From positions 73,890-137,889 of the forward strand of contig JACPAE010000004.1 of the NCBI GenBank assembly GCA_016181005.1: a stretch of 64,000 nt of DNA, given 5' to 3'. This document shows positions 1-64,000 of the stretch, in pieces. Position numbers and translations under genes: made by a program. Each line of letters begins with the position of its first letter. The stretch's first letter is position 1. This DNA is from Candidatus Aenigmatarchaeota archaeon. Lineage in GTDB: Archaea > Aenigmatarchaeota > Aenigmatarchaeia > CG10238-14 > SCSR01. The notes under the pieces were generated by a model. The model had not been told where the DNA came from, did no database searches, and saw only the letters and a program-made list of their open reading frames with translations.

Positions 1-239
1 GCAGAGACGATATTCCAAATCTTCGTCCTTGCATAAAGAGGCATGTTCGGGTCATTGATAATCTCGTCGAGGATGTGAATTGCAGTGCTTATCCTGAGCT
101 CCAAGTTCTCACCGTCGTTGCTGAGATGATTCTTCGACTCTTCAGCCGCGCCCCTGATGTTCTTCGGCACAGTCCTGTCGTTTATTATCTCGTCCAGTAT
201 CTTAATTATCGGCTCAAATTCTTCCATCGTCATCTGCAT
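1..239 (-). CDS. UPF0147 family protein (3' end beyond window)
   Basis: The frame opens with MQMTMEEFEP at 239 and runs off the left edge, giving 79 residues. It is a helical protein with two similar segments, each containing a LDEIINDxxxP-type stretch, as expected for the archaeal UPF0147 family of small helical proteins of unknown role. It begins 2 bases after the prefoldin stop codon, so it is probably the last visible gene of the ribosomal/prefoldin operon. A second ATG at 233 is an equally possible start. The function is not known. Confidence 0.8.
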   Translation of the reverse strand, partial: MQMTMEEFEPIIKILDEIINDRTVPKNIRGAAEESKNHLSNDGENLELRISTAIHILDEIINDPNMPLYARTKIWNIVS

Positions 240-241
240 CA

Positions 242-589
242 CTATTTCACCAGTTTGTTAAGCTCCGTCTCCATTTCCTTTAATTTTTCTGTCAGCCTGT
301 CCTCATTTTTCTCAAGCATTTTTAGCCTCAATTCCAAAGTTTCTTTGGTTTCAGACAAATCTTTTTTAATGGCTTCAACAGGCTTGCTTACCATTATTTG
401 ACCAGTGATTTTATAAGCATTCTCATTCTTCGTTGCGTCAAGCTCTTCTACAGCCTTATCAATCTCGATCAACTGCAACTGCATCGTGCTTTTCTGCATC
501 ATCACCGACTGCAGCTGCTGCTGGTAAATCTGGAACTGCTCGATCATCTTCCTTGTTTCTTCATCACTCAATTTTCTCAACCTCTTCAA
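242..589 (-). CDS. pfdB: Prefoldin beta subunit
   Basis: A 115-residue protein, the usual length for archaeal prefoldin beta. It has an N-terminal coiled coil (about residues 5-45, Q-rich), a short central beta-hairpin region (about 50-75, containing NAYKITGQIMV) and a C-terminal coiled coil (about 80-113). The alpha2beta4 prefoldin jellyfish captures unfolded proteins in the cytosol and passes them to the thermosome. The start overlaps the 3' end of the Pcc1 gene by about 26 bases, pointing to translational coupling. The alpha subunit is not in this window. Confidence 0.92.
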   Translation of the reverse strand: MKRLRKLSDEETRKMIEQFQIYQQQLQSVMMQKSTMQLQLIEIDKAVEELDATKNENAYKITGQIMVSKPVEAIKKDLSETKETLELRLKMLEKNEDRLTEKLKEMETELNKLVK

Positions 590-788
590 GCATGCTTACA
601 AGCGAGATATAAGAATTTATAACCGCCTTCAAGTAATTCAACTTCTTGCTTTTTATAACTATTGAAAGCGTGTCCTTTTCAGCATTCATTTCCGTCTGTA
701 CAATCTCGTCATTTCTTATGTCCGGCTCCAGACTTTGTTTGACAGTTTCCGGTCTTGCGCATTTGAGCTTCAAAGTGGCTTCGTACAT
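564..788 (-). CDS. pcc1: KEOPS complex subunit Pcc1
   Basis: A 74-residue protein with the small alpha/beta Pcc1 pattern: beta strands at both ends of the first half (YEATLKLK, TLSIVIKSK), then a helix beginning LNYLKAVINSYISLV. Pcc1 is the dimerisation subunit of KEOPS, which makes the t6A modification at position 37 of ANN-decoding tRNAs. It lies between rpoP and prefoldin beta, a neighbourhood common in archaea. The other KEOPS genes (kae1, bud32, cgi121) are not in this window. Confidence 0.85.
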   Translation of the reverse strand: MYEATLKLKCARPETVKQSLEPDIRNDEIVQTEMNAEKDTLSIVIKSKKLNYLKAVINSYISLVSMLEEVEKIE

Positions 789-825
789 AATTTAGTTTTT
801 GGGCATAAGTTTAAATTAATTCTAG

Positions 826-954
826 TTATCGCGCCAAAACTCTCTTCACAACTTCCGGCCTAAGCTTTACAAACACCCGCTGACCGCAGTAGGGGCAGCG
901 AATCTTGTCTTCCAACTTTGCTATTGTCTTCTTGCAGCTAACGCATTTATACAT
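826..954 (-). CDS. rpoP: DNA-directed RNA polymerase subunit P
   Basis: A 42-residue zinc-ribbon protein. It starts MYKCVSCKK and has the second cysteine pair in RCPYCGQR, matching archaeal RpoP (Rpb12/RPABC4-like), a small subunit of the archaeal RNA polymerase. The ATG follows the L37Ae stop codon directly (TAG-ATG), so the two are surely co-translated. It was located by reading the gap between Pcc1 and L37Ae. Confidence 0.9.
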   Translation of the reverse strand: MYKCVSCKKTIAKLEDKIRCPYCGQRVFVKLRPEVVKRVLAR

Positions 955-1173
955 CTATCCACCCCTTGGAAAGTAAGCCTGTCCGGTGAACTTATTACCG
1001 CACTTCCCGCATAAATAAACACCCTTTGCAACTCTCTTCGAGTGAGGCATGCTGCACCTAGGGCATACATGGCTCTGCCTCTGAATCTTCTCAACATCCC
1101 TGATCAAATCCCTCACTTTCTTCCCGTATCTGGAACCGAATCTTCCTGTGGAACCGACTTTTCTTGTAGACAT
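955..1173 (-). CDS. rpl37ae: 50S ribosomal protein L37Ae
   Basis: A 72-residue basic protein beginning MSTRKVGSTGRFGSRYG, with a zinc ribbon formed by CPRC and CGKC. Both sequence and length match archaeal and eukaryotic L37Ae, a large-subunit protein near the E site. It lies between the PDCD5-like gene (4-base gap) and rpoP, within the run S19e-PDCD5-L37Ae-RpoP-Pcc1-prefoldin that is typical of archaea. Confidence 0.95.
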   Translation of the reverse strand: MSTRKVGSTGRFGSRYGKKVRDLIRDVEKIQRQSHVCPRCSMPHSKRVAKGVYLCGKCGNKFTGQAYFPRGG

Positions 1174-1177
1174 GTAA

Positions 1178-1429
1178 TCACTTCAATATCCTGAACTTTT
1201 GCTTTGTTGATATCTGGCCAAGAATAAGCTTCAGTTGCTCGTCCGTAAGCGCATGTGGTATCTTTCCAGACTGGTACAATTGCACAAGGTACATCTCAAG
1301 CTGGTTTGCAATCTCAGGCTTGACAAGCCTTATCCTCCCCAAGCGTTCATTAGCTTCTTTTGTCAGAACTTTCTTCAGCACAACCTTCTTCATAACTTCA
1401 AGTTTCTGCAGCTCTTCAGCCTCATTCAT
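1178..1429 (-). CDS. DNA-binding protein, PDCD5 (TFAR19) family
   Basis: An 83-residue helical protein with the PDCD5 core, including [19 protein letters not shown], and a C-terminal ILK tail. The family binds double-stranded DNA in vitro; in archaea its gene usually follows rps19e, as here. The ATG overlaps the S19e stop by four bases (ATGA). It is shorter than many family members (about 110 residues) because the charged N-terminal helix is short. Confidence 0.88.
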
Positions 1430-1851
1430 TTACCCACACCTTTCGCTATCTTGTCCAAAAGTTTCATTCCCTGTGGCGACAGTTTCCTTCCCACGCTCTT
1501 TATATCCTTCTGCACCAGACCAGATGCTTCCAGCTGCTGGACTATCTTTCTTATGATGCCACCGGACGCCCTTCTGAAATGCGCAGGCCTGTGTCCGCCT
1601 CTTTGCCTGCCGCCAAAATAACTTCTAAGCCTTTCCACACCAACAGGACCATCAAGATAAAGCCTTCTCAGAATTGACGCGCTCCTGACATACCAAAAAT
1701 CTTCCTGTTGCGGCAGCCTTTCCTTGTGGACACCAGACTTGACAAACCTGCTCCATGCAGGAGGAGCGATTTCCTTGACCTTTTTCAGCTCTTCCTTCAG
1801 CAATGCATTGAATTTCTGCGGGTCTGTTTCCTTGACTGAAACCATAAACAT
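1426..1851 (-). CDS. rps19e: 30S ribosomal protein S19e
   Basis: A 141-residue protein with the S19e winged-helix signature: [18 protein letters not shown] near residue 30, then [19 protein letters not shown] and a [15 protein letters not shown] stretch that contacts rRNA. The C-terminal helix carries [13 protein letters not shown]. The length is normal. It is the first gene of the compact minus-strand operon that continues through PDCD5, L37Ae and RpoP. Confidence 0.95.
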
Positions 1852-1902
1852 CTAGCCTTAATAATTGATACTAATAACTTTAATAAAGTTGTCGTTTAAA
1901 GA

Positions 1903-2841
1903 TTACGTCAAAACTCTGCTGACGACTTGTGATAAACTATCCACTTCAACAACTTCTATACCTCCAACGCTTACCCCTTGTCCTGCAGGAACAAGGAACG
2001 ATGTAGCCCCAAACTCCTTTGCAGCAGAAGCCTTGTTGGCCACAGATCCCACTTGGCCTATAGTCTGGTCAGACTCTATAGTGCCAGTAACCAAAACTTT
2101 GGTATTCATAGTCCTGTTTTCCAGTGCTGCTACAATACTGGCAGTTAATGCCGCACCTCCAGAACCACCATCAATGGTAACCAACTGAGAACCCTCGTGA
2201 ACGAACGTCACTGTTATGTCTTTGCTGACAATGCTAATCCCGCTGTAATTTCCACCCACTATTGCAGCAGTCCTGATTGAATCTTGAGCCTGCTGTCCCA
2301 AATCAACATTCTTGACATTCACCAAAATCGAGCCAGAACCTTTCACCACCTTCACTTCTATCGGTATCACAACACCTCCCCCCGTCGACGTAATTCCAAC
2401 AACATAATAGTCTTTGACAGTAGGCTTTAGGTCCTCCAGCTTTTGCTGAGTGCCGGTGAGCTTCACACCCAAATCATCTATAGTGACAGTCTTTTTCTGT
2501 ATGTCAGATATAAGATTGCTGATATCCTGAGTCAGAGTATTGATTGTCCTTTCGTTGGACACTATTTCCTTTTCCTGATTTCCCACCGTAGTCTGAAGGT
2601 TTTTAACATTGGTCTGCAGTTTTTCTGCCGTAGACGTCAAATTGGTGATTTTTACCTGCAAATTTCCTATCGTATGAGTATTGTTTTCAATCTCTGAGGT
2701 CTGCAGTTTTATCAGTTCAGCCTGCTCTTGGCTTTCGCTGTAGTAAATATAAACAAAAAATAGAGATGTCGCACTAGTCGCAATCAGTGCGAACAAAAAT
2801 ATCTTGAAAACCATCGGAATTTTGTATCTGGCCATAGACAC
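1903..2841 (-). CDS. Membrane-anchored S16 (Lon-type) serine protease with coiled-coil stalk
   Basis: A 312-residue protein. Residues about 10-32 form one membrane segment or signal anchor. Residues about 35-130 form a long heptad-like coiled coil rich in T/N/I/L. The C-terminal half is a Lon-type proteolytic domain with the catalytic serine in DGGSGGAA and the lysine in VANKASAAKEFGA. There is no AAA+ ATPase domain, unlike archaeal LonB. Such stand-alone secreted S16 proteins are common in archaea; the substrate is unknown. The start could be the ATG at 2841 or at 2835. Its gene lies between S19e and the RNase P protein gene. Confidence 0.85.
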   Translation of the reverse strand: MSMARYKIPMVFKIFLFALIATSATSLFFVYIYYSESQEQAELIKLQTSEIENNTHTIGNLQVKITNLTSTAEKLQTNVKNLQTTVGNQEKEIVSNERTINTLTQDISNLISDIQKKTVTIDDLGVKLTGTQQKLEDLKPTVKDYYVVGITSTGGGVVIPIEVKVVKGSGSILVNVKNVDLGQQAQDSIRTAAIVGGNYSGISIVSKDITVTFVHEGSQLVTIDGGSGGAALTASIVAALENRTMNTKVLVTGTIESDQTIGQVGSVANKASAAKEFGATSFLVPAGQGVSVGGIEVVEVDSLSQVVSRVLT

Positions 2842-2851
2842 CGTTAAATCA

Positions 2852-3163
2852 TCATTTGTAAGGATATCTATAAACTTTCTTGCAGTTTAAGCACCGAACA
2901 TTAATAGTTTTAGTTAACTTGTCTAACCTTACTTTGCTAGATATTCCTGGCTTCAATAGCGTATTGCACTTTTTGCAGAATTCCCGTTTTTTATCCTTGT
3001 CGAGCCTTATGTTATATCTCAAACCAATCTTTCTCGCAAGCTCAACATAGTGCCGTGACCTTTCATGATGTCTCCTGAATTCCTTTTCTGCCAATGAAAA
3101 CAGAATTTGAATTCTCTCCTTTGCTATTTTTGTCTGCCAGTCAGGCTTTTGCGAACGCCTCAT
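2852..3163 (-). CDS. rnp4: Ribonuclease P protein component 4 (Rpp21/Rpr2)
   Basis: Read from the ATG at 3163 the protein is 103 residues. It has two N-terminal helices and a C-terminal zinc ribbon made by CKKC and CLNC. The sequence EFCKKCNTLLKPG is characteristic of archaeal Rpp21. The protein assists the catalytic RNA in trimming tRNA 5' leaders, together with Rpp29. I prefer the inner start because the ten residues upstream are atypical. Confidence 0.9.
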   Translation of the reverse strand: MRRSQKPDWQTKIAKERIQILFSLAEKEFRRHHERSRHYVELARKIGLRYNIRLDKDKKREFCKKCNTLLKPGISSKVRLDKLTKTINVRCLNCKKVYRYPYK

Positions 3164-3280
3164 ATTATAAATTATAGTTCTATATAGTATCATTTTCCTT
3201 AAAGAAAGACTTGTAGGAAATCAAATAGTTGGTGTGTTATCAATCTTGGTCTGGCTTGTACTAATTTCGTTAATTTAATG

Positions 3281-3353
3281 TGGGGTCGCTGGGATTTGAA
3301 CCCAGGCCGCAAGCTCCCAAAGCTCGAATCCTACCAAGCTAGACTACGACCCC
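3281..3353 (-). tRNA. tRNA-Pro (anticodon TGG)
   Basis: The minus strand folds into a full cloverleaf: acceptor GGGGTCG/CGACCCC, D-loop with TAGCTTGGT, anticodon stem CGAGC/GCTTG around loop TTTGGGA (anticodon TGG), and T-arm CTGGG-TTCAAAT-CCCAG, with discriminator A at 3281. No intron, and the 3' CCA is not encoded. It should read CCA/CCG and possibly other proline codons. Confidence 0.95.
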
Positions 3354-3395
3354 AATGTTAATTAATAGATTTATTAGAAAATATAAGAATCTGAA

Positions 3396-4061
3396 TTAAT
3401 TCCTGAAAGAAAGAGCAGAGTTTGTTACACCAGCCACATAACTTTTAACCAAATAATGCTTCCCATTGCAACCAACATGATAGCCGCCATTATAAAGAGC
3501 AAGTGCACCTTCTATGTTCCCACGGCAATCTTCCAAATACTTGGATAAAACAAGAGCACCGCAGAGAACATTCTTCTTTGAATCTTTCAAGTCTTCTTCT
3601 GACATGCCGCATATATCTTTTCCTGTTGGAGGTATAACTTGCATTATTCCTATTGCTCCATACGCAGGATTTCTAATCACGCTACCCTTTTCATTATAGT
3701 GCTTTGCTCCACTTTCTCTCTGCGCTATAGCTAACAACAAAGCAAGAGAATTATCCATTTCCCTTAATCTTTTTGTTCTCGGATCTTCCAGAGCACTTAC
3801 CATGTAGTCTGTATACGGCCTGTGTTTTTCATAGTCTTCCTTTCGCACGCTTCGAATGCGCTTTAATCTATTCATTTCCCGGATTACAGATGGATTTAGA
3901 TACCCTGTTTCAGCCTGATAAATAGGCTGTGTTCTTTGTCGTGCAGCTAGCATGTCATTTTCTGGAGTGATAGGCATAAATGTACTTCCTAGAATAATAC
4001 CTAGACTAAAAAGACCGATGAACATATGATTTAGGTTTTTCCAAAGATCGTACTTATACAT
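3396..4061 (-). CDS. Lytic transglycosylase (SLT/goose-lysozyme-like) with N-terminal membrane anchor
   Basis: A 221-residue protein. Residues about 12-32 are hydrophobic, a signal peptide or anchor. The C-terminal half matches the SLT transglycosylase fold: catalytic glutamate in AIAQRESG, then GAIGIMQVIP, a helix with LSKYL, and ALALYNGG. This family cleaves the MurNAc-GlcNAc bond of peptidoglycan, which archaea lack. It therefore may act on bacterial walls outside the cell, or on another glycan; that is inference. Two cysteines near DICG and VLCG could pair. It sits between two tRNA-Pro genes, a common integration neighbourhood. Confidence 0.8.
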   Translation of the reverse strand: MYKYDLWKNLNHMFIGLFSLGIILGSTFMPITPENDMLAARQRTQPIYQAETGYLNPSVIREMNRLKRIRSVRKEDYEKHRPYTDYMVSALEDPRTKRLREMDNSLALLLAIAQRESGAKHYNEKGSVIRNPAYGAIGIMQVIPPTGKDICGMSEEDLKDSKKNVLCGALVLSKYLEDCRGNIEGALALYNGGYHVGCNGKHYLVKSYVAGVTNSALSFRN

Positions 4062-4128
4062 CTTAAATAACTAGTGCATATAGTTTAAAAAGTTATCACT
4101 TCCAAGAAATAACATTCCGAGTAAATAA

Positions 4129-4154
4129 TGGATGCCTAGACCAAGCTAGCAGAC
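4129..4154 (-). repeat. Truncated tRNA-Pro copy (26-nt perfect direct repeat of 4855-4880)
   Basis: These 26 bases are identical to 4855-4880, which encode the D-arm and the start of the anticodon stem of the intact tRNA-Pro(GGG). The flanks do not match and no T-arm is present, so this is a tRNA fragment. With the intact tRNA at 4800-4886 it brackets a two-gene cassette, as would an integrated or recombined segment. Confidence 0.8.
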
Positions 4155-4202
4155 GACCCTCATTTTATACTTAAAAAACAAATATTAAAATAAGGCAATT
4201 TT

Positions 4203-4415
4203 ATGGACAAGGATATAGAAGCTTATTTTAAGATGGAAAAAGAGCTGGTTAGGAAGCATCGTGGAAAATATGCTGTTTTCTACAATGGGAAACCCGTGGC
4301 TATAGAAAAGAAACTTGATAAGGCCTTAGAAAAGGCTAGGAAAAAAACAGGAGCACGAAGATTTTTTGTTCACCCTTTATACCCATTCAAAGAACAAGTA
4401 AATGCAATAGTGTGA
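4203..4415 (+). CDS. DUF5678-like small protein
   Basis: A 70-residue soluble protein. It contains a pattern typical of the short DUF5678-type proteins: a helix with YFKMEKELVRKHRGKYAVF, then a glycine turn (NGKPVAI), a second helix and an ending RRFFVHPLYP. The function is unknown. The next gene, a retropepsin-like protease, starts 4 bases after its stop, a pairing seen in other genomes, so they likely work together. The cassette lies between a tRNA-Pro fragment and the intact tRNA. Confidence 0.6.
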   Translation: MDKDIEAYFKMEKELVRKHRGKYAVFYNGKPVAIEKKLDKALEKARKKTGARRFFVHPLYPFKEQVNAIV

Positions 4416-4419
4416 TTAG

Positions 4420-4818
4420 GTGAAGGTGTGGAATTATAAAGATGATGCACCAGTCATCCCAGTTGTCCTTTTAGGTAAACATCGTGATATCGAGGAATTA
4501 GCATTAGTTGATAGTGGAGCAAAGCACTGCGTACTTCATGAAGATTATAAAAAGAGTTTGGATCTAGATAAAATAGACGAATCTTATACCAGGGGATTCG
4601 GAAGCAAAAGGAAAATACCTACTGACATTTGTATACTCTCCTTGGAAATTGATGGTATAATAGAGAACATGGAATGCATAGTCATAAAAGGAAAATACTA
4701 CCCAGATGATTTGCCAAGAGTCGTGTTAGGCAGAAGTCTCCTCAATAAATTTAAAATCATTCTAGACGGTAGAAATAAGAAATTGCATTTGGAATATAAT
4801 GGGGAGACTGGGATTTGA
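4420..4818 (+). CDS. Retropepsin-like aspartic protease (clan AA)
   Basis: A 132-residue protein starting at GTG. It has the catalytic-type motif ALVDSGA at about residues 29-35 and the typical late strands VVLGRSLLNKFKIILDG near the C-terminus, as in single-lobe retroviral-type aspartic proteases that act as dimers. Its last six codons run into the 3' end of the tRNA-Pro(GGG) gene on the opposite strand, so the C-terminus was probably set by recombination at the tRNA. It is paired with the DUF5678-like gene. The substrate is unknown. Confidence 0.7.
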   Translation: MKVWNYKDDAPVIPVVLLGKHRDIEELALVDSGAKHCVLHEDYKKSLDLDKIDESYTRGFGSKRKIPTDICILSLEIDGIIENMECIVIKGKYYPDDLPRVVLGRSLLNKFKIILDGRNKKLHLEYNGETGI

Positions 4819-4886
4819 ACCCAGGTTGCCACCATGCTGTTTAATACCCCAAGGTGGATGCCTAGACCAAGCTAGCAGACCTCCCC
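4800..4886 (-). tRNA. tRNA-Pro (anticodon GGG) with a short intron
   Basis: Minus-strand cloverleaf: acceptor GGGGAGG/TCTCCCC (one G-T pair), D-stem TGCT/GGCA, anticodon stem CCACC/GGTGG and T-arm CTGGG-TTCAAAT-CCCAG, discriminator A at 4800. The anticodon loop is 19 bases rather than 7. Removing 12 bases after position 37 (about 4835-4846) leaves TTGGGGT with anticodon GGG. The intron position is inferred from the usual archaeal 37/38 site. The 3' end overlaps the end of the aspartic protease gene. Confidence 0.85.
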
Positions 4887-4920
4887 TATCAATATTTGAT
4901 ATAAAACCAAATTCTTTAAT

Positions 4921-6183
4921 ATGCGTTACGAGACTATAGTAGGCAGGACAAAAGACGATTTGGATAAGTTCGGAGTAGAAGCCTCCGGCTACATAGGCAA
5001 GCACATCGTGGGCACTGGTGAAGATGCGCATTTGACAACTAAAGTTTATTTAGATTTGCTAAAACCGCATGTAATCCTTGTAGCCGGCAAGCGCGGATCC
5101 GGGAAGTCGTATAGCGCAGGCGCCATAATCGAAGAGTTCTGCATGCTGCCGGACAAATTCAAGCAAAAGATAGCTTTCGTAGTTTTCGATCCCGTCGGCA
5201 TATACTGGAGCATGAAGGTTCCCAACGACGAGCAGTTGAAAACATTGACTGAATGGGGGTTGCAGCCGAAGGATTTCAACAATATCAAAATTTACGTTCC
5301 CGAAAGCCAGATTGCCGAATACGAAAAGGCGGAGATTCCTGTTGACGGGACAATATCCATAGCATTGAACGAGCTTACTGCAGAGGATTTGGTTCTTGCA
5401 TTCAACTTTGAAAGGACAAGCGAGCTTGCCGTAGCTTTGGAAAAGAACTTCAACCAGCTTCTGAAGGCGGGAAAAAGTTTCAGCATAGAGGATTTAATCG
5501 ATTTAATTTCGAGCGACAAGCGGTTGGATAAAGGGACGAAGGACACGCTGGTCAATTTCCTCGAGCTATTATCTCAGTGGGAGGTAATCAAAAAGGAAGG
5601 CACCAAAGTTAGGGATTTGGTCAAGCCCGGCCATGTGATAGTTTTTGATTTCTCTAGACTGAAGTCTCAGGAAGTCAGGACTCTAGTGGCAGGTCTTGTC
5701 TCAAGAGAAATAATGCACCAAAGAATTCTGGCAAGAAAGGAGGAGGAAATAGCTAAGATCACGGGCGAAAAGTCGAAGGCTAAATTCCCAATTACGTGGA
5801 TAATATACGAAGAAGCCCACGGATTTGTACCGAATGATGGGGAAACAAGCTCTAGTGCTGATATTAAGCGTATTGCAAAAGAAGGACGTGAACCTGGAGT
5901 GGGTCTGATGGTAATTACGCAACAACCAAACAAAGTTCACTCAGATGTTTTAAGCCAATCTGACATAGTCATATCGTTCAGATTAACCAGTAAAGATGAT
6001 TTGCAAGCATTGCATAGAGTGCATCAAACTTACATGCAGGAAGAACTTGAGAAAATGATTAATAAGCTTCCCAGAGTTCCGGGAGCAAGCTTGATTTTGG
6101 ATGATGTACTCGAAAAAATATTTCTAGTTAATATAAGGCCACGACTTAGCCATCATGCAGGTTCAACTGCTGTCATTATTTAA
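4921..6183 (+). CDS. HerA-like (DUF87) P-loop ATPase
   Basis: A 420-residue protein with Walker A in GKRGSGKSYSAG (about residues 58-69), Walker B with ITWIIYEEAHGF (about 290-301), and a late TQQPNKV sensor-like motif, as in HerA/FtsK-superfamily hexameric DNA-pumping ATPases (COG0433). Classic HerA partners NurA, Mre11 and Rad50 are absent from the window, so a role in end resection is not supported by context. It follows the tRNA-Pro(GGG) gene and precedes a radical SAM gene by 20 bases on the same strand. Confidence 0.8.
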   Translation: MRYETIVGRTKDDLDKFGVEASGYIGKHIVGTGEDAHLTTKVYLDLLKPHVILVAGKRGSGKSYSAGAIIEEFCMLPDKFKQKIAFVVFDPVGIYWSMKVPNDEQLKTLTEWGLQPKDFNNIKIYVPESQIAEYEKAEIPVDGTISIALNELTAEDLVLAFNFERTSELAVALEKNFNQLLKAGKSFSIEDLIDLISSDKRLDKGTKDTLVNFLELLSQWEVIKKEGTKVRDLVKPGHVIVFDFSRLKSQEVRTLVAGLVSREIMHQRILARKEEEIAKITGEKSKAKFPITWIIYEEAHGFVPNDGETSSSADIKRIAKEGREPGVGLMVITQQPNKVHSDVLSQSDIVISFRLTSKDDLQALHRVHQTYMQEELEKMINKLPRVPGASLILDDVLEKIFLVNIRPRLSHHAGSTAVII

Positions 6184-6203
6184 TCTTTTAGACAAAAATA
6201 ATT

Positions 6204-7346
6204 ATGCCGTTTTCACAAAATGCAAGGCGGAAAATAATAGTTCGAGAAATAAAAGTTGACAAGGTCCTTGATATTAATGAACATGTGGACGGAGGATGGT
6301 TTTGGACAAAATATTCAGCCGCCCCCTACATGGGTTGCCAATACGGCTGTACTTACTGTTTTCTCCGTGAAGATATGTATAGATTGAATGTCAAAAATAA
6401 AATCACTAAAAATTTAGAAGATCCATTTTCCCAGTTTATCAGAGTAAGAATTAATGCACCTGAAATCTTAGACAAGGAATTGCCACTAGTACCTAAAGAT
6501 ATCATAGTAACTGGCGATTATCAGCCTATTGAAAATAAGTTTAAACTATCTAGAAAGATGCTTGAAGTTTGTCTGAAACATGAATTCCCAACTCTCATAA
6601 TAGCAAAATCACCATTAATCCTAAGAGATCTGGATGTGATCAAAAGGATAAGCGAAAAGTCATGGGCTTGTGTTGTTTTCAGCATTTCTTCTACGTCAAA
6701 AAGTCATCGAGAATCATTCGAACCTTTTGCGTCATCAATAGAAAGCAGATTCATGATTATGAAAAGATTTAGTGAAGCTGGAATTTATACAGGAACAGCT
6801 CTTATGCCCATATTCCCATTTATTACAGATAGCGATGAAAATCTTGAGACAATCGTCGGAAAAACAAAAGAAAATGGAGGGAAATTCATTCTAGCTGGTG
6901 GGTTGGTACTCAGCGATAGCCAGGCTGAAGCATTTTACATGTCTTTAGAAAAATATAATAAAAGTCTAGTTGAAAAGTATAAACTCATATATGGAAACCA
7001 ATTTTCTCCCCAAGACAATTCCTGGGCTGTAATAGGACGAAAAGTCAGAGAATTATGCAAAAAATACGGTTTAGATTATAGAATTAAAAGATTTATTCCA
7101 GATACACCGTTACTTGTAAATAAAAGAATAGTGGAACAGTTATTTCTAAAAGTTTATGAAATGGAATTGAATGAGGAGAACGAAGAGAGTATTTTTAGAT
7201 ATAGAAAATTAGCTTGGTTTATTGATGAATTTAAAGAACCAATCTCAAATTTGGCAAGTGGGAAAATATTAATTGATAGGTTAAAAACAGATAAAAATCT
7301 AAGTAAAATAGAAAAGATTCTTTCAGAGAGAAGGCTATTTAACTAG
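6204..7346 (+). CDS. Radical SAM protein, SplB-like (COG1533)
   Basis: A 380-residue protein. A CxxxCxxC cluster motif, in MGCQYGCTYCF at about residues 43-53, would bind the [4Fe-4S] cluster that cleaves S-adenosylmethionine. The preceding context (FWTKYSAAPYMGC) and the later ILAGGLVLSD region resemble the spore-photoproduct-lyase-like family of uncharacterised archaeal radical SAM enzymes. No extra iron-sulfur domain is seen. The substrate is unknown. The gene follows the HerA-like ATPase closely and may share its transcript. Confidence 0.75.
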   Translation: MPFSQNARRKIIVREIKVDKVLDINEHVDGGWFWTKYSAAPYMGCQYGCTYCFLREDMYRLNVKNKITKNLEDPFSQFIRVRINAPEILDKELPLVPKDIIVTGDYQPIENKFKLSRKMLEVCLKHEFPTLIIAKSPLILRDLDVIKRISEKSWACVVFSISSTSKSHRESFEPFASSIESRFMIMKRFSEAGIYTGTALMPIFPFITDSDENLETIVGKTKENGGKFILAGGLVLSDSQAEAFYMSLEKYNKSLVEKYKLIYGNQFSPQDNSWAVIGRKVRELCKKYGLDYRIKRFIPDTPLLVNKRIVEQLFLKVYEMELNEENEESIFRYRKLAWFIDEFKEPISNLASGKILIDRLKTDKNLSKIEKILSERRLFN

Positions 7347-7378
7347 TAATTGAGTATTGTTCTTAGTCCCCGCAAAAT

Positions 7379-7660
7379 TCATCTTCGATAAAGTTTCCTA
7401 ATACCTTTCACACCAAGATACAAAGGCAAGTAAACTGTATCCCAAAAGGCTCCAGCTGCAGTCAAAACTAATCCACCATCATTTGTTTTTTCGTATTTGG
7501 TGAAAGCATAAGGATGATCAAAATCATCGCCTGTTCCGGCAGTAATTATTTTCACAATCGGTGCGGCGTAAATTTCCATAAGCGGAACAGCTATAGCAAA
7601 AATTCCACTCGTTTCTGAATCAAATCTTAGTTTTCCTGGAAATATTTTCGGTATATTCAT
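7379..7660 (-). CDS. Hypothetical protein
   Basis: A 93-residue protein I do not recognise. The middle is hydrophobic and alanine-rich (about residues 18-40 and 64-82), and the C-terminus is basic (GIRKLYRR). This suggests a small membrane-associated protein. It is convergent with the radical SAM gene and stands alone; the AT-rich upstream stretch could hold its promoter. Confidence 0.5.
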   Translation of the reverse strand: MNIPKIFPGKLRFDSETSGIFAIAVPLMEIYAAPIVKIITAGTGDDFDHPYAFTKYEKTNDGGLVLTAAGAFWDTVYLPLYLGVKGIRKLYRR

Positions 7661-7767
7661 ATTTACCCTGAGATATAAATAATTAGTTTGTTGTAATCTT
7701 TAAATCCTTTCCCATACTGATGCTATTGCTGGATAAGTTTGCAGATGACAGTTTACAAGCAACTTAA

Positions 7768-9333
7768 TTAACTCAAAATTCTCGTTACAGTTCCTATACC
7801 CTTCGTCTTTCCTTCCCTGAAAACAAACCTGTCCCCCTCTTCCATGTAGTGCGGCGAATACTTGAAAGTGAACTTGACCTCCCCAGTCTCACCAGCCTTG
7901 AGATACTCCCTGCTCATCGAGTCAATCTTCGCAGATTCGGCAACCGTTGCCAAATGTATCACAGGCTCGTAACCATTTGTTATCCTTGTAGGATGGGTTA
8001 AAACTAAAACATCTGCTTCAAAACTTTTTACAGTATGCGGTTTCAATTCTTCATCACAAATTATCATCCCACGGCCAACATCATCATAGTTCACTCCTCT
8101 TAATGCTGTGCCAACAACAAATCCAGTGTCAGCTTCTGCTATACGGTGATAATGCATTTCTATGCTAGCGGCTTTAACTTTTCTAAACTTGCCTGCTGAA
8201 TCAGGGCCCAATAACAATTCTTTCCCTGTCTTCAATCTGCCTTGTTTAATAGTCCCCGAAACAACAGTACCGACACCAGTAACATTGTATATCTTGTCGA
8301 CAAACATCAGAAATGGTTTGTCCAAATTCCTTCTCCTTTCAGGCAATGCAAGCAATAATTTATTCAAAATATCATATCCTTCCAATGTAACGGCAGATGT
8401 TTTTATTATCGGGACAATTGTATCCAGCTTGTCAATCACGACATTCAGATCATTCCCATCTTTTACCAGATAAGGAATCCTGCCGACATGCTTCAACAGT
8501 TCTTCTATCTGCAGTTCTGCATCCTCCATTTTTTTCTTGCCTACTTTATCAATTTTTGTCATGCACACTATTACCGGGAGATTGACTGCCAACAACAATC
8601 CCAGATGTTCTTTTGTCATGTTCATCACACCGTCATCGACAGCTACAACAAGCAAGCCATAATCAATATCCTGACCTACAACTCCACGTATAGCAGTCCT
8701 GAGAAAGCCCTCATGTCCAGGCGCGTCCACGAAACTAATTAGTTTATCTGATTGCTCAACAATTCTACTTCTCTCTTTCTTGTCTAAAGGATTTTTGAGG
8801 TGCAGCGGTTTGTTATCCTTAAATCCTAATAATGCATAGTGCAAATCTGCCGACAAGTTTCTTTCTATTTCATGAGGCAATACATCCAGAAAGAGCCAGT
8901 TTTTTAATGCTGTGTCAGCTTTGCCTGTCATCAAGGTGCCGAGTAATGTCGACTTGCCATGGTTTACATGGCCGGATGAGGCAATGACAATATGTGATTT
9001 GAATCCATTTGCAAAAGCCTTGTTAATGACAATCTTTCCTAGCAAGTTTCCATTATCAGTGAATTTTTCTACTTTAACAATGTTAGCATTGTTTTCTGCT
9101 GTAACAACTTTCAAAACATTTAACGTCTCTTCAAATTCCAAGTCACTCAAACCTTTAGACCTACCGTCGTCATCAACGCCAATGACATAAACAGCAGTAC
9201 CTTTACCAATCTCAAGCAAATACTTCATCTGCGACGCAAGGTGCTGCTTCTTCACGTCCTTCAAATGAATGCTCGGCACCAGCTTCTCCTTAAACTCGAT
9301 GTTCTTGTTTTCCCTGTTTGGAATCGATGGCAT
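7768..9333 (-). CDS. GTPBP1-like translational GTPase (EF-Tu superfamily)
   Basis: A 521-residue protein. An N-terminal domain of about 115 residues precedes the G domain. GTP-binding motifs are G1 SSGHVNHGKST, G3 DAPGHE and G4 MTKID. Beta-barrel domains follow, with TGVGTVVSGTIKQG marking domain II. The layout matches archaeal COG5258 proteins, related to eukaryotic GTPBP1/2, which act in translation-associated quality control. It is not the canonical EF-1A, which lacks the N-terminal extension. It is a single gene, divergent from nothing nearby. Confidence 0.85.
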   Translation of the reverse strand: MPSIPNRENKNIEFKEKLVPSIHLKDVKKQHLASQMKYLLEIGKGTAVYVIGVDDDGRSKGLSDLEFEETLNVLKVVTAENNANIVKVEKFTDNGNLLGKIVINKAFANGFKSHIVIASSGHVNHGKSTLLGTLMTGKADTALKNWLFLDVLPHEIERNLSADLHYALLGFKDNKPLHLKNPLDKKERSRIVEQSDKLISFVDAPGHEGFLRTAIRGVVGQDIDYGLLVVAVDDGVMNMTKEHLGLLLAVNLPVIVCMTKIDKVGKKKMEDAELQIEELLKHVGRIPYLVKDGNDLNVVIDKLDTIVPIIKTSAVTLEGYDILNKLLLALPERRRNLDKPFLMFVDKIYNVTGVGTVVSGTIKQGRLKTGKELLLGPDSAGKFRKVKAASIEMHYHRIAEADTGFVVGTALRGVNYDDVGRGMIICDEELKPHTVKSFEADVLVLTHPTRITNGYEPVIHLATVAESAKIDSMSREYLKAGETGEVKFTFKYSPHYMEEGDRFVFREGKTKGIGTVTRILS

Positions 9334-9368
9334 ACAGTTCTATTAAACACATCTTATTTTATAAACTT

Positions 9369-10142
9369 TCATTCCGGCACTAGAACGCCCACATACCAGA
9401 TTACCAATATACCCAAGATTAGCAAGGCAAACTGCATCGCTGACTTGGTGACTTTCTTTTCCCTATGGGTTTCTGGCAGCAAGTCAGTGCTTGCTATGTA
9501 AATAAACCCGCCTGCCGCCAATGAAATCAATATGGAAGTCATGTTTTCGAACAAAGGAAGGTAGTAGAATCCGACTATAAATCCCAGCACGGCAGTCATT
9601 TGCGCGAACAGGCTGTACAGAATTATCTTGGCCCGCCTGAACCTCGCATGGAGAAGAATCGCAAACTCTCCGATTTCCTGCGGAACTTCATGGAACAGAA
9701 CTGCAAGGGAAGTGGCAAGCCCGACTCTAAAGTCAATCAAAAATCCAGCAGCTATAATCAAACCGTCCATGAAATTGTGCAGGGCATCCCCGAATGTTAT
9801 CAAGTATCCTACAGGATGCGCCTTCTCGTCCGGATGGTGTTTGTTACGGTGCCATATGTGCTCGACTGAATGATGATGGTACAAGAGCAGAGTCTTCTCA
9901 AGAAGGTAAAACAGCAAAATGCCTGCAAGAGTGTAGGTCAGGACTGTTTCCGCCTTGACAACTCCCAAAGCCTCAGGCAGCATATCCAGGAAAACAACGC
10001 CCAGCATCGCGCCTATAGCAAAGCTTATCATGTATTTTGAAACGAATTTCGCCCATTTCTGCTTGTATATCAGCAACAGCCCGCCGCTCAAGCCAAGAAG
10101 GCTTATGAGAAAAACGATGCCAAGTGCAAGGAGGAAAACCAT
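9369..10142 (-). CDS. ZIP family divalent metal transporter
   Basis: A 257-residue integral membrane protein with about eight hydrophobic segments. The two family metal-site helices are clear: HNFMDGLIIAAGF in TM4 and HEVPQEIGEFAIL in TM5. A histidine-rich loop (YHHHSVEHIWHRNKHH, about residues 88-103) precedes TM4, as in ZIP proteins. It imports zinc or a related metal into the cytosol. The gene is divergent from the eIF2-alpha gene, with about 50 bases between starts. Confidence 0.9.
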   Translation of the reverse strand: MVFLLALGIVFLISLLGLSGGLLLIYKQKWAKFVSKYMISFAIGAMLGVVFLDMLPEALGVVKAETVLTYTLAGILLFYLLEKTLLLYHHHSVEHIWHRNKHHPDEKAHPVGYLITFGDALHNFMDGLIIAAGFLIDFRVGLATSLAVLFHEVPQEIGEFAILLHARFRRAKIILYSLFAQMTAVLGFIVGFYYLPLFENMTSILISLAAGGFIYIASTDLLPETHREKKVTKSAMQFALLILGILVIWYVGVLVPE

Positions 10143-10192
10143 ACAAATACATTAAAAATTCCCTTTTAAATAATAACTATCCAAGTGATTGT

Positions 10193-10960
10193 ATGGCAGC
10201 GAAGGATGGAAGGCCGAGGAACGGGGAATTGGTTCTGTGCACTGTCAGGAAGGTCAGCCAGTTCGCCGCATGGTGCGACGTCGAGGAATACCCCAACAGC
10301 GAAGGGATGATACACATCGCCGAAGTCGCGGGCAAATGGGTGCACGACATCAAAAAGTTCGTCAAGATGGGCAAGCAGTATGTGGTCAAGGTTGTCAGGG
10401 CAGACGGCAACACTATTCACTTGAGCCTGAAGAGGGTTTCAAAGAGCGAGGAAAGGGGCAAATGGAACGAGTTCAGGAAGGGGCAGAGGGCCGACAGCAT
10501 CTTGAAAATTATTGGAAGAGAAATAAATTTGCCTATCGATCAAGTCTACGAGGATATAAAGGCTCCGCTCCAGGAGAATTTCGGCGACCTGTACGCCGCT
10601 TTCGAGGAGATAAAGAAATCCCCGGACATTCTGACAGAGTTGAACATCCCGAAAAAATGGCACGAGGGAATCGTTAAGGTTCTCAAAAAGGCGCTTGTTG
10701 ACAAGGAGTATACTATAAAGGTGGAGATGGAGATGCAGAGCTACGACGGGGACGGGATAAAAAGGATTAAATCGATATTAGAGAGCCTGGAAAAAGGCGG
10801 GATACATGTCGCATACGTATCCGCCCCGAAATACATGCTCGACATCAAAACAAAGAATCCGAAGGCGGACAGGAGAAAGCTTGAGCAGCAGGTTGAAAAG
10901 GCCATGTCGGACGCTCAAAAGCTCCACCTTGATGCCAAATACAATTTTGTAGAAGGCTAG
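10193..10960 (+). CDS. eif2a: Translation initiation factor aIF2 subunit alpha
   Basis: A 255-residue protein. The start at 10193 is chosen because the longer frame adds 23 atypical residues and overlaps the ZIP promoter. The N-terminal S1 domain contains GELVLCTVRKV and EGMIHIAEVAGKWV, followed by a helical domain and a C-terminal alpha/beta domain (VEMEMQSYDGDGIKRIKSIL). With beta and gamma subunits it brings initiator Met-tRNA to the ribosome. It heads the plus-strand run eIF2-alpha, Nop10, PAC2, S2, and a TTTTAAAT box lies upstream. Confidence 0.95.
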   Translation: MAAKDGRPRNGELVLCTVRKVSQFAAWCDVEEYPNSEGMIHIAEVAGKWVHDIKKFVKMGKQYVVKVVRADGNTIHLSLKRVSKSEERGKWNEFRKGQRADSILKIIGREINLPIDQVYEDIKAPLQENFGDLYAAFEEIKKSPDILTELNIPKKWHEGIVKVLKKALVDKEYTIKVEMEMQSYDGDGIKRIKSILESLEKGGIHVAYVSAPKYMLDIKTKNPKADRRKLEQQVEKAMSDAQKLHLDAKYNFVEG

Positions 10961-10965
10961 ATTCG

Positions 10966-11136
10966 ATGAAACTGAGGAAATGCGCAAACTGCAATGCATA
11001 CACTTTTAAGCAGACCTGCACAAAATGTAATAAAGAAACTATAAATCCTCACCCGCCCAAATATTCTCCTGAGGATGTTTACGGCGAATTTAGGAGAAGG
11101 ATGAAGGCTGAATCAAATGTCGACAGAGATAATTGA
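10966..11136 (+). CDS. nop10: H/ACA RNP protein Nop10
   Basis: A 56-residue protein with the archaeal Nop10 zinc ribbon (CANC and CTKC) and the family motif around NPHPPKYSPEDVYGEFRR. It is part of the box H/ACA particle with Cbf5, L7Ae and Gar1, which makes pseudouridine in rRNA. It begins 5 bases after the eIF2-alpha stop, and its end overlaps the PAC2 start by 20 bases. eIF2-alpha/Nop10/PAC2 is a conserved archaeal order. Confidence 0.93.
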   Translation: MKLRKCANCNAYTFKQTCTKCNKETINPHPPKYSPEDVYGEFRRRMKAESNVDRDN

Positions 11137-11914
11137 ACTGGAAAAACCAAAGCTGAAGAACCCCATTTTCGTAGAAGGGTTGCCAGGAATAGGCCATGTG
11201 GGCAGGATTGCGGCAAGCTATCTGGTCGAGGAGCTGAAGGCGAAAAAGTTTGCAGAGCTAATTTCCTCGCATTTTATGCATTACGTGCTTTTGAAGCAGT
11301 CGTCTTCGGTGCATCTGCTGAAGAACGAGTTCTACTACCTGAAGGCGAAGGGAAGCGGAAGGGACTTGATAATACTTGTAGGCGATTCGCAGAGCGTGGA
11401 TCCAGAAGGACATTACGAGATTGCGAACAAAATTCTCGAGTATCTGAAAAAATACGGTGTCAAGGAAATGATAACTCTAGGAGGCTTGGGTATAGGCGAG
11501 GTAAAGGACAAGCCAAAAGTTGTTGGAGCTGTGAGCGACGAAGGGATGGGCAAAAAGTACAAGAGCTACGGGATCGATTTCAACACTGCAAGCAAAGTCG
11601 GAACGATTATAGGCGCATCAGGATTGTTGCTGGGTTTAGGCAAGTTGTACGGCATGAGAGGGTTGTGCTTGCTGGGCGAGACCACAGGATACCCGCTTCT
11701 GCCAGATCCTAAAGCTGCAGAAGAAGTGCTAAAGGTCTTGGCAAAGGTTCTGGGTTTGAAGATGGATACTACAAAGCTTGACAAGAAGATAAAGGAAATG
11801 GAAGAGTTCATCAAGAAGATGGAGGACATGCAGAGGAAGGTTATGGGCCAGATGATGCAGCAGCAGATGCCGCAGAAAAAGGAAGGCAAGGAAGAACTGA
11901 GCTACATAGGATAA
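11117..11914 (+). CDS. PAC2 family proteasome-assembly-chaperone-like protein (COG2047)
   Basis: A 265-residue protein with the PAC2 fold signatures: FVEGLPGIGHVGRIAASYL at the N-terminus, the LVGDSQS stretch, and LLPDPKAAEEVLKVLAKVLG late. Residues about 215-255 form a Met/Lys/Gln-rich helix ending in a run of glutamines and methionines. Archaeal COG2047 proteins are homologous to eukaryotic PAC2 and to PbaA; a role in proteasome assembly is inferred from homology. The start overlaps Nop10. Confidence 0.85.
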   Translation: MSTEIIELEKPKLKNPIFVEGLPGIGHVGRIAASYLVEELKAKKFAELISSHFMHYVLLKQSSSVHLLKNEFYYLKAKGSGRDLIILVGDSQSVDPEGHYEIANKILEYLKKYGVKEMITLGGLGIGEVKDKPKVVGAVSDEGMGKKYKSYGIDFNTASKVGTIIGASGLLLGLGKLYGMRGLCLLGETTGYPLLPDPKAAEEVLKVLAKVLGLKMDTTKLDKKIKEMEEFIKKMEDMQRKVMGQMMQQQMPQKKEGKEELSYIG

Positions 11915-11949
11915 AATCTTTAAAAGCGTTTTCTGACAATAAGATATTC

Positions 11950-12558
11950 ATGACTACAAAGCTTTTGATGTCGCAGGAAGAATATCTGGCTTCAGGAGTT
12001 CACATAGGCATGAAGCAGAAGGCCGAGCAGATGAAGCCGTTCATCTACAAGGTAAGGGAAGACGGGCTTGCAGTAATGAACCTGGGAAAGATTGACGAGA
12101 GGATAAAGACTGCGGCAAAGTTCCTGTCAAGCTTGGAAAAGATTCTTGTTGTCACAAGGAAATCAATTGCATTCAGTTCAATCAAGAAATTCGGCGAGGC
12201 TATAGGCGCAGAAGTTGTTACTGGAAGATTTATGCCAGGAACATTGACCAACCCGACTTACAAGAGCTTTTTCGAGGCTCAGGCTGTTGTCATTGTCGAT
12301 CCTGTAAGCGACCACCAGGCGATGGAGGAGGCTGTAAAAGCAAGAGTTCCTGTTGTCGCCATTTGCGATACTTTCAACGAGACGAAAGACATCGACTTGA
12401 TTATTCCTGCCAACAACAAGGGAAGAAAGTCAGTCGCGACAATTTTCTGGCTACTTGCAAGAGAAATCATGAAGGAACGGGGAGGTATCAAGTCTGACAA
12501 GGACTTCAAGTACGAGATTAAGGATTTTGAAGGGACGGAAGCGAGTCAGCTTGGATAA
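11950..12558 (+). CDS. rps2: 30S ribosomal protein S2
   Basis: A 202-residue protein matching archaeal S2. It begins near YLASGVHIGMKQK, has the Rossmann-like core (ILVVTRKSIAFSSIKKFGEAIGA, VVIVDPVSDHQAMEEA), and the conserved VVAICDTFNETKDIDLIIPANNKG segment, here described by position about 140-160. Length is normal. A TTTAAAAG box lies about 30 bases upstream, so it may have its own promoter. Its end overlaps the end of the opposing hypothetical gene by 13 bases. Confidence 0.95.
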   Translation: MTTKLLMSQEEYLASGVHIGMKQKAEQMKPFIYKVREDGLAVMNLGKIDERIKTAAKFLSSLEKILVVTRKSIAFSSIKKFGEAIGAEVVTGRFMPGTLTNPTYKSFFEAQAVVIVDPVSDHQAMEEAVKARVPVVAICDTFNETKDIDLIIPANNKGRKSVATIFWLLAREIMKERGGIKSDKDFKYEIKDFEGTEASQLG

Positions 12559-12968
12559 TAGGTTGGTTCTTCGCCCCTTTTTGGACGTTCTCTACGCCAA
12601 CCATGTTGTGTGTACTCACTTCCTAAAATATGAGCCACTTCCCATGAAACTGCTATATCAGACGGCTTGACGTAACCTTGTGATATCATGAGCTCTTCAG
12701 CTTTATTTATTATGTAAGCTCTGCTAAGCGATCCGCTAGGAATATATACATTAGTCTTTCTCGGTCTTACAGTTCTATCATAGGCGGATAAAGTATCGGA
12801 TACGACTCCTCTAAGCTCTTGAATAAATGCATCGGCATCTTCGAACATTTCAATATGTCCAGCGTCAGATAATACCCTTCCCTTTAGACTATCTAGTCTT
12901 TCCAATTCTTTATTTACTCTTCCCATAAACTGTGTTTTAAGTCTTGAATAGTGCCCCCTGTTTGCCAT
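12546..12968 (-). CDS. Hypothetical protein
   Basis: A 140-residue protein from the ATG at 12968, placed about 25-30 bases from an ATTTAAAAT box, as expected for a leaderless archaeal gene. It is helical and charged, beginning MANRGHYSRLKTQFMGRVNK, with a possible nuclease-like basic N-terminus and a proline-rich tail ending TYYPS. I do not recognise the family. It is convergent with rps2, with a 13-base overlap of ends. Confidence 0.55.
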   Translation of the reverse strand: MANRGHYSRLKTQFMGRVNKELERLDSLKGRVLSDAGHIEMFEDADAFIQELRGVVSDTLSAYDRTVRPRKTNVYIPSGSLSRAYIINKAEELMISQGYVKPSDIAVSWEVAHILGSEYTQHGWRRERPKRGEEPTYYPS

Positions 12969-13124
12969 ACAAGGAATAACGGCAGTTAATTTTAAATATC
13001 TGATTAAATGCCGCAACAATTTTCAATAACTACACCAAAGTAATCCCACATCTTTGGAATATATTTTCATAAACAGAAAAGGGTATTTATACTCAAGCTG
13101 AAACCTATATATTGGCCTCAAAAA

Positions 13125-13140
13125 CCACAACATATTGTGG
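13125..13140 (+). promoter_or_regulatory. Candidate NrdR box upstream of nrdR-nrdJ
   Basis: CCACAACATATTGTGG lies inside a perfect 10-bp inverted repeat (13121-13144) with a 4-base centre. It matches the known NrdR-box consensus ACACwATATmTwGTGT at about 13 of 16 positions. A half site, ACACAAT, starts at 13157, exactly 32 bases later, which is the usual spacing of paired NrdR boxes. It is 35 bases before the nrdR start, suggesting autoregulation of the nrdR-nrdJ unit. The same repeat could also form an RNA hairpin. Confidence 0.65.
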
Positions 13141-13174
13141 TTTTATAAGTATGCGAACACAATTATAGAAATAC

Positions 13175-13624
13175 ATGAAATGCCCGTATTGCGACAGCGA
13201 AGACACAAAGGTTATAGACAAGAGGGCGAGCGACGAAAGGTCGTTCAGAAGGCGTAGGCAGTGTGAAAAGTGCGAGAAAAGGTTCACAACATACGAACGG
13301 GTTGAGATAGTCCCCCTAACCGTGATAAAGAAGGACGGAAGAAGGGAGAACTTTGACAGGAACAAGATGCGAGTCGGCATAATGCACGCGTGCGAAAGAA
13401 GACCGATAAACCAGGAAAAAATAGAGAAGATCGTGAACGAGATCGAGACTGAAATCAAAAACATGGACACGGTGGAGATAAAGTCGAAGATTGTTGGTGA
13501 CATGGCAATGGAAAAATTGAAAGAATTGGACGAAGTCGCTTATATCCGTTTTGCATCAGTCTATAAAAAGTTCAGGGACATAGAATCTTTTGAAAAGGAA
13601 CTGAAGGAATTGAAAAAGGGATAG
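13175..13624 (+). CDS. nrdR: Transcriptional repressor NrdR
   Basis: A 149-residue protein. The N-terminal zinc ribbon has CPYC and CEKC, followed by KRFTTYERVE. Residues about 48-138 form an ATP-cone with VIKKDGRRENFDRNKM and ARFxxVY-like ending (IRFASVYKKFRDI). NrdR senses ATP/dATP and represses ribonucleotide reductase genes. It is mainly a bacterial family, found in some archaea. The reductase gene begins 2 bases after its stop codon, and a matching palindrome lies upstream. Confidence 0.93.
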   Translation: MKCPYCDSEDTKVIDKRASDERSFRRRRQCEKCEKRFTTYERVEIVPLTVIKKDGRRENFDRNKMRVGIMHACERRPINQEKIEKIVNEIETEIKNMDTVEIKSKIVGDMAMEKLKELDEVAYIRFASVYKKFRDIESFEKELKELKKG

Positions 13625-13626
13625 AC

Positions 13627-16600
13627 ATGGAATCTGATATCAACCAGAGAGTTGTTCTTTCCGGAGAACAGAAAGGGTTGAAGGTTCCACGATTTTTCAC
13701 AAAGGACGGTGACAATGTCTATGAAACCATCGAGTGGGAAAAAAGGACATCGATGATAAAAAATCCTGATGGAACTATTGTTTTCAAGATGGACAATATA
13801 GAGATTCCGAAATTTTGGTCGCAAATAGCGACGGACATTCTGGCTCAGAAATATTTAAGAAAGCGTGGCGTTCCGCAAGTCGATGCGGACGGAAACCCAA
13901 TTCTGGATGCCCATGGAAGGCAAGTACTTGGAAGCGAGACTTCGTTAAAGCAGGTTGTGCACAGGCTTGCCGGTTGCTGGGCATGGTGGGGAAGCAAGTT
14001 CAATTATTTTGCAACACAGGAAGATGCCAAGGCTTTCTATGACGAGATTGCTTTCATGCTTATGCATCAGCATTGCGCCCCGAATTCCCCACAATGGTTC
14101 AATACAGGACTAAATTTCGCCTACGGGATTACAGGACCGTCGCAAGGACATTGGTATGTTGATCCAGAAACAAAAGAGTTGACGCAATCTATAGATGCTT
14201 ATTCACATCCGCAAGCGCATGCGTGCTTTATTCAGCCTGTAAAAGATGATTTAGTAAATGACGGAGGAATTTTGGATTTGGCAGTCAGGGAAGCAAGAAT
14301 TTTCAAGTACGGCTCCGGGACAGGAACGAATTTTTCCAACCTGAGAGCTAAAGGCGAGCATCTTTCAGGTGGTGGAACTTCGAGCGGTGTAATTTCATTT
14401 TTGAAGATCAACGACACAGTCGCAGGCTCTATCAAATCTGGCGGTACCACAAGACGCGCGGCAAAGATGGTGCTTCTGAACATCGACCATCCGGAGATAG
14501 AGGCTTTCATAAGATGGAAGGCTGATGAGGAGAAAAAGTTTGCAGCTCTAGTCGGCACAGGATTGGTCAAAGCCGATAGCGTCGAATCTGCAAGCGAGCA
14601 TGTGTTCGGACAAAACTCGAACAATTCCGTACGCATTACAGATGATTTCATGAAGGCTGTTGTCGAAGACAAGGATTGGAATTTAACTTGGAGGACTGAT
14701 GGAAGAACTGCAAAGACTTTAAAGTCTCGCTATCTATGGGATATGATTGCACAGGCCGCATGGGAATGTGCTGACCCAGGATTGCAGTTTGACACGACAT
14801 ACAATGATTGGCACACGTCTCCAAAATCGGGCAGAATAAATGCAACTAATCCATGTAGCGAATTTGCTTATCTTGATAACTCGGCTTGTAACTTGGCATC
14901 ATTGAATTTGGGCAAGTTTATGGAAAATGGTACATTTGATGTTGAAGCATTCAACTATGCTACAAGACTGTGGACTATAGTTCTTGAAATCTCTGTTTTA
15001 ATGGCTCAGCTTCCGAGTAAAGAAATAGCAGATGTGACGTATAAAACAAGAAGTCTGGGGTTAGGGTATACAAATCTTGGTTCCGTCTTGATGAAGTCAG
15101 GAATTGCTTACGACTCCGATAAAGCCAGAGCAATCGCGGCTGCTATAACAGCAATAATGACAGGCGAGAGTTATGCTGCAAGTGCCGAGCTTGCAAGCAT
15201 CCTTGGACCATTCGAAGAATTTGAAAAGAATAAAGAGGATATGTTGCGTGTCATTAGAAACCATAGAAGAGTGGCATACAATGCGCCGAAAGAGGAATAC
15301 GAGGGCTTGCATGTCGTGCCCCCTGGAATTGACCATACAGAATGCCCTGATTATTTGCTCAAGGCAGCACTTGCGTCTTGGGACAATGCACTGATGCTAG
15401 GCGAAAGATACGGATATAGAAATGCGCAGTCGACTTTGATCGCACCTACAGGTACGATAAGCTTTGTTATGGACGCTGACACAACTGGAATCGAGCCTGA
15501 TTTTGCTCTCGTGAAATTCAAGAAACTTGTCGGCGGCGGTTACTTTAAGATTATAAACAAGACAATCGAGCCTGCGTTGAAGAATCTTGGCTACAGCAAG
15601 GAGCAGATTAAAGACATTCTCAGGTATCTTGTAGGAAGCAACTCATTCGAAGGCACACCTTACATAAACACGTTCACATTGACAAGGAAAGGATTTACGG
15701 ATGCTGAATTGGCAAAGATGGAGAAATTGTTGCATGGCATCCTGAACCTGTCGTTTGTTTTCAATGTCAATACTCTTGGAAAGGAATGCTTGGAAAGATT
15801 AGGATTCAAGGAATCGCAGTACAATTCACCCGAGTTTAATTTGTTGAGGGGGTTGGGTTTCAGGGACGATGAGATAGAAGCCGCTAACGAATTCATCTGC
15901 GGGACACAGACAATTGAGGGCGCTCCACATTTGAAGTCTGAGCATTATCCGATTTTCGACTGCGCGAACAAGTGCGGTAAGAAGGGGCAGAGATACATTG
16001 ACTATATGGCACATGTTCATATGATGGCGGCCGTACAACCATTTTTGTCCGGCAGCATAAGCAAGACAATCAACATGCCAAATCATGCAACTGTGGAAGA
16101 AATAGAAAAAGTTTACACGGAGTCATGGAAGCTTGCTTTGAAGTCGCTTGCATTGTATCGCGACGGAAGCAAAGTTGTGCAGCCTTTGGCAGTCTTCAAG
16201 CAGAAGGAAGAAGCGGTGGCAACACCGGTAAGAAGAAAGCTGATGCAGGAAAGGAAAGCGATAGCGCACAAGTTCAGGATTGGGAATCAGGAGGGATACA
16301 TTCATGTTGGATTGTTCGAGGATGGTGCTCCTGGAGAGTTATTTGTGACAATGGCAAAGCAGGGCAGCACTTTGTCAGGCTTGATGGACGCTTTTGCATT
16401 GACTGTGTCTATAGGTTTGCAGTACGGGGTTCCGCTGAATGTTTTGGTCAGCAAGTTCATCAACAGCAGGTTCGAGCCGATGGGATGGACGGACAATGAG
16501 GACATACCTGTGGCCAAGTCGATTATGGACTACATATTCAGATGGATGGCATTCAAGTTCCTTCCGAATGAAGACTTGAAGGAGCTTGGACTGCTCAATG

Positions 16601-16812
16601 GGGAGAAGATAATTGTTGCTGGCGAGAAGGTGGAGGATGTTGAAAGCCAGAAGCATGATGTTGTTAGATTGACTCAGTTTGTGCATGAGAAATCAAGCAA
16701 GTATGACATGTCTGGCGATGCGCCTGCTTGCCCAGAGTGCGGCTCGTTGATGGTCAGGAGCGGTTCTTGCTATGTCTGCACCGGTTGCGGGAGCACTAGC
16801 GGTTGTTCTTAG
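13627..16812 (+). CDS. nrdJ: Ribonucleotide reductase, adenosylcobalamin-dependent (class II)
   Basis: A 1061-residue enzyme that makes deoxyribonucleotides. The N-terminus has the family's PQWFNTGLNFAYG and the substrate-site NPCSEFAYLDNSACNLASLNLG region. FGSGTGTN-like loops (KYGSGTGTNFSNLRAKGE) and the ending GGTRR-type PTGTISFVMDADTTGIEP segment match B12-dependent enzymes. A C-terminal zinc-ribbon-like tail (CPECG, CTGCG, ending GCS) carries redox cysteines. There is no intein and no small-subunit gene nearby, consistent with class II. It is co-transcribed with nrdR. Confidence 0.93.
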   Translation: MESDINQRVVLSGEQKGLKVPRFFTKDGDNVYETIEWEKRTSMIKNPDGTIVFKMDNIEIPKFWSQIATDILAQKYLRKRGVPQVDADGNPILDAHGRQVLGSETSLKQVVHRLAGCWAWWGSKFNYFATQEDAKAFYDEIAFMLMHQHCAPNSPQWFNTGLNFAYGITGPSQGHWYVDPETKELTQSIDAYSHPQAHACFIQPVKDDLVNDGGILDLAVREARIFKYGSGTGTNFSNLRAKGEHLSGGGTSSGVISFLKINDTVAGSIKSGGTTRRAAKMVLLNIDHPEIEAFIRWKADEEKKFAALVGTGLVKADSVESASEHVFGQNSNNSVRITDDFMKAVVEDKDWNLTWRTDGRTAKTLKSRYLWDMIAQAAWECADPGLQFDTTYNDWHTSPKSGRINATNPCSEFAYLDNSACNLASLNLGKFMENGTFDVEAFNYATRLWTIVLEISVLMAQLPSKEIADVTYKTRSLGLGYTNLGSVLMKSGIAYDSDKARAIAAAITAIMTGESYAASAELASILGPFEEFEKNKEDMLRVIRNHRRVAYNAPKEEYEGLHVVPPGIDHTECPDYLLKAALASWDNALMLGERYGYRNAQSTLIAPTGTISFVMDADTTGIEPDFALVKFKKLVGGGYFKIINKTIEPALKNLGYSKEQIKDILRYLVGSNSFEGTPYINTFTLTRKGFTDAELAKMEKLLHGILNLSFVFNVNTLGKECLERLGFKESQYNSPEFNLLRGLGFRDDEIEAANEFICGTQTIEGAPHLKSEHYPIFDCANKCGKKGQRYIDYMAHVHMMAAVQPFLSGSISKTINMPNHATVEEIEKVYTESWKLALKSLALYRDGSKVVQPLAVFKQKEEAVATPVRRKLMQERKAIAHKFRIGNQEGYIHVGLFEDGAPGELFVTMAKQGSTLSGLMDAFALTVSIGLQYGVPLNVLVSKFINSRFEPMGWTDNEDIPVAKSIMDYIFRWMAFKFLPNEDLKELGLLNGEKIIVAGEKVEDVESQKHDVVRLTQFVHEKSSKYDMSGDAPACPECGSLMVRSGSCYVCTGCGSTSGCS

Positions 16813-16884
16813 ATAAAATATCATGAGTACAGAAATGTTCTGGAGGAAATTCGCTGGAAATTCTCATAAAATTTCTATATTAAT

Positions 16885-17610
16885 TTATCCGACACCAACC
16901 ACATTAGTCCCAAACAATGCGCCCAATCCAATTCCGATAAAGTACCCGCTTATGGCAGCCAAAGTTCCTATCAATGCCAGCTCCAAACCGCTTCCGAGCC
17001 AGTTGCCCACGGTCAACTTCGCCTTAACAACACCTACAGCAAACAGCACTGCAACGGCAATAATCACCGAAGCTATCATCGCGTTTGAAATAGGCAAGAA
17101 AACAAATGGGACAAGCGGCACTATGGAACCTACTAAAGTTGCAACAAAAACAATCAACCCATTCTTTATCGGCGATTTACCAAATTTTGGAGAAAGGTTA
17201 AGCTCTTCTGACATCATTGTGTCAACCCAAACCTTTTCGTTCGACGTGATAATTTTAACTATATCATTCAAAAGCCTGCCTTTGAAACCTTTCTTGGCGT
17301 ATATTTCACGTATTTCTTTTATTTCGTCTTTTGGATTCTCTTTAATTGCATTTTCCTCTAAAGCTCTTTCAGCTTTGTAGTAGTCCCAATCAGCCTTGGT
17401 CGAAGTGTAAGCTACTGCAGCCATTGAAATAGTTTCGGCAAATGTCGCAGCCAATCCTGCGACGAGAACAATAAAAACATCGTTTGTGGCGCTAGCAACA
17501 CCCAAAACAACTGCAAGGACGTTAACTAAACCATCCTGGCCCCCGAGAATTATATTGCCTATTTGTTCACCTCGAAAGTGTTTTTCATATTCAGGCATGC
17601 TTTTCTCCAC
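16885..17610 (-). CDS. VIT1/CCC1 family iron/manganese transporter
   Basis: A 241-residue membrane protein. The first helix has GGQDGLVNVLAVVLGVASAT, as in VIT1/CCC1 proteins, followed by ETISMAAVAYTSTKAD. A cytosolic charged region (about residues 75-135) is rich in Glu and may bind metal, then three helices follow. It probably exports Fe2+ or Mn2+ from the cytosol, by family homology. It overlaps the small upstream membrane gene by 20 bases. Confidence 0.88.
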   Translation of the reverse strand: MEKSMPEYEKHFRGEQIGNIILGGQDGLVNVLAVVLGVASATNDVFIVLVAGLAATFAETISMAAVAYTSTKADWDYYKAERALEENAIKENPKDEIKEIREIYAKKGFKGRLLNDIVKIITSNEKVWVDTMMSEELNLSPKFGKSPIKNGLIVFVATLVGSIVPLVPFVFLPISNAMIASVIIAVAVLFAVGVVKAKLTVGNWLGSGLELALIGTLAAISGYFIGIGLGALFGTNVVGVG

Positions 17611-17860
17611 CCTTTTCCCAATTACCTATCCTAACTTTATCACTATTGTTTTTCAGCTTGATAAAATAATCAATCAGGCACGCAGCCGTATAGCTGGCAA
17701 CAACAAGTATCGAAACTTTGGCAATGACACTCGTTTCAAAATATGAAAATATATTAAATGCAAAATCTGCTATCAATAAAGGTATGCCGAAAACTTTAGC
17801 GATAACAATTTTATTTAATGTAATCTTGAAAAATTCCTTAAATCCCATGTCAACCAGCAA
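17591..17860 (-). CDS. Small membrane protein, unknown
   Basis: An 89-residue protein with two hydrophobic helices (about residues 18-38 and 43-66), and a charged C-terminal tail ending KGGEKHA. I do not recognise it. It overlaps the gene before it (17850) and the VIT1-like gene after it (17610), so the three are probably co-translated. A role linked to metal export is only inferred from position. Confidence 0.6.
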   Translation of the reverse strand: MLVDMGFKEFFKITLNKIVIAKVFGIPLLIADFAFNIFSYFETSVIAKVSILVVASYTAACLIDYFIKLKNNSDKVRIGNWEKGGEKHA

Positions 17861-18158
17861 CCATCCTGAATAGGAAATCGAATAAAATGAAGACTATCTT
17901 CTGCCCCAGCCAAACCGCAGTTATCACAGTCAAGATATTGTTTGAAAAGATGTTGAACGAAATCAAAACCATATAGATGCCTGCAAGAATGTCTATCCTG
18001 CTCGGCCAGTCATTGATCGCAAATATCAGCCCCTTCAGTATCAGGTAGAATGCATTGTAGAGAATTGTCTCAGTCGAGAACCAGCCTAATGTTGCATGCA
18101 GCACTAGAACAAAGGCTGCTACCAAGTCAAGTACAGTGAGAAGTATGTGGATGACCAT
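17850..18158 (-). CDS. Small multi-pass membrane protein, unknown
   Basis: A 102-residue protein with three or four hydrophobic segments and few charges (one NDWPSR loop). Composition and size resemble the next gene upstream at 18193-18489, including a central helix followed by LxGIxxxxIS/LLxxFT-type segments; they may be distant paralogues. The family is not recognised. It overlaps the downstream gene by 11 bases. Confidence 0.6.
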   Translation of the reverse strand: MVIHILLTVLDLVAAFVLVLHATLGWFSTETILYNAFYLILKGLIFAINDWPSRIDILAGIYMVLISFNIFSNNILTVITAVWLGQKIVFILFDFLFRMVAG

Positions 18159-18192
18159 TTCATAAATTTACTAGTATAGCTTTAATTCTTTG

Positions 18193-18489
18193 CTAAAGCG
18201 CGAAGAGGAACGACCAGATGCCCTTGGACAGCAGAAGGACTCCAAATATCCAGACAAAGCCTGCAGGCAAGCCGAAGAATGTGAAAATTAAAAGCAGGCC
18301 TGAGAGAATGTCAATCCCGCCAAGAAAATCCAAGTAAAACCTTTTCTCAAGCCCGTAAAGTACAGACATGATTCCCTTGAATAGAATAGTAATGCCTAGG
18401 TACAAAAGAAAGATGTGAAGAAAGGAAACGAAGTTGAAGAATATCAATAGGCCTCCGAAAATGTCAATCAAGGACACTACCAATAGCAA
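18193..18489 (-). CDS. Small multi-pass membrane protein, unknown
   Basis: A 98-residue protein, almost entirely hydrophobic, with about three or four helices. Short polar turns include YGLEKRFYLDFLGGIDILSG. This last feature resembles the DWPSRIDILAG segment of the neighbouring 102-residue protein, suggesting duplication. No catalytic motif is seen. It heads the small minus-strand membrane-protein group that ends with the VIT1-like transporter. Confidence 0.6.
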   Translation of the reverse strand: MLLVVSLIDIFGGLLIFFNFVSFLHIFLLYLGITILFKGIMSVLYGLEKRFYLDFLGGIDILSGLLLIFTFFGLPAGFVWIFGVLLLSKGIWSFLFAL

Positions 18490-18538
18490 TGTCGAAAATG
18501 GAATTGTTACCGCCTAATTATGAAGACAATAGCAAGAG

Positions 18539-19795
18539 TTATAAGCTTATGTCTGGTTCCTGCAAATGCTTTATCAGAGAATTCATAAATCTTGTGGCGT
18601 AAGCCCCGTCGACAATCCTGTGGTCAAACACCAGCGACAACGGCAGCACTTTCCTAATCTCTACTTTCCCAGCGATTGCGAGAGGCTTGTCGTACATCCT
18701 TCCCACGCCAAGAATTGCGGCCTCCGGATAGTTGATTATGGGTGTGGCGAATGTCGCACCCAAGCTTCCGTAGTTGGTTATAGTGAAAGTGCCCCCCTTC
18801 AAGTCCTGCAAATCAATCTTCCTCTGTTTAGCCTTTTCTCCAAGCTCCTGAACCTCCTTTGCTATATCAAAAACATTCTTTATGTCAACGCCTTTAATGA
18901 CAGGCACAAGAAGCCCCTCACCATCGACATCAACAGCGAATCCGAAGTTGTAATATTTCTTTACGACAATCTCCTCCTCTTCTTCTAGGAGGCTGGAATT
19001 TAGCAGCGGAAACTCCTTCATTGCCGCCAGGCACGCCTTCATAATAAAAGGCATGTAAGTAAGGTGAATTCCCTGCTCCTTTGATTTAACCTTTTCTTTC
19101 TCTCTTAATTCAAACAGCTTGCTGACATCAGCTTCGTCCATGGCTGTCACATGCGGTATGTGCTTTACTGACTCTACCATGTGGGTTGCGATAACTTTCC
19201 TCAAGCCCCTCAGCGGAATTCTGTCGACATAGCCCCACATGTCGTATTTCTTCTTCACAACCAGAGCCTTCTCTTCTTTAACCTCTTTTGTTCCCACAGC
19301 GCTTTTGACGTCTTCCTCTGTTATTCTTCCTTCTGGTCCTGTACCAGTGACTTTCGTTAGATCAACTCCCAATTCCTTAGCCAGATTTCTGACAGCAGGT
19401 GCGGCAAGCACTTTTTCACCGACTGCTTTAGGCGGAATTACAGGTCTTGGCTTAACTTCCTCCTCATCAGGCGCCTCTTCAAGATAACCAACAGCGCCAG
19501 CAGCCTTCATGACAGGCCCTTTAATTTCCTGCCTGGATTCTGGGATATATTTTTCTCCCACTTCACCTATAACAAACAGAACCTGGCCGACTTTGACAGT
19601 TTCGCCCTCCTTGAAGTTAATCTTCAGCACAGCACCTGAATAAGGAGAAGGAATCTCTGCAACAGCCTTGTCAGTCTCGACCTCTCCGACAACTTGGTGC
19701 TCCTCTACCCTGTCGCCCTCCTTGATGAGCCATTTTACTATCTCCCCTTCTTCTATGCCTTCGCCAATGTCGGGAAACTTGAACTCTTTCGGCAT
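18539..19795 (-). CDS. 2-oxoacid dehydrogenase E2 (dihydrolipoamide acyltransferase)
   Basis: A 418-residue protein. An N-terminal lipoyl domain has the lipoylated lysine in EVETDKAVAEI (about residue 43). A peripheral-subunit-binding domain follows (AAPAVRNLAKELGVDLTKV, about 131-150), then the acyltransferase domain with VFDHRIVDGAYATRF near the end. It transfers acyl groups to CoA in a pyruvate or branched-chain 2-oxoacid dehydrogenase complex. Its first 16 codons are duplicated at 20291-20339, on the far side of a toxin-antitoxin module, so the gene was displaced from E1beta yet kept intact. Confidence 0.92.
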   Translation of the reverse strand: MPKEFKFPDIGEGIEEGEIVKWLIKEGDRVEEHQVVGEVETDKAVAEIPSPYSGAVLKINFKEGETVKVGQVLFVIGEVGEKYIPESRQEIKGPVMKAAGAVGYLEEAPDEEEVKPRPVIPPKAVGEKVLAAPAVRNLAKELGVDLTKVTGTGPEGRITEEDVKSAVGTKEVKEEKALVVKKKYDMWGYVDRIPLRGLRKVIATHMVESVKHIPHVTAMDEADVSKLFELREKEKVKSKEQGIHLTYMPFIMKACLAAMKEFPLLNSSLLEEEEEIVVKKYYNFGFAVDVDGEGLLVPVIKGVDIKNVFDIAKEVQELGEKAKQRKIDLQDLKGGTFTITNYGSLGATFATPIINYPEAAILGVGRMYDKPLAIAGKVEIRKVLPLSLVFDHRIVDGAYATRFMNSLIKHLQEPDISL

Positions 19796-19796
19796 T
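19748..19796 (-). repeat. 49-bp direct repeat, copy in the functional E2 start
   Basis: This copy covers the first codons of the complete E2 gene and the base before its ATG. It matches 20291-20339 at 48 of 49 positions. The two copies flank the toxin-antitoxin genes. Confidence 0.9.
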
Positions 19797-19804
19797 ATAT
19801 CACA

Positions 19805-20056
19805 TCAATAATGAATTCTCCCCCTTACATCTAACTTAACAACTTCAATTACCCCTTTATCAAAATAAACATCTATTATAATTCTAAAATCACCCGTCCT
19901 AATCCTATAGGTTATTTCCCCAATCTTCTTTACATCCAAACTCTTAGGAAAGCCAGTTAAAGAATCTAGCTTATTCATTAACTTGTTTTGTAAATCTGAA
20001 GGATATTTAGTTATTTTTTTCTTAATTTTTTTAGGAATCACAACCAAAAAGGTCAT
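19805..20056 (-). CDS. RelE/ParE-type toxin
   Basis: An 83-residue protein with the RelE-like fold pattern: a helix pair with IKKKITKYPSDLQNKLMNKL, then strands containing GEITYRIRTGDFRIIIDVYF and the ending VVKLDVRGRIHY. Such toxins are ribosome-associated mRNA endonucleases or gyrase inhibitors. The start overlaps the antitoxin stop by four bases (20053-20056). It ends 10 bases from the E2 start, so E2 may now be transcribed with it. Confidence 0.82.
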   Translation of the reverse strand: MTFLVVIPKKIKKKITKYPSDLQNKLMNKLDSLTGFPKSLDVKKIGEITYRIRTGDFRIIIDVYFDKGVIEVVKLDVRGRIHY

Positions 20057-20259
20057 TTTCGCAACTCTTTCTTTAGTTGTTCCAGTGTGACATATTGACC
20101 TTTCCTTATTTCTTCCCTTGACCTCCTTATTCCCTTCCAGTCTTTGTGTGTCAACTGATCTTCCGCTAGCATAGACTCGACCCTTATCAAATGCCTTTTA
20201 ACATCCCTCAGTTCACTCAAAAACTGCTTCATTATGCCGAATTCTTTACCAAGCTTCAT
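20053..20259 (-). CDS. Antitoxin of RelE-type module
   Basis: A 68-residue protein with an N-terminal coiled coil (FGIMKQFLSELRDVKRHL) and a C-terminal toxin-binding-like region ending YVTLEQLKKELRK. The arrangement is like the antitoxin-type proteins at 51070 and 56127. A TATTTAAATAA box at 20279-20289 lies about 26 bases before the start, consistent with a leaderless promoter. It overlaps the RelE-type toxin gene. Confidence 0.75.
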   Translation of the reverse strand: MKLGKEFGIMKQFLSELRDVKRHLIRVESMLAEDQLTHKDWKGIRRSREEIRKGQYVTLEQLKKELRK

Positions 20260-20278
20260 AATTAACTATTAGGCATAT

Positions 20279-20289
20279 TATTTAAATAA
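20279..20289 (-). promoter_or_regulatory. Probable promoter of the toxin-antitoxin pair (and possibly E2)
   Basis: A TATA-like box, read TTATTTAAATA on the minus strand, lies about 20-30 bases before the antitoxin ATG. No other box separates the toxin stop from the E2 start, so E2 could be read from here as well as from the E1 promoter. Confidence 0.5.
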
Positions 20290-20290
20290 T

Positions 20291-20339
20291 TTCTTCTATG
20301 CCTTCGCCAATGTCCGGAAACTTGAACTCTTTCGGCATT
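20291..20339 (-). pseudogene. Orphan 5' fragment of the E2 gene (49-bp repeat)
   Basis: This fragment reads MPKEFKFPDIGEGIEE followed by II and a stop, and it starts directly after the E1beta stop codon. It matches the start of the functional E2 gene at 19748-19796 with one mismatch. It is the original E2 start position, left behind when the toxin-antitoxin module arrived. Confidence 0.88.
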
Positions 20340-21305
20340 TTAAAAACTCATCACATTTTCTATAGCTTTATTTATTCTTGTTGCATCAGGAATGTAATAG
20401 TTCTCCAGCTTTGGCAGCGGTACAGGAACATCATAACCAGTAACTCTCTGCACAGGCGCCTCTAAATTTAGTAAAGCTTTTTCATTTATCGTCGCAACCA
20501 ATTCTGCACCATAACCACATGTCCTTGGCGCTTCCTGCACAACAACACACCTGCCAGTCTTCTTAACAGAGTCGATAAGAGTTTTCCTATCAACAGGATA
20601 CAGTGTCAGCAAGTCAACAATCTCCACAGAATACTTTGACTGGGCAACAGCCTCACGAACAACCTTCTGCATCGCACCCCAAGCAATAACAGTGATGTCA
20701 CTCCCCTCCTGCACAACTTCGGCCTTGTTTAGCGGAATTGTATACTCTTCTTCAGGAACCTCTTCCTTGATTGCGCGGTAGACTCTTTTGGGTTCTAGGA
20801 AAACGACTGGATCAGGATCACGGATTGATGAAATCAACAATCCTTTTGCATTGTAAGGCCCCGATGGTGTAACAACTTTAATCCCGGGCATGTGCGTGAA
20901 GAATGCTTCCAATGATTCCGAATGATGTTCCAGTGCTCTGATTCCTCCACCGTGGGGAACTCGAAAAACTAGAGGCACGTGCCATTTTCCTTGAGACCTC
21001 TTCCTCATCCTGCCTGCATGATTGTAAAGCTGGTCGAGCATTGACATTGAAAAGCCGTCGAACTGAACTTCCGCTATAGGTTTCATTCCCGCAATAGCTA
21101 ATCCAATCGAAGTGCCAATAATTCCAACTTCTGCCAGTGGAGTGTCAATAACCCTATCATCGCCAAACTGTTGCCACAAGCCTTCTGTGACTCTGAAAAC
21201 ACCACCGTCTTTGCCGATGTCTTCTCCTAAAAGGATAACTGAGGGATATTTCTCCATCTCCTGCTTTAGTGCAAGATTAATTGCTTGAACTAGGTTCATC
21301 TTCAT
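20340..21305 (-). CDS. 2-oxoacid dehydrogenase E1 component, beta subunit
   Basis: A 321-residue protein from the ATG at 21305, 4 bases after the E1alpha stop; the longer frame would need a TTG start. Family motifs are ILLGEDIGKDGGVFRVTEGL, the EVQFDGFSMSMLDQL loop and the TPSGPYNAKGLL segment. With E1alpha it binds thiamine diphosphate and decarboxylates a 2-oxoacid. The original E2 start followed directly, now occupied by a 5' remnant. Confidence 0.93.
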   Translation of the reverse strand: MKMNLVQAINLALKQEMEKYPSVILLGEDIGKDGGVFRVTEGLWQQFGDDRVIDTPLAEVGIIGTSIGLAIAGMKPIAEVQFDGFSMSMLDQLYNHAGRMRKRSQGKWHVPLVFRVPHGGGIRALEHHSESLEAFFTHMPGIKVVTPSGPYNAKGLLISSIRDPDPVVFLEPKRVYRAIKEEVPEEEYTIPLNKAEVVQEGSDITVIAWGAMQKVVREAVAQSKYSVEIVDLLTLYPVDRKTLIDSVKKTGRCVVVQEAPRTCGYGAELVATINEKALLNLEAPVQRVTGYDVPVPLPKLENYYIPDATRINKAIENVMSF

Positions 21306-21309
21306 AACA

Positions 21310-22347
21310 TCACTCAAAATCTTTCTTCTGTTCTTCTAATTCTTCGGGCAACTCGGCATAAACGTCTTCAAACATGTCCGTAGGCTTTGGCGGTTCAACA
21401 GCTTCAAACTTTTTCACAGCTTCAGCAACTTTTACCTTCGCCTTTTCCCAAACTCCCTTTTCATAATTTTCATTCCAAATTCCTTCACTCTCCATATACT
21501 TTCTCAGTCTTTCGACAGGGTCCTTCCTCTTCCACATTTCGACTTCAGCAGGGTCCCGATACTTCTTCCAGTCATCAGCAGTCGTGTGATTTTCCATCCT
21601 GTAGGTATAGCACTCGATGAACGTAGGACCCTTGCCTGCTCTTGCCTTGTCAGCGGCGTCCTTCGTAACTTTGTAAACTGCAAAAACGTCATTGCCGTCA
21701 ACAAGAACGCCTTCAAAACCATATGAAAATGCCTTTTCAGCCAATGTATCGCTCGCGCTCTGTCTCTTGCGGGGGACTGAAATCGCCCACTGGTTGTTCT
21801 GGCAAATAAAAATACATGGAATCTTGAAAACACCGGCGAAATTCATCCCTTCGTGGAAGTCACCCTTGCTTGTCGCACCGTCGCCAAAATAAACAACAGC
21901 AACAGATTTTTTCCCCTGAAGCTTGCTGGCCCATGCAAGCCCGACAGCATGCGGTATTTGCGTCCCTACAGGAACCGCGACAGGCAGCGCATTCATATCC
22001 TCAGGAATTGTCATTCCCCTCTCGTCGCCGGCCCAATACTGGTAAAGGGCGTCCATCGGGAAGCCGAGGGTTATGAATACTCCATTTTCCCTGAATGACG
22101 GGGCAAACCAGTCCTCCTTGTGCATAGCAAGCGCAGAACCAATCTGGGAAGCTTCTTGTCCTAGCAGCGAAGCATATGTAAGCATTCTCCCTTCTCTCTG
22201 CAGCTTCAATGCAACATCGTCAAACGCGCGCGACAAAACCATGTATTCGTACATTGCCTTAATTTCATCGTTCGTGAGCTTCGGCATGTCCCTTGTGTTT
22301 ACTATCTTGCCTTCTTCGTTGAGAATCTGGAACATTTCCATTTTCAT
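21310..22347 (-). CDS. 2-oxoacid dehydrogenase E1 component, alpha subunit
   Basis: A 345-residue protein from the ATG at 22347 (a TTG start at 22368 is possible). The thiamine-diphosphate motif runs from GDGATSKGDFHEG to the closing asparagines in ICQNNQWA. The phosphorylation-loop-like RMENHTTADDWKKYRD is typical of bacterial and archaeal branched E1alpha subunits. It heads the dehydrogenase operon and follows the lipoate genes. The substrate (pyruvate or branched-chain) is not decided by sequence. Confidence 0.93.
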   Translation of the reverse strand: MKMEMFQILNEEGKIVNTRDMPKLTNDEIKAMYEYMVLSRAFDDVALKLQREGRMLTYASLLGQEASQIGSALAMHKEDWFAPSFRENGVFITLGFPMDALYQYWAGDERGMTIPEDMNALPVAVPVGTQIPHAVGLAWASKLQGKKSVAVVYFGDGATSKGDFHEGMNFAGVFKIPCIFICQNNQWAISVPRKRQSASDTLAEKAFSYGFEGVLVDGNDVFAVYKVTKDAADKARAGKGPTFIECYTYRMENHTTADDWKKYRDPAEVEMWKRKDPVERLRKYMESEGIWNENYEKGVWEKAKVKVAEAVKKFEAVEPPKPTDMFEDVYAELPEELEEQKKDFE

Positions 22348-22379
22348 ATACTTGAATTTTACATCCAACTTTAATAAGG

Positions 22380-23303
22380 TTAAACCTGCGGTCCCGCCAT
22401 TTTCTTAAAGTCCTTGTCCGGGACTTGCAGGAACAAACAGTAGCCAAGATTCCTCTTCAAAGGACCGCTCAAATCCTCCCCAGGAATTTCTTCGACTTCT
22501 CTCCTTGTGAATGTCGGTTGGTGCCTGTTTATCCAGCGCGGCACGCCATATCGCTGTTTTAACAATTCCATAGAACGGTCTATGACAGCGTCATTTATAA
22601 CCCGGCTTTCATAATTACCGCCAGTAACCTCTTTCAATATGGCTTCAGCGACAAGCCCTCTGAGAGCATAAGGGCTTGTTTGTGGAGGGGCGTTGCCGTC
22701 CAGTTCTGTAGAGACAGTTGGGAGATTTCTAAGCGCATCGTATTCTGAATAAACAGAGTTGCCTATCTTGCGTCGTTGCAACAAAACTCGTGAAGCAATC
22801 TTGTCAACATCGTATGGCGTAAGATGAACTAGGCCATGCAATAGAGCACTTTTAACACCCCACCAGATTGCGTGACTTGCTATTACCCTCCCGTTAACAT
22901 TTATCGTCGATGCCTTGTTGTCTACGTCTACAGCATCTACGCCAATATTAGAAAGTGCATTTGCAACTTGCGTAGCAAAATACGCACGCATGTCTTCATA
23001 ATCTCTAAAACTTCCATCGCGAGGCACTACAAAAGAATACGCAATTATGTTAGGGCCAGTTTGGACATGAGAACCTCCAGTTACCCTCCTAGTAAGATCT
23101 ACTGACGGGTCCAACTTCTTTAAAACATCCGTGGCTTGGGCATATCCGAGAACTATAGAATCTTTTGCAAAACTATAAAATCTCACTGTTGCCAAATGCT
23201 TATCTTTTGTTTCTTCTGCAATACGCCTTATTAAAAACTCTTCAAGAGCCATATTTATTTGGCTGGGGAATACACCTCTGCCCCAATACTCGTAGTTGAA
23301 CAT
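22380..23303 (-). CDS. Lipoate-protein-ligase A family protein, atypical active site
   Basis: A 307-residue protein of the biotin/lipoate ligase fold. The start region NMALEEFL and the binding loop RRVTGGSHVQTGP match LplA. The segment that normally holds the catalytic lysine (G-R/K-K-I-A-G-S-A) reads NGRVIASHA, with valine in place of lysine. A C-terminal accessory domain follows (about residues 220-307, with FTRREVEEIPGEDL). It may be a ligase variant or a lipoyl-relay protein. Its ATG lies just after the lipA stop; a TTG start 24 bases earlier is possible. Confidence 0.75.
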   Translation of the reverse strand: MFNYEYWGRGVFPSQINMALEEFLIRRIAEETKDKHLATVRFYSFAKDSIVLGYAQATDVLKKLDPSVDLTRRVTGGSHVQTGPNIIAYSFVVPRDGSFRDYEDMRAYFATQVANALSNIGVDAVDVDNKASTINVNGRVIASHAIWWGVKSALLHGLVHLTPYDVDKIASRVLLQRRKIGNSVYSEYDALRNLPTVSTELDGNAPPQTSPYALRGLVAEAILKEVTGGNYESRVINDAVIDRSMELLKQRYGVPRWINRHQPTFTRREVEEIPGEDLSGPLKRNLGYCLFLQVPDKDFKKMAGPQV

Positions 23304-23310
23304 TTCAATC

Positions 23311-24198
23311 TTACTGGTTTTGGACAATAGATTTTATAAAGAATTCTCCTGCACGGTAAGAGCTCCTGACAAAGGGCCCAGAGGCCACATACTTGAATCC
23401 CAGCTCCTCACCTTTCTTTTTATAAAATTCAAATTTTTCTGGCGGTACATAAGCTGTCACTTCTATGTGCTTCAAACTCGGCCTTAGATATTGCCCAACC
23501 GTTAGAAAGTCAACGTCGATATCCTTCAAAGCCTCCATGGCCTCTATGACTTCCTCTTGGTTTTCACCGAAGCCAACTATTATAGAAGATTTTGTGAATA
23601 TTCTCGGATTCATTTTCTTGACATTCTTCAAAACACCCAACGACTGCTCATAACCAGCTCTTCTATCACGAACCTTTCCCTGCAATCTTTTTACCGTCTC
23701 AACGTTATGTGCAATAACCTGAGGCCCGGCGTCAACAATCTTTTTCAAACATTCTTCATCGCCTTGGAAGTCAGGTATGAGAACTTCCACTAGGACATTA
23801 GGGTCCTGTTCTTTTACAGATCGTATACATTCGGCAAAATGCCCGGATCCTTGGTCAGGCAAGTCGTCCCGGTCGACTGATGTTATCACGACATAATCCA
23901 GTTTCAGCTCTTTAACAGCCATCGCCAGCATCTTCGGTTCCCAAGGATTCAAAGGCAGAGGATTACGCCCCTTGTCAACATTGCAGAATCTGCAGCCCCT
24001 TGTGCAAGTGTCTCCAAGCACCATGAAGGTGGCAGTCCCACCATCCCAACATTCAGGAATATTCGGGCAGTGAGATTCTTCACATACAGTAACTAGTCCA
24101 TGCCTTCTAAGAATTTCACGCAATTCCAGTATTCGTTGATTCTTTTCAGGTAGCTTGATTTTTAACCAAGAAGGTTTTCCTCTGCTGGCTAACGTCAT
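23311..24198 (-). CDS. lipA: Lipoyl synthase
   Basis: A 295-residue radical SAM enzyme with two iron-sulfur sites. The auxiliary cluster cysteines lie in CEESHCPNIPECW, and the radical SAM motif in CTRGCRFC. The conserved LPDQGSGHFAECIRSVK and ending RSSYRAGEF (the last cluster ligand serine) are present. It inserts two sulfurs into octanoyl groups on E2. It sits between the LplA-like gene and divergent lipB, the standard partner in de novo lipoylation. Confidence 0.95.
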   Translation of the reverse strand: MTLASRGKPSWLKIKLPEKNQRILELREILRRHGLVTVCEESHCPNIPECWDGGTATFMVLGDTCTRGCRFCNVDKGRNPLPLNPWEPKMLAMAVKELKLDYVVITSVDRDDLPDQGSGHFAECIRSVKEQDPNVLVEVLIPDFQGDEECLKKIVDAGPQVIAHNVETVKRLQGKVRDRRAGYEQSLGVLKNVKKMNPRIFTKSSIIVGFGENQEEVIEAMEALKDIDVDFLTVGQYLRPSLKHIEVTAYVPPEKFEFYKKKGEELGFKYVASGPFVRSSYRAGEFFIKSIVQNQ

Positions 24199-24234
24199 AA
24201 CATCTTTTAATAAATAAAACAATAGCAGATAAAT

Positions 24235-25011
24235 ATGAAAACAGCTTATTTGCTGAATCTAGGGATTGTAGATTACCGAGAAAGCCTGGATATTCAGGAG
24301 CAACTAGCTTATCTAAGGCAGGCCGGAAGAATTGAAGATACTTTGATTCTGTTAGAACATCCATCTTGCGTAACGTTTGGCAGACGAGCACATCCTAAGA
24401 ATAAGAAATCTGAGATGGTTAAAATTCCACTTGAAGAGTTGGAAAGAAGGATTCCTGTATATGATGTTGGCAGAGGCGGGTTTGTTACTTATCATGAACC
24501 TGGTCAGCTAGTCGCATACCCAATTCTAAACTTTTCTAATCTGTCGAATGGTGTACACGTTCCTTTTGTAGATACCCTAAGAACTTTAGTTAGATACGTG
24601 AATGGACTAGAAGAAGTTATGATACGGGTTGCAAGATCGTATGGAATAGATTTGGTACGAAAAAAGGCATTGGATACAAGAAGTTTGTTTAGGCATGTTG
24701 GTGTCTGGAACGATGATTCTATTAAGATGAGGAAAGTGGGGTCTATAGGCGTAGAGACAAGATCATATCCTAACATGAAGGTAACTATGCATGGATTCGC
24801 CTTTAATGTAAATAATTCTTTGGAACTGAGCAATCTGATTTACCCTTGTGGTTTGGATGTGGAAGAGCTTTCGCTTGAAAGAATAGCAGGTTATGCATTG
24901 CCTATCGAAGATGTACGGAGAAATGTAGTCGAAAATTTTGCCGACCTGTTTGAATATGATATTAAAGAAGTTAAACTAGAAGATATTCTTTTAGAACCTG
25001 CTACAGTCTGA
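24235..25011 (+). CDS. lipB: Octanoyl-[acyl carrier]:protein octanoyltransferase LipB
   Basis: A 258-residue protein with the family loop GRGGFVTYHEPGQLVAYPI, catalytic lysine in RKVGSIGVE, and catalytic cysteine in IYPCGLDVEE. It moves octanoyl groups onto E2 lipoyl domains before LipA acts. It is divergent from lipA with about 36 bases between starts, so regulatory signals may be shared. With lipA it gives a full de novo lipoylation route. Confidence 0.92.
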   Translation: MKTAYLLNLGIVDYRESLDIQEQLAYLRQAGRIEDTLILLEHPSCVTFGRRAHPKNKKSEMVKIPLEELERRIPVYDVGRGGFVTYHEPGQLVAYPILNFSNLSNGVHVPFVDTLRTLVRYVNGLEEVMIRVARSYGIDLVRKKALDTRSLFRHVGVWNDDSIKMRKVGSIGVETRSYPNMKVTMHGFAFNVNNSLELSNLIYPCGLDVEELSLERIAGYALPIEDVRRNVVENFADLFEYDIKEVKLEDILLEPATV

Positions 25012-25278
25012 CTATTTCCCTAAAGCCCATTTCTTCAAAACCTCATAGTCAACAGCGCCGCAAATCTTCTTCCCTGTTTTTGTGTTGTAAAAGAATGGGA
25101 CGCCTCCACAGAAGCCTTTGTCAATGCCTTCCATGAATCTAGCATTGGCAGCATTGTGCCAGACTTCTATTCTCTTAACTTTAACACCTTCCTCCTTTTC
25201 CAGCCTCTCAACCAAAGGCCTCATCTCGTGGCAATGTACGCACTCTACACCGTAAAACTCCAACAGGTCGTCAGCCAT
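25012..25278 (-). CDS. Thioredoxin-fold protein
   Basis: An 88-residue protein from the ATG at 25278. An N-terminal strand is followed by the redox motif CVHC, then a helix and the cis-proline strand GVPFFYNTKTG. An extra cysteine lies in GFCGG. It is shorter than thioredoxin and lacks WCGPC, so it is a glutaredoxin/thioredoxin-like oxidoreductase with unknown partner. It is convergent with lipB, with no gap. Confidence 0.75.
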   Translation of the reverse strand: MADDLLEFYGVECVHCHEMRPLVERLEKEEGVKVKRIEVWHNAANARFMEGIDKGFCGGVPFFYNTKTGKKICGAVDYEVLKKWALGK

Positions 25279-25339
25279 TATTCTCAAAATAGTTTTTGTA
25301 TTAAACCCATAAATATCTTCCTTTTAACAAATCATTGTT

Positions 25340-26455
25340 ATGCGCGTTATAATGCATGTTGATATAGATTCCTTTTATGCTTCGATAGAACAGAGAGACA
25401 ACCTTAGGCTAAGAGGATTGCCGATAGCAGTAAGACTCGGTAAGAGTGAGGTAATAGCATCGGCAAGCTATGAAGCGAAATCATTTGGTGTGAGGTCAGA
25501 AATGGACATTTCTGATGCTGCCTTGTTGTGTCCCGAGTTGCAACTTATAGAAGCTGATCTTGAGAAATATGCCGAGGCATCAAGAATATTTCAACAGACT
25601 TGTATAGCTAGATGCAGAGAATTCGAGCCCTATTCTGTTTCGGGTATTCCAGAGGAAGGCTGGTTTGATTATACAGATAAAATAGAGAGTTGGGAAGAAG
25701 GGGAGGAAGAAGCAAAATCTCTGAAAACAGATATTAGAAATAATACTGGCTTGACATCGTCTGCTGGTGTAGCGTATGCAAAAATACCTGCAAAGATGGC
25801 GTCTGATTACGATAAACCTGACGGTCTGACCATTGTTAGAAACAGGGAAGAATTTGCTTCTTTGTTCCACGATAAAGGCGCAAGGGACTTGTTTGGTGTT
25901 GGGCATGCTATAGAGAAAAGATTGAAAGCGTTAGGTATACAAACTATAGGCGATATAGCGAAACAAAGTCCGGATTATCTTGTTGAGCATTTCAAAACCG
26001 TCAGAGGCACCTATCTATATCTTATTTCTCGGGGTATAGACGAATGGGAAGTTAACCCATCCTATAGTCTTGCTCATATTCCAAAATCAATTGGCAGAGG
26101 AAAAACAGTAAGAAGAAGAGGCACGAAGAATTTCGATATGATCGCCGATGTTTTGAGAGAGTTAAGCCGGCAAGTTGGTGCCAGCCTTCGAGGAAATGGC
26201 TATTACTTCAAAACAGCTACTGTTGAAATCAGTGGATTTAATTCATATGGGAAAAGAATAAGATTATCTAGAAATAGAACTTTCGATTATCATACAAATG
26301 ATTGGAGAGACCTTTACGATGCAGCTGTGAGAATGCTTTATAATGAATCGAACCAGCAACAGATAAGTGTGATAAAAATAGGCGTGAGAGCTGGGAAAAT
26401 TACGCAAGAACAGCAACTTACGCTTTTCAATCTAAGAGATTACAAAGTATTGTAA
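25340..26455 (+). CDS. Y-family DNA polymerase (DinB-like) with altered catalytic motif
   Basis: A 371-residue translesion polymerase. The palm begins MHVDIDSFYASIEQ, with later family signatures ASASYEAKSFGV, GVAYAKIPAKMASDYDKPDG, PKSIGRG and a helix-hairpin-helix (GVGHAIEKRLKALGI). The expected catalytic SxDE segment instead reads IPEEGWFDYTDKI, with glutamate at the first acidic position. The C-terminus has QQLTLF, like the bacterial clamp-binding motif QLxLF, hinting at transfer from bacteria. It ends 16 bases inside the opposing acetyl-CoA synthetase gene. Confidence 0.88.
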   Translation: MRVIMHVDIDSFYASIEQRDNLRLRGLPIAVRLGKSEVIASASYEAKSFGVRSEMDISDAALLCPELQLIEADLEKYAEASRIFQQTCIARCREFEPYSVSGIPEEGWFDYTDKIESWEEGEEEAKSLKTDIRNNTGLTSSAGVAYAKIPAKMASDYDKPDGLTIVRNREEFASLFHDKGARDLFGVGHAIEKRLKALGIQTIGDIAKQSPDYLVEHFKTVRGTYLYLISRGIDEWEVNPSYSLAHIPKSIGRGKTVRRRGTKNFDMIADVLRELSRQVGASLRGNGYYFKTATVEISGFNSYGKRIRLSRNRTFDYHTNDWRDLYDAAVRMLYNESNQQQISVIKIGVRAGKITQEQQLTLFNLRDYKVL

Positions 26456-27801
26456 TATTCAACCAGATGCTTGACAGCCTTCACAGCATCCTCTGGAAAG
26501 GTGTAAGTCGGAATACCGTTTGCCTCCAGATTCTTCCTCATAACCTCTGTAAACTCGCCTCCGGCGGAGACAACAACCAGAGGCTTTTTCTTCAGGTCGT
26601 TCGCCTCGACCAGCACGTCAATGATATCAGTAGCTATAAGCGGAGTCTGAACAAGCACAATTACAAGGAGGACGTCGACATTCTTGTCTTTCATGAATGC
26701 ATCTATACAGGTCTTGTACATGCCCGAAGTGGCGTCGCCGGCCAAGTCCAGCGGATTCCCGACATTGATTATCGGCGACAGCTGCTTCCTCAGCCCTTTC
26801 ACAGTCTCTCTGCCCAGCTGTGCCATTTCCACGCCATCTTTTGCCGCCTCGTCCACCGCAAGGATGCCGTACCCACCGCCGTTGGTTATTACCTGCAGCC
26901 TCCCGCCTTTCGGTTTAATACACTTCTCCAACATCTTGGCATAATCAAACATGTCCTCCAGAGTCTCAGCACGGATGACTCCCGCCTGCTTGAAAGCGCC
27001 GAAATAGACATCTGCACTGCCTGCAAGGGAGCCTGTGTGCGATAAAGCAGCTTTTGCACCAGCCTCAGTCACACCGCCTTTGATAGCTATTATCGGCTTT
27101 TTCCTCGAGACCTTCCTGCACGCTTCAAGAAACTTCCTGCCATTCTTGACAGCTTCGATGTAAAGGCATATGATCTTTGTCTTCTCGTCATTGCCAAGGT
27201 ACTCGATCAAGTCCGACTCATCAACATCAATGTCGTTGCCGTAGCTGATGAACTTTGCAAAGCCGTGTCCCTCGCTTGTAGCCAAGTCGACTATGGACGA
27301 GCCAACAGCTCCTGACTGGCAGACGAACGAAATCACACCTTCTTTTGGCCTAGTCATCCTGTAGCGGGGCAAGAATAAAGAATCTATCTTTGAATATGCG
27401 TCAAAAACCCCCAGCGCATTGGGCCCAATAACGCTCAACTTGTGTTTCTTAATTACAGCCTCCAATTTCCTCTGCAATCTCATATTTCCGACTTCCTTAA
27501 AGCCGGCACTTACAATTATGATGTTATGAATTTTTTTCCTGCCACATTCTTCCAAGACCCTGGGAACAAGCTCTGCAGGCACAGCAACAATTGCCAACTC
27601 AATACTTTCTTCTATGTCAAGCACTGAAGGATAAGAGTGATAATTCAAAATGCTCTCTATATTAGGGTTGATAACAAACAATCTCCCGCTGTAACCGCCG
27701 TCGATAAAGTTCCTAAATATAACATGACCTACTTTGTTCGGATCCCGTGAGACACCTATGATTGCTATGCTATTGGCGTTGAAGAACTTGTCCAGGGTCA
27801 T
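26440..27801 (-). CDS. Acetyl-CoA synthetase (ADP-forming), alpha subunit
   Basis: A 453-residue protein. The N-terminal CoA-binding domain has IAIIGVSRDPNKVGHVIF. The first ligase domain contains the phosphorylated histidine in AALSHTGSLAGS, and the second continues to ITNGGGYGILA. With the ATP-grasp beta subunit (28836-29459) it makes acetate and ATP from acetyl-CoA, ADP and phosphate. This is a standard energy step in archaeal amino-acid and sugar fermentation. The two genes are split by a toxin-antitoxin pair. Confidence 0.92.
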   Translation of the reverse strand: MTLDKFFNANSIAIIGVSRDPNKVGHVIFRNFIDGGYSGRLFVINPNIESILNYHSYPSVLDIEESIELAIVAVPAELVPRVLEECGRKKIHNIIIVSAGFKEVGNMRLQRKLEAVIKKHKLSVIGPNALGVFDAYSKIDSLFLPRYRMTRPKEGVISFVCQSGAVGSSIVDLATSEGHGFAKFISYGNDIDVDESDLIEYLGNDEKTKIICLYIEAVKNGRKFLEACRKVSRKKPIIAIKGGVTEAGAKAALSHTGSLAGSADVYFGAFKQAGVIRAETLEDMFDYAKMLEKCIKPKGGRLQVITNGGGYGILAVDEAAKDGVEMAQLGRETVKGLRKQLSPIINVGNPLDLAGDATSGMYKTCIDAFMKDKNVDVLLVIVLVQTPLIATDIIDVLVEANDLKKKPLVVVSAGGEFTEVMRKNLEANGIPTYTFPEDAVKAVKHLVEYYNTL

Positions 27802-27842
27802 TATACCACTAAAGTAATTTGAACTTTTTTAAATAATTAATT

Positions 27843-27863
27843 CCACTGGTCTGTGACCAGTGG
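27843..27863. promoter_or_regulatory. Perfect inverted repeat between acs-alpha and the TumE-like pair
   Basis: CCACTGGTC and GACCAGTGG form a 9-bp perfect inverted repeat with a TGT centre. It lies about 45 bases before the ACS-alpha start, upstream of a TTATTTAAAA box, and 24 bases after the end of the toxin-antitoxin pair. It could be a regulator site for ACS-alpha or a hairpin ending the upstream transcript. Confidence 0.5.
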
Positions 27864-27886
27864 TTAAACTGTCATATAAAGTACTT

Positions 27887-28222
27887 TTACGCTTTCAGCG
27901 GTATCATCAACACATCCTTTTCTATTTCAGGTTTCTTTACTTTTCCTGTTCTTACCAAACTCAACAAGCCGTAATTCTCAAGAAGGCCCAAATCTCTCGA
28001 GACCGACTCTATAGGGCGTTTAACGAGTCTGGCCAATTCACCAACTGATTTAGGTTTCTTTTCTCTTATTTCTCTTACTAACTCCATTCTGCTTGGTGTA
28101 AGAACTTTCTCTAGAGTGCCCTTGCTTAAATTGATGACTAGGACCCTGCTTGGGGATAGTTCAGGCTTTTCCAAAGCAAAGTCTATCATTCTACTCACCA
28201 TTCTATCGGTTCTATCCATCAT
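27887..28222 (-). CDS. Winged-helix DNA-binding protein, putative antitoxin (HVO_A0114-like)
   Basis: A 111-residue protein. Residues about 45-90 form a winged helix-turn-helix with ARLVKRPIESVSRDLGLLENYGLL. The N-terminal part (SRMIDFALEKPELSPSRVLVI) and the whole resemble the archaeal HVO_A0114-type DNA-binding proteins that pair with TumE-like toxins. Its start overlaps the stop of the preceding gene by ATGA, so the pair is co-translated. It likely represses its own operon. Confidence 0.65.
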   Translation of the reverse strand: MMDRTDRMVSRMIDFALEKPELSPSRVLVINLSKGTLEKVLTPSRMELVREIREKKPKSVGELARLVKRPIESVSRDLGLLENYGLLSLVRTGKVKKPEIEKDVLMIPLKA

Positions 28223-28548
28223 ATATCACCTCTTTTTCTCGCTTCTTTGAAAAGTTTAATCCATCTTTCATAGTTTTCAAACACCTCTTTCTTCTTTTCT
28301 ACGAATGCTGAGTTATAGTCCGTCTCTAGTGCTTTCGGCTTGGGTGATATCCAGAATCTTTGCTCATGCAGATATTCGTGCTTTGTATCTACTCGGAATA
28401 CGTCAGTAGACCTCCCGCCTTCCAAAAGGCTGACGTTGATCGCAAAGTCTGTTATCTTCCCTCTTTTTATCACCCACCTGAAATCAAGTCTCGCCGCATC
28501 GCCTTCGGGTATATCTTTTATTTCAGTTATATGGAATTCCTGTTCCAT
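28219..28548 (-). CDS. TumE/DUF7718-like putative toxin
   Basis: A 109-residue protein with a beta-rich core: FRWVIKRGKITDFAIN, then DVFRVDTKHEYLHEQRFW. The R-x-D-x-x-H-x-x-H pattern is reminiscent of the TumE family of toxins that accompany winged-helix antitoxins in archaea. The C-terminal helix is rich in Lys and Glu. It is the first gene of the pair with 27887-28222; a TATTTAAACT box sits about 30 bases before its start. The toxin role is inferred. Confidence 0.55.
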   Translation of the reverse strand: MEQEFHITEIKDIPEGDAARLDFRWVIKRGKITDFAINVSLLEGGRSTDVFRVDTKHEYLHEQRFWISPKPKALETDYNSAFVEKKKEVFENYERWIKLFKEARKRGDI

Positions 28549-28835
28549 TATATAACCTCATATATCAATTAACATGTAGAGTTAAGTATTTAAACTTGAT
28601 GCCAACCGACTTGTCAAAATTTCAACCTCTCCTGCAACAGAACCCTAAAGTGAACGTAAACAAAAATAAATGCCGAACTAAAATCCTAAAAATTAGTTTG
28701 ACACAGAGACGTACATATTCGTATCACCAGATCTTCCAATACGTGTTATTTGTCGTTCAGCGCCTTTAAAGGTTGCGATGAACACTGTCATCAGAAACCC
28801 TAAATAATAAACAGTTCAAAACCAAAATCATCTAT
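28549..28835. other. Non-coding stretch between the TumE-like pair and acs-beta
   Basis: About 287 bases without a convincing gene. It contains the TATTTAAACTT box of the toxin pair near 28590 and no long frame. A GCGATGAACA-like stretch near 28777 and ATCAGAAA near 28790 faintly resemble C/D-box signals but lack a full pattern. Nothing else is evident. Confidence 0.4.
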
Positions 28836-29459
28836 ATGAAAGTTCTCCTAGGCAAGGACGCCGAAAAATTCCTTAAAGGGCTTCCGCTTGCCAAGAGCTT
28901 CCTTGTAAAAGACAGCAAGGAACTGGACAAGAACAGGCGATATCCCGTCGTCATGAAGATAATCTCGCCGCAGGCCATCCACAAAACCGAAATAAAGGGC
29001 GTCCAAACAGCCGACACCAAACGAGAAGCGCAAGACATTATCAACAATTTCATGAAAACAATCAAATCGAAAAGAATTAAGCTGACAGGGATTTTGGTCC
29101 AAGAACATGTTAAAGGAAGGGAGTTCATCGTAGGAGTCAAGAAGGACCCGACTTTTGGCCATGTTATAATGTTCGGTGCCGGCGGAATTTTTGTCGAATC
29201 TCTGAAGGACGTAACATTCAGAGTATGTCCTATAAGTGACAGTGATGCAGATTCGATGTTAGCAGATTTAAAAAATCAATGGCTAATCTCCGGTGCAAGA
29301 GGCCAAAAACCTATTAAAGCTAAATTATTAAAACAGGTTCTCGTTAAAGTTTCAAAATTACCGCAAAAAAACAAAAGAATACAAGAGCTTGATATAAACC
29401 CTTTGATTGCGAATGAGAAAGAGGCTAAGATAGCAGATGTTAGAATTGTGCTTAGCTAA
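28836..29459 (+). CDS. Acetyl-CoA synthetase (ADP-forming), beta subunit
   Basis: A 207-residue ATP-grasp protein, somewhat shorter than the usual 230. It has VVMKIISPQAIHKTEIKGV and the later VQEHVKGREFIVGVKKD and MFGAGGIFVE segments that form the nucleotide and metal site. The ending ELDINPLI is typical of the family. It completes the alpha subunit at 26440-27801, giving substrate-level phosphorylation of ADP. Confidence 0.9.
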   Translation: MKVLLGKDAEKFLKGLPLAKSFLVKDSKELDKNRRYPVVMKIISPQAIHKTEIKGVQTADTKREAQDIINNFMKTIKSKRIKLTGILVQEHVKGREFIVGVKKDPTFGHVIMFGAGGIFVESLKDVTFRVCPISDSDADSMLADLKNQWLISGARGQKPIKAKLLKQVLVKVSKLPQKNKRIQELDINPLIANEKEAKIADVRIVLS

Positions 29460-29469
29460 ACTGATGCCG

Positions 29470-29790
29470 TCACAACCTCTGTTCTTGAAGTTCGGCATAT
29501 TTCACCACTTTTACGCCAGTCATGGCACGCCAATTATCAAATACAGCCCTAGTCACACCAAAACGAGAGTAAACAGGTTGAAAGCCTTCTCTTCCATAAT
29601 GATTAATTACGACTGCAAGAACTCTTCCCAAAACGCTCGTCTTTTCGCCATCATAAAGATCGAAATTATAACCTAAATCACCTGGTAGCTCATTTAGGAC
29701 AGACGACTCTTCTAACTCCCGTCTGAGGTCACCATCCATAGCAGCTTGTATAACAAATTTTCTCTGTTGGTCAGTAAGTCCTAATGTCAT
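29470..29790 (-). CDS. Hypothetical protein
   Basis: A 106-residue acidic soluble protein that I do not recognise. It has a helical first half and a middle containing GEKTSVLGRVLAVVINHYG. A TTTAAATCC box lies about 29 bases upstream of the ATG, the same element found before the DGR target genes, and it implies a leaderless transcript. It is convergent with the acs-beta gene, 10 bases apart. Confidence 0.5.
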   Translation of the reverse strand: MTLGLTDQQRKFVIQAAMDGDLRRELEESSVLNELPGDLGYNFDLYDGEKTSVLGRVLAVVINHYGREGFQPVYSRFGVTRAVFDNWRAMTGVKVVKYAELQEQRL

Positions 29791-29824
29791 ATTATATGCA
29801 TGGTAATAAGGGATTTAAAGCCTT

Positions 29825-30955
29825 TTATTTCCTAACTCTTTCCTGCGCTATCCTTAAAGCAGCATCTCTCGGCTTCACATCCTCTTTCCCAGCTCTGTCC
29901 AAAACCAACTTAACATTCTTCTTAATCTTCTTTTCCACGAGTTCAAACATCCTCTTAGGGTTCTGCCCTCGGTATTCGGCATAGGAAGAAATCACGCCGC
30001 CGGCATTTGCAACAAAATCAGGAACTACAAGAACACCTCTTTTATGTAAAATAGCCTCAATTTCAGGTGTTGTTGGAATATTCCCAGCCTCAACCACAAT
30101 CCTAGCTTTAATTTTATCCATGTTCTCCTTAGTAATAACATCAGGCAGTGCCGCCGGGATTAAAACGTCAACAGGCAGTTCGAAGATTTCCTTGTTGCGC
30201 AATAATTTTGCAGATTTGTAATTGACCACGCTGCCTGCCCTTTCCTTAACTTTGACCAACTTCTTAACATCCAAACCCTTCTCATTGTAAGCAACACCTC
30301 TACTGTCACTAACAGCTACAATCTTTGCCCCAAAATCATCTAGGTAACTCGACGCAAAAGTGCCGACATTCCCGAATCCTTCTATCGCAACTGTCGCACC
30401 GTTAATATCCAAACCTATATGCTTCGCAGCTACAACAGTAGCATGCGCGACTCCGAATCCGGTAGAGCCATATTCATGCGGTATGCCGCACTTCTCGCCT
30501 TTCTTTCCAAATAAATTCATGCAAACATTTGCAGGTTTTCCGGTACATGCCCTCCAGTCACCATTAGCTTCAAAGAACCACTGCATTTCTTGCTCGCCTG
30601 TATTAACATCAGGTCCTGCTATGTAAAGCTTGGGTACAAGAGGCTTCAATGCTCTAGAAAATGCTTGTATCAGAACCTTCTTTCTTACCTTGTTTTTAAT
30701 GTCCTCAGGCGAGGCTTTAATCCCAGCTTTCGCCCCACCAAACGGCAGTTCAGCTAAGGCACATTTCCATGTCATTGTTCGTGCAAGCCGAAAGACTTCA
30801 GCAACATCTACAGTAGGAGTCATCCTAATCCCGCCTTTTCCCGGACCTAGGGAGGTCGAGTCTATAATTAAGATTCCATTCAGGCCGATTTTCTTGTCGT
30901 AAACCTCAACAACATACTCAGGGCCAAACTCATCAGCAAACTCTTCAAGTTCCAT
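29825..30955 (-). CDS. gdhA: Glu/Leu/Phe/Val dehydrogenase (glutamate dehydrogenase-like)
   Basis: A 376-residue dehydrogenase. The substrate-binding lysine lies in LPFGGAKAGI, the Rossmann loop in VAIEGFGNVGTFASSY, and a late segment reads DFVANAGGVISSYAEY. It interconverts glutamate (or a branched-chain amino acid) and the 2-oxoacid. At 376 residues it is shorter than hexameric archaeal glutamate dehydrogenases (about 415), closer to leucine dehydrogenase length, so the exact substrate is uncertain. It fits the fermentation role suggested by the aminotransferase and ADP-forming synthetase. Confidence 0.88.
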   Translation of the reverse strand: MELEEFADEFGPEYVVEVYDKKIGLNGILIIDSTSLGPGKGGIRMTPTVDVAEVFRLARTMTWKCALAELPFGGAKAGIKASPEDIKNKVRKKVLIQAFSRALKPLVPKLYIAGPDVNTGEQEMQWFFEANGDWRACTGKPANVCMNLFGKKGEKCGIPHEYGSTGFGVAHATVVAAKHIGLDINGATVAIEGFGNVGTFASSYLDDFGAKIVAVSDSRGVAYNEKGLDVKKLVKVKERAGSVVNYKSAKLLRNKEIFELPVDVLIPAALPDVITKENMDKIKARIVVEAGNIPTTPEIEAILHKRGVLVVPDFVANAGGVISSYAEYRGQNPKRMFELVEKKIKKNVKLVLDRAGKEDVKPRDAALRIAQERVRK

Positions 30956-31007
30956 GACATAACTATATATTGCCAGAATAAAAACTTTGTATTTAAACGG
31001 CGATTTA

Positions 31008-32147
31008 ATGCCTCGATTAAAATATCCGTATGAATTTGATCCGGAAAAAAGGAGAATAGCAAAAACCTACAGGAGAGGCCGGCTGCTGATTTTCCTTTTC
31101 AGCATCCTGCTTTCAACCAGCCTTATTCTGTTCATTCTTTCAACTGGCTATCACATCACACTCAAGCAACTGGTTGCACAGTATCCATCGCAAACAATTT
31201 TCTACGCACTTACATTCCTATTTATCATAACCATCTTCAAATTTCCACTCACATTCTATTCGTCATACATCTACGAGCATAAGTTCAAACTCTCCCGGTA
31301 TTCAATCCTGTCATGGCTCAAGGACTTTGTTAAGATGACTCTGCTAGGGTACGTCATTTCACTAATCCTCATCTACTTCCTCTACACGACAATCAGAACT
31401 TTCTCCGCTTGGTGGCTGTTTGCAGGCATGCTATATGCAATCTTCATGACCGTCATGAATTACATTTATCCTCTAGTCATCCTGCCGTTCATGTGGAAAG
31501 TGGAGCCCTACAAGGACAGTAGAATGAAGCAGAAGATTCTCAAGCTCTGCAGAAGACTTGGGGTTACCAGCATCAAGAACATAGTCGTGATAAAGGAGAG
31601 CGAGAAATCTGTCCGGCCGAATGCGGTATTTATGGGCTTTGGCAACTCTAGGAAGATAGGGTTGTACGACACGCTTTTAGGCAGCTTTACCAAAGACGAG
31701 ACGGAGACTGTTGTAGGACACGAGCTTGGGCATTACGTGAACAGGGACGTCTGGAAAGGGTTTGCAATCGAAGCGATTCTGATATTCCCGATGCTTTTTG
31801 CAGTAGATTATGTCGTCGATGTTTCCGGGCCTGCTTTTGGAATCTATTCCATAGCAGATATTTCTTCATTGCCGTTGATTGTTCTAACGTTCGGCATCTT
31901 GGACTTTTTGCTTGCGCCCATTGTCAATGCTTACTCCCGCCATAGGGAAGCTATGGCTGACGAGTTTGCGTTGGAGCATGTTAGGAAGCCTTTTGCCCAA
32001 GTCTCTACGGAGAAAAGATTGGCTGATATGGGCTTGTCTGACTCGAAGCCACACTGGCTTGTGGAGTTCTGGCTGTTCAATCATCCTGCAACGTTCAGGA
32101 GGATTAAGATGGCTGAGAGATGGAGGAAGAAGCTGAAAAATAGCTAA
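31008..32147 (+). CDS. M48 family metalloprotease (Ste24-like)
   Basis: A 379-residue membrane protein from the ATG at 31008. Four or more hydrophobic segments span about residues 20-160, then comes the zinc site GHELGHYVN (HExxH, about 236-244), further helices, and the third-ligand glutamate region with REAMADEFAL. Members are CAAX or housekeeping membrane proteases. It starts divergent from glutamate dehydrogenase, and its stop overlaps the next ATG by TAATG. Confidence 0.85.
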   Translation: MPRLKYPYEFDPEKRRIAKTYRRGRLLIFLFSILLSTSLILFILSTGYHITLKQLVAQYPSQTIFYALTFLFIITIFKFPLTFYSSYIYEHKFKLSRYSILSWLKDFVKMTLLGYVISLILIYFLYTTIRTFSAWWLFAGMLYAIFMTVMNYIYPLVILPFMWKVEPYKDSRMKQKILKLCRRLGVTSIKNIVVIKESEKSVRPNAVFMGFGNSRKIGLYDTLLGSFTKDETETVVGHELGHYVNRDVWKGFAIEAILIFPMLFAVDYVVDVSGPAFGIYSIADISSLPLIVLTFGILDFLLAPIVNAYSRHREAMADEFALEHVRKPFAQVSTEKRLADMGLSDSKPHWLVEFWLFNHPATFRRIKMAERWRKKLKNS

Positions 32148-32551
32148 TGAATCTAAACTTTACCAACAACTATAAACTATGGTCAATTTACTTGGTTTGT
32201 TTGAACCTCGTCGAAAAGGCTGGAATTCAGCCGTTGATTTGTGATTTGGAAGATATAATATTTTACTTAAGACACGAAACTAAGGGAAGCGAATCAGTTA
32301 GATGTAGAACACCGGGTAGAGTGCCGTTCAGTTATTCCACTTCTTTTTATAATCCTTCTGATAAAGATGATTTAGAAAATCTTGTTGATTATTTAGCCAG
32401 AGACTTTAGTGGATATGTTCCCTCAAATGGGTACGGAATAGGGACATATGAATCTTGGATAATGCCCAGAAAAAGACTAGAGAGACATAAGATATATTTA
32501 AGATCTGGAAGCAAGTCTGCAACTATTGAATGGGAAACCAAGGTTGAGTAA
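32147..32551 (+). CDS. Hypothetical protein
   Basis: A 134-residue protein whose ATG overlaps the M48 stop (TAATG), so it is probably co-translated. The first third is mildly hydrophobic (LWSIYLVCLNLVEKAG) and the rest soluble, with YSTSFYNPSDKDDLENLVDYL. No family is recognised. Its end is one base from the thioredoxin reductase stop on the opposite strand. Confidence 0.5.
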   Translation: MNLNFTNNYKLWSIYLVCLNLVEKAGIQPLICDLEDIIFYLRHETKGSESVRCRTPGRVPFSYSTSFYNPSDKDDLENLVDYLARDFSGYVPSNGYGIGTYESWIMPRKRLERHKIYLRSGSKSATIEWETKVE

Positions 32552-32552
32552 T

Positions 32553-33560
32553 TCACTTCTTTTTCTTCGCAACCCAGTCAGCTACAAACGTAGGCTGCTG
32601 CCCAGCAAGATAGTTGTAAGCCTGAAGCGCGGCTTTGCATCCTTCCCCTGCAGAAACTACAATCTGCTTGAATGGTGTTTGTGTTATATCACCTGCAGCA
32701 AAAATACCAGGTCTAACCTTGTCGCTATCAGGATAATATGTTTCTGCATTATTTGTAGCTAACACTTGTCCCATTTGATCCAGTTTAACCAAGTGCTTAA
32801 TGAACTCAGTCTTGGTCACAGATCCAATCTCAACAAAAACTCCAGAAACAGGTATTTCCTTAGTTTCATTAGTCACAACATTCTGCAGGACAATTGAATG
32901 CACAGTCTGCTCACCTTTAATTTCCTTTACAATACTATTAAACAAAATTTCAATATTCTCTCTTTTTTTGACCTCTTCAACTAAATACTCAAAACCTCTG
33001 AACTGATCTCTTCTGTGTATCAGGTAAACTTTAGGGCATATCTTACTAAGATACTCTGCACCTTCCAAAGCAGAATTGCCGCCACCAACTACAGCAACCT
33101 TCTTCCCTTTAAATAAGGGTCCGTCGCATACAGTGCAGTAAGATACACCCTTAGCTCCAAACTCACCTTCACCAGGTACATCCAATGTCCTAGGTGTTTT
33201 CCCATATGAAAGAATAACTGTTTTAGTTTTGTAAATATTTCCACTAGTCTTTACAGCAAACATCGGTTTACCATTGTTAGCATTAGGAATTTCTTCTATA
33301 ACAGTCACCTCTTCATAAATAACTTCAGCCCCAGCTTTGATGGCTTGCTTTAGCATCTTATTCATCAAAGGAATCCCGCCAACTGACATAAATCCAGGAT
33401 AGTTCTCTATAACATCAGTCATCGCAGCCTGCCCACCAATGCTTTTGGCTATAACTAAAGTCTTCATCGCCCTTCTTGCAGCGTATATCGCGGCAGTCAA
33501 GGAAGCAGCCGCACCGCCGATAATGACAGAATCGTAGACAGTGTCAGTAATGTCATCCAC
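32553..33560 (-). CDS. trxB: Thioredoxin-disulfide reductase-like flavoprotein
   Basis: A 335-residue flavoprotein. The FAD motif is VIIGGAAASLTAAIYAARR, the redox pair is CTVC (about residue 147), and the second dinucleotide site is KVAVVGGGNSALEGAEYL. The closing ATGD-type motif is GIFAAGDITQTPFKQIV. It transfers electrons from NAD(P)H to thioredoxin-like proteins. It overlaps the preceding small zinc-finger-like gene by 8 bases, and two redoxin genes are in the same operon. Confidence 0.92.
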   Translation of the reverse strand: MDDITDTVYDSVIIGGAAASLTAAIYAARRAMKTLVIAKSIGGQAAMTDVIENYPGFMSVGGIPLMNKMLKQAIKAGAEVIYEEVTVIEEIPNANNGKPMFAVKTSGNIYKTKTVILSYGKTPRTLDVPGEGEFGAKGVSYCTVCDGPLFKGKKVAVVGGGNSALEGAEYLSKICPKVYLIHRRDQFRGFEYLVEEVKKRENIEILFNSIVKEIKGEQTVHSIVLQNVVTNETKEIPVSGVFVEIGSVTKTEFIKHLVKLDQMGQVLATNNAETYYPDSDKVRPGIFAAGDITQTPFKQIVVSAGEGCKAALQAYNYLAGQQPTFVADWVAKKKK

Positions 33561-33696
33561 CCTTTGCCTTCAAGATAACATCACACTGGTTGCACACGCC
33601 CGGCTTTTTGTAAAGCTTTTTGCATACGGTGCACTCGAAAACAAGCTGAGTATACGCTCCTACAAGATCATTTTCGTCATCATTTTTTCTCGGCAT
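33553..33696 (-). CDS. Small zinc-ribbon-like protein
   Basis: A 47-residue protein. Its ATG at 33696 follows the redoxin stop by one base. Two pairs of cysteines (CTVCKKLYKKPGVCNQCD) form a likely zinc ribbon; the N-terminus is charged. It overlaps the trxB start. Its role is unknown, but the context is thiol redox. Confidence 0.7.
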   Translation of the reverse strand: MPRKNDDENDLVGAYTQLVFECTVCKKLYKKPGVCNQCDVILKAKGG

Positions 33697-33697
33697 C

Positions 33698-33964
33698 TTA
33701 TTTACCTGTAACGGCGGCAATTGCTTTGTCCTTTGCTGGAATTCCAGTAAACTTGACCTTACCATCTACAATTATTGTAGGCACGGACATTATCGAATAT
33801 TTTGCAACCAGTTTCTGCCCCTCTTGGGACATCGCATCTATCTCCTCATAGTCAAATTTGTGGTTCTTCTTCAATTCTTTAAACAGCGCCTTTGAAGCCG
33901 GGCAATATATGCAGGTCTTGGTATATACCAACTGAACTTTAACCATTTCAACATCCCTCTTCAT
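33698..33964 (-). CDS. Glutaredoxin/thioredoxin-like protein
   Basis: An 88-residue redoxin from the ATG at 33964, about 33 bases from a TTTAAATAA box. The active-site motif is CIYC in YTKTCIYCPASKAL, with a cis-proline in SVPTIIVDGKVKFTG. It is of the small archaeal type (similar in size to the Methanocaldococcus-type glutaredoxin-like proteins). It likely receives electrons from the TrxB in the same operon. Confidence 0.82.
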   Translation of the reverse strand: MKRDVEMVKVQLVYTKTCIYCPASKALFKELKKNHKFDYEEIDAMSQEGQKLVAKYSIMSVPTIIVDGKVKFTGIPAKDKAIAAVTGK

Positions 33965-34001
33965 AAGCAAAATATTAATTGTCTTTGGTTATTTAAACAT
34001 T

Positions 34002-34172
34002 TTAACTTGTTTTCGGGAAATGAATAGCATTCTTTGTTATCTGCAGATTACAGCTTTTATGTTTAGAGCACCAATCTTGGCAGGCTTTGGCTGTAGACTC
34101 ATCTTTGTAACCAAAACCGCAAATTTCGCATTTGTAAATATTCCTTCCTTTGATTGTGGTTTTTTCCACCAT
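34002..34172 (-). CDS. Small cysteine-rich metal-binding-like protein
   Basis: A 56-residue protein. Its ATG at 34172 overlaps the thioredoxin stop (TAATG), so it is read after thioredoxin. Cysteines appear as CEIC (about residue 16) and then spread as ACQDWCSKHKSC, a layout like small metal-binding proteins found beside copper or mercury genes. The specific metal is unknown. It belongs to the ArsR-thioredoxin operon. Confidence 0.65.
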   Translation of the reverse strand: MVEKTTIKGRNIYKCEICGFGYKDESTAKACQDWCSKHKSCNLQITKNAIHFPKTS

Positions 34173-34549
34173 TATTTTGCACTTCCTTTTGATAATTTTG
34201 TACTTTGGGCTAAGCAAGCTTCGCTCCTTTCCAAAATTCTATCTATCTCATCTTTCAATTTTTCTTTTGGCATATATCCTATAGCTTCACCAATAACTTG
34301 ACCTTTGCAAAACACCTTAATTGTTGGCGTACTCATAATGCCATATTTTTCTGCTAGATTGGAATTCTCATGGGATTCCAAGATATTTAGTTTAACGAAT
34401 TTTGCTTTATTTTTATACTCCTTTGAAAGCGTTTCATATAACGGTGCTAATGCTTTACACCAAACACATTGATTATGCCAAAAATCAACTACTACAGGGA
34501 GTTCTGCTGCAAGCACTTCTTTATTCCAATTTTTTCCATTCACATCCAT
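34172..34549 (-). CDS. Thioredoxin
   Basis: A 125-residue protein from the ATG at 34549 that overlaps the ArsR stop (TAATG). The active-site motif is WHNQCVWCKALAP, and the cis-proline strand is MSTPTIKVFCKG. The motif is CVWC rather than CGPC. It is co-expressed with an ArsR-type regulator and a cysteine-rich small protein, suggesting a role under metal or redox stress. Confidence 0.88.
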   Translation of the reverse strand: MDVNGKNWNKEVLAAELPVVVDFWHNQCVWCKALAPLYETLSKEYKNKAKFVKLNILESHENSNLAEKYGIMSTPTIKVFCKGQVIGEAIGYMPKEKLKDEIDRILERSEACLAQSTKLSKGSAK

Positions 34550-34869
34550 TATTTCACCTCCTTTTCTATTACACCGCATTTAACAAGATGATCGTGATAT
34601 TTTTCAACATGCCTGTTTATCGCTTCCAATATAGGCGAAACAGTAGATTTATTTATCGAATACATCCGTTTCTTACCTAATTTTTTAGATGTTACAAACC
34701 CACAATCTATAAGGCATTTTAGATTATGCGAAACTCTACTCTGTTCAAGATCAAGCTTTCTATGTATTTCCGATACAGACAAAGACCGCTTTCTAAGAAG
34801 TTCTATTATATCCAGCCTTGTCTCTGAACCAAAAGCTTTAACAAACAACTTATATGAATTACCTTTCAT
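34549..34869 (-). CDS. ArsR-family winged-helix regulator
   Basis: A 106-residue regulator. The helix-turn-helix is at about residues 20-62 (LDIIELLRKRSLSVSEIHRKL, VSHNLKCLIDCGFV). Two cysteines (CLIDC) might sense metal, and a late His-rich segment is RHVEKYHDHLVKCG. It heads an operon with thioredoxin and the small cysteine-rich gene. A 20-bp palindrome overlaps its start codon, at exactly the same place as for the second ArsR gene at 62170-62466. Confidence 0.88.
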   Translation of the reverse strand: MKGNSYKLFVKAFGSETRLDIIELLRKRSLSVSEIHRKLDLEQSRVSHNLKCLIDCGFVTSKKLGKKRMYSINKSTVSPILEAINRHVEKYHDHLVKCGVIEKEVK

Positions 34870-34887
34870 ATGAATTATATATCATAT
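34868..34887. promoter_or_regulatory. ArsR operator, ATATGA-N8-TCATAT
   Basis: ATATGA at 34868-34873 and TCATAT at 34882-34887 form a 20-bp inverted repeat that overlaps the ArsR start codon. A TATTTAA box follows at 34892-34898. The arrangement recurs at 62465-62484, with the same offset to the start and the same box position. This fits autorepression by binding over the transcription start. Confidence 0.65.
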
Positions 34888-34916
34888 TAAGTATTTAAAG
34901 CTTACTTCTCAGCAAT

Positions 34917-36230
34917 CTAAGCACAGACTTCTTTAATCGAATCTTCTAAAATATCCAAACCTAAATCAGCTTGCTCTTTCGTCAAAATCAATGGCGGGCA
35001 TATCCTGATTGTGCTGACTCCTGCAGGAAGCATCAAAAGACCCTTTTCACTTGATTTGCACAGGATATCACTTCTCTCCTCGATGCCATATTCTTTCGTC
35101 GACTTGCTTTTCACAATTTCCACACCAATCATCATCCCAATACCTCTCACATCGCCTATAATCTCATACTCATCTTTCATCTCCTCCAGCCTACTAATCA
35201 TATAACTCCCAACCTTCTTTGCATTCTCACCAAGCTTCTTCTGCCTCATAAATTTCAAAGTCGCAAGTCCAGCCGCACATGCCAACAAATTCCCTCCGAA
35301 GGTGTTCGCGTGGCTTCCTGCAATCCAGTCCATTGTCTTCTCGTTGGCCACTGTTGCCCCAAGAGGGACGCCTCCACCAATGGCTTTGCTTAATGCAACG
35401 ATGTCTGCCTTGACGTCAAAGTTTTCAATGGCCAAAAACTTCCCAGTCCTGTAGCAACCAGCCTGAACCTCATCATCGCATAGTAGTACACCATGATCGT
35501 CACAAAGCTCTCTGACGCCCTTGACGAAATCTTTCGGCGGCACTAGGTATCCGCCTTCACCGGAAACAGGCTCGAGAAAAACAGCAGCTACATCTTTATC
35601 ACACTCGCCCATTTTCTCTTCAAGAACCTCAAGGTAAAGATTGACACAGCCATCGTGCTCTTTGTTCTTGAAAGGGCAGCGGTAACAGTATGGGTACAAA
35701 GCATGCTTTACCGGTAGAAAAGGCCAAAACCTCTCTCTCTGAACCGGCCTAGAATTTGTCAATGATAAACTACCCATCGTCCGCCCGTGAAAAGACGGCT
35801 TGAATGCAATGGCCCATTTTTTGTTCGTATGCCATCGAGCAAGTTTGTAAGCGGCTTCTACGGCCTCGGTTCCAGAATTGGATAAAAATGCTTTATTCAA
35901 GTGCTTAGGGAGGAATGTCAACAAATATTCAACAAACTTTACTGGCAGTTCGGCATAAAAATCGGAAAACCCGACATGTACAGCATTCCTTATCTGCCGG
36001 CGGACAGCCTTCTCTATTACAGGATTCGTATGTCCTATATTCATCACAGCCACACCAGCTGCAAAATCCAGATACTTCCTGTTGTCAACATCCCATAAAT
36101 AGCAACCCTTGCCTTTTTTGAGTACAAACGAGTACTCCCGCGTTAAAGAAGGCGATATGACTTTATTGTCGCGCCCTACAACCTTGAGAGACTTTGGTCC
36201 AGGCTTTCTGCACACGAACTTGGGTTTCAT
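34917..36230 (-). CDS. Class-III aminotransferase (ornithine/GABA-type)
   Basis: A 437-residue PLP enzyme. The N-terminal signature LDFAAGVAVMNIGHTNP precedes SNSGTEAVEAAYKLAR. The PLP lysine is in ALSKAIGGGVPLGA. The family includes ornithine and 4-aminobutyrate aminotransferases. With the permease, ornithine carbamoyltransferase and glutamate dehydrogenase nearby, ornithine is a plausible substrate. The gene is divergent from the M42 peptidase, 38 bases between starts. Confidence 0.88.
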   Translation of the reverse strand: MKPKFVCRKPGPKSLKVVGRDNKVISPSLTREYSFVLKKGKGCYLWDVDNRKYLDFAAGVAVMNIGHTNPVIEKAVRRQIRNAVHVGFSDFYAELPVKFVEYLLTFLPKHLNKAFLSNSGTEAVEAAYKLARWHTNKKWAIAFKPSFHGRTMGSLSLTNSRPVQRERFWPFLPVKHALYPYCYRCPFKNKEHDGCVNLYLEVLEEKMGECDKDVAAVFLEPVSGEGGYLVPPKDFVKGVRELCDDHGVLLCDDEVQAGCYRTGKFLAIENFDVKADIVALSKAIGGGVPLGATVANEKTMDWIAGSHANTFGGNLLACAAGLATLKFMRQKKLGENAKKVGSYMISRLEEMKDEYEIIGDVRGIGMMIGVEIVKSKSTKEYGIEERSDILCKSSEKGLLMLPAGVSTIRICPPLILTKEQADLGLDILEDSIKEVCA

Positions 36231-36268
36231 ATAATTTAATTACTGGTTTACAAATAATTATAGTGGAT

Positions 36269-37288
36269 ATGGAACTGCTCAAGAAGCTGGTAGAGGCCTA
36301 CGGCGTCAGCGGCAACGAAGGCGAGGTCAGGGAGCTGATCAAAAATGAAATTTCAAAGTGCGTCGATGAGGTGCATACGGACAAGCTAGGCAATTTAGTT
36401 GCACATAAAAAAGGAAAATTGCCACGGGTCATGCTTGCAGCCCACATGGACGAAATAGGGCTTATCATTAAAAGAATAAATGAGAGGGGCAAGATTGTTT
36501 TCTCCACCGTAGGCGGGATTGAAGTCTCTGCTTTGATCGGGCAGAAAGTTTCCATTCAAACAAACAAAAAAAACCAGCTTTTAGGAGTTATAACATTGGA
36601 CCAAATGTCATCCGGAGATTCGATTAAGGAGCTGCCAAGAGTCACTGATTTGTACATAGATACTGGATTGGACAGGGAGCAGCTGGCAGAACTGGGAGTC
36701 GAGATTGGGAACTATGTCTACTTTTATGACTCGAGATATAGTCTTGCAACAAATGAATTTATAATTGGCAAATCCTTGGACAACAGGATAGGATGCTATG
36801 TCCTCATCGAGCTCGCCAAGCTTCTGAAAGAGAACAAGAACGAAATTTTTTACGTATTCACCGTGCAGGAAGAGATAGGGATGTACGGCGCAAGGACTTC
36901 GGCATATACAATAGACCCCTCCTGGGCTATTGCTGTTGACGCGACAACCACGGACGACGTCTACGCCACGCCTACAAGATCGCTGAAGGGCGGACCATGC
37001 ATAACTGTGAAGGACGCCGGCATGCTCGGAAACAAGTGCATAAACGACTGGCTGAGGGAAATCGCAAAGAAGAGCAACATACCGATTCAGTATGACGTGA
37101 GCGAATACGGCGCAACAGACGCCTTGACAATTTCCCTTGCGCGCGGAGGCATACCCTCGACTACAGTCTCCATACCAGTAAGGAACATCCATACGGCTGT
37201 AGGAATGGCGCATGTCAGCGACATAAAGAACACGATAAAGCTTTTGGAATTGCTTTTGAGAAAGCCGCCGCTGGTTTGCGTAGTTTAA
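36269..37288 (+). CDS. M42 family aminopeptidase
   Basis: A 339-residue protein from the ATG at 36269. Metal ligands are in AAHMDEIG, SLDNRIGC, QEEIGMYGA, DATTTDD and the late HTAVGMAHV. It matches tetrahedral M42 aminopeptidases, which release N-terminal residues from peptides in the cytosol, feeding amino acid use. The 25 residues before this start are unlike family members, so I left them out. Its end overlaps the opposing permease gene. Confidence 0.92.
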   Translation: MELLKKLVEAYGVSGNEGEVRELIKNEISKCVDEVHTDKLGNLVAHKKGKLPRVMLAAHMDEIGLIIKRINERGKIVFSTVGGIEVSALIGQKVSIQTNKKNQLLGVITLDQMSSGDSIKELPRVTDLYIDTGLDREQLAELGVEIGNYVYFYDSRYSLATNEFIIGKSLDNRIGCYVLIELAKLLKENKNEIFYVFTVQEEIGMYGARTSAYTIDPSWAIAVDATTTDDVYATPTRSLKGGPCITVKDAGMLGNKCINDWLREIAKKSNIPIQYDVSEYGATDALTISLARGGIPSTTVSIPVRNIHTAVGMAHVSDIKNTIKLLELLLRKPPLVCVV

Positions 37289-38550
37289 AATTTCTTGAAA
37301 TAAACCCAGTAAAATACCAATCCTGCCAGCAGCAGTGCAATGCCATATAAGGCAATTTCAAACGTGATACTCATCAGCAAAATCGCCGAAGTTATAACAC
37401 CCAGCAATGGTAAAACTGGGAACTTGCCTATGCTGATAGGAACTTTGAATTCGCGCTTCATCTTAGGTTTGGTATACCTCAGCTTAATTACAGTAAGGTT
37501 GACAATTACGAAAGCTATGAAGATAAGGAAATCTGTAAGGTAGCCTACAGTTTCTATACCACCAAGAAAGATAAAAGCAACAGAAATTAAACCCACAATG
37601 GCAATTGAAAAGCCTGGTGTTCTTGTTTTATAATTGACATTTGCCAAAAGTCTTGGCAGCGAACCTTCTGCAGCCATGCCGTATGCAATTCTAGACGCAG
37701 ACAGAAGAACCAGCAGCACAGTATTGAAAGTTGCAAATAATGCCACTATCGAAAGCACGAAGGAGCTCTCCTTTCCAAGAGCACTTCCCATGACATCGGC
37801 CAATGGAGAGTTCGATTGTGCAAGCTTGTCAGCACCAATGACGCTGATTGCAGAAATTGAAACCAGAACATAAATTACAGTGCTGATAATAATCGCCAAA
37901 AGCAGTGCCTTCGGCATAATCTTCTTGGTTCCTTTTGTCTCCTCGGAGAGCCTGACCATTTCTTCAAAGCCGATGAATGCAAAGAAGATCAACGCGGCTG
38001 CACTAAAGACGCTTGGAAGTGAGTTCACCTCAAAATAATCCACCGATCCGAAGTAAGGCAGCCCTATAATAATTATCATTAGCAGCCCCAATGACTCGAT
38101 GATGCTGAAAATTATGGCTAATGTGACCGACTGTTTTATCCCCCAAAAGTTTATTGCGGAAACCGCGAGAATTACAAAAACTGCAGTCAATGCGATAGGA
38201 GTTTTCACTAAAGCATTGAGATAGCCTGCAAACCCCAGCGCAACTGTTGAACCAGCAATTATTGCGGCGAAAATAAGTATCCAGCCCGTGAACCAAGCAA
38301 TTTTTTTGCCAAAGCTTGCTCTAGTGTAGACATATTCGGCACCTGCTTTGGGAAACATGCATGACAGTTCGGCATAGCTTAGCCCTGTGAATGCAGCGAC
38401 AACAGCGGCAAGAAAGAATGAAAGCCACACGGCATTCCCAGCTATCCCGGCAGCTTTACCAATAAGGACGTAAATTCCGGCACCTAATATGATGCCTATG
38501 CCAACTAGCGTCAGCTCAAACAAACCAAGTACCCTTCTAAGTTTGGCCAT
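37285..38550 (-). CDS. Amino acid permease (APC superfamily)
   Basis: A 421-residue transporter with about 12 helices. The first helix holds GIGIILGAGIYVLIGKAAG, the broken-helix substrate motif of APC proteins, and helix 6 contains FFAFIGFEEMVRLSEE. It imports (or exchanges) amino acids. The neighbours (aminotransferase, peptidase, carbamoyltransferase) suggest amino-acid catabolism, but the specific substrate cannot be read. Confidence 0.9.
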   Translation of the reverse strand: MAKLRRVLGLFELTLVGIGIILGAGIYVLIGKAAGIAGNAVWLSFFLAAVVAAFTGLSYAELSCMFPKAGAEYVYTRASFGKKIAWFTGWILIFAAIIAGSTVALGFAGYLNALVKTPIALTAVFVILAVSAINFWGIKQSVTLAIIFSIIESLGLLMIIIIGLPYFGSVDYFEVNSLPSVFSAAALIFFAFIGFEEMVRLSEETKGTKKIMPKALLLAIIISTVIYVLVSISAISVIGADKLAQSNSPLADVMGSALGKESSFVLSIVALFATFNTVLLVLLSASRIAYGMAAEGSLPRLLANVNYKTRTPGFSIAIVGLISVAFIFLGGIETVGYLTDFLIFIAFVIVNLTVIKLRYTKPKMKREFKVPISIGKFPVLPLLGVITSAILLMSITFEIALYGIALLLAGLVFYWVYFKKF

Positions 38551-38589
38551 CCATTATAGATTAATTCAAGAAAAGATAAAGTTTGATTA

Positions 38590-39906
38590 ATGAAACCTAT
38601 TAGAACACTCATCATGGGAGCAGCTGGCAGGGACTTCCATAACTTCAACATGGTTTTCAGAGATAATCCAAAGTACAAAGTTGTTGCTTTCACTGCCACA
38701 CAAATTCCTGATATTGCGAACAGAAGTTATCCAAATGAATTATCCGGAAAGTTGTATCCCAAAGGAATCCCAATATATCCGGAAATAGTTTTAGCCGATT
38801 TAATTAAGAAATTAAAGGTCGATTTAGTCGTTTTCGCTTACAGCGATGTTAACCATGAGTATGTGATGCACAAGGCTTCGATTGCTTTAGCAAACGGCGC
38901 TGATTTTGTTTTACTTGGGCCAAATTCAACAATGCTGAACTCTTCCAAGCCTGTAATTTCCGTCACTGCAGTAAGAACTGGTGCTGGCAAAAGTCAGACG
39001 TCTAGAGCGATAGCAGAAATTCTTAGAAAACATGGTAAGAAAGTTGTAGCCATTAGGCACGGGATGCCTTACGGAAATCTCTTAAAACAAAAATGTCAAT
39101 GGTTTGCAAGTGCGGAAGACTTTAAAAAACATGACACAACAATAGAAGAAGAAGAGGAGTATCAGCCTTGGATTGATCATGGATTTGTTGTGTATGCTGG
39201 TGTGGATTATGGAGAGATATTAAGAGAAGCAGAAAATGAGTCGGATGTCATCATTTTCGATGGTGGAAATAACGACTGGGGATTTATCAAATCTGATTTG
39301 TACATAGTGGTTGCCGATCCACATAGACCGGGTCATGAATTAACTTATTATCCAGGATTTGTTAATTTCTTGTCAGCAGATGTAATTGTTATTAATAAAA
39401 TCGACAGTGCCAAGAAAGAAAATATAGAAATTGTTAGACAACATGCAAAGCAATACAATCCGAAAGCAAAGATTATTTTGGCAAAATCACCAGTAACAGT
39501 TGACAAACCTGAACTGATTAGAAATAAGCGTGTAATTTTAACTGAAGATGGGCCTTCTCTTACCCATGGTGGTATGCCTTATGGCGCAGGATCCATTGTT
39601 GCAAAGAGATATAAATGTAAAGTGGTTAATGCCCAAAAATATGCTGTCGGCTCTATCAAAAAAGTTTACAAAAAATATCCGCATTTAAAGAACGAACTGC
39701 CGGCTATGGGATACAGTAGCAAACAAATCAAAGAGTTGGAAAAAACAATAAATTCAGCAAAATGTGACGCTGTTATCGATGCTACTCCTGCTAATCTTTC
39801 ACGAATCTTAAAAATCAATAAACCAATCGCCAATGTAACCTACGAAATGGGAAAAGAAGCTGTTAAAAGTTTGGAAGCAATATTGAAAAAAACAAAGTTT
39901 ATTTAA
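38590..39906 (+). CDS. COG2403 P-loop protein (cyclic 2,3-diphosphoglycerate synthetase-like)
   Basis: A 438-residue protein. The N-terminal Rossmann-like motif is IMGAAGRDFHNFNMVF, and a P-loop sits at about residue 136 in VRTGAGKSQTSRAIAEIL. A later segment, VVADPHRPGHE, is typical of the family. The automatic name is cyclic 2,3-diphosphoglycerate synthetase-like; the true role is not settled. In this locus its likely partners, carbamate kinase and ornithine carbamoyltransferase, are pushed 3.4 kb downstream by the DGR and homing-endonuclease-like genes. Confidence 0.78.
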   Translation: MKPIRTLIMGAAGRDFHNFNMVFRDNPKYKVVAFTATQIPDIANRSYPNELSGKLYPKGIPIYPEIVLADLIKKLKVDLVVFAYSDVNHEYVMHKASIALANGADFVLLGPNSTMLNSSKPVISVTAVRTGAGKSQTSRAIAEILRKHGKKVVAIRHGMPYGNLLKQKCQWFASAEDFKKHDTTIEEEEEYQPWIDHGFVVYAGVDYGEILREAENESDVIIFDGGNNDWGFIKSDLYIVVADPHRPGHELTYYPGFVNFLSADVIVINKIDSAKKENIEIVRQHAKQYNPKAKIILAKSPVTVDKPELIRNKRVILTEDGPSLTHGGMPYGAGSIVAKRYKCKVVNAQKYAVGSIKKVYKKYPHLKNELPAMGYSSKQIKELEKTINSAKCDAVIDATPANLSRILKINKPIANVTYEMGKEAVKSLEAILKKTKFI

Positions 39907-41096
39907 TTATTGAATTTTCTGAATAAATGATTTATCGAATTTGGTGTCACACCTATTTTAAAATTATCAAACACGTATTCACTAACATTACCACCAGACA
40001 CGCCCCTTTTCTTTAAATACATAATCATTTCTTTCACTTTCATATCAATCTCCTCTATGCTTTTATAATTTTCGATCATACTAACTAACTTTTTGAGTTT
40101 GTTTTTTCTTCCTTTTGCGTATTTGAAAATAGATATTTTTTCGGCAGTCAAAATACTTTTCCTATTATGGATGCTAACAGCATCACCATCTAAATAAGCA
40201 TCTATATTCAATTTTCTCAGAAGCTTGATAATAAACTGTTGGTTTGGTTCACATGATAGTTCTATTCTCCAAAAATTATGTGTGCTACCATCCCCATCAT
40301 AAAGTCCTTGTAAAAACGGTATAATAAAACTTTTTGGACATGAGAAAATCCATTTCATTTTAACTTTATCGTATGTGGTTCTTTCATTAATATCAAGACC
40401 CAATAGAGATTGAAGTAAATAGCGAATAAAGGGTGATTTTTCGGTTATCCATCTATATTCACCATAAGGAGCTCTTTCTCTATAGTCAACATGATCTTTG
40501 ATTCTATGAGCAGTTATTCCTAGTGTAATGAAATATTTACATACATTATCACCAATATCCAAATCCCAATCATATCTTCTTGTCAGCGAAATTAAACATT
40601 GATTAGAAAATCTATATCCAAGAGGTTTCGAAGTATCACTGACCATCATACCCAAAATATACGCCAATGCCTTTTCTTTTAGACCCACGTTTTTATTACG
40701 GTTTCCTAACTGTTTTAGTATGAAAATGATTTCATCGTAAAACTTTATTTCCATCGGTACTTTAATAAAATCAAAGTACGCATGGCCTCCCTTTTTAGAA
40801 TGAAGGGGCAATAGCTTGTGTCTTATGTTTAGTCTACAGTTAGGTATTGAAGAAGCAAGAACATACAGATAAGGTTTAGACTTATTGAGATATCTATTAA
40901 CACAATTTCTAGGTAGTTTGAGCCTTTTTTCTATTGAGATATAAGTGAATCCTTTCTTTCGTAGTTTATTTACTAGGAAATAATTTTTACATCTTTTCAT
41001 ATGAATTGCATAAAACTCCCCAGAGGTAAGATCACTGTAAAAATAAAGATTCTTCAATCTTCTTTCGACATCTTCCCACGAGTTAAACTTGTTCAT
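39903..41096 (-). CDS. LAGLIDADG homing-endonuclease-like protein
   Basis: A 397-residue protein from the ATG at 41096 (a TTG at 41129 is possible). LAGLIDADG motifs are LAYILGMMVSDTS (about residues 158-170) and FLQGLYDGDGS (about 269-279). N-terminal and C-terminal segments with ISIEKRLKLPRNCVNRYL and VTPNSINHLFRKFNN look like helix-turn-helix domains. It stands alone, not inside an intron or intein. It is convergent with the COG2403 gene and adjacent to the DGR, so both may be part of one insertion. Confidence 0.82.
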   Translation of the reverse strand: MNKFNSWEDVERRLKNLYFYSDLTSGEFYAIHMKRCKNYFLVNKLRKKGFTYISIEKRLKLPRNCVNRYLNKSKPYLYVLASSIPNCRLNIRHKLLPLHSKKGGHAYFDFIKVPMEIKFYDEIIFILKQLGNRNKNVGLKEKALAYILGMMVSDTSKPLGYRFSNQCLISLTRRYDWDLDIGDNVCKYFITLGITAHRIKDHVDYRERAPYGEYRWITEKSPFIRYLLQSLLGLDINERTTYDKVKMKWIFSCPKSFIIPFLQGLYDGDGSTHNFWRIELSCEPNQQFIIKLLRKLNIDAYLDGDAVSIHNRKSILTAEKISIFKYAKGRKNKLKKLVSMIENYKSIEEIDMKVKEMIMYLKKRGVSGGNVSEYVFDNFKIGVTPNSINHLFRKFNN

Positions 41097-41188
41097 ATGA
41101 AACACCTTATAACTTCTATCGTATATCAATTAGTTACGTTACTATATAAAGCTTTCGGAGGGGTTCATTTCCCACATCATTAACAACA

Positions 41189-41197
41189 TTTAAATCC
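41189..41197 (+). promoter_or_regulatory. Promoter box of DGR target gene 1
   Basis: TTTAAATCC starts 30 bases before the ATG at 41219, as expected of a leaderless archaeal gene. The 13-base string ATTTAAATCCTTT is shared with the region upstream of DGR target 3 (51378-51390). Confidence 0.6.
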
Positions 41198-41218
41198 TTT
41201 GCTATGCTCTATTTAACT

Positions 41219-41908
41219 ATGACAACAACCAGCCAGCTATACCTGCCAATAAAAGGCATGCAATACTCAGTTATACCGGAAGTGTCTCTTCTTGGAAAAG
41301 ACTTGTGGGAAGCGCAATTATACGCCCAGGATAATGGACTGGTAGTCTTGTCTTCTCCTGACATAAACAGGCTGGCAAGAGCCGTAAAGGGCGACAATCC
41401 AGACAGGCAATTCCTAAGATACGCAAGGGAACAGGCTGAAAAGCAAGGAACTTCATTAAACGACAACGACGCAAAAGACGGATATAAACGGCTTCATGAC
41501 GGATTATGGAAACAATACGTTGCTATAGCAAGGGAAATTCTTGTATGGACAAGAGACGCACAACCTATTAATCACCCCATGATTGTTTTGAAAGATATGC
41601 CTGTAACGTCCCATCTAATAACGGACTATAGAGTTGAAAAGCAGGGCGACGGCTATAGAATAGTCGAAGCTGTTGTAACGTCAGCCAACTGGATGAAAGA
41701 GGACGGGGCAATAACTCCTGAAATGGCACAATTGTTAGGCGCCGAACCCAATACACATGTCTGGACAAATCCAAATCCTGATTATGAAAATGGACTGAGG
41801 GCTCTCGGGTGGGACTTCAGGGGCCGTGAGAGGCCGTACCTGGTCTCGGACTGGGAGCCTTGGGACAGGAACTCCTATGGGGGTTCGCTTTTGGGTAGAA
41901 GGCTGTAA
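41219..41908 (+). CDS. DGR variable target protein 1
   Basis: A 229-residue protein that begins MTTTSQLYLPIKGMQ. It has no signal peptide and no clear membrane segment. The last 35 residues (195-229) are encoded by the variable repeat (41801-41896) and read GWDFRGRERP, then SDWEPWDRNS and YGGSLLGRRL. This GC-rich, adenine-poor tail contrasts with the AT-rich body. DGR targets usually end in a C-type-lectin-like ligand-binding fold; that is plausible but not proven here. The ligand is unknown. The template repeat and reverse transcriptase follow downstream. Confidence 0.8.
   Translation: MTTTSQLYLPIKGMQYSVIPEVSLLGKDLWEAQLYAQDNGLVVLSSPDINRLARAVKGDNPDRQFLRYAREQAEKQGTSLNDNDAKDGYKRLHDGLWKQYVAIAREILVWTRDAQPINHPMIVLKDMPVTSHLITDYRVEKQGDGYRIVEAVVTSANWMKEDGAITPEMAQLLGAEPNTHVWTNPNPDYENGLRALGWDFRGRERPYLVSDWEPWDRNSYGGSLLGRRL
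41801..41896 (+). repeat. DGR variable repeat (VR)
   Basis: These 96 bases at the 3' end of target 1 align with the template at 42145-42270 after removing two 15-base blocks from the template. There are 14 substitutions, all at template adenines (A to G nine times, A to T four times, A to C once); none of the 70 non-adenine positions differ. This is the mark of adenine-specific mutagenic retrohoming. Confidence 0.9.
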
Positions 41909-42000
41909 GCTGTAAATGAAACATTAACAATTAGATTTATTCTATAAATCATAATTCTATATTCCTGGGCTATTGCTGGACAATGATGAAGGCAATGTCT

Positions 42001-42098
42001 GGGCTACACGCCTGTCCATAGCGCATTAGGGCTTTTTCCGTTTGGCCATGAAATACAGAGGCGACAGATAGTAGCTATGACGGATGACATGACTAGTG
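42001..42098 (+). repeat. 98-nt DGR-associated repeat, copy A
   Basis: It lies between target 1 and the template repeat. It matches 52104-52200 with three substitutions and one T-run length change. It contains stop codons and no conserved protein frame. It may be part of the DGR RNA, a remnant of an accessory gene, or a recombination element. The rest of the 41909-42144 spacer shows no gene. Confidence 0.8.
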
Positions 42099-42144
42099 CG
42101 AAACCTGAAGCTTCAGTGAAAACTTGGTGGATGGGCTAAGATAA

Positions 42145-42270
42145 GCTCTCAGGTGGAACTTCAGGGACCGTGAGAATATGTATCACGAAAGGCCGAACCT
42201 GAACTCGAACAGGGAGCCTTGGAACAGGAAATCCAACGACCTGATCTCCAATAGGGGTTCGCTTTTGAAT
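42145..42270 (+). repeat. DGR template repeat (TR)
   Basis: A 126-base non-coding template just upstream of the reverse transcriptase (24 bases from its ATG). Read in the VR frame it is rich in AAC and AGG codons (RWNFRDRE, then PNLNSNREPWNRKSN), the usual composition for adenine mutagenesis. It has two extra in-frame 15-base blocks (42175-42189, 42235-42249) that the VR lacks. Confidence 0.9.
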
Positions 42271-42293
42271 AACCCAGACCGCCCAGGATTTTT

Positions 42294-43373
42294 ATGAAGA
42301 CGTACAATAAAATCTTTAACAAACTATGCTCCTTAGAGAATCTTAAACTGGCATTCAAAAAAGCCAAGAAAGGCAAAAGCAAGAAATGGTACGTAAAGGA
42401 ATTTGAATGCAATTTGGATAATGAATTGACGAAATTAAAAATGGAACTGGATAATCAAACCTACAGACCACAGACATTAAAGAGATTCATAGTAAGAGAT
42501 CCGAAAACAAGGGTCGTTCACGCATCAGCTTTCAGAGACAGAGTAGTTCATCATGCTATATGCAACATAATAGAACCTGTATTCGAGAAGATTTTCATTA
42601 ATGACAGCTATGCCAACAGGAAGAAAAAAGGAACTCTTTCGGGATTAAATAGATTCGACAAATTCAAACATAAAGTTACTAGAAATCGTGAGTTATTAAG
42701 GAGTGCTAAAGACGGCAATATGACTGTAGGTTATGCCCTAAAAGCAGATATAAGGCATTATTTTGATACTGTTGATTTGGAAATCCTAATGGAAATCATC
42801 CAAAAGAAGATAATCGACAGCAAAGTCCTGCGGTTAATAAAAGCAATTCTGGACAACCATGATTTCAAAACTAAAGGAAAGGGAATGCCTCTTGGAAATT
42901 TAACGAGCCAGTTTTTCGCTAATGTCTATCTTAATGAGTTGGATTATTACGTGAAGCACAAACTCAAGGTAAAATATTATATTCGATATGTGGATGATTT
43001 TGTTATTCTGCACAGGTCTAAAGAAAAACTAGCGCTGTACAGGTGGATGATAGACAACTTTCTAAAGCAGAGACTTAAGCTCGAATTGCATCCTGAGAAA
43101 TCGAAAATCGTCCCCTTACATTATGGCGTAAAGTTACTAGGTTTTCGTGTGTTCTACTACTATAAGCTACCACGGAAAAGCAATCTAAGGATTTTTGAAA
43201 AGAAATTAAGTATCTATACATTGACACCCAGAGAGAGAGAGAGCATATTGAAAAACTGAATAAAATACTTGAAGGGGTGGTTTGGTTACGCTGCACAAGG
43301 AAATACTTACAAATTGAGAAAGAGAATTGTTAAAAGAACCAATAATATGATTCGAAATCAAATAAAATTATGA
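42294..43373 (+). CDS. DGR reverse transcriptase, C-terminal frame disrupted
   Basis: The open frame gives 321 residues and stops at 43257-43259. Catalytic motif YVDDFVIL is at about residues 230-237, and PLGNLTSQ, the DGR/retron-type motif 4, at about 199-206. The missing tail follows: HIEKLNKILEG is in the -1 frame, then WFGYAAQGNTYKLRKRIV returns to the first frame up to a stop at 43371-43373. One AG unit fewer at 43230-43243 and one G fewer at 43274-43277 would restore about 358 residues. The core motifs are intact; loss of the thumb tail may or may not stop activity. Confidence 0.82.
43230..43243 (+). repeat. (AG)7 tract within the reverse transcriptase gene
   Basis: Seven AG units. Removing one unit would open the frame leading to HIEKLNKILEG. 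With the G4 run at 43274 the tract decides whether the reverse transcriptase tail is translated. Confidence 0.75.
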
Positions 43374-44215
43374 AGTTAGCTGTTGTTGCTTTAGGCGGTA
43401 ATTCTTTGATTCACCCCAAAGAACGAGGAACTGCCGAAAAACAGATCAAACGTGTTAATAAGACAATTAGCCATCTTAAACCTCTTGCAAGAAAATTTAC
43501 CCTAGTTTTAACACACGGCTCGGGACCTCAAGTGGGCAATCTATTGTTTCAGCAAAAGCTTTCTAAGAAAACTTTGCCAGAAATGCCTTTAGACACCTTA
43601 GATTCTATGGTGCAGGGCCAGCTCGGTTATTGGATACAGCAAGCTGTTGAAAATGTTCTGCATAAGAATGCCGTCACTATCATTACACGTGTGCTAGTTG
43701 ACAAAAGCGACAATGCATTCAAACATCCTACCAAGCCAATAGGTCAGAAGAGCTGGAAAAAAATGGTAGCATCCCCCATACCAATTCAAATAATTGATGT
43801 GGAAAAAATCAAAGCTCTAGTAAAAAATAATTTTGTTGTTATCGCTTGTGGCGGCGGCGGCATCCCGGTAATTAAAAAGGTTGGAAAGTTCAGCGGTGTA
43901 GAAGCCGTGGTGGACAAAGATCATGCCACACAAAAACTTGCATCGCAATTGAAAGCCGATACAATAATCTTCCTTACTGATGTGCAATATGTTTTTTACA
44001 ATTATGGGAAATCAAGCCAAAAGCCTCTTAGGAAGTTGTCAATTGAAAATGCTATAAAATATCTCAAGGATAACCAGTTCGAGGAAGGGTCTATGAAGCC
44101 TAAAATTGAGGCAAGTGTGGAATTCCTGAAGAAAGGCGGAAAGAAAGTCTTGATTACTTCTCCTGAGAAATTAAATTTAGCACTAAAGGGAAAGGCAGGA
44201 ACAGTGGTTGAATGA
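43370..44215 (+). CDS. arcC: Carbamate kinase
   Basis: A 281-residue amino-acid-kinase-fold protein. It starts VVALGGNSLI, with THGSGPQVGNL, ACGGGGIPV and VDKDHATQKLASQL motifs of carbamate kinase. It makes ATP and carbamate from carbamoyl phosphate and ADP. Its ATG overlaps the ancestral stop of the reverse transcriptase (ATGA), and its stop overlaps the start of the carbamoyltransferase gene. Confidence 0.93.
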   Translation: MKLAVVALGGNSLIHPKERGTAEKQIKRVNKTISHLKPLARKFTLVLTHGSGPQVGNLLFQQKLSKKTLPEMPLDTLDSMVQGQLGYWIQQAVENVLHKNAVTIITRVLVDKSDNAFKHPTKPIGQKSWKKMVASPIPIQIIDVEKIKALVKNNFVVIACGGGGIPVIKKVGKFSGVEAVVDKDHATQKLASQLKADTIIFLTDVQYVFYNYGKSSQKPLRKLSIENAIKYLKDNQFEEGSMKPKIEASVEFLKKGGKKVLITSPEKLNLALKGKAGTVVE

Positions 44216-45081
44216 AGAAGGATTTGTTGTCGATCAATGATCTGTCTAAAGCCGATGTAGAAAAGATTTTTAAATTGGCTGATAAATTGAGAAATAAAAG
44301 GACGAATTATCTGAAAGGGAAAAATGTCGCATTAATATTCCAAAAACCATCCACTCGGACAAAAGTTTCTTTTGAAGTTGCTATTAATCACTTGGGTGGC
44401 AATGCAATAAGTTTGAATTGGAACGAACTTCAACTTGGCAGAGGAGAAACAATCGAAGACACTGCTAAAGTTTTAGAAAGGTATGTCGACGCCATAGTCA
44501 TAAGGGACTTTTACCATGACCATATAGTTAATATGGCCAAGATTGCAAAGATACCTGTAATTAACGCCTTATCCCATCTGGAGCATCCTTGCCAGGCTTT
44601 AGCTGACTTGTACACTATAAGACAAAAGAAGAAAAGCTTGAAAGGCAAAAAAATAGTTCTTCTAGGGGACGGCTCAAACAATACTTTTCATTCATTGGTT
44701 TTATCATCCGAAAAATTCGGCATGGAGGTAGTTGTATCATGTTCAAAGAATTACAAACCTAAAGTTAAAGCAAATTATAAAATCGTAGAAAATCCGAAGG
44801 AAGCAGTTAAAGGCGCTGATGTTCTTTATGTGGACAGTTTTGTTAGCATGGGAGAGGAGGCTGAACAAGAGAAAAGATTAAGGGAATTGAGGAATTACCA
44901 ATTAAACTCAGATTTGGTCAAGTTAGCAAAAAAGGATGTTATTGTGCTTCATCCGTTACCAGCCCATCGTGGACAGGAAATATCTTCTAAAGTCATTGAT
45001 GGTAAGAGTTCTGTTGTGTTTGACCAATCTGAGAATAGATTACATACGGAAAAAGCCATTTTGCAATTGCTAGTAAGATGA
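44212..45081 (+). CDS. Ornithine carbamoyltransferase-like protein
   Basis: A 289-residue carbamoyltransferase, a little shorter than usual. The carbamoyl-phosphate site is KPSTRTKVSFEVA, then HPCQALADL. The ornithine loop is SFVSMGEEAEQ. The conserved HCLP motif of ornithine carbamoyltransferases reads HPLPAHRG here, with proline in place of cysteine. It could run as citrulline phosphorolysis, feeding carbamate kinase. It overlaps carbamate kinase by four bases. Confidence 0.88.
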   Translation: MKKDLLSINDLSKADVEKIFKLADKLRNKRTNYLKGKNVALIFQKPSTRTKVSFEVAINHLGGNAISLNWNELQLGRGETIEDTAKVLERYVDAIVIRDFYHDHIVNMAKIAKIPVINALSHLEHPCQALADLYTIRQKKKSLKGKKIVLLGDGSNNTFHSLVLSSEKFGMEVVVSCSKNYKPKVKANYKIVENPKEAVKGADVLYVDSFVSMGEEAEQEKRLRELRNYQLNSDLVKLAKKDVIVLHPLPAHRGQEISSKVIDGKSSVVFDQSENRLHTEKAILQLLVR

Positions 45082-45110
45082 ATTTAATAAAGTAAAAGAA
45101 TTATTTATTA

Positions 45111-46586
45111 ATGGCTGTTGCAACCTACAAAATGTATATAGATGGCAAATGGGGTTCAAGCAATTCTGGTGAGACCTATACACGTGTCAACCCGGCCAAC
45201 TACAACCAAGTTCTTGGCAGATTCCAGCAAGGCAATAAAGAGGACGTTAACAAAGCTGTAGATGCTGCTGAAGATGCTTTTGAAAAATGGAGGAATGTAC
45301 CACCGCCAAAAAGAGGAGAGATTCTTTTGCGAGTTGCACAATTGCTTAAAGAGCATAAAGAAGAGTTGGCACGAACAATGACTCGGGAGATGGGAAAAGT
45401 TCTTATGGAAACTCGCGGGGATGTTCAAGAGGCAATAGATACATGCGAGTTGATGGCTGGAGAAGGTAGGAGATTGTTCGGAAGAACTACAACAAGCGAA
45501 TTGCGAGACAAATTTGCAATGACTGTTCGTTTGCCTTTAGGTGTTGTCGCATGCATAACACCGTGGAACTTTCCTATTGCTATACCTGCATGGAAAATTA
45601 CAGCGGCACTGATTTGTGGAAATACAGTAGTCTTCAAACCTTCCAGTGACACTCCGATTTGCGCAACTAAATTCATTGAAATTCTAGAGAAAGCCGGTGT
45701 GCCAAAAGGTGTAGTTAATATGGTAACTGGTCCTGGTGGAACTGTAGGCACTCACTTGGTCAAGCATAAGAAAGTCAGAGCAGTGTCGTTCACCGGCCAC
45801 AAGGATACAGGTGCACAAATCTTGAAAGATGCCGGAATAGGGAAGAAAATTGGCTTGGAGATGGGAAGCAAGAATCCAATAATTATTATGGACGACGCTG
45901 ACTTGGAGCTGGCGTTGGACGGAGTTGTTTGGGGTGCGTTCGGCACATGCGGGCAAAGATGCACCGCAGCCAGCCGTGTTATTGTCCACAAGAAAGTTAA
46001 GGAAAAGTTTCAGAGAATGTTAATAGAACGTGCAAAAAAGCTGAGAATGGGAGACGGTTTGCATCCGAAAACAGATGTTGGGCCGCTGGTAAACAAGGCA
46101 GCGCAAGAGAAAGTTGCAAAATACATTGAGCTAGGAAAGAATGAAGGCGCCAAATTATCTTATGGAGGTAAAGTTCCAAAATTGAAGGGGTGGTTTGTAG
46201 AGCCGACAATATTCACAGGCGCATCACCAGACATGAAAATTTTCCAGGACGAGATATTCGGTCCTGTTACAAGCTTGACAGAAGCCAGAAATTTGGACCA
46301 TGCAATCGAGCTTGCCAATGCTGTAGAATACGGGCTCAGTTCGTCCATTTACACTAGCAATATACAGAATGCAATGAAGGCGATAAAATATCTTGAATAT
46401 GGACTCACCTACGTCAATTCATCGACGATAGGTTCAGAGGTTCATTTACCATTCGGAGGGACGAAAGCTTCAGGCTCAGGGCATAAAGAAGTTGGTTGGA
46501 CTGGCATAGAGTTCTTTACTGATGAAAAGACTGTGTACATCGACTATTCCGGCAAATTGCAAAGGGCGCAAATCGATATAGAATAA
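45111..46586 (+). CDS. NAD(P)-dependent aldehyde dehydrogenase
   Basis: A 491-residue enzyme. The cofactor loop is TPWNFPIAIPAWK, the general base is in GLEMGSKNP, and the catalytic cysteine is in FGTCGQRCTAASR. Length and motifs match the ALDH superfamily. It oxidises an aldehyde to the acid; the substrate is not readable. The position after ornithine carbamoyltransferase is compatible with ornithine or 4-aminobutyrate-type catabolism. Confidence 0.9.
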   Translation: MAVATYKMYIDGKWGSSNSGETYTRVNPANYNQVLGRFQQGNKEDVNKAVDAAEDAFEKWRNVPPPKRGEILLRVAQLLKEHKEELARTMTREMGKVLMETRGDVQEAIDTCELMAGEGRRLFGRTTTSELRDKFAMTVRLPLGVVACITPWNFPIAIPAWKITAALICGNTVVFKPSSDTPICATKFIEILEKAGVPKGVVNMVTGPGGTVGTHLVKHKKVRAVSFTGHKDTGAQILKDAGIGKKIGLEMGSKNPIIIMDDADLELALDGVVWGAFGTCGQRCTAASRVIVHKKVKEKFQRMLIERAKKLRMGDGLHPKTDVGPLVNKAAQEKVAKYIELGKNEGAKLSYGGKVPKLKGWFVEPTIFTGASPDMKIFQDEIFGPVTSLTEARNLDHAIELANAVEYGLSSSIYTSNIQNAMKAIKYLEYGLTYVNSSTIGSEVHLPFGGTKASGSGHKEVGWTGIEFFTDEKTVYIDYSGKLQRAQIDIE

Positions 46587-46649
46587 CTAGCAGCAGTCTT
46601 TCCCGCATGCGCACATCTGTTCCTTGCTTTCCTTTTTCCTCGATTTCAT
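46587..46649 (-). CDS. Possible very small cysteine-rich protein
   Basis: A 20-residue frame: a lysine-rich start (MKSRKKESKEQ) and a cysteine-rich end (MCACGKDCC). It directly follows the aldehyde dehydrogenase stop on the opposite strand. CxC-GKDCC could bind a metal. Very short frames can arise by chance, so support is weak. The rest of 46650-46782 shows no gene. Confidence 0.3.
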   Translation of the reverse strand: MKSRKKESKEQMCACGKDCC

Positions 46650-46800
46650 AACATCAATTCAGGGTCTATACTTAAATCTTTAACAGCATCTCTTATTATT
46701 CGAGTGCCATGGAACCTGTTGAAGCATTGAGGTATGAATAACAAGTCCGATAACAACACAGATTAATTTTTATCGTCACCTAATGTTACATAGCGGTATA

Positions 46801-47794
46801 ATGTACAATCTCGGAGCAATAGGCTTGGGTCATTGGGTAAAGAGATTGCATCATGTGCTTGAAAAAGGAAACAAGATGAAGCTTCTCAAGGCTGTTGCAC
46901 TCAAAACTTACGAAGAAAGGAAGGACGAATTGGAATCTTACGGGATAGCAAAAGACAGATATTTTAATGTGAACTCAGACGGTAAAATTCCAACCGGGTT
47001 TTTCAGAGATATCGACGTCGTGCAGATAGCAAGCCACAATAAGTTCCATTTCAACCAACTGCTCCAGTGCCTCTCAAATAGAAAACTCACTATAGTAGAA
47101 AAGACTTTAGCTGTTAATAGAGACGAGTTCAACCAAGTCATGGAGAATAACAAATTTTGACACAGTTTTTCTTGAGAAAGCCGATGAGGAAGACACTAGA
47201 AGAGGATGGGTTTTTTCGCCTGAACACGGCGGCATATTCATGGACTTGATACATCCGGTAGAGATTCTAGTCCAGATATTGAAAGCGGATTTGGACGAAC
47301 TGACTGACGCCAGGACATATATAGTGAAACCTGAATACGACAGCAAGAATCCGAGCGCAGTGCAAGTCATCTATAAAGTTAGTGGTAGTAAATTTGCAAA
47401 GGACGCAGTCGCAACAATAAAGCTCGGCAAAGGCTTTGATATGGCTTCAGACAAGAAAATCATGCGACTGTATTTTGAAGACGGCACGTTTATCGAGTTC
47501 GAATATCTAAACACAGAAGAAGAGCTTGCGACAGGCAAAAGAGGAAGTTGGAAGCTGTTCAAGAGCGAAGAAGGCGGTGCCAAATTGTTGGAAAGCAAGG
47601 AGGTGCAAGGCCTTTTGTCCTACGAGACTCTGATAAACGAGGTTGTAAAAATTCTTCAAGGCGGAGAGATGCCTCTGACGTTGGACGAGATAAAACGCAT
47701 GTACGAGTCCGAGTGGCAGTTCCAGGAAATCTCAAAAGATTTGAAGCCGATTACAGACAAGGAAGAGATTAAAAAACTCACTGAGGGTATTTAA
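46801..47794 (+). pseudogene. Gfo/Idh/MocA-type oxidoreductase split by a frameshift
   Basis: The first frame (46801-47160) is a Rossmann domain: NLGAIGLGHWVKRL, then DVVQIASHNKFH and TIVEKTLAV, as in Gfo/Idh/MocA oxidoreductases. A +1 shift at the TTTT run near 47155-47158 separates it from the second frame. That continues DTVFLEKADEEDTRRGW, GGIFMDLIHPVEIL (the family's second domain) and ends at 47794. One T fewer would give a 330-residue protein. This could be real decay or an assembly error. It precedes DGR target 2. Confidence 0.72.
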
Positions 47795-47798
47795 ATTC
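47790..47798 (+). promoter_or_regulatory. Promoter box of DGR target 2
   Basis: TTTAAATTC starts 30 bases before the ATG at 47820, the same spacing as for target 1. It overlaps the stop codon of the split oxidoreductase. Confidence 0.55.
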
Positions 47799-47819
47799 TT
47801 AATCGACTCTTAATAAAAT

Positions 47820-48530
47820 ATGCCAACTATAGTTGTAGCCACCTCTATCGAGGAAGCTTTACACGAATTAGCAAACTATCTAGTCCCTATAGAGCAATCC
47901 AAATTTTCCCAATTAGGGTGTTACGGAGAGCCGTTAAGATCCAACAGGCAAGTTGAACTTAAAGGCAGGGGATCTCTTGTAGGAGACGATGGTACAATTA
48001 GACTTAACCTGCCGGAACAGATACTATTTTTCAACTTACTAGACTCAAAATACGGTCCTCTAGAGCACGGCAATCTGGAACGGCAATTAAGAGCAGCCTA
48101 TTCTCCAGAAGGGCAATCCTACAAAGACAATGTTCTGGCTCTTTTCTGGGTGTATACAGGCGAGGTTGGAATAAAATTAGAAAATGGTCATGTGTTTGGA
48201 AGAGCTGTTAAAGTTGAGCCTATACCAACAGGTATATCAACAGGTACTGTTGTTTTTGAAGACGAATCACAAGCTCAGCCCAGCCCAGGGGACTACAAAT
48301 TTACTCTAAACAGATCGGGAGTTTATGTGCCTACTGACATAGGTCGATTTGATCAAATAGGAGAAGCAGAAGGCAATGGTTATTGGCATGGTGTTTATCC
48401 AGACAGCCAAGGCAGGTCTGTTGTCAGGTGCGGCTGGGACTCTGGCGATGGGGGGTTTGGCGCGGATGCGTACGGGCTGTTGGTCAGGGCCGTCGCTACC
48501 ACTCTGGGTACGTGGAGAAAGGCAGCTTAA
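47820..48530 (+). CDS. DGR target-like protein 2
   Basis: A 236-residue protein, body AT-rich, with the last 37 residues encoded by a GC-rich, adenine-poor stretch. That tail reads RCGWDSGDGG, then FGADAYGLLVRAV and ends TWRKAA. Aligned with target 3 it shares G(W/F)xxGD and LxRA(V/F) at matching positions. This composition is expected after A-to-N mutagenesis. No matching template repeat occurs in this window, so the assignment is by analogy. Confidence 0.6.
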   Translation: MPTIVVATSIEEALHELANYLVPIEQSKFSQLGCYGEPLRSNRQVELKGRGSLVGDDGTIRLNLPEQILFFNLLDSKYGPLEHGNLERQLRAAYSPEGQSYKDNVLALFWVYTGEVGIKLENGHVFGRAVKVEPIPTGISTGTVVFEDESQAQPSPGDYKFTLNRSGVYVPTDIGRFDQIGEAEGNGYWHGVYPDSQGRSVVRCGWDSGDGGFGADAYGLLVRAVATTLGTWRKAA

Positions 48531-48584
48531 TCACTCTTTTGTTTATTTGAAATATCTTTTTGACAATGTACGAGATTGATTATT

Positions 48585-49532
48585 ATGAAAGTTGGACTTG
48601 TAGGCTTGGGAAGAATGGGAACAGACATAGCCAAACGGCTTGTTAATGGCGGTCATGAAGTTTTTGTCTGGGGAAGAAGTGATAAAGTTTTCAAGAATGC
48701 CGAAGAAGTAGGAGCTAGGGGAACAACAGACATGCAAGAATTCTTTAACCAGTTGCCCTCACCCAGAATTATATGGTTGATGGTTACTTCTGACGCGGTC
48801 GATGAAGTGTTGCAAAAGACAATGCCATATTTGAGCAAAGGCGATATAGTTGTTGACGGCGGCAACTCTTTTTTCAAAGACTCCATAAGGCGTGCAAGCG
48901 AATTGAAAGACAAGGGAATTAATTTTCTTGATGTGGGCACGAGCGGCGGAATCGAGGGCGAGGAAATCGGCTATTGCATCATGGTCGGCGGCGAAAAAGA
49001 AATATTCCATAAAATCGAGCCGATACTGCAGAAGATTGCTACCAAAGACGGCTATGGCTATGTCGGCAAGTCCGGCGCCGGCCATTTCGCCAAGATGGTG
49101 CACAACGGAATCGAATACGGCATGATGGAATCGATAGGCGAAGGGGCGGCTATGCTGAAAAATTCCCAGTTTGATTTTGACCTCCGCGAAGTTTTCAGAA
49201 TATACAGCGCGAAATCAATCATCGACTCGAGGCTTGTGAGCTGGACTTTGAATGAATTAAGGGAAAATCCGGATCTTTCCGGCATCTCCTCGATAATAGG
49301 CTCTGGAGGAAGCGGAGAAAAAATTGTTGGCGAAGGCCACTGGACTGTTCAGACAGCTAAAGAGATGGGCATAGACGTGCCGGCCATAGAGGCTGCAGTC
49401 AGGGTAAGGGATTCGTCCGACAAGGATTCTGAAAGCTCGCCGTCCGGCTTTAGAAACAAGGTAGTTGCTGCTATGCGCTGGCAATTCGGCCAGCATCCTG
49501 TTAAAAAGGATAAGCCGAAGGAAAACGAATGA
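48585..49532 (+). CDS. gnd: 6-phosphogluconate dehydrogenase (decarboxylating), short type
   Basis: A 315-residue dehydrogenase from the ATG at 48585. The cofactor motif is VGLVGLGRMG and the substrate loop is GTSGGIEGEEIGY. A helix with HNGIEYGMMESIGEG holds active-site residues. The short length is like the bacterial GndA/YqeC type, often NAD-dependent. It makes ribulose 5-phosphate from 6-phosphogluconate. The adjacent frameshifted oxidoreductase could act earlier in the same route, but this is unproven. Confidence 0.9.
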   Translation: MKVGLVGLGRMGTDIAKRLVNGGHEVFVWGRSDKVFKNAEEVGARGTTDMQEFFNQLPSPRIIWLMVTSDAVDEVLQKTMPYLSKGDIVVDGGNSFFKDSIRRASELKDKGINFLDVGTSGGIEGEEIGYCIMVGGEKEIFHKIEPILQKIATKDGYGYVGKSGAGHFAKMVHNGIEYGMMESIGEGAAMLKNSQFDFDLREVFRIYSAKSIIDSRLVSWTLNELRENPDLSGISSIIGSGGSGEKIVGEGHWTVQTAKEMGIDVPAIEAAVRVRDSSDKDSESSPSGFRNKVVAAMRWQFGQHPVKKDKPKENE

Positions 49533-49539
49533 ATAAAGC

Positions 49540-50778
49540 ATGGTAGCGCTTGACCCAATCGTGCCTGTGATAGCAATCTTTACGCTAGTTGTTCTTGTGC
49601 TCGGCGTGATACTGCGGTATCTCGGCCAGCCTTATGTCATAGCATACATAGTCGCAGGCCTGCTGCTTGGAGCCAACGGCCTTGGGTTGAGCAATGATTT
49701 CATACTTTCCCAGCTAGGCACAGTAGGAATAATTCTCCTCCTCTTTTTTATCGGGATGGAAGTGTCGTTGCCCCGGCTGGTCTCGAACTGGAGGGTGGCG
49801 ATAGTCGGCACGACCCTGCAAATAATACTCAGCGTCATACTCATTGTGATTCTTGGCACGCTACTTAGCTGGCCTTTGGAGCGCAGCATTCTCTTCGGCT
49901 TTGTAATCAGCCTAAGCAGCACCGCAGTGGTGCTCAAGATACTGGAGGACAGGAATGAGCTGAACACAAAAGTCGGCCAGAACATGCTCGGAGTCCTTCT
50001 GGTTCAGGATCTGGCCGTTATTCCCATGCTGATAATTCTCAGCATGTTCGGTGGCAAGTCCCTTTCGGGCGGCGAACTTGCACTGCCATTGATAGGAACT
50101 ATCCTGATAATAGGCACTGTTTCTTGGATAGTCAAGCGCGGAGGGATATCTCTTCCGTTCGGCGAGGCAATAAGACAGGATCATGAGACGCAAGTGTTTG
50201 TCGCGCTTGTCATAGCATTCGGCTTTGCGTTGGTGACCGCGTTGTTCGGCCTTTCTTCAGCATTCGGCGCTTTCGTCGCAGGAATTCTTGTAGCAGCCAC
50301 GCGGGAGACCCACTGGATACACATGAACCTTAATCCTTTCAGAATAGTCTTCGTCGCGCTTTTCTTCGTCTACATCGGCATGCTGATAAGCATAGATTTC
50401 CTGCTTGAGAACCTGCTCATGATAGGCGTCTTAACCGTCGCAGTATTTGTGGTTAACACGGTGGCAAATGCCGTGATATTTAGGTTCTTGGGAGACGGCT
50501 GGAAGGAGAGCTTCTATTCCGGCGCACTGCTTTCGCAGATAGGTGAGTTCAGTTTCGTTCTTGTTTCCGTAGGCTTGCACCAAGGACTTGTCGCCGAGTT
50601 CGGCTACAACATCACAATCTCAATTATAGCTCTGACACTGCTCCTTAGCCCGTTCTGGATTTACTTCATGAAGAGGGTAACCCAGGCAGACTTTAAGAAG
50701 TATACGATACCTGTAATAACTCTGCCGGATTTTCCCGGTAGGGGGAAGTCCAAGTACAGCTACAAGCCGAAGAAATGA
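49540..50778 (+). CDS. Cation:proton antiporter (CPA2, KefB/NapA-like)
   Basis: A 412-residue membrane protein with about 12 helices. Helix signatures are GILVAATRE, ILEDRNELNTKVGQNMLGVLLVQDLAVIPML (shown here only by position, about residues 138-165) and SQIGEFSFVLVS. It exchanges Na+ or K+ for protons. No C-terminal TrkA-N domain is present; only a basic tail (GRGKSKYSYKPKK). It starts 7 bases after the 6PGDH stop and may be co-transcribed. Confidence 0.88.
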   Translation: MVALDPIVPVIAIFTLVVLVLGVILRYLGQPYVIAYIVAGLLLGANGLGLSNDFILSQLGTVGIILLLFFIGMEVSLPRLVSNWRVAIVGTTLQIILSVILIVILGTLLSWPLERSILFGFVISLSSTAVVLKILEDRNELNTKVGQNMLGVLLVQDLAVIPMLIILSMFGGKSLSGGELALPLIGTILIIGTVSWIVKRGGISLPFGEAIRQDHETQVFVALVIAFGFALVTALFGLSSAFGAFVAGILVAATRETHWIHMNLNPFRIVFVALFFVYIGMLISIDFLLENLLMIGVLTVAVFVVNTVANAVIFRFLGDGWKESFYSGALLSQIGEFSFVLVSVGLHQGLVAEFGYNITISIIALTLLLSPFWIYFMKRVTQADFKKYTIPVITLPDFPGRGKSKYSYKPKK

Positions 50779-50817
50779 GCATAGAGCAATTGCTATTTCA
50801 CCTTTAGTAAAAACTTC

Positions 50818-51069
50818 TCATTCGTAAATGCTCTCTCTTTGCCCGATTTTGTAAACAATTATATCCTTACCTTCCAAATAAAACAGTATCCTAAGCTTCC
50901 CCACTCTTAATCTATAATGGTTCTGATAACCTTTCAATTTCCTAATGTCTAAAGCATAGGAAAAGCCCCCTTCCAAAATCTTCAATTTACCGGTTATGCT
51001 TTCTTTCAACTTTTTGGGTAATTTCTCCAATTCCTTAGAAACCTTTTTCTCAAGAAGTATATTAAACAT
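50818..51069 (-). CDS. RelE/ParE-type toxin
   Basis: An 83-residue toxin. Helix pair VSKELEKLPKKLKESITGKL, then YALDIRKLKGYQNHYRLRVGKLRILFYL and VYKIGQRESIYE. It resembles the toxin at 19805 in size and fold but not closely in sequence. Its start codon directly follows the stop of the antitoxin gene. It is convergent with the antiporter gene. Confidence 0.82.
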   Translation of the reverse strand: MFNILLEKKVSKELEKLPKKLKESITGKLKILEGGFSYALDIRKLKGYQNHYRLRVGKLRILFYLEGKDIIVYKIGQRESIYE

Positions 51070-51276
51070 TTACTTCAGCTTGCTTAAAGGAACCAGTTTT
51101 AGTTTTCCTTCCCTTCTTTTGTTTTCAAAGCCTCTTATTGCAACAATATCTTCTCTGGTAGGCGCTTCAACACCAACGACCCTGCTTTCAACCAGCATAG
51201 ACACCTTTCTCAATTCATTTCTTATTTCTTTCAGCTCATCCATCAAGTATCTTGGTTTCAATTTTTCATGTCTCAT
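51070..51276 (-). CDS. Antitoxin of RelE-type module
   Basis: A 68-residue protein from the ATG at 51276. A TATAAATA box lies at about 51298-51305, about 25 bases upstream, so the longer frame is unlikely. The N-terminal half is a coiled coil (MDELKEIRNELRKVSM) and the C-terminal half holds GFENKRREGKLKLVPLSKLK. It pairs with the RelE-type toxin. Similar to the antitoxin at 20053. Confidence 0.75.
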   Translation of the reverse strand: MRHEKLKPRYLMDELKEIRNELRKVSMLVESRVVGVEAPTREDIVAIRGFENKRREGKLKLVPLSKLK

Positions 51277-51378
51277 GTTAACTAATTGTTTCTCTTGTTT
51301 TATAAATATTCGCCCGACGATTTTCCATCGCTTCACGCACTGGCTTTCTATAAGCTATACTTACATGAATTAATAATA

Positions 51379-51387
51379 TTTAAATCC
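51379..51387 (+). promoter_or_regulatory. Promoter box of DGR target 3
   Basis: TTTAAATCC lies 37 bases before an ATG at 51416 and shares the 13-base string with target 1. The usable start of target 3 is further down (GTG 51444) because of a frame difference. Confidence 0.5.
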
Positions 51388-51443
51388 TTTCCTGTCACTA
51401 TTAAATTAGATTATAATGACCACGGCCAGACAGCTTAGTTTCA

Positions 51444-52055
51444 GTGCCGGAAGAGCAAGAATTGTATACTGTAAAGGTCCGAACGGGTATGAACGCAGGA
51501 GTATGGCGAGTTGGCAGACAACTTGTCAGAACACCAAATGGCATCTTTATACCATATAATGAAGGATTGACTGTAGTACAAGCTTATGACGCAGTACAAA
51601 ATGATCCGGCCTTGCTTGAAGCATGTCTTGAACTTGTTCCAGTAACAGTTTTGTTATACGGCATACAGCATGATGGAGATTTTTATAAAATGCTGAGAGG
51701 AACTTACCAGTTGACTGGAAGCGGCGTTGTTGACTCCCGCCTTTTGGGAACGCCAAATGTGACCAGAGGCGATCTGCAATACCATGGATTAAGAAATGAC
51801 CGCCCTATTGCCAGAATCGAACCCCAAAATGGACGTGTAGAAAAACTCGATAAAACTGCTTTATGGGGCGTTGGAAAAGGCTCTAAGGTAGAATCTGAAA
51901 ATCCAACACATCCAACATACATGTATAATGCTGATGGTAATAGATTTGTTGGCTTGGGCTTCGGGTACGGCGACGCCGTCGGCGTGAACGCGGACTGGAA
52001 TCCGTTGAGTCGGGCCTTCGATTGGGGCGCCCGGTTGGCAAAGAAGGCAGAATAA
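51444..52055 (+). CDS. DGR target-like protein 3
   Basis: A 203-residue protein from a GTG start. An ATG at 51416 begins MTTARQLSFS, like the start of target 1, but is in another frame, so the N-terminus may be frameshifted. The 3' end is GC-rich and adenine-poor; it encodes VGLGFGYGDAVGV, then NADWNPLSRAFDWG and ends RLAKKAE. It shares LG(W/F)x(F/Y) and DW(E/N)PxxR with target 1. No template repeat for it is found, but the 98-nt DGR repeat follows at 52104. Confidence 0.6.
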   Translation: MPEEQELYTVKVRTGMNAGVWRVGRQLVRTPNGIFIPYNEGLTVVQAYDAVQNDPALLEACLELVPVTVLLYGIQHDGDFYKMLRGTYQLTGSGVVDSRLLGTPNVTRGDLQYHGLRNDRPIARIEPQNGRVEKLDKTALWGVGKGSKVESENPTHPTYMYNADGNRFVGLGFGYGDAVGVNADWNPLSRAFDWGARLAKKAE

Positions 52056-52103
52056 AAACTTATCCTTGAAAATCAAATTTTTTATTTGTCCTGGCGAAAG
52101 CAT

Positions 52104-52200
52104 GGGATACACGCCTGTCCATAGTGCATTAGGGCTTTTCCGTTTGGCCATGAAATACAGGGGCGACAGATAGTAGCTATGACGGATGACATGACTAGTG
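52104..52200 (+). repeat. DGR-associated repeat, copy B
   Basis: A 97-nt copy of 42001-42098 (three substitutions, one indel). It lies 48 bases after target 3 and ends inside the last codons of the opposing phosphoglucose isomerase gene. Together with target 3 it looks like a partial DGR copy lacking template and reverse transcriptase. Confidence 0.8.
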
Positions 52201-53142
52201 AGTCGCGAGATAATCCTTGATGTGGTCAATCATGCTCGTCCCGTAAGGGTCTATGCTGTTCTTCTCGGCCATGTAGTAGGAGACAAAATCGCCTAAAATT
52301 ATCATGTGCAGAATCCTTTCCAGCCTAGTCTCGCCCTCCCCAAACACTTCATGAACACCCGTCCTCTTGCTCAGCAGTTTCTTGTCCACGTCAAAGCTGT
52401 TCTTCACGTCCCTGTCCTCGTGCGATTCCCGCAGGAAAATCACCGAGAAGTTGCTGTCAAGCCTATGCCATGACTCGACGTCATTGTGGTGTATCTCCGG
52501 CAGTATCTCGTCCTTTGCCAGCAACTTGGAGTTCTCATTCAACTGCGTCTTGAACCTGAGTGCCGGGGACGGATAGTGGGACACTATAATCGGCATGGTT
52601 CCGTTGATTTTATCCACCAGCTGCTTGGCCTCGTTCTCTATCCTGTTCATGTTCTTCGACAAAGTCCTGAACTCCGGCACCTTTACAAGCTTCAGGCTTT
52701 CGAAAACCGACAAGGATGCGGCAAGCAGGTAAGGGAATGCGACCCTGGGCATCAGGCCCTCGTTGAGCTTGACGCAAGGCAGCTTCTTCTTCACTGCCAA
52801 CTCCCTCATCTTTCCCCCTGACGTTATGCAGACTGTCTTGCACTTTCTCTTTACAGCCTGCTCCAGCTGCGCCAGAGTCTCCCATGTGTTGCCCGAATAA
52901 CTGGCAGCTATCACAAGAGTGTTCGAGCCGGCATAACCCGGCAATTTGTGGTTCCTGGAGACCTCGATTGGCACGTGCAATGCGTCCTTGAAAGAATCCT
53001 TTATGACATCCCCGGATATGGCCGAGCCCCCCATGCCGCAAATGACTATGTTGCTGAACTGCCTATAGTCGGCAGGAAGCTTTACGTCAGAACTAAGAAC
53101 GTCCTTGACATACTTGAGAGAATTTCTTATGTCCGCAAGCAT
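52195..53142 (-). CDS. Bifunctional phosphoglucose/phosphomannose isomerase
   Basis: A 315-residue SIS-fold isomerase. The phosphate site is GMGGSAISGDVIKD, the second SIS site ASYSGNTWETLAQLE, and the catalytic histidine is in EIHHNDVESWH. It interconverts glucose 6-phosphate, fructose 6-phosphate and mannose 6-phosphate. Its final codons lie in the 98-nt DGR repeat, so the stop codon region may have been shaped by insertion of that element. Confidence 0.9.
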   Translation of the reverse strand: MLADIRNSLKYVKDVLSSDVKLPADYRQFSNIVICGMGGSAISGDVIKDSFKDALHVPIEVSRNHKLPGYAGSNTLVIAASYSGNTWETLAQLEQAVKRKCKTVCITSGGKMRELAVKKKLPCVKLNEGLMPRVAFPYLLAASLSVFESLKLVKVPEFRTLSKNMNRIENEAKQLVDKINGTMPIIVSHYPSPALRFKTQLNENSKLLAKDEILPEIHHNDVESWHRLDSNFSVIFLRESHEDRDVKNSFDVDKKLLSKRTGVHEVFGEGETRLERILHMIILGDFVSYYMAEKNSIDPYGTSMIDHIKDYLATH

Positions 53143-53191
53143 TAAATCTAATTACAAACGTATATTTTTAAAGAAAATGAGGTATAGTCTT

Positions 53192-53464
53192 ATGAAAAGA
53201 GTTTTTGCCAAGATTCATGGCATTGTCCAGCACGTTGGATTCAGGAATTTTGTCCGGGGAAATGCCAGAAAGCTCGGGATAACAGGCTGGGTCAAGAACA
53301 GCCTTGACGGAACCGTGGAGGCAGTCTTTGAAGGGGAGGAGCAGGCAGTATCCGAGCTGGTGGAGAAGTGCAAGCAGGGGCCTATGCTGGCCATGGTCGA
53401 GAAGGTCGAGGTAAGGGAGCACGAGCCCGTAAAAGAGTTCGAGGAATTCCTCGTACTTAAATAA
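53192..53464 (+). CDS. acyP: Acylphosphatase
   Basis: A 90-residue protein from the ATG at 53192. Signature GIVQHVGFRNFVRGNARKLG, with the active-site arginine, and GWVKNSLDGTVEAVFEG with the active-site asparagine. It hydrolyses acyl phosphates; the natural substrate is rarely known. It is divergent from the isomerase gene. A TTTTTAAAG box precedes the start by about 25 bases. Confidence 0.92.
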   Translation: MKRVFAKIHGIVQHVGFRNFVRGNARKLGITGWVKNSLDGTVEAVFEGEEQAVSELVEKCKQGPMLAMVEKVEVREHEPVKEFEEFLVLK

Positions 53465-53527
53465 AAGCTTTTCCCTCCTCCTTTACACAGGTGTAACCTT
53501 TAAAAGCAGGCTTTCTTAAGTTATTTT

Positions 53528-53899
53528 ATGGCACAATCAAAGGGAAGATCCCTGGCCGGCCCAAAAGTCGGTGAGTGGTCGTTCCTTGTTGGAGTATTGC
53601 TAGCAATAGTTCTTGGGTTGTTCCCACAACCTGGATGGCAGTCTACGGTAACATTGGTCCTAGTGGTCCTAGGTATCATAGTTGCCCTGGTCAATGTCAC
53701 GTCCAAGGAGACATCCACATTCCTTGTCGCTGCAATAGCATTGTTGGTGGCGGCATCGGCAGGTGGGGCTGGAGGCTTTGGAAGTCTGCCAGTTGTAGGA
53801 GCATACTTGATAAACATCTTCGACAACTTGGTGGTGTTCGTCGCGCCTGCAGCTGTAATAGTAGGGCTCAAGGCGATCTATGCGCTAGCAAAGGACTAG
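53528..53899 (+). CDS. Small membrane protein, unknown
   Basis: A 123-residue protein with three or four hydrophobic helices (about residues 18-36, 40-60, 64-84 and 98-118), and a basic start MAQSKGRSLAGPKVGEWSF. It has an alanine/glycine-rich loop ASAGGAGGFGSLP. Such small helical proteins recur in DPANN-like archaea, but I cannot name the family. A TTTAAAAG box precedes it. Confidence 0.7.
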   Translation: MAQSKGRSLAGPKVGEWSFLVGVLLAIVLGLFPQPGWQSTVTLVLVVLGIIVALVNVTSKETSTFLVAAIALLVAASAGGAGGFGSLPVVGAYLINIFDNLVVFVAPAAVIVGLKAIYALAKD

Positions 53900-54021
53900 G
53901 CAAAGAATTAAACTTGTCTTTTCTTTGATTTTTTCTTTGCCCTTTCTTTTTTATACAGCTTCTTGAGGGAATGTGTACCATTACAAATTTACATCAAAAG
54001 CTAAAATTCAAATAGTCTGTA

Positions 54022-54891
54022 ATGGTAAATAAAGATATGAGAATAATTAAAAGAAGGAAAGGCCGGATTGAATATTTCTACTTGCAGCACTCGTTCAGAG
54101 ACAATGGAAAAGTCATCACGAAGGAGAAATATCTGGGAAAAGACATACCCAAAAACATCGAAGCCGTTAAAGAGAAATTTCAGCTAGAAGCCCAAAAAAA
54201 TCTTTATGGAAAATTAGAAAGAGTAAAGGAGAACTTTCAGAAAGAATGGAGGAAATACCCCGAGTCTGCAAAAGAAAAAGAGCTGGAAGAAATAGCTATA
54301 GCCTTTACTTATAATACAAATGCGATAGAAGGTTCAACAATAACCCTTGAAGAGGCAAGAGAAATCATACACAACAAAGTCGCTCCAAACAAATCTTTGA
54401 AGGATATAAGGGAAACAGAGTCCCACGCCAAGGTTTTCTTTGACATGCTGAACAAGAAAGAGAAGATATCCAACGGGCTTCTATTGAGATGGCATAAAGA
54501 GATATTCGGTGAAACAAAGCCCGACATTGCAGGAAAATTTCGAAACTATCTTGTTAGAGTGGGAAATTACATAGCTCCAGACTGGCAAGATGTTGTGAAG
54601 CTAATGAATGAGCTTGTTAAGTTTGCCGAAGTCAAATTGAACCCAGTTGAACTTGCTGCAAGAGCACATTACAGGTTTGAAAAAATACATCCTTTTGGCG
54701 ATGGGAATGGAAGAATTGGCAGATTGATAATGAACCGTATTTTATGGCACAGCGGTTATCCTATGATAATTATAGAATACAAAAAAAGGAAGTTCTACTA
54801 TAAAGCTTTGCAAAAAGGAGAAGAAGGATTTTTAAATTATTTCATAAAAAAATATATTCGTATTCATAAAAGACATCTTTATGGTGCATAA
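54022..54891 (+). CDS. Fic-domain protein
   Basis: A 289-residue protein. The Fic active-site motif is HPFGDGNGRIGR (about residue 231). The self-inhibitory motif is TNAIEGSTI (about residue 99). The N-terminal 70 residues (KGRIEYFYLQHSFRDNGK) form an extra domain. Fic enzymes add AMP or similar groups to target proteins. No antitoxin partner is adjacent; the inhibitory helix is built in. Confidence 0.9.
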   Translation: MVNKDMRIIKRRKGRIEYFYLQHSFRDNGKVITKEKYLGKDIPKNIEAVKEKFQLEAQKNLYGKLERVKENFQKEWRKYPESAKEKELEEIAIAFTYNTNAIEGSTITLEEAREIIHNKVAPNKSLKDIRETESHAKVFFDMLNKKEKISNGLLLRWHKEIFGETKPDIAGKFRNYLVRVGNYIAPDWQDVVKLMNELVKFAEVKLNPVELAARAHYRFEKIHPFGDGNGRIGRLIMNRILWHSGYPMIIIEYKKRKFYYKALQKGEEGFLNYFIKKYIRIHKRHLYGA

Positions 54892-54923
54892 AGGTTTCTG
54901 ACAATAAGCCAGTTTATCAGAAA

Positions 54924-55496
54924 TTACTTCTTACGCTTCTTCCCACCCTTCTTATACAGCTTCTTGTAGCCTATCCAGACCACTATCAAAAGCTCAGCCA
55001 GAACTATAATGACTCTTAGGAGCTTGTCGGCGTCGCTAAAGTACCTGACAGTGGCGTAGAACAAGAGAAGTATCCCGCCGAACATCAGGCCTGTGCCAAG
55101 GAATTCAATGCCCCATAAGGTGCCGGCAAAGATGGCAATTACACCGATAGCGCCTGTTATTAGGAAAACATTTCTATTGTACTCCTTCGTTGCCTGGTCG
55201 AAATCCTTGTTGCAGGTGCTGCAGCTTTCGTAAATCGGGCAGCCGGATGAATAGTTGAAAACAGGCGTGGCACCTTCATTAATGCATTGCTGGTAGTCGG
55301 AGCTGTTCTGGTATTCGTATCCGCATTTATCGACAGGTTCTGGAAAAAGTGGAAAAGGACGAGCCTTGTTAAAGATGTCCTCGCAGAAATCGTTATAGTT
55401 TGGTTGCGGATATACCAACTCTGTCAACAGAGCTATGAAAACTGCGAAGAGAATGGCTACTGCAGCAGCGACTGCTATCTGCTTGAGGTCGACCAT
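54924..55496 (-). CDS. Membrane protein with cysteine-rich extracytoplasmic loop
   Basis: A 190-residue protein. The first helix is at about residues 8-28, and a loop of about 80 residues follows with at least seven cysteines (FCEDIF, KCGYEY, QQCINEG, GCPIYESCSTC). Three helices follow (about 113-172) and a Lys/Arg-rich tail. The loop is probably disulfide-bonded outside the cell. No known family is evident. Confidence 0.7.
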   Translation of the reverse strand: MVDLKQIAVAAAVAILFAVFIALLTELVYPQPNYNDFCEDIFNKARPFPLFPEPVDKCGYEYQNSSDYQQCINEGATPVFNYSSGCPIYESCSTCNKDFDQATKEYNRNVFLITGAIGVIAIFAGTLWGIEFLGTGLMFGGILLLFYATVRYFSDADKLLRVIIVLAELLIVVWIGYKKLYKKGGKKRKK

Positions 55497-55580
55497 TAGA
55501 ATAATTTGTTAGGAAGGATTAAAAGGATTTGGGTCTAGTAAACTCAAATTAACATTCTAAAAAGCAAATAACTAATTGGT

Positions 55581-55790
55581 TCACGTTCTTAGAGCATGTT
55601 TAACATCATCGCAAACACTATTAGGGACATTTGTGAAATGAGGCCTATAACCTTGATAATGCGTAAGCCTTCTTAGAAGCCTACTTCCACTTAAAGGACC
55701 TTCACTATGGGTGCCAACTCTATAATAATATTCCATCGAACCTTTTTCCCTCGACCCTCTGATATAAACTATCTTTTCTGCAGTTTCCAT
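55581..55790 (-). CDS. Hypothetical small protein
   Basis: A 69-residue basic protein (METAEKIVYIRGSREKG, with a YYYRVGTHSEGPLSGSRLLRRL segment). A TATTTAAAT-type box lies about 30 bases upstream of the ATG, inside the next gene's end. Not recognised. Neighbours are a cysteine-rich membrane protein and SufT. Confidence 0.45.
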   Translation of the reverse strand: METAEKIVYIRGSREKGSMEYYYRVGTHSEGPLSGSRLLRRLTHYQGYRPHFTNVPNSVCDDVKHALRT

Positions 55791-55821
55791 ATCTAAAAAT
55801 AGCTCAAAAAAGTATTTAAAT

Positions 55822-56106
55822 TTACTTGTTGACTTCCCTGTTCAGCTCCGCAGAAATATAATGCCCACTCATGTTCAATTTGACCGACTTTACTCCAGGA
55901 ATCTGCAGTACAACGCCCTTGATGTCATAAGCCATCTTTAATGCCAGCATAGGGGGGCAGTAGGGCGCTGTTAGATGAAAATCGATAGAAACTTCCCCGT
56001 CTTTAATCTCTACCTTGTCCACAAGCTCCATTTCAGTTATTGGTACACCTAACTCTGGATCCATTACTTTCTCCAACTCCTTCATGATAGTTTTTTTGTC
56101 TAGCAT
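55822..56106 (-). CDS. SufT/MIP18 (DUF59) iron-sulfur assembly factor
   Basis: A 94-residue protein with the DUF59 motifs DPELGVPITEMELV and TAPYCPPM, and ending like a MIP18 domain (GVKSVKLNMSGH). It helps mature Fe-S proteins. The window has several Fe-S users (LipA, radical SAM). It is 20 bases from an antitoxin-like gene upstream. Confidence 0.88.
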   Translation of the reverse strand: MLDKKTIMKELEKVMDPELGVPITEMELVDKVEIKDGEVSIDFHLTAPYCPPMLALKMAYDIKGVVLQIPGVKSVKLNMSGHYISAELNREVNK

Positions 56107-56126
56107 CAGAAGTACCTCTTTTTATT

Positions 56127-56333
56127 TTACTCTAGCTTCCGTTCAAATTCTTCTCTAGAAAAATGTCTTCCTTTCTCAATCTTTTTTATTTTTCTGATGT
56201 AATCTGGTCTGACTTCGTAGATTTCAACATCAAGCGAAGTTAGGTTTTTTAACTGAGACTTCACTTCTTGCAAATCACTTCTGAGCAGGCCTATTTCTTT
56301 GGTGATCTGTTTAAATCTATCTCCAGCACTCAT
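56127..56333 (-). CDS. Antitoxin-like coiled-coil protein without a toxin
   Basis: A 68-residue protein with an N-terminal coiled coil (FKQITKEIGLLRSDLQEVKSQ) and a C-terminal FSREEFERKLE-type end. Length, coiled coil and ending resemble the antitoxins at 20053 and 51070. No RelE-type gene is beside it; the next gene is SufT. It may be an orphan antitoxin or a regulator. Confidence 0.5.
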   Translation of the reverse strand: MSAGDRFKQITKEIGLLRSDLQEVKSQLKNLTSLDVEIYEVRPDYIRKIKKIEKGRHFSREEFERKLE

Positions 56334-56466
56334 TTTATCACTAAAATCATTTAGTTGTTTTTGAACTTAAGTTGCACATTTGCTAGGATAATATAACCCT
56401 TACCACTACATCACAATTTTCTTAAGCACGACTTCTTATTTATACAGTCGGGACAAAATATTTATA

Positions 56467-56649
56467 ATGGCGAAAGTCCTGTCCTGGAAGGAGACAAAGC
56501 TCGAGAAATGCTATGAATGCGGCAAAGTTCTTCATCCGAAAAAGCAGGTCCATCTGCACAAGAGGCTGTTCTGTTGCGCAAAGTGTGCGGAGCACTACAA
56601 GAAGCACAAGGGAAAGAAAAAGAAAGCCGAGGTATGCGAGTTTTGTTGA
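56467..56649 (+). CDS. Small zinc-binding protein (TRASH-like)
   Basis: A 60-residue lysine-rich protein. Cysteines occur as CYECGK, CCAKCAEHY and CEFC. The pattern C-x2-C, then C-x2-C near aromatic residues, is like TRASH/YHS metal-binding domains found with copper ATPases. It is followed 5 bases later by the histidine-rich membrane protein gene, so both may be in a copper operon. Confidence 0.75.
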   Translation: MAKVLSWKETKLEKCYECGKVLHPKKQVHLHKRLFCCAKCAEHYKKHKGKKKKAEVCEFC

Positions 56650-56654
56650 GAGCC

Positions 56655-57344
56655 ATGAAAGCTGCAATGATTTTGCTAGTTCTTCTGCTGTTGCCAGCAG
56701 CTGTCCTTGGGCACGAAGAAGTAGCTCATGAAGAATCAAACGACAGGATAGCCGAAGAAATAGTACATTTCTTGAACGTGCCGAAATACTGGCTTCTGGC
56801 GCCAATTGCCATAATCTCAGCATGCATCGCGGCGATAATATACGGGGAGACGCTGAGCGAAAACAAGCGAATAATAATTTTTTCTGTCATAGCAATATCG
56901 ACTGTTTCGGCGACCGCATTTCTCGTTGGACAGACAATCTACATGAGCATGACGTCATGGAGCAATGGGATAGTGCATTGGCATGCCGATTTTGAGCTTT
57001 GGATTTGCGGCGAGAAGCAAACATTGCCAGATCCTGCAGGGCTTGCAAACAGGGTGGGAACACAAGACGTGCACCATCACGGCGATTACAGGATTCACAT
57101 AGAAGGCGTGATTGTTGACATGGAAGAGGCAACCTTGGGGCACTTTTTCGACGTTATAGAAGTGCCGTTCAGCAACAGCCAGTTAATGGAAAAGAAGAAC
57201 GGAGACTTTTGCCCGGACGGAAATCCGGGAATTGTCAGGATGTACGTTAACGGCAAGGACTATATCGGGGATTATCGAGACTATGTGATAGCGCCTTATT
57301 CAAATGTGCCGCCAGGGGATTTCATAAAAATAGTTTTCGGTTGA
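56655..57344 (+). CDS. Membrane protein with HWH and HHH motifs (copper-island paralogue 1)
   Basis: A 229-residue protein from the ATG at 56655. It has a signal peptide (about residues 1-19), two membrane segments (about 45-65 and 72-92), and a C-terminal extracytoplasmic domain: VHWHADFELWICGEKQ, then VHHHGDYRIHIEG and a TLGHFFDVIEVPF segment. A shorter protein at 62504-63004 has the same domain. The histidines could bind copper. It is followed by a CcdA-like gene. Confidence 0.8.
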   Translation: MKAAMILLVLLLLPAAVLGHEEVAHEESNDRIAEEIVHFLNVPKYWLLAPIAIISACIAAIIYGETLSENKRIIIFSVIAISTVSATAFLVGQTIYMSMTSWSNGIVHWHADFELWICGEKQTLPDPAGLANRVGTQDVHHHGDYRIHIEGVIVDMEEATLGHFFDVIEVPFSNSQLMEKKNGDFCPDGNPGIVRMYVNGKDYIGDYRDYVIAPYSNVPPGDFIKIVFG

Positions 57345-57348
57345 TTTT

Positions 57349-58059
57349 ATGGCAGTTGAGACAGCATTACCGACACTGGGAATCGTGGTGACAACGGCTA
57401 TTGTGGACTCTATCAATCCATGCGCCATAGGTGTCTTAATCGTCCTATTATCAGCTTTGCTGGTGCTCAGGGAAAGCAAGAAGAGGATGATTATTTTCGG
57501 CATTACTTACATAGCAGCAGTGTTCGTAGCCTACCTGCTTGCCGGGCTCGGCCTGATATTCTTCCTACAGAGGATACCTCTTGCAATTGCCGAATACATA
57601 TCAATAGCGGTCGCGTCCCTGCTGATGGTCGCTGGCCTGCTGGAGATAAAGGACTTTTTCTGGTACGGCCGGTGGTTTTCGCTCAGCATTTCCGGCGCCA
57701 ATGCAAAAAGAATCGAGAGGTACGCGAAAAGAATTTCCCTCCCCAGCCTGATTTTCCTTGGATTTTTCGTGGCTGCAGTCGAGCTTCCGTGCACAGGCGG
57801 GCCCTATCTTGCAATCACGCTCCTGCTTTCCCAAAGCTTCAATGCCACGGCGTTCGCAATGCTAGTGTTATACAACATAATCTTCATTATTCCTCTAGTT
57901 GCAATTCTTGCGGTAGTAATGCTGGGCGCAAGGGTTGATGTTGTCAAAAAGTGGAAGCAAAGGACCAAGGCTTACATGCGGCTTGCAACAGGTCTGATAT
58001 TAATCGTCCTTAGCTGGCTTTTGATACTGATTGCCAATGGCACGATAAACTTTGGATAA
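57349..58059 (+). CDS. CcdA/DsbD-like thiol-transport membrane protein
   Basis: A 236-residue protein with six hydrophobic helices. The conserved first-helix motif is VDSINPCAIGVLIVLL and the paired one is AAVELPCTGGPYLAI, both cysteines of the CcdA family. These proteins carry electrons across the membrane from thioredoxin. The preceding gene is 4 bases upstream. Confidence 0.88.
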   Translation: MAVETALPTLGIVVTTAIVDSINPCAIGVLIVLLSALLVLRESKKRMIIFGITYIAAVFVAYLLAGLGLIFFLQRIPLAIAEYISIAVASLLMVAGLLEIKDFFWYGRWFSLSISGANAKRIERYAKRISLPSLIFLGFFVAAVELPCTGGPYLAITLLLSQSFNATAFAMLVLYNIIFIIPLVAILAVVMLGARVDVVKKWKQRTKAYMRLATGLILIVLSWLLILIANGTINFG

Positions 58060-58076
58060 CCCTGCAAGAAAGTTGT

Positions 58077-58577
58077 CTACCTTTTTCTTTTCTGCCTTGT
58101 CAGGTACAAGACAAGTGTGATTATGAAAAGAACCCAGCCGAGAGCACCGACCAAAAACAAAGTATTGTAATCGGCAAAATAACCCGGGTAGTAGTTTCCC
58201 ATCATCCTCATCATCATAGGCATCATATTCACATTCATCATTCCAGATACAGTTCCGCACCCTAGCCAGTTCTTGCCCATAATAATGTGCATCTGTTTCA
58301 AGCTTTCAGACCCTTCGCCGCCCATCATTGCGTCCATCTGCTCATGAAGCTCATGGTCGCCAGCCATCTTCTCCATCACGGAATCACCAAGCCCTTCAAG
58401 TTCTTGGCCGGATACGTTATTGCAGCTCAGCTCTCCCACAGTGCTGACGCCCTGTTCCGCCATCATGCTTGCCATAATGTCGTTAACGTCGGCAGAGCTA
58501 GACGTCATGTGTGCATAAGAAAATGGTGCGATAACGCTGACTGCAAATATAAACAAAACTATCGTTTGCAGTTTCAT
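58077..58577 (-). CDS. Met/His-rich exported protein with C-terminal anchor
   Basis: A 166-residue protein from the ATG at 58577. A signal peptide ends near SYAHMTSS. The middle is rich in Met and His (KMAGDHELHEQMDAMMGG; MMNVNMMPMMMRMMGN), suited to binding Cu(I). A C-terminal helix (about 137-160) and a basic tail anchor it. It is next to CopA. No family is recognised. Confidence 0.78.
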   Translation of the reverse strand: MKLQTIVLFIFAVSVIAPFSYAHMTSSSADVNDIMASMMAEQGVSTVGELSCNNVSGQELEGLGDSVMEKMAGDHELHEQMDAMMGGEGSESLKQMHIIMGKNWLGCGTVSGMMNVNMMPMMMRMMGNYYPGYFADYNTLFLVGALGWVLFIITLVLYLTRQKRKR

Positions 58578-58607
58578 ATTTGACAATTCAAACTCATAGC
58601 TTAAATA

Positions 58608-60674
58608 CTATTTTATCCTAGGTTTATAGCCCCTCATCAACAGAGAATTCCCGACAACAGAAAATGAGCTGAACGCCATCGCAGCCCCCGCGATGATGGG
58701 CGACAGCAGCAAGCCGAAGAAAGGATATAACAACCCGGCGGCTATCGGTATTCCGACTGTGTTGTATGCAAATGCCCAAAATAAGTTCTGCTTTATCTTC
58801 CGAACAGTATACCTGCTCAAATCTATGGACGTAATTACATCTCTTATATCACTTTTGATAAGAACAATCTTTCCTGTCTCAAGTGCAACATCTGTACCGG
58901 AACCTATTGCAATTCCTAGATGCGCCTGAGCCAGCATGGGCGCGTCATTAATGCCGTCCCCTACGGTTGCAACTACTTTTTTCTTCCTCTGGAGTTCTTT
59001 CACTTTCTCCGCCTTCTCTTCCGGCAAAACTTGAGCCATAACGTTTTCGATTCCAAGTTGTTTGGCAATAGTTTTAGCAGTTCTTTCGTTATCCCCCGTA
59101 ATCATCCAAACTTCTATTCCCATTCTCTTCAGCTGTTCAATTGCTTCTTTGGAAAATTCCTTCAAAGTATCAGCGACCGCAATTAAACCAATGGCCTCCC
59201 CACCATATGCAACTGCAACTGCAGTTTTGCCCTCGTTTTCTAATTTCTGAAGTTCAGACTCAAACTTTGTCACGTCAACCTTGTTTTCTTTCAAGAAAGT
59301 TCTGGTTCCCACAAGAATTTGTTTTTTCAGGTATGTTGCCTTAATTCCTTTACCTGAAACCGCTTCGTATTTTTCCGCGCTTGGTATCCTAGTCTTCATT
59401 TCCCTAGCCTTTTGTACAATCGCCTGCCCTATTGGATGTTCAGAGCCAGCTTCAGCGACAGACGCCAGCCTGAGAACCTCGTCTTCCTTAACATTAGACA
59501 AACGAACTATATCCGTGACAACTGGCTGACCTTTTGTCAACGTCCCAGTTTTATCAAGAACAATGGTATCAATTTTGTGTGCAACCTCTAAAGCTTCTCC
59601 GCCCTTTATTAAAATTCCATTCTTGGCTCCCAAGCCTGTGCCAACTAAAATTGCTGTTGGTGTCGCAATTCCCAAGGCGCATGGACATGCAATTATCAGA
59701 ACTGTGATGAAGATTGTTAAAGCAAAAATGAAACTTTGCCCCAGAATATACCATAAAATACCGGATAATATCGCAACGGCGATGACGCTAGGCGTGAAAA
59801 TAGCCGAGACTTTATCAGCCAGCCTCTGGATAGGCGCCCTTCCTGTCTGAGCTTCTTGCACAACCTTGATTATCTGTTGCAATACAGTGTCGCTACCTAT
59901 TTTTGTGGCCTTGAATTTGACCAGTCCCGTCTTGTTGATAGTAGAGCCTATGACTTCGTCGCCGACCCTTTTTGTAACAGGCAATGACTCTCCCGTAATC
60001 ATGCTCTCATCAACAGACGATTCTCCTTCAACAACCACACCGTCAACAGGAAACTTTTCACCCGGCCTAACAGCGATTATGTCACCAATCTGAAGCTCCT
60101 CTATAGGAATCTCGACCTCTCTCTTGTTCTTGATAACCATTGCAGTTTTAGGCTGCAGTCCCATCAGCGCCTTGATGGATTCGGAAGCCTTGGCTTTTGC
60201 AGATTCCTCCAAGAACTTTCCCAACAATATTAGAGCTATTATGATCACAGAAGCGTCAAAATAAGTCTCGCCAATAAATGTTTCTGGAAAGAATGTTACA
60301 AGAGTGCTGTATAGCCAGGCCGCAGAAGTGCCTGTTGCAATCAGCGTGTCCATGTTGGCGATTCTGGCTCTCAAACCGTCCCATGCGCCTTTGTAGAATC
60401 TCCAGCCTGCATAGAACTGGACTGGCGTAGCCAGAAGTAACAAAATCAAATTGTTGTTCGGCAGCTTGTAAAAGAAAGAAAGGACAACGACCGGTATAGC
60501 TATCAAGCCGCTGAATATGGCAAGGAACCGCAGTTTCTTAAGCTCGACCTCAGGAGATTCATAAGTTTTCAGGCAGACTTCGCTGCAAAAGTAGATTGTT
60601 TTGCCGTCGACTTGCTTCTTGTAGACTGCATTCTTCTCATCCACGTGCATGCCACAGACAGTGTCTATCGCCAT
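58608..60674 (-). CDS. copA: Copper-translocating P-type ATPase
   Basis: A 688-residue P1B ATPase. The N-terminus is a YHS/TRASH domain ([22 protein letters not shown]) instead of the usual heavy-metal-associated domain. The metal path is [12 protein letters not shown], the phosphorylation site DKTGTLTKG, the nucleotide site SEHPIGQAI, and the hinge [10 protein letters not shown]. It exports Cu(I), by motif. A separate YHS-domain gene is upstream. Confidence 0.95.
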
Positions 60675-60689
60675 AATTAATTATAAATT

Positions 60690-60827
60690 TTATTTAACAA
60701 ATTTATTAGGATCTATCATGAATTCAGCTTGACAATTGCTACTGCAGAAATAATAGGTTTTGCCTTTATGTTGAGCTTTAATTTTACCTTCATTAATTTC
60801 CATTTTGCAAATAGGGTCCATGGCCAT
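60690..60827 (-). CDS. YHS-domain metal-binding protein
   Basis: A 45-residue protein from the ATG at 60827 (the longer frame overlaps CcdA). It is almost entirely a YHS domain: MDPICKMEINEGKIKAQ, then YYFCSSNCQAEF. It closely resembles the N-terminus of CopA, suggesting a metal carrier for it. It is 15 bases from the copA start. Confidence 0.85.
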   Translation of the reverse strand: MAMDPICKMEINEGKIKAQHKGKTYYFCSSNCQAEFMIDPNKFVK

Positions 60828-60850
60828 AACAATCCATTGAAGTTTAAAGT

Positions 60851-61693
60851 TCATTTTGGGAAAAGCAAGATCACAAATTCCTTTACGAATATTGACGAAA
60901 GAAACAAATAAAGACCAACTAAAATCAAAATTACTGCACTCCATTTCCTTATCTTTGGTGTAATATTAGTCAACTTTTCTATAGTTTCCCTCTTTACTAA
61001 ACCAACAAGGAAAGATAATACTATCATTAGAAAAGCCATTGTTAGTGAAAAAACAATGAAAGCGGTTAATGCAGATATAAAACCACCTGTACTGAAAGCA
61101 AATAGTATTAGCCCAGCAAGTATAGGACCTACACATCCAATTCCAATTATATTATAAGCAAAACCATAGGTGAATGCTTTAGCTGATGAATTCTGTCGAA
61201 TAATCAGTCTATTGCTATACTCAGCTATTCTGTGAAAGAATCCTAATCCAGTGAAATATTGTGAGAATCCAAATAAGATTAAAACAGAACCTACAACTCC
61301 TCTGAAGATTCTAACATACAAGTTTGGCTGGTCTGTTGATAATGCAAACGATTTAGCAAAGTTTTCGCCTAAAATTCCGATCAAACTCCCGAAGATAATG
61401 TTAAAAACAATTATACCTAACGCTGTTAGTACACCATAATAAACTATTTTGGATATACCCTTTCTTCTTGCACCATAAAAGCTAGTTAAATAAGCCGGTA
61501 ATACAGGAAATGAACAGGGATTAAAAAATGTAGCAATTCCAGCAACAATAGCTAAAAATAACAAGCTGTATACCTCAAAAGTTTTGGTAACAGTAATAAC
61601 AAAATATCTGAATGTTAAATAACCAAATAAAATAACAAAAGCTAGCAAAATTAAACTTATCAGTAAACTAAAATTTTGAGTTCTATTTTTCAT
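60851..61693 (-). CDS. CcdA-like cytochrome c biogenesis/thiol transport protein
   Basis: A 280-residue protein with six or seven helices. Conserved motifs are FFNPCSFPVLPAYLT and the partner helix GIGCVGPILAG. An extra N-terminal helix is present compared with the 57349 gene. It may reduce proteins outside the cell, with the thioredoxin-like protein at 63006 as partner. It overlaps the upstream small membrane protein gene by four bases. Confidence 0.88.
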   Translation of the reverse strand: MKNRTQNFSLLISLILLAFVILFGYLTFRYFVITVTKTFEVYSLLFLAIVAGIATFFNPCSFPVLPAYLTSFYGARRKGISKIVYYGVLTALGIIVFNIIFGSLIGILGENFAKSFALSTDQPNLYVRIFRGVVGSVLILFGFSQYFTGLGFFHRIAEYSNRLIIRQNSSAKAFTYGFAYNIIGIGCVGPILAGLILFAFSTGGFISALTAFIVFSLTMAFLMIVLSFLVGLVKRETIEKLTNITPKIRKWSAVILILVGLYLFLSSIFVKEFVILLFPK

Positions 61694-62127
61694 CTTATCA
61701 CAATTCGGATTTTATTTAATAACAAACCATAAGACAACAAAATTGTTGCAAAAGAAATTGCTATTACTCCTAAAGAATTTATAACATACATTCCCAAATA
61801 AAAGAGACTTCCGCCTATTATCATTAACAAAAAAGAAAGTTTATTTCTATAAGCACCAATTGCTGCTAAAATTATTGATAATATCAAAATTATTGGACCA
61901 TAAGGAGGAGTACCTAGTGTTATCCAAAAGTTTAACAAGTATCCTAAAGGTGAATTATCAACAACTCCTAAAGTTTGACTCGACGCCATAATACCTGTAT
62001 GAGAAAGTGTTTGTGATCCTATAAGAATTGTTATCGGAAGGAGAGGAACTATAACCATACCCGAGCAACTTACAAACCCTACTCCACCTAATGCACTAAA
62101 ATATTTTCTTAGATTTTTTACCATCAT
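61690..62127 (-). CDS. Small membrane protein, unknown
   Basis: A 145-residue protein with about four hydrophobic helices. The N-terminal GGVGFVSCSGMVIVPLLPI has one cysteine. Neighbours are CcdA, with a four-base overlap, and an ArsR gene. Not recognised; a role in the copper/thiol island is inferred from position. Confidence 0.7.
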   Translation of the reverse strand: MMVKNLRKYFSALGGVGFVSCSGMVIVPLLPITILIGSQTLSHTGIMASSQTLGVVDNSPLGYLLNFWITLGTPPYGPIILILSIILAAIGAYRNKLSFLLMIIGGSLFYLGMYVINSLGVIAISFATILLSYGLLLNKIRIVIR

Positions 62128-62169
62128 TTTACTCGCAACCGAATTAATTTTACATATCCCCAGTTTTCA

Positions 62170-62466
62170 TTATCTACCACACAAATATTTACAGTATTTG
62201 TTAGTGTGTTTATCGATTAATTTCAATAGAGGCAATATAGTTTCTTTGTTTAGGGAATAGATACTGTGTTTACCTTTTCTAGTATTATGGACAAATCTAC
62301 ATGTTGTTAGGCGTTTCAGACTTTTAGAAATAGTTGTCTGATCATAACCTAGTTCATTAGTTAGTTGCGTAACATTCTTAGGTTTCTTCATTAAGGCATG
62401 CAGTATTTCTAGTCTAATTTCGTTGCTCAATGTACCAAAGAATAGTGCATATGGCATTTTAGTCAT
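62170..62466 (-). CDS. ArsR-family winged-helix regulator
   Basis: A 98-residue regulator with helix-turn-helix segments RLEILHALMKKPKNVTQLTNEL and TISKSLKRLTTCRF. The C-terminal CKYLCGR offers a cysteine pair for metal. It is paralogous to the regulator at 34549. A 20-bp palindrome overlaps its start codon with identical offset. It probably controls the copper/thiol operon downstream. Confidence 0.88.
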   Translation of the reverse strand: MTKMPYALFFGTLSNEIRLEILHALMKKPKNVTQLTNELGYDQTTISKSLKRLTTCRFVHNTRKGKHSIYSLNKETILPLLKLIDKHTNKYCKYLCGR

Positions 62467-62484
62467 ATGATATATTTGCCATAT
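62465..62484. promoter_or_regulatory. ArsR operator, ATATGA-N8-CCATAT
   Basis: ATATGA at 62465-62470 and CCATAT at 62479-62484 are an imperfect inverted repeat (one mismatch) overlapping the ArsR start. A TATTTAA box follows at 62489-62495. All offsets equal those of the operator at 34868-34887. Confidence 0.6.
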
Positions 62485-62503
62485 TTAGTATTTAAGTTTA
62501 ACT

Positions 62504-63004
62504 TCATTCGAAGATTATCACTATTTCATCCCCATCTCTAATAACATATTTTTCAAAGTCGTTATTTAATTTGTTATTTACAAACATTTTCACGCTTCCT
62601 TCAGGACCATTGCAAAATTCGAAAATACAGTTCTTGTTAAAAGTCTTTCCCCAAACTTGGAAGAAATTACCCAGATACATATCCTGTGATGTTGGTGCAT
62701 GCATCATAACTTCCCAATGTAGCGTGCCAGTAGCATCGTGAGTATGCATATTCGTCATGTCCATCATACTGTCATAAAAGGGGCTGCTTGCATATTCGCT
62801 ACCTATCCCTATATTGGCGGGTATAGCAACTTTCTCACCTTTTATTATTATTTCAAGATTAGGATGCCAGTGTATAGGTTTATTGGGTAAAACAACATTG
62901 TCGGTTATTTTTGAAAAAGAAAACAAAGAGTATAGGCCCATCAATAAGCCAATAGAACCCAAAACAACGACAAAAATTACTATTATGTTTTCATTTCTTT
63001 TCAT
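62504..63004 (-). CDS. Exported protein with HWH and HTHD motifs (copper-island paralogue 2)
   Basis: A 166-residue protein from the ATG at 63004, one base after the stop of the thioredoxin-like gene. A membrane segment is at about residues 8-30. The rest is extracytoplasmic with IHWHPNLEIIIKGEK, MHTHDATGTLHWE, and YLGNFFQVWGK, aligned with 56655-57344. The repeated His motifs suggest metal binding. Function unknown. Confidence 0.78.
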   Translation of the reverse strand: MKRNENIIVIFVVVLGSIGLLMGLYSLFSFSKITDNVVLPNKPIHWHPNLEIIIKGEKVAIPANIGIGSEYASSPFYDSMMDMTNMHTHDATGTLHWEVMMHAPTSQDMYLGNFFQVWGKTFNKNCIFEFCNGPEGSVKMFVNNKLNNDFEKYVIRDGDEIVIIFE

Positions 63005-63005
63005 A

Positions 63006-63809
63006 CTATCTCGTTGCATTGACTACCTTATTCTGATCGAGATCCTTATAAGTTCCCATCAGTTCCGTGCTCCTGAAAACATACCAGCCGTCATCCTCGA
63101 CAGTTCCGACATCATTCCAAATGCCAACTAAAGACGGATATACGGAAGCATCAGGGGAAAGAATTATCGTAGGCACTTTTGTTATGCTGTACTTTTGCAG
63201 CAGTTCTTTCCCTGCAGTCGACGATACATCATAAGTCAGAGACTTGTCTACATAAATGCCGAAGTTTGGAAGTACCTGCATATGGTTCTCCACATCATAG
63301 CACTCCAGACAAGAGTTATCCGTGAGCCTTATCACTTCAACGAGGCCGACAACACGCTCTGTGTCCAGCCTGTAATATGGCGGGATGTGGTCGATAACAA
63401 CAACATTGTCAACAGCCTCCACACCAATCCTCGCCCACAAATGGGCAATATTTGCCTGTGAAACCTCTCCGGTGATGACTAGAGCCGGGAGACTTGCTAT
63501 ACCGTTCTTCGCAATTATGTCCTGCGCTTCATCGCCCTTATAATCCAAATTCTTTTCCTGGACAACATTAACATTCTGGTCCTTGATGAACTCAGCAACT
63601 CGCGACATGTCATAACAGTTTTCGCAATCGGCAGCCGTTATCAAGGCGAAATGCAAGTTTGCAGGCCTCTCCTGCTGGAGCTTCGACCTGATCGGCTCAA
63701 GCGCACTATTTGTAAGGAAAATGTTTATGCCATAAATAATAACCAAGGCTATTGCAAGCCCTACGAATGCATTGCGCACCAGTTCATTGTGCCTCTTGCG
63801 TTTTCTCAA
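63006..63809 (-). CDS. Membrane-anchored double thioredoxin-like protein
   Basis: A 267-residue protein. The start is TTG at 63809, with an AAAGGAG sequence just upstream; no other start lies near the anchor. One membrane segment is at about residues 14-34. The first redox motif is CENCYDMSRV (about 62-71), the second CLECYDVENH (about 168-177), with SLPALVI and KVPTIIL strands bearing cis-prolines. It could receive electrons from a CcdA-like protein and reduce extracytoplasmic targets. Confidence 0.82.
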   Translation of the reverse strand: MRKRKRHNELVRNAFVGLAIALVIIYGINIFLTNSALEPIRSKLQQERPANLHFALITAADCENCYDMSRVAEFIKDQNVNVVQEKNLDYKGDEAQDIIAKNGIASLPALVITGEVSQANIAHLWARIGVEAVDNVVVIDHIPPYYRLDTERVVGLVEVIRLTDNSCLECYDVENHMQVLPNFGIYVDKSLTYDVSSTAGKELLQKYSITKVPTIILSPDASVYPSLVGIWNDVGTVEDDGWYVFRSTELMGTYKDLDQNKVVNATR

Positions 63810-63845
63810 CTAGACAACTCCTTTAAAAATGAAGAAAAGGAAAGC

Positions 63846-64000
63846 TTACCCGCAACCGCCAACTTGCGAAGCCTGCGACAACTGGGAAAGCACGCCAGAC
63901 TGAGAACTTACGGCAGCCGTTCCTACCACACCGCTGGATATGGCCTGGGTCAATGTAACAAGCTGTATCGCCTGCACACCTGCCATTAGCACCAATATTC
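63846..64000 (-). CDS. Protein of unknown function, N-terminus beyond window
   Basis: The last 50 residues of a frame that runs off the right edge. It begins with a hydrophobic segment ILVLMAGVQAIQLVTL and ends in a serine-rich tail QSGVLSQLSQASQVGGCG. The final GGCG places one cysteine three residues from the end. It is directly upstream of the double thioredoxin gene, so it may be part of the same operon. Not recognised. Confidence 0.45.
   Translation of the reverse strand, partial: ILVLMAGVQAIQLVTLTQAISSGVVGTAAVSSQSGVLSQLSQASQVGGCG

Follow-up and report, generated by a model that had tools for sequence, protein, structure and literature searches.

Candidate bulge-helix-bulge introns in the template RNA of archaeal diversity-generating retroelements

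The template repeat (TR) of a diversity-generating retroelement (DGR) in a Candidatus Aenigmatarchaeota genome contains two short segments that are missing from the variable repeat (VR) of its target gene. The geometry of these gaps and their recurrence in two classes of DPANN archaea make it very likely, on the sequence evidence, that the template RNA is interrupted by small bulge-helix-bulge (BHB) introns that would be spliced before mutagenic reverse transcription. The window in which the element was found is the whole 64,000-nt stretch of DNA that was analysed.

Results

The window encodes an archaeal DGR

A preliminary description of the window had proposed a DGR in an archaeon, with target gene, VR, TR and reverse transcriptase (RT) in the classic order. 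That proposal is borne out by the adenine-specific differences between TR and VR, by the LGNLTSQ motif of the RT, which is of DGR type, and by the profile matches and phylogenetic placement of the RT given below; all four parts were recovered in place, with the TR limits refined (Table 1). The VR lies inside the target ORF, and the non-coding TR begins 234 nt downstream of the target gene and adjoins the RT, which starts 21 nt after it. Aligned exon by exon with adenines left free, TR and VR are identical at 71 of 71 non-adenine positions and the VR is altered at 16 of the 29 TR adenines, so that all 16 exon differences fall on adenines, far beyond chance. Most archaeal TR/VR pairs share a fixed terminal difference, TR GAATR versus VR GGGTR or GAGTR, that looks like IMH* versus IMH.

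The RT matches RVT_1 (E 1e-22), and its profile match to the RT of PDB 8ub7, which we take to be the BPP-1 DGR enzyme, is far stronger than that to the best group II intron RT (E 3e-59 versus 4e-29). In a quick tree made up of archaeal and phage DGR RTs, the archaeal enzymes form one clade (SH-aLRT 99) beside those of the phages. Motif, profile match and clade point to a DGR-type RT and not to one of a group II intron or retron. The spliced TR used as a query against the genome matches only the TR itself and the window VR, and no further target was found in this way. All Pfam, PHROG and NCBIfam families fall below threshold for the target protein, and its single-sequence structure model (pLDDT 36) is unusable for recognizing a C-type lectin fold. 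The absence of an Avd accessory gene, also noted in the preliminary description, agrees with the window ORF list, which holds no Avd-like ORF between target and RT, and with a PF05635 search of the window's genome that was silent; it is a tentative result, since the controls of that search were silent too.

Two observations concern the surroundings of the element. The same-genus target pair (window 41219-41908; L099:2868-3710) looks circularly permuted, and the N-terminal segment of the window target, GKDLWEAQLYAQDNGLV, sits after the VR in L099 (GEDLWETQLYVQKNGLV). The DGR-adjacent gene at 39903-41129 on the minus strand has a weak LAGLIDADG_3 match (E 0.03) and is possibly a homing-endonuclease relative.

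Table 1. Features of the DGR and its predicted introns in the window; slashes mark predicted cuts
Feature	Coordinates	Strand	Basis or remark
DGR target gene, 229 aa, VR at 3′ end	41219-41908	+	ORF list
VR, continuous, without introns	41799-41898	+	A-tolerant alignment to TR
IMH-like VR 3′ end, GGGTAG (TR: GAATAA)	41893-41898	+	Recurring TR GAATR versus VR GGGTR or GAGTR
TR, three exons and two predicted introns	42143-42272	+	TR/VR alignment
TR exon 1; CGTG 42169-42172 is the 5′ strand of BHB central helix 1	42143-42174	+	
Predicted TR intron 1, 15 nt, CGTG-AG/A-atatgtat-CACG-AA/A	42175-42189	+	VR alignment; local RNA fold CGUGA/UCACG
TR exon 2; CAGG 42225-42228 is the 5′ strand of BHB central helix 2	42190-42230	+	
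Predicted TR intron 2, 15 nt, CAGG-AA/A-tccaacga-CCTG-AT/C	42231-42245	+	VR alignment; local RNA fold CAGG/CCUG
TR exon 3, IMH*-like end GAATAA 42267-42272	42246-42272	+	
DGR-type RT	42294-43373	+	Open to TGA 43257-43259; C-terminal part 43260-43373
(AG)7 tract, candidate phase-variation site	43230-43243	+	G9 at homologous site of same-genus RT; (AG)7 in same-family RT

The gaps between TR and VR have BHB geometry

The repeat had been described as a match to the 3′ end of the target gene, but TR and VR are not collinear: the match falls into three pieces, and the TR-VR offset shifts from 344 to 359 to 374, since the VR lacks two 15-nt segments of the TR. The classic gene order is therefore an incomplete description, as the TR is split by two BHB-like introns and the RT is interrupted in this assembly close to a dinucleotide tract. 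The archaeal BHB motif consists of a 4-bp helix with a 3-nt bulge on either side, and the splice sites lie in these bulges (PMC4090602). Both window segments have a central helix with four of four base pairs between two 3-nt bulges, and each begins inside one bulge, after a 4-nt strand that is retained in the VR, and ends inside the second, after the complement of the retained strand. The BHB is cut after the second nucleotide of the bulge, and canonical cutting reproduces the VR at both gaps with zero non-adenine mismatches. For intron 2 the two retained bulge bases have to be the 5′ AA and not the 3′ AT, and its joined product CAGG-AA-C is then exactly the VR. Two points count against splicing: the closing helix on the exon side has 0-3 contiguous pairs only, many introns having a weak outer helix or one relaxed relative to the strict hBHBh′ form, and in local RNA folding the window introns are not unusually stable compared with shuffled sequences. 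The two window segments, viewed as predicted BHB-type introns with a relaxed outer helix, thus show the tested features with the exception of a strict outer helix.

The VRs of same-genus L002/L099 and same-family L003/L100 likewise lack these two segments, which measure 15 and 18 nt in the former and 15 and 21 nt in the latter, and the central helix carries compensatory changes among the window, L099 and L100 (CGTG/CACG, CGTG/CGCG and CACG/CGTG). A rival possibility is that the RT jumps hairpins in unspliced RNA during cDNA synthesis and so deletes them from the VR, an idea with some appeal because the segments do form hairpins in local RNA folds and RTs are known for template switching. If a hairpin were jumped, its stem should be lost entirely, but the 5′ strand and two bulge nucleotides always stay and the 3′ strand is lost, an asymmetry that equals BHB cutting geometry and on which we rejected hairpin skipping. 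Against it also stand the gap ends, which are constant across species at homologous sites, and the related phage RTs, for which 29 TR/VR pairs from the same search lack such gaps, with a single exception of 3 nt. We accordingly regard hairpin jumping as improbable.

BHB-like gaps recur across two DPANN classes

Of the 156 genomes in the window's class, to which L009 also belongs, 27 carry a relative of the RT, as do 70 of 281 in a second class, that of L010 (Nanoarchaeota); a phylum-wide search gave the same result as the class search. Together the two classes hold 49 TR gaps of 15-58 nt in 28 TRs, with one to three gaps per TR, after tail gaps in L009, L098, L149, L159, L160 and L169 and a split gap in L074 had been set aside as local-alignment artefacts. 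The best BHB register lies within the VR-permitted junction interval in 47 of the 49. For the main set of 39 introns in 19 TRs, with the register searched within 12 nt on either side, 38 registers fall inside the VR-permitted set versus 8.1 expected from the set sizes. A full 4-bp central helix with at least two inner pairs occurs in 28 of these 39, compared with means of 0.3 in shuffled, 0.7 in displaced and 2.1 in chimeric nulls, the last combining 5′ and 3′ halves from different loci; registers were picked within the allowed set, which mildly favors pairing, and the nulls were given equal freedom. The second class was scanned once the BHB rule had been fixed, and 9 of its 10 introns fit; the second intron of L162 is a misfit. 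Each helix position is paired in 39-45 of 45 distinct introns, with at least four standard pair types, and the predicted BHB central helix covaries widely.

One site exists as two alleles, intron-less in L092 (AACAGGAACGACAAC) and interrupted in L085 (AACAGGAA, the intron, then CGACAAT), and the L092 site is the exact product expected from splicing L085 (AACAGGAAC...). Ungapped TRs are found in L010, L011, L012, L092 and about 10 members of the second class. The early archaeal branches of the quick RT tree are all intron-bearing, with losses or gains later.

Intron length is divisible by three in 35 of 48 cases, though the TR is non-coding. An intron that is always removed needs no length rule, and this bias therefore counts against splicing. 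It may mean that an unspliced copy now and then arrives in the VR, where the frame must be kept, but it is no more than a hint because homologous introns are not independent.

Exons continued to be copied after species diverged

The TRs of the window, L099 and L100 differ at 16 exon columns, and each VR agrees with the TR of its own species at 43 of 43 non-adenine cells, spread over all three exons. As read from these alignments, copying into the VR has reached every exon but no intron since the three species split, which calls for an intron-free intermediate. The same agreement argues against a single DNA-level loss from the VR, or gain in the TR, combined with old or patchy homing that never carried the segments. 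The in-frame stop in the window RT gives that account a foothold, since homing may have ceased, but own-TR matches on both sides of the gaps mean that copying went on after divergence, and the pattern occurs in 28 TRs with differing intron positions and lengths; we consider it very improbable. That this is an ordinary DGR whose gaps are assembly or alignment artefacts is barely credible even for contigs from MAGs, given that the genomes are independent, the exon junctions are exact, the helices covary and the same pipeline yields controls without gaps.

The RT gene is interrupted near slippage-prone tracts

The RT ORF (42294-43259) stops at an in-frame TGA at 43257, whereas the RTs of relatives are about 35 residues longer (GWFGY..NTYKLR); in the window that C-terminus can still be read in the same frame to 43373. 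The interruption comes just downstream of the (AG)7 tract. The site of the (AG)7 tract is in frame in both the same-genus and the same-family RT. Relative to both, the window RT has an extra G at 43274-43277, which leaves it two indels away from an open frame. A BHB intron around the TGA was sought, and only weak AT-rich candidates were seen, none of which cleanly restores the conserved C-terminus. RTs of other genomes that are split at residue ~190 were likewise considered as intron-bearing and rejected, the frameshift coinciding instead with poly-G or (GA)n.

Tracts of poly-G (7-12) or (AG)n/(GA)n stand at a few fixed sites of DPANN DGR RTs, often with the frameshift there. Elsewhere among archaeal DGR RTs, three places repeatedly hold poly-G or (GA)n, one at the start and two around residues 185 and 312; tract-bearing RTs comprise that of the window (43230-43243) and those of L171-L180, L182, L099, L100, L143, L148, L167, L084-L092 and L094. 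Tract density is 25 in 74 kb of RT versus 8 in 206 kb outside, a comparison in which 11 loci were preselected for a split RT. These patterns suggest that DPANN DGR RTs are likely subject to phase variation by slipped tracts. They resemble poly-G and dinucleotide phase variation elsewhere, for example in Bordetella and Campylobacter, in having slippage-prone coding tracts at frameshift points (PMC1891110, PMC8355987), and differ in concerning archaeal DGR RTs, for which length switching is a prediction. For the window RT itself, assembly error or decay is a possible alternative to phase variation, and DGR activity in the window may be off or lost, the RT being interrupted.

Splicing machinery is encoded in the same genome

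The genome of the window (G000) encodes a tRNA-splicing endonuclease (PF01974; G000:C5:69040-69318), the RtcB ligase (G000:C2:74457-75833) and many tRNAs with predicted introns, and the endonuclease is found in 140 of 155 genomes of the class. The rtcB gene (L106) itself appears to contain one or more short inserts, one with a strong BHB motif (CGAT-AT/T, 31 nt, 9 inner pairs), and production of the ligase may itself require that the rtcB mRNA be spliced at a BHB.

Discussion

The adenine-specific transfer from TR to VR, the gap geometry, the covarying BHB structure and the continued copying of exons can be read directly from the sequences. From them we infer an order of events in which the TR region would be transcribed, the host tRNA-splicing endonuclease would cut each BHB in both 3-nt bulges, each time behind the second nucleotide, and RtcB would ligate the TR exons, all ahead of reverse transcription. 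The RT would then copy only the joined exons, misreading adenines, and the cDNA would take the place of the target gene's VR, with replacement beginning close to the GAATR/GGGTR boundary. Control of the RT through slipped-tract phase variation would lie one step further from the observations. The introns could possibly hinder TR and VR from recombining as DNA, could license the spliced RNA, or could be neutral passengers. A broader reading, to which we give even chances, is that this DPANN clade of DGRs depends on the tRNA-splicing machinery, with introns by which the template is marked, protected or licensed and the target is rewritten only from spliced RNA, never from TR DNA, and with an RT that is also gated by phase-variable tracts.

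The elements resemble known DGRs of the BPP-1 type, including archaeal examples (Paul et al. 2015, PMC4372165), in the order of target-VR, TR and RT, in adenine-specific differences, in a DGR-type RT and in an IMH/IMH*-like boundary. They differ in that the TR is split by one to three predicted BHB introns, no Avd was found, and the RT carries phase-variation-like tracts. A text search of the 2015 article (PMC4372165) turned up no gaps, deletions or splicing. Archaeal BHB introns in tRNA, rRNA, cbf5 mRNA and the HVO_1309 5′ UTR (PMC4090602, PMC7714728) share the 4-bp helix, the 3-nt bulges on opposite strands, the cuts inside both bulges and the small size. The introns proposed here differ from them in residing in a retroelement template RNA, and in that the spliced product would be read out into DNA as the VR. 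Guo et al. reportedly found in 2008 that an engineered td group I intron placed in the BPP-1 TR is removed before homing, pointing to an RNA intermediate. The td intron was a laboratory marker and self-splicing; those described here would be natural, enzyme-spliced and of the BHB type. To our knowledge no natural intron in a TR has been known, and literature searches combining BHB with retroelement, DGR with intron, and DGR with phase variation, limited in coverage and including few subscription papers, returned no earlier description.

A practical consequence would be that DGRs with templates interrupted in this way can escape collinear repeat finders or be cut short by them. If the proposed mechanism is correct, a hypermutation template would contain natural introns, splicing would be a required step of retroelement homing, and BHB splicing would extend to a new class of RNA. 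The VR would be a DNA record of in vivo splicing in uncultured archaea, from which splice junctions can be read without RNA, and the RNA intermediate of archaeal DGRs would be proved through natural marking. The tRNA-splicing machinery would in this way be tied to the targeted diversification of proteins, and hypermutation would gain an on/off control from phase-variable RT tracts.
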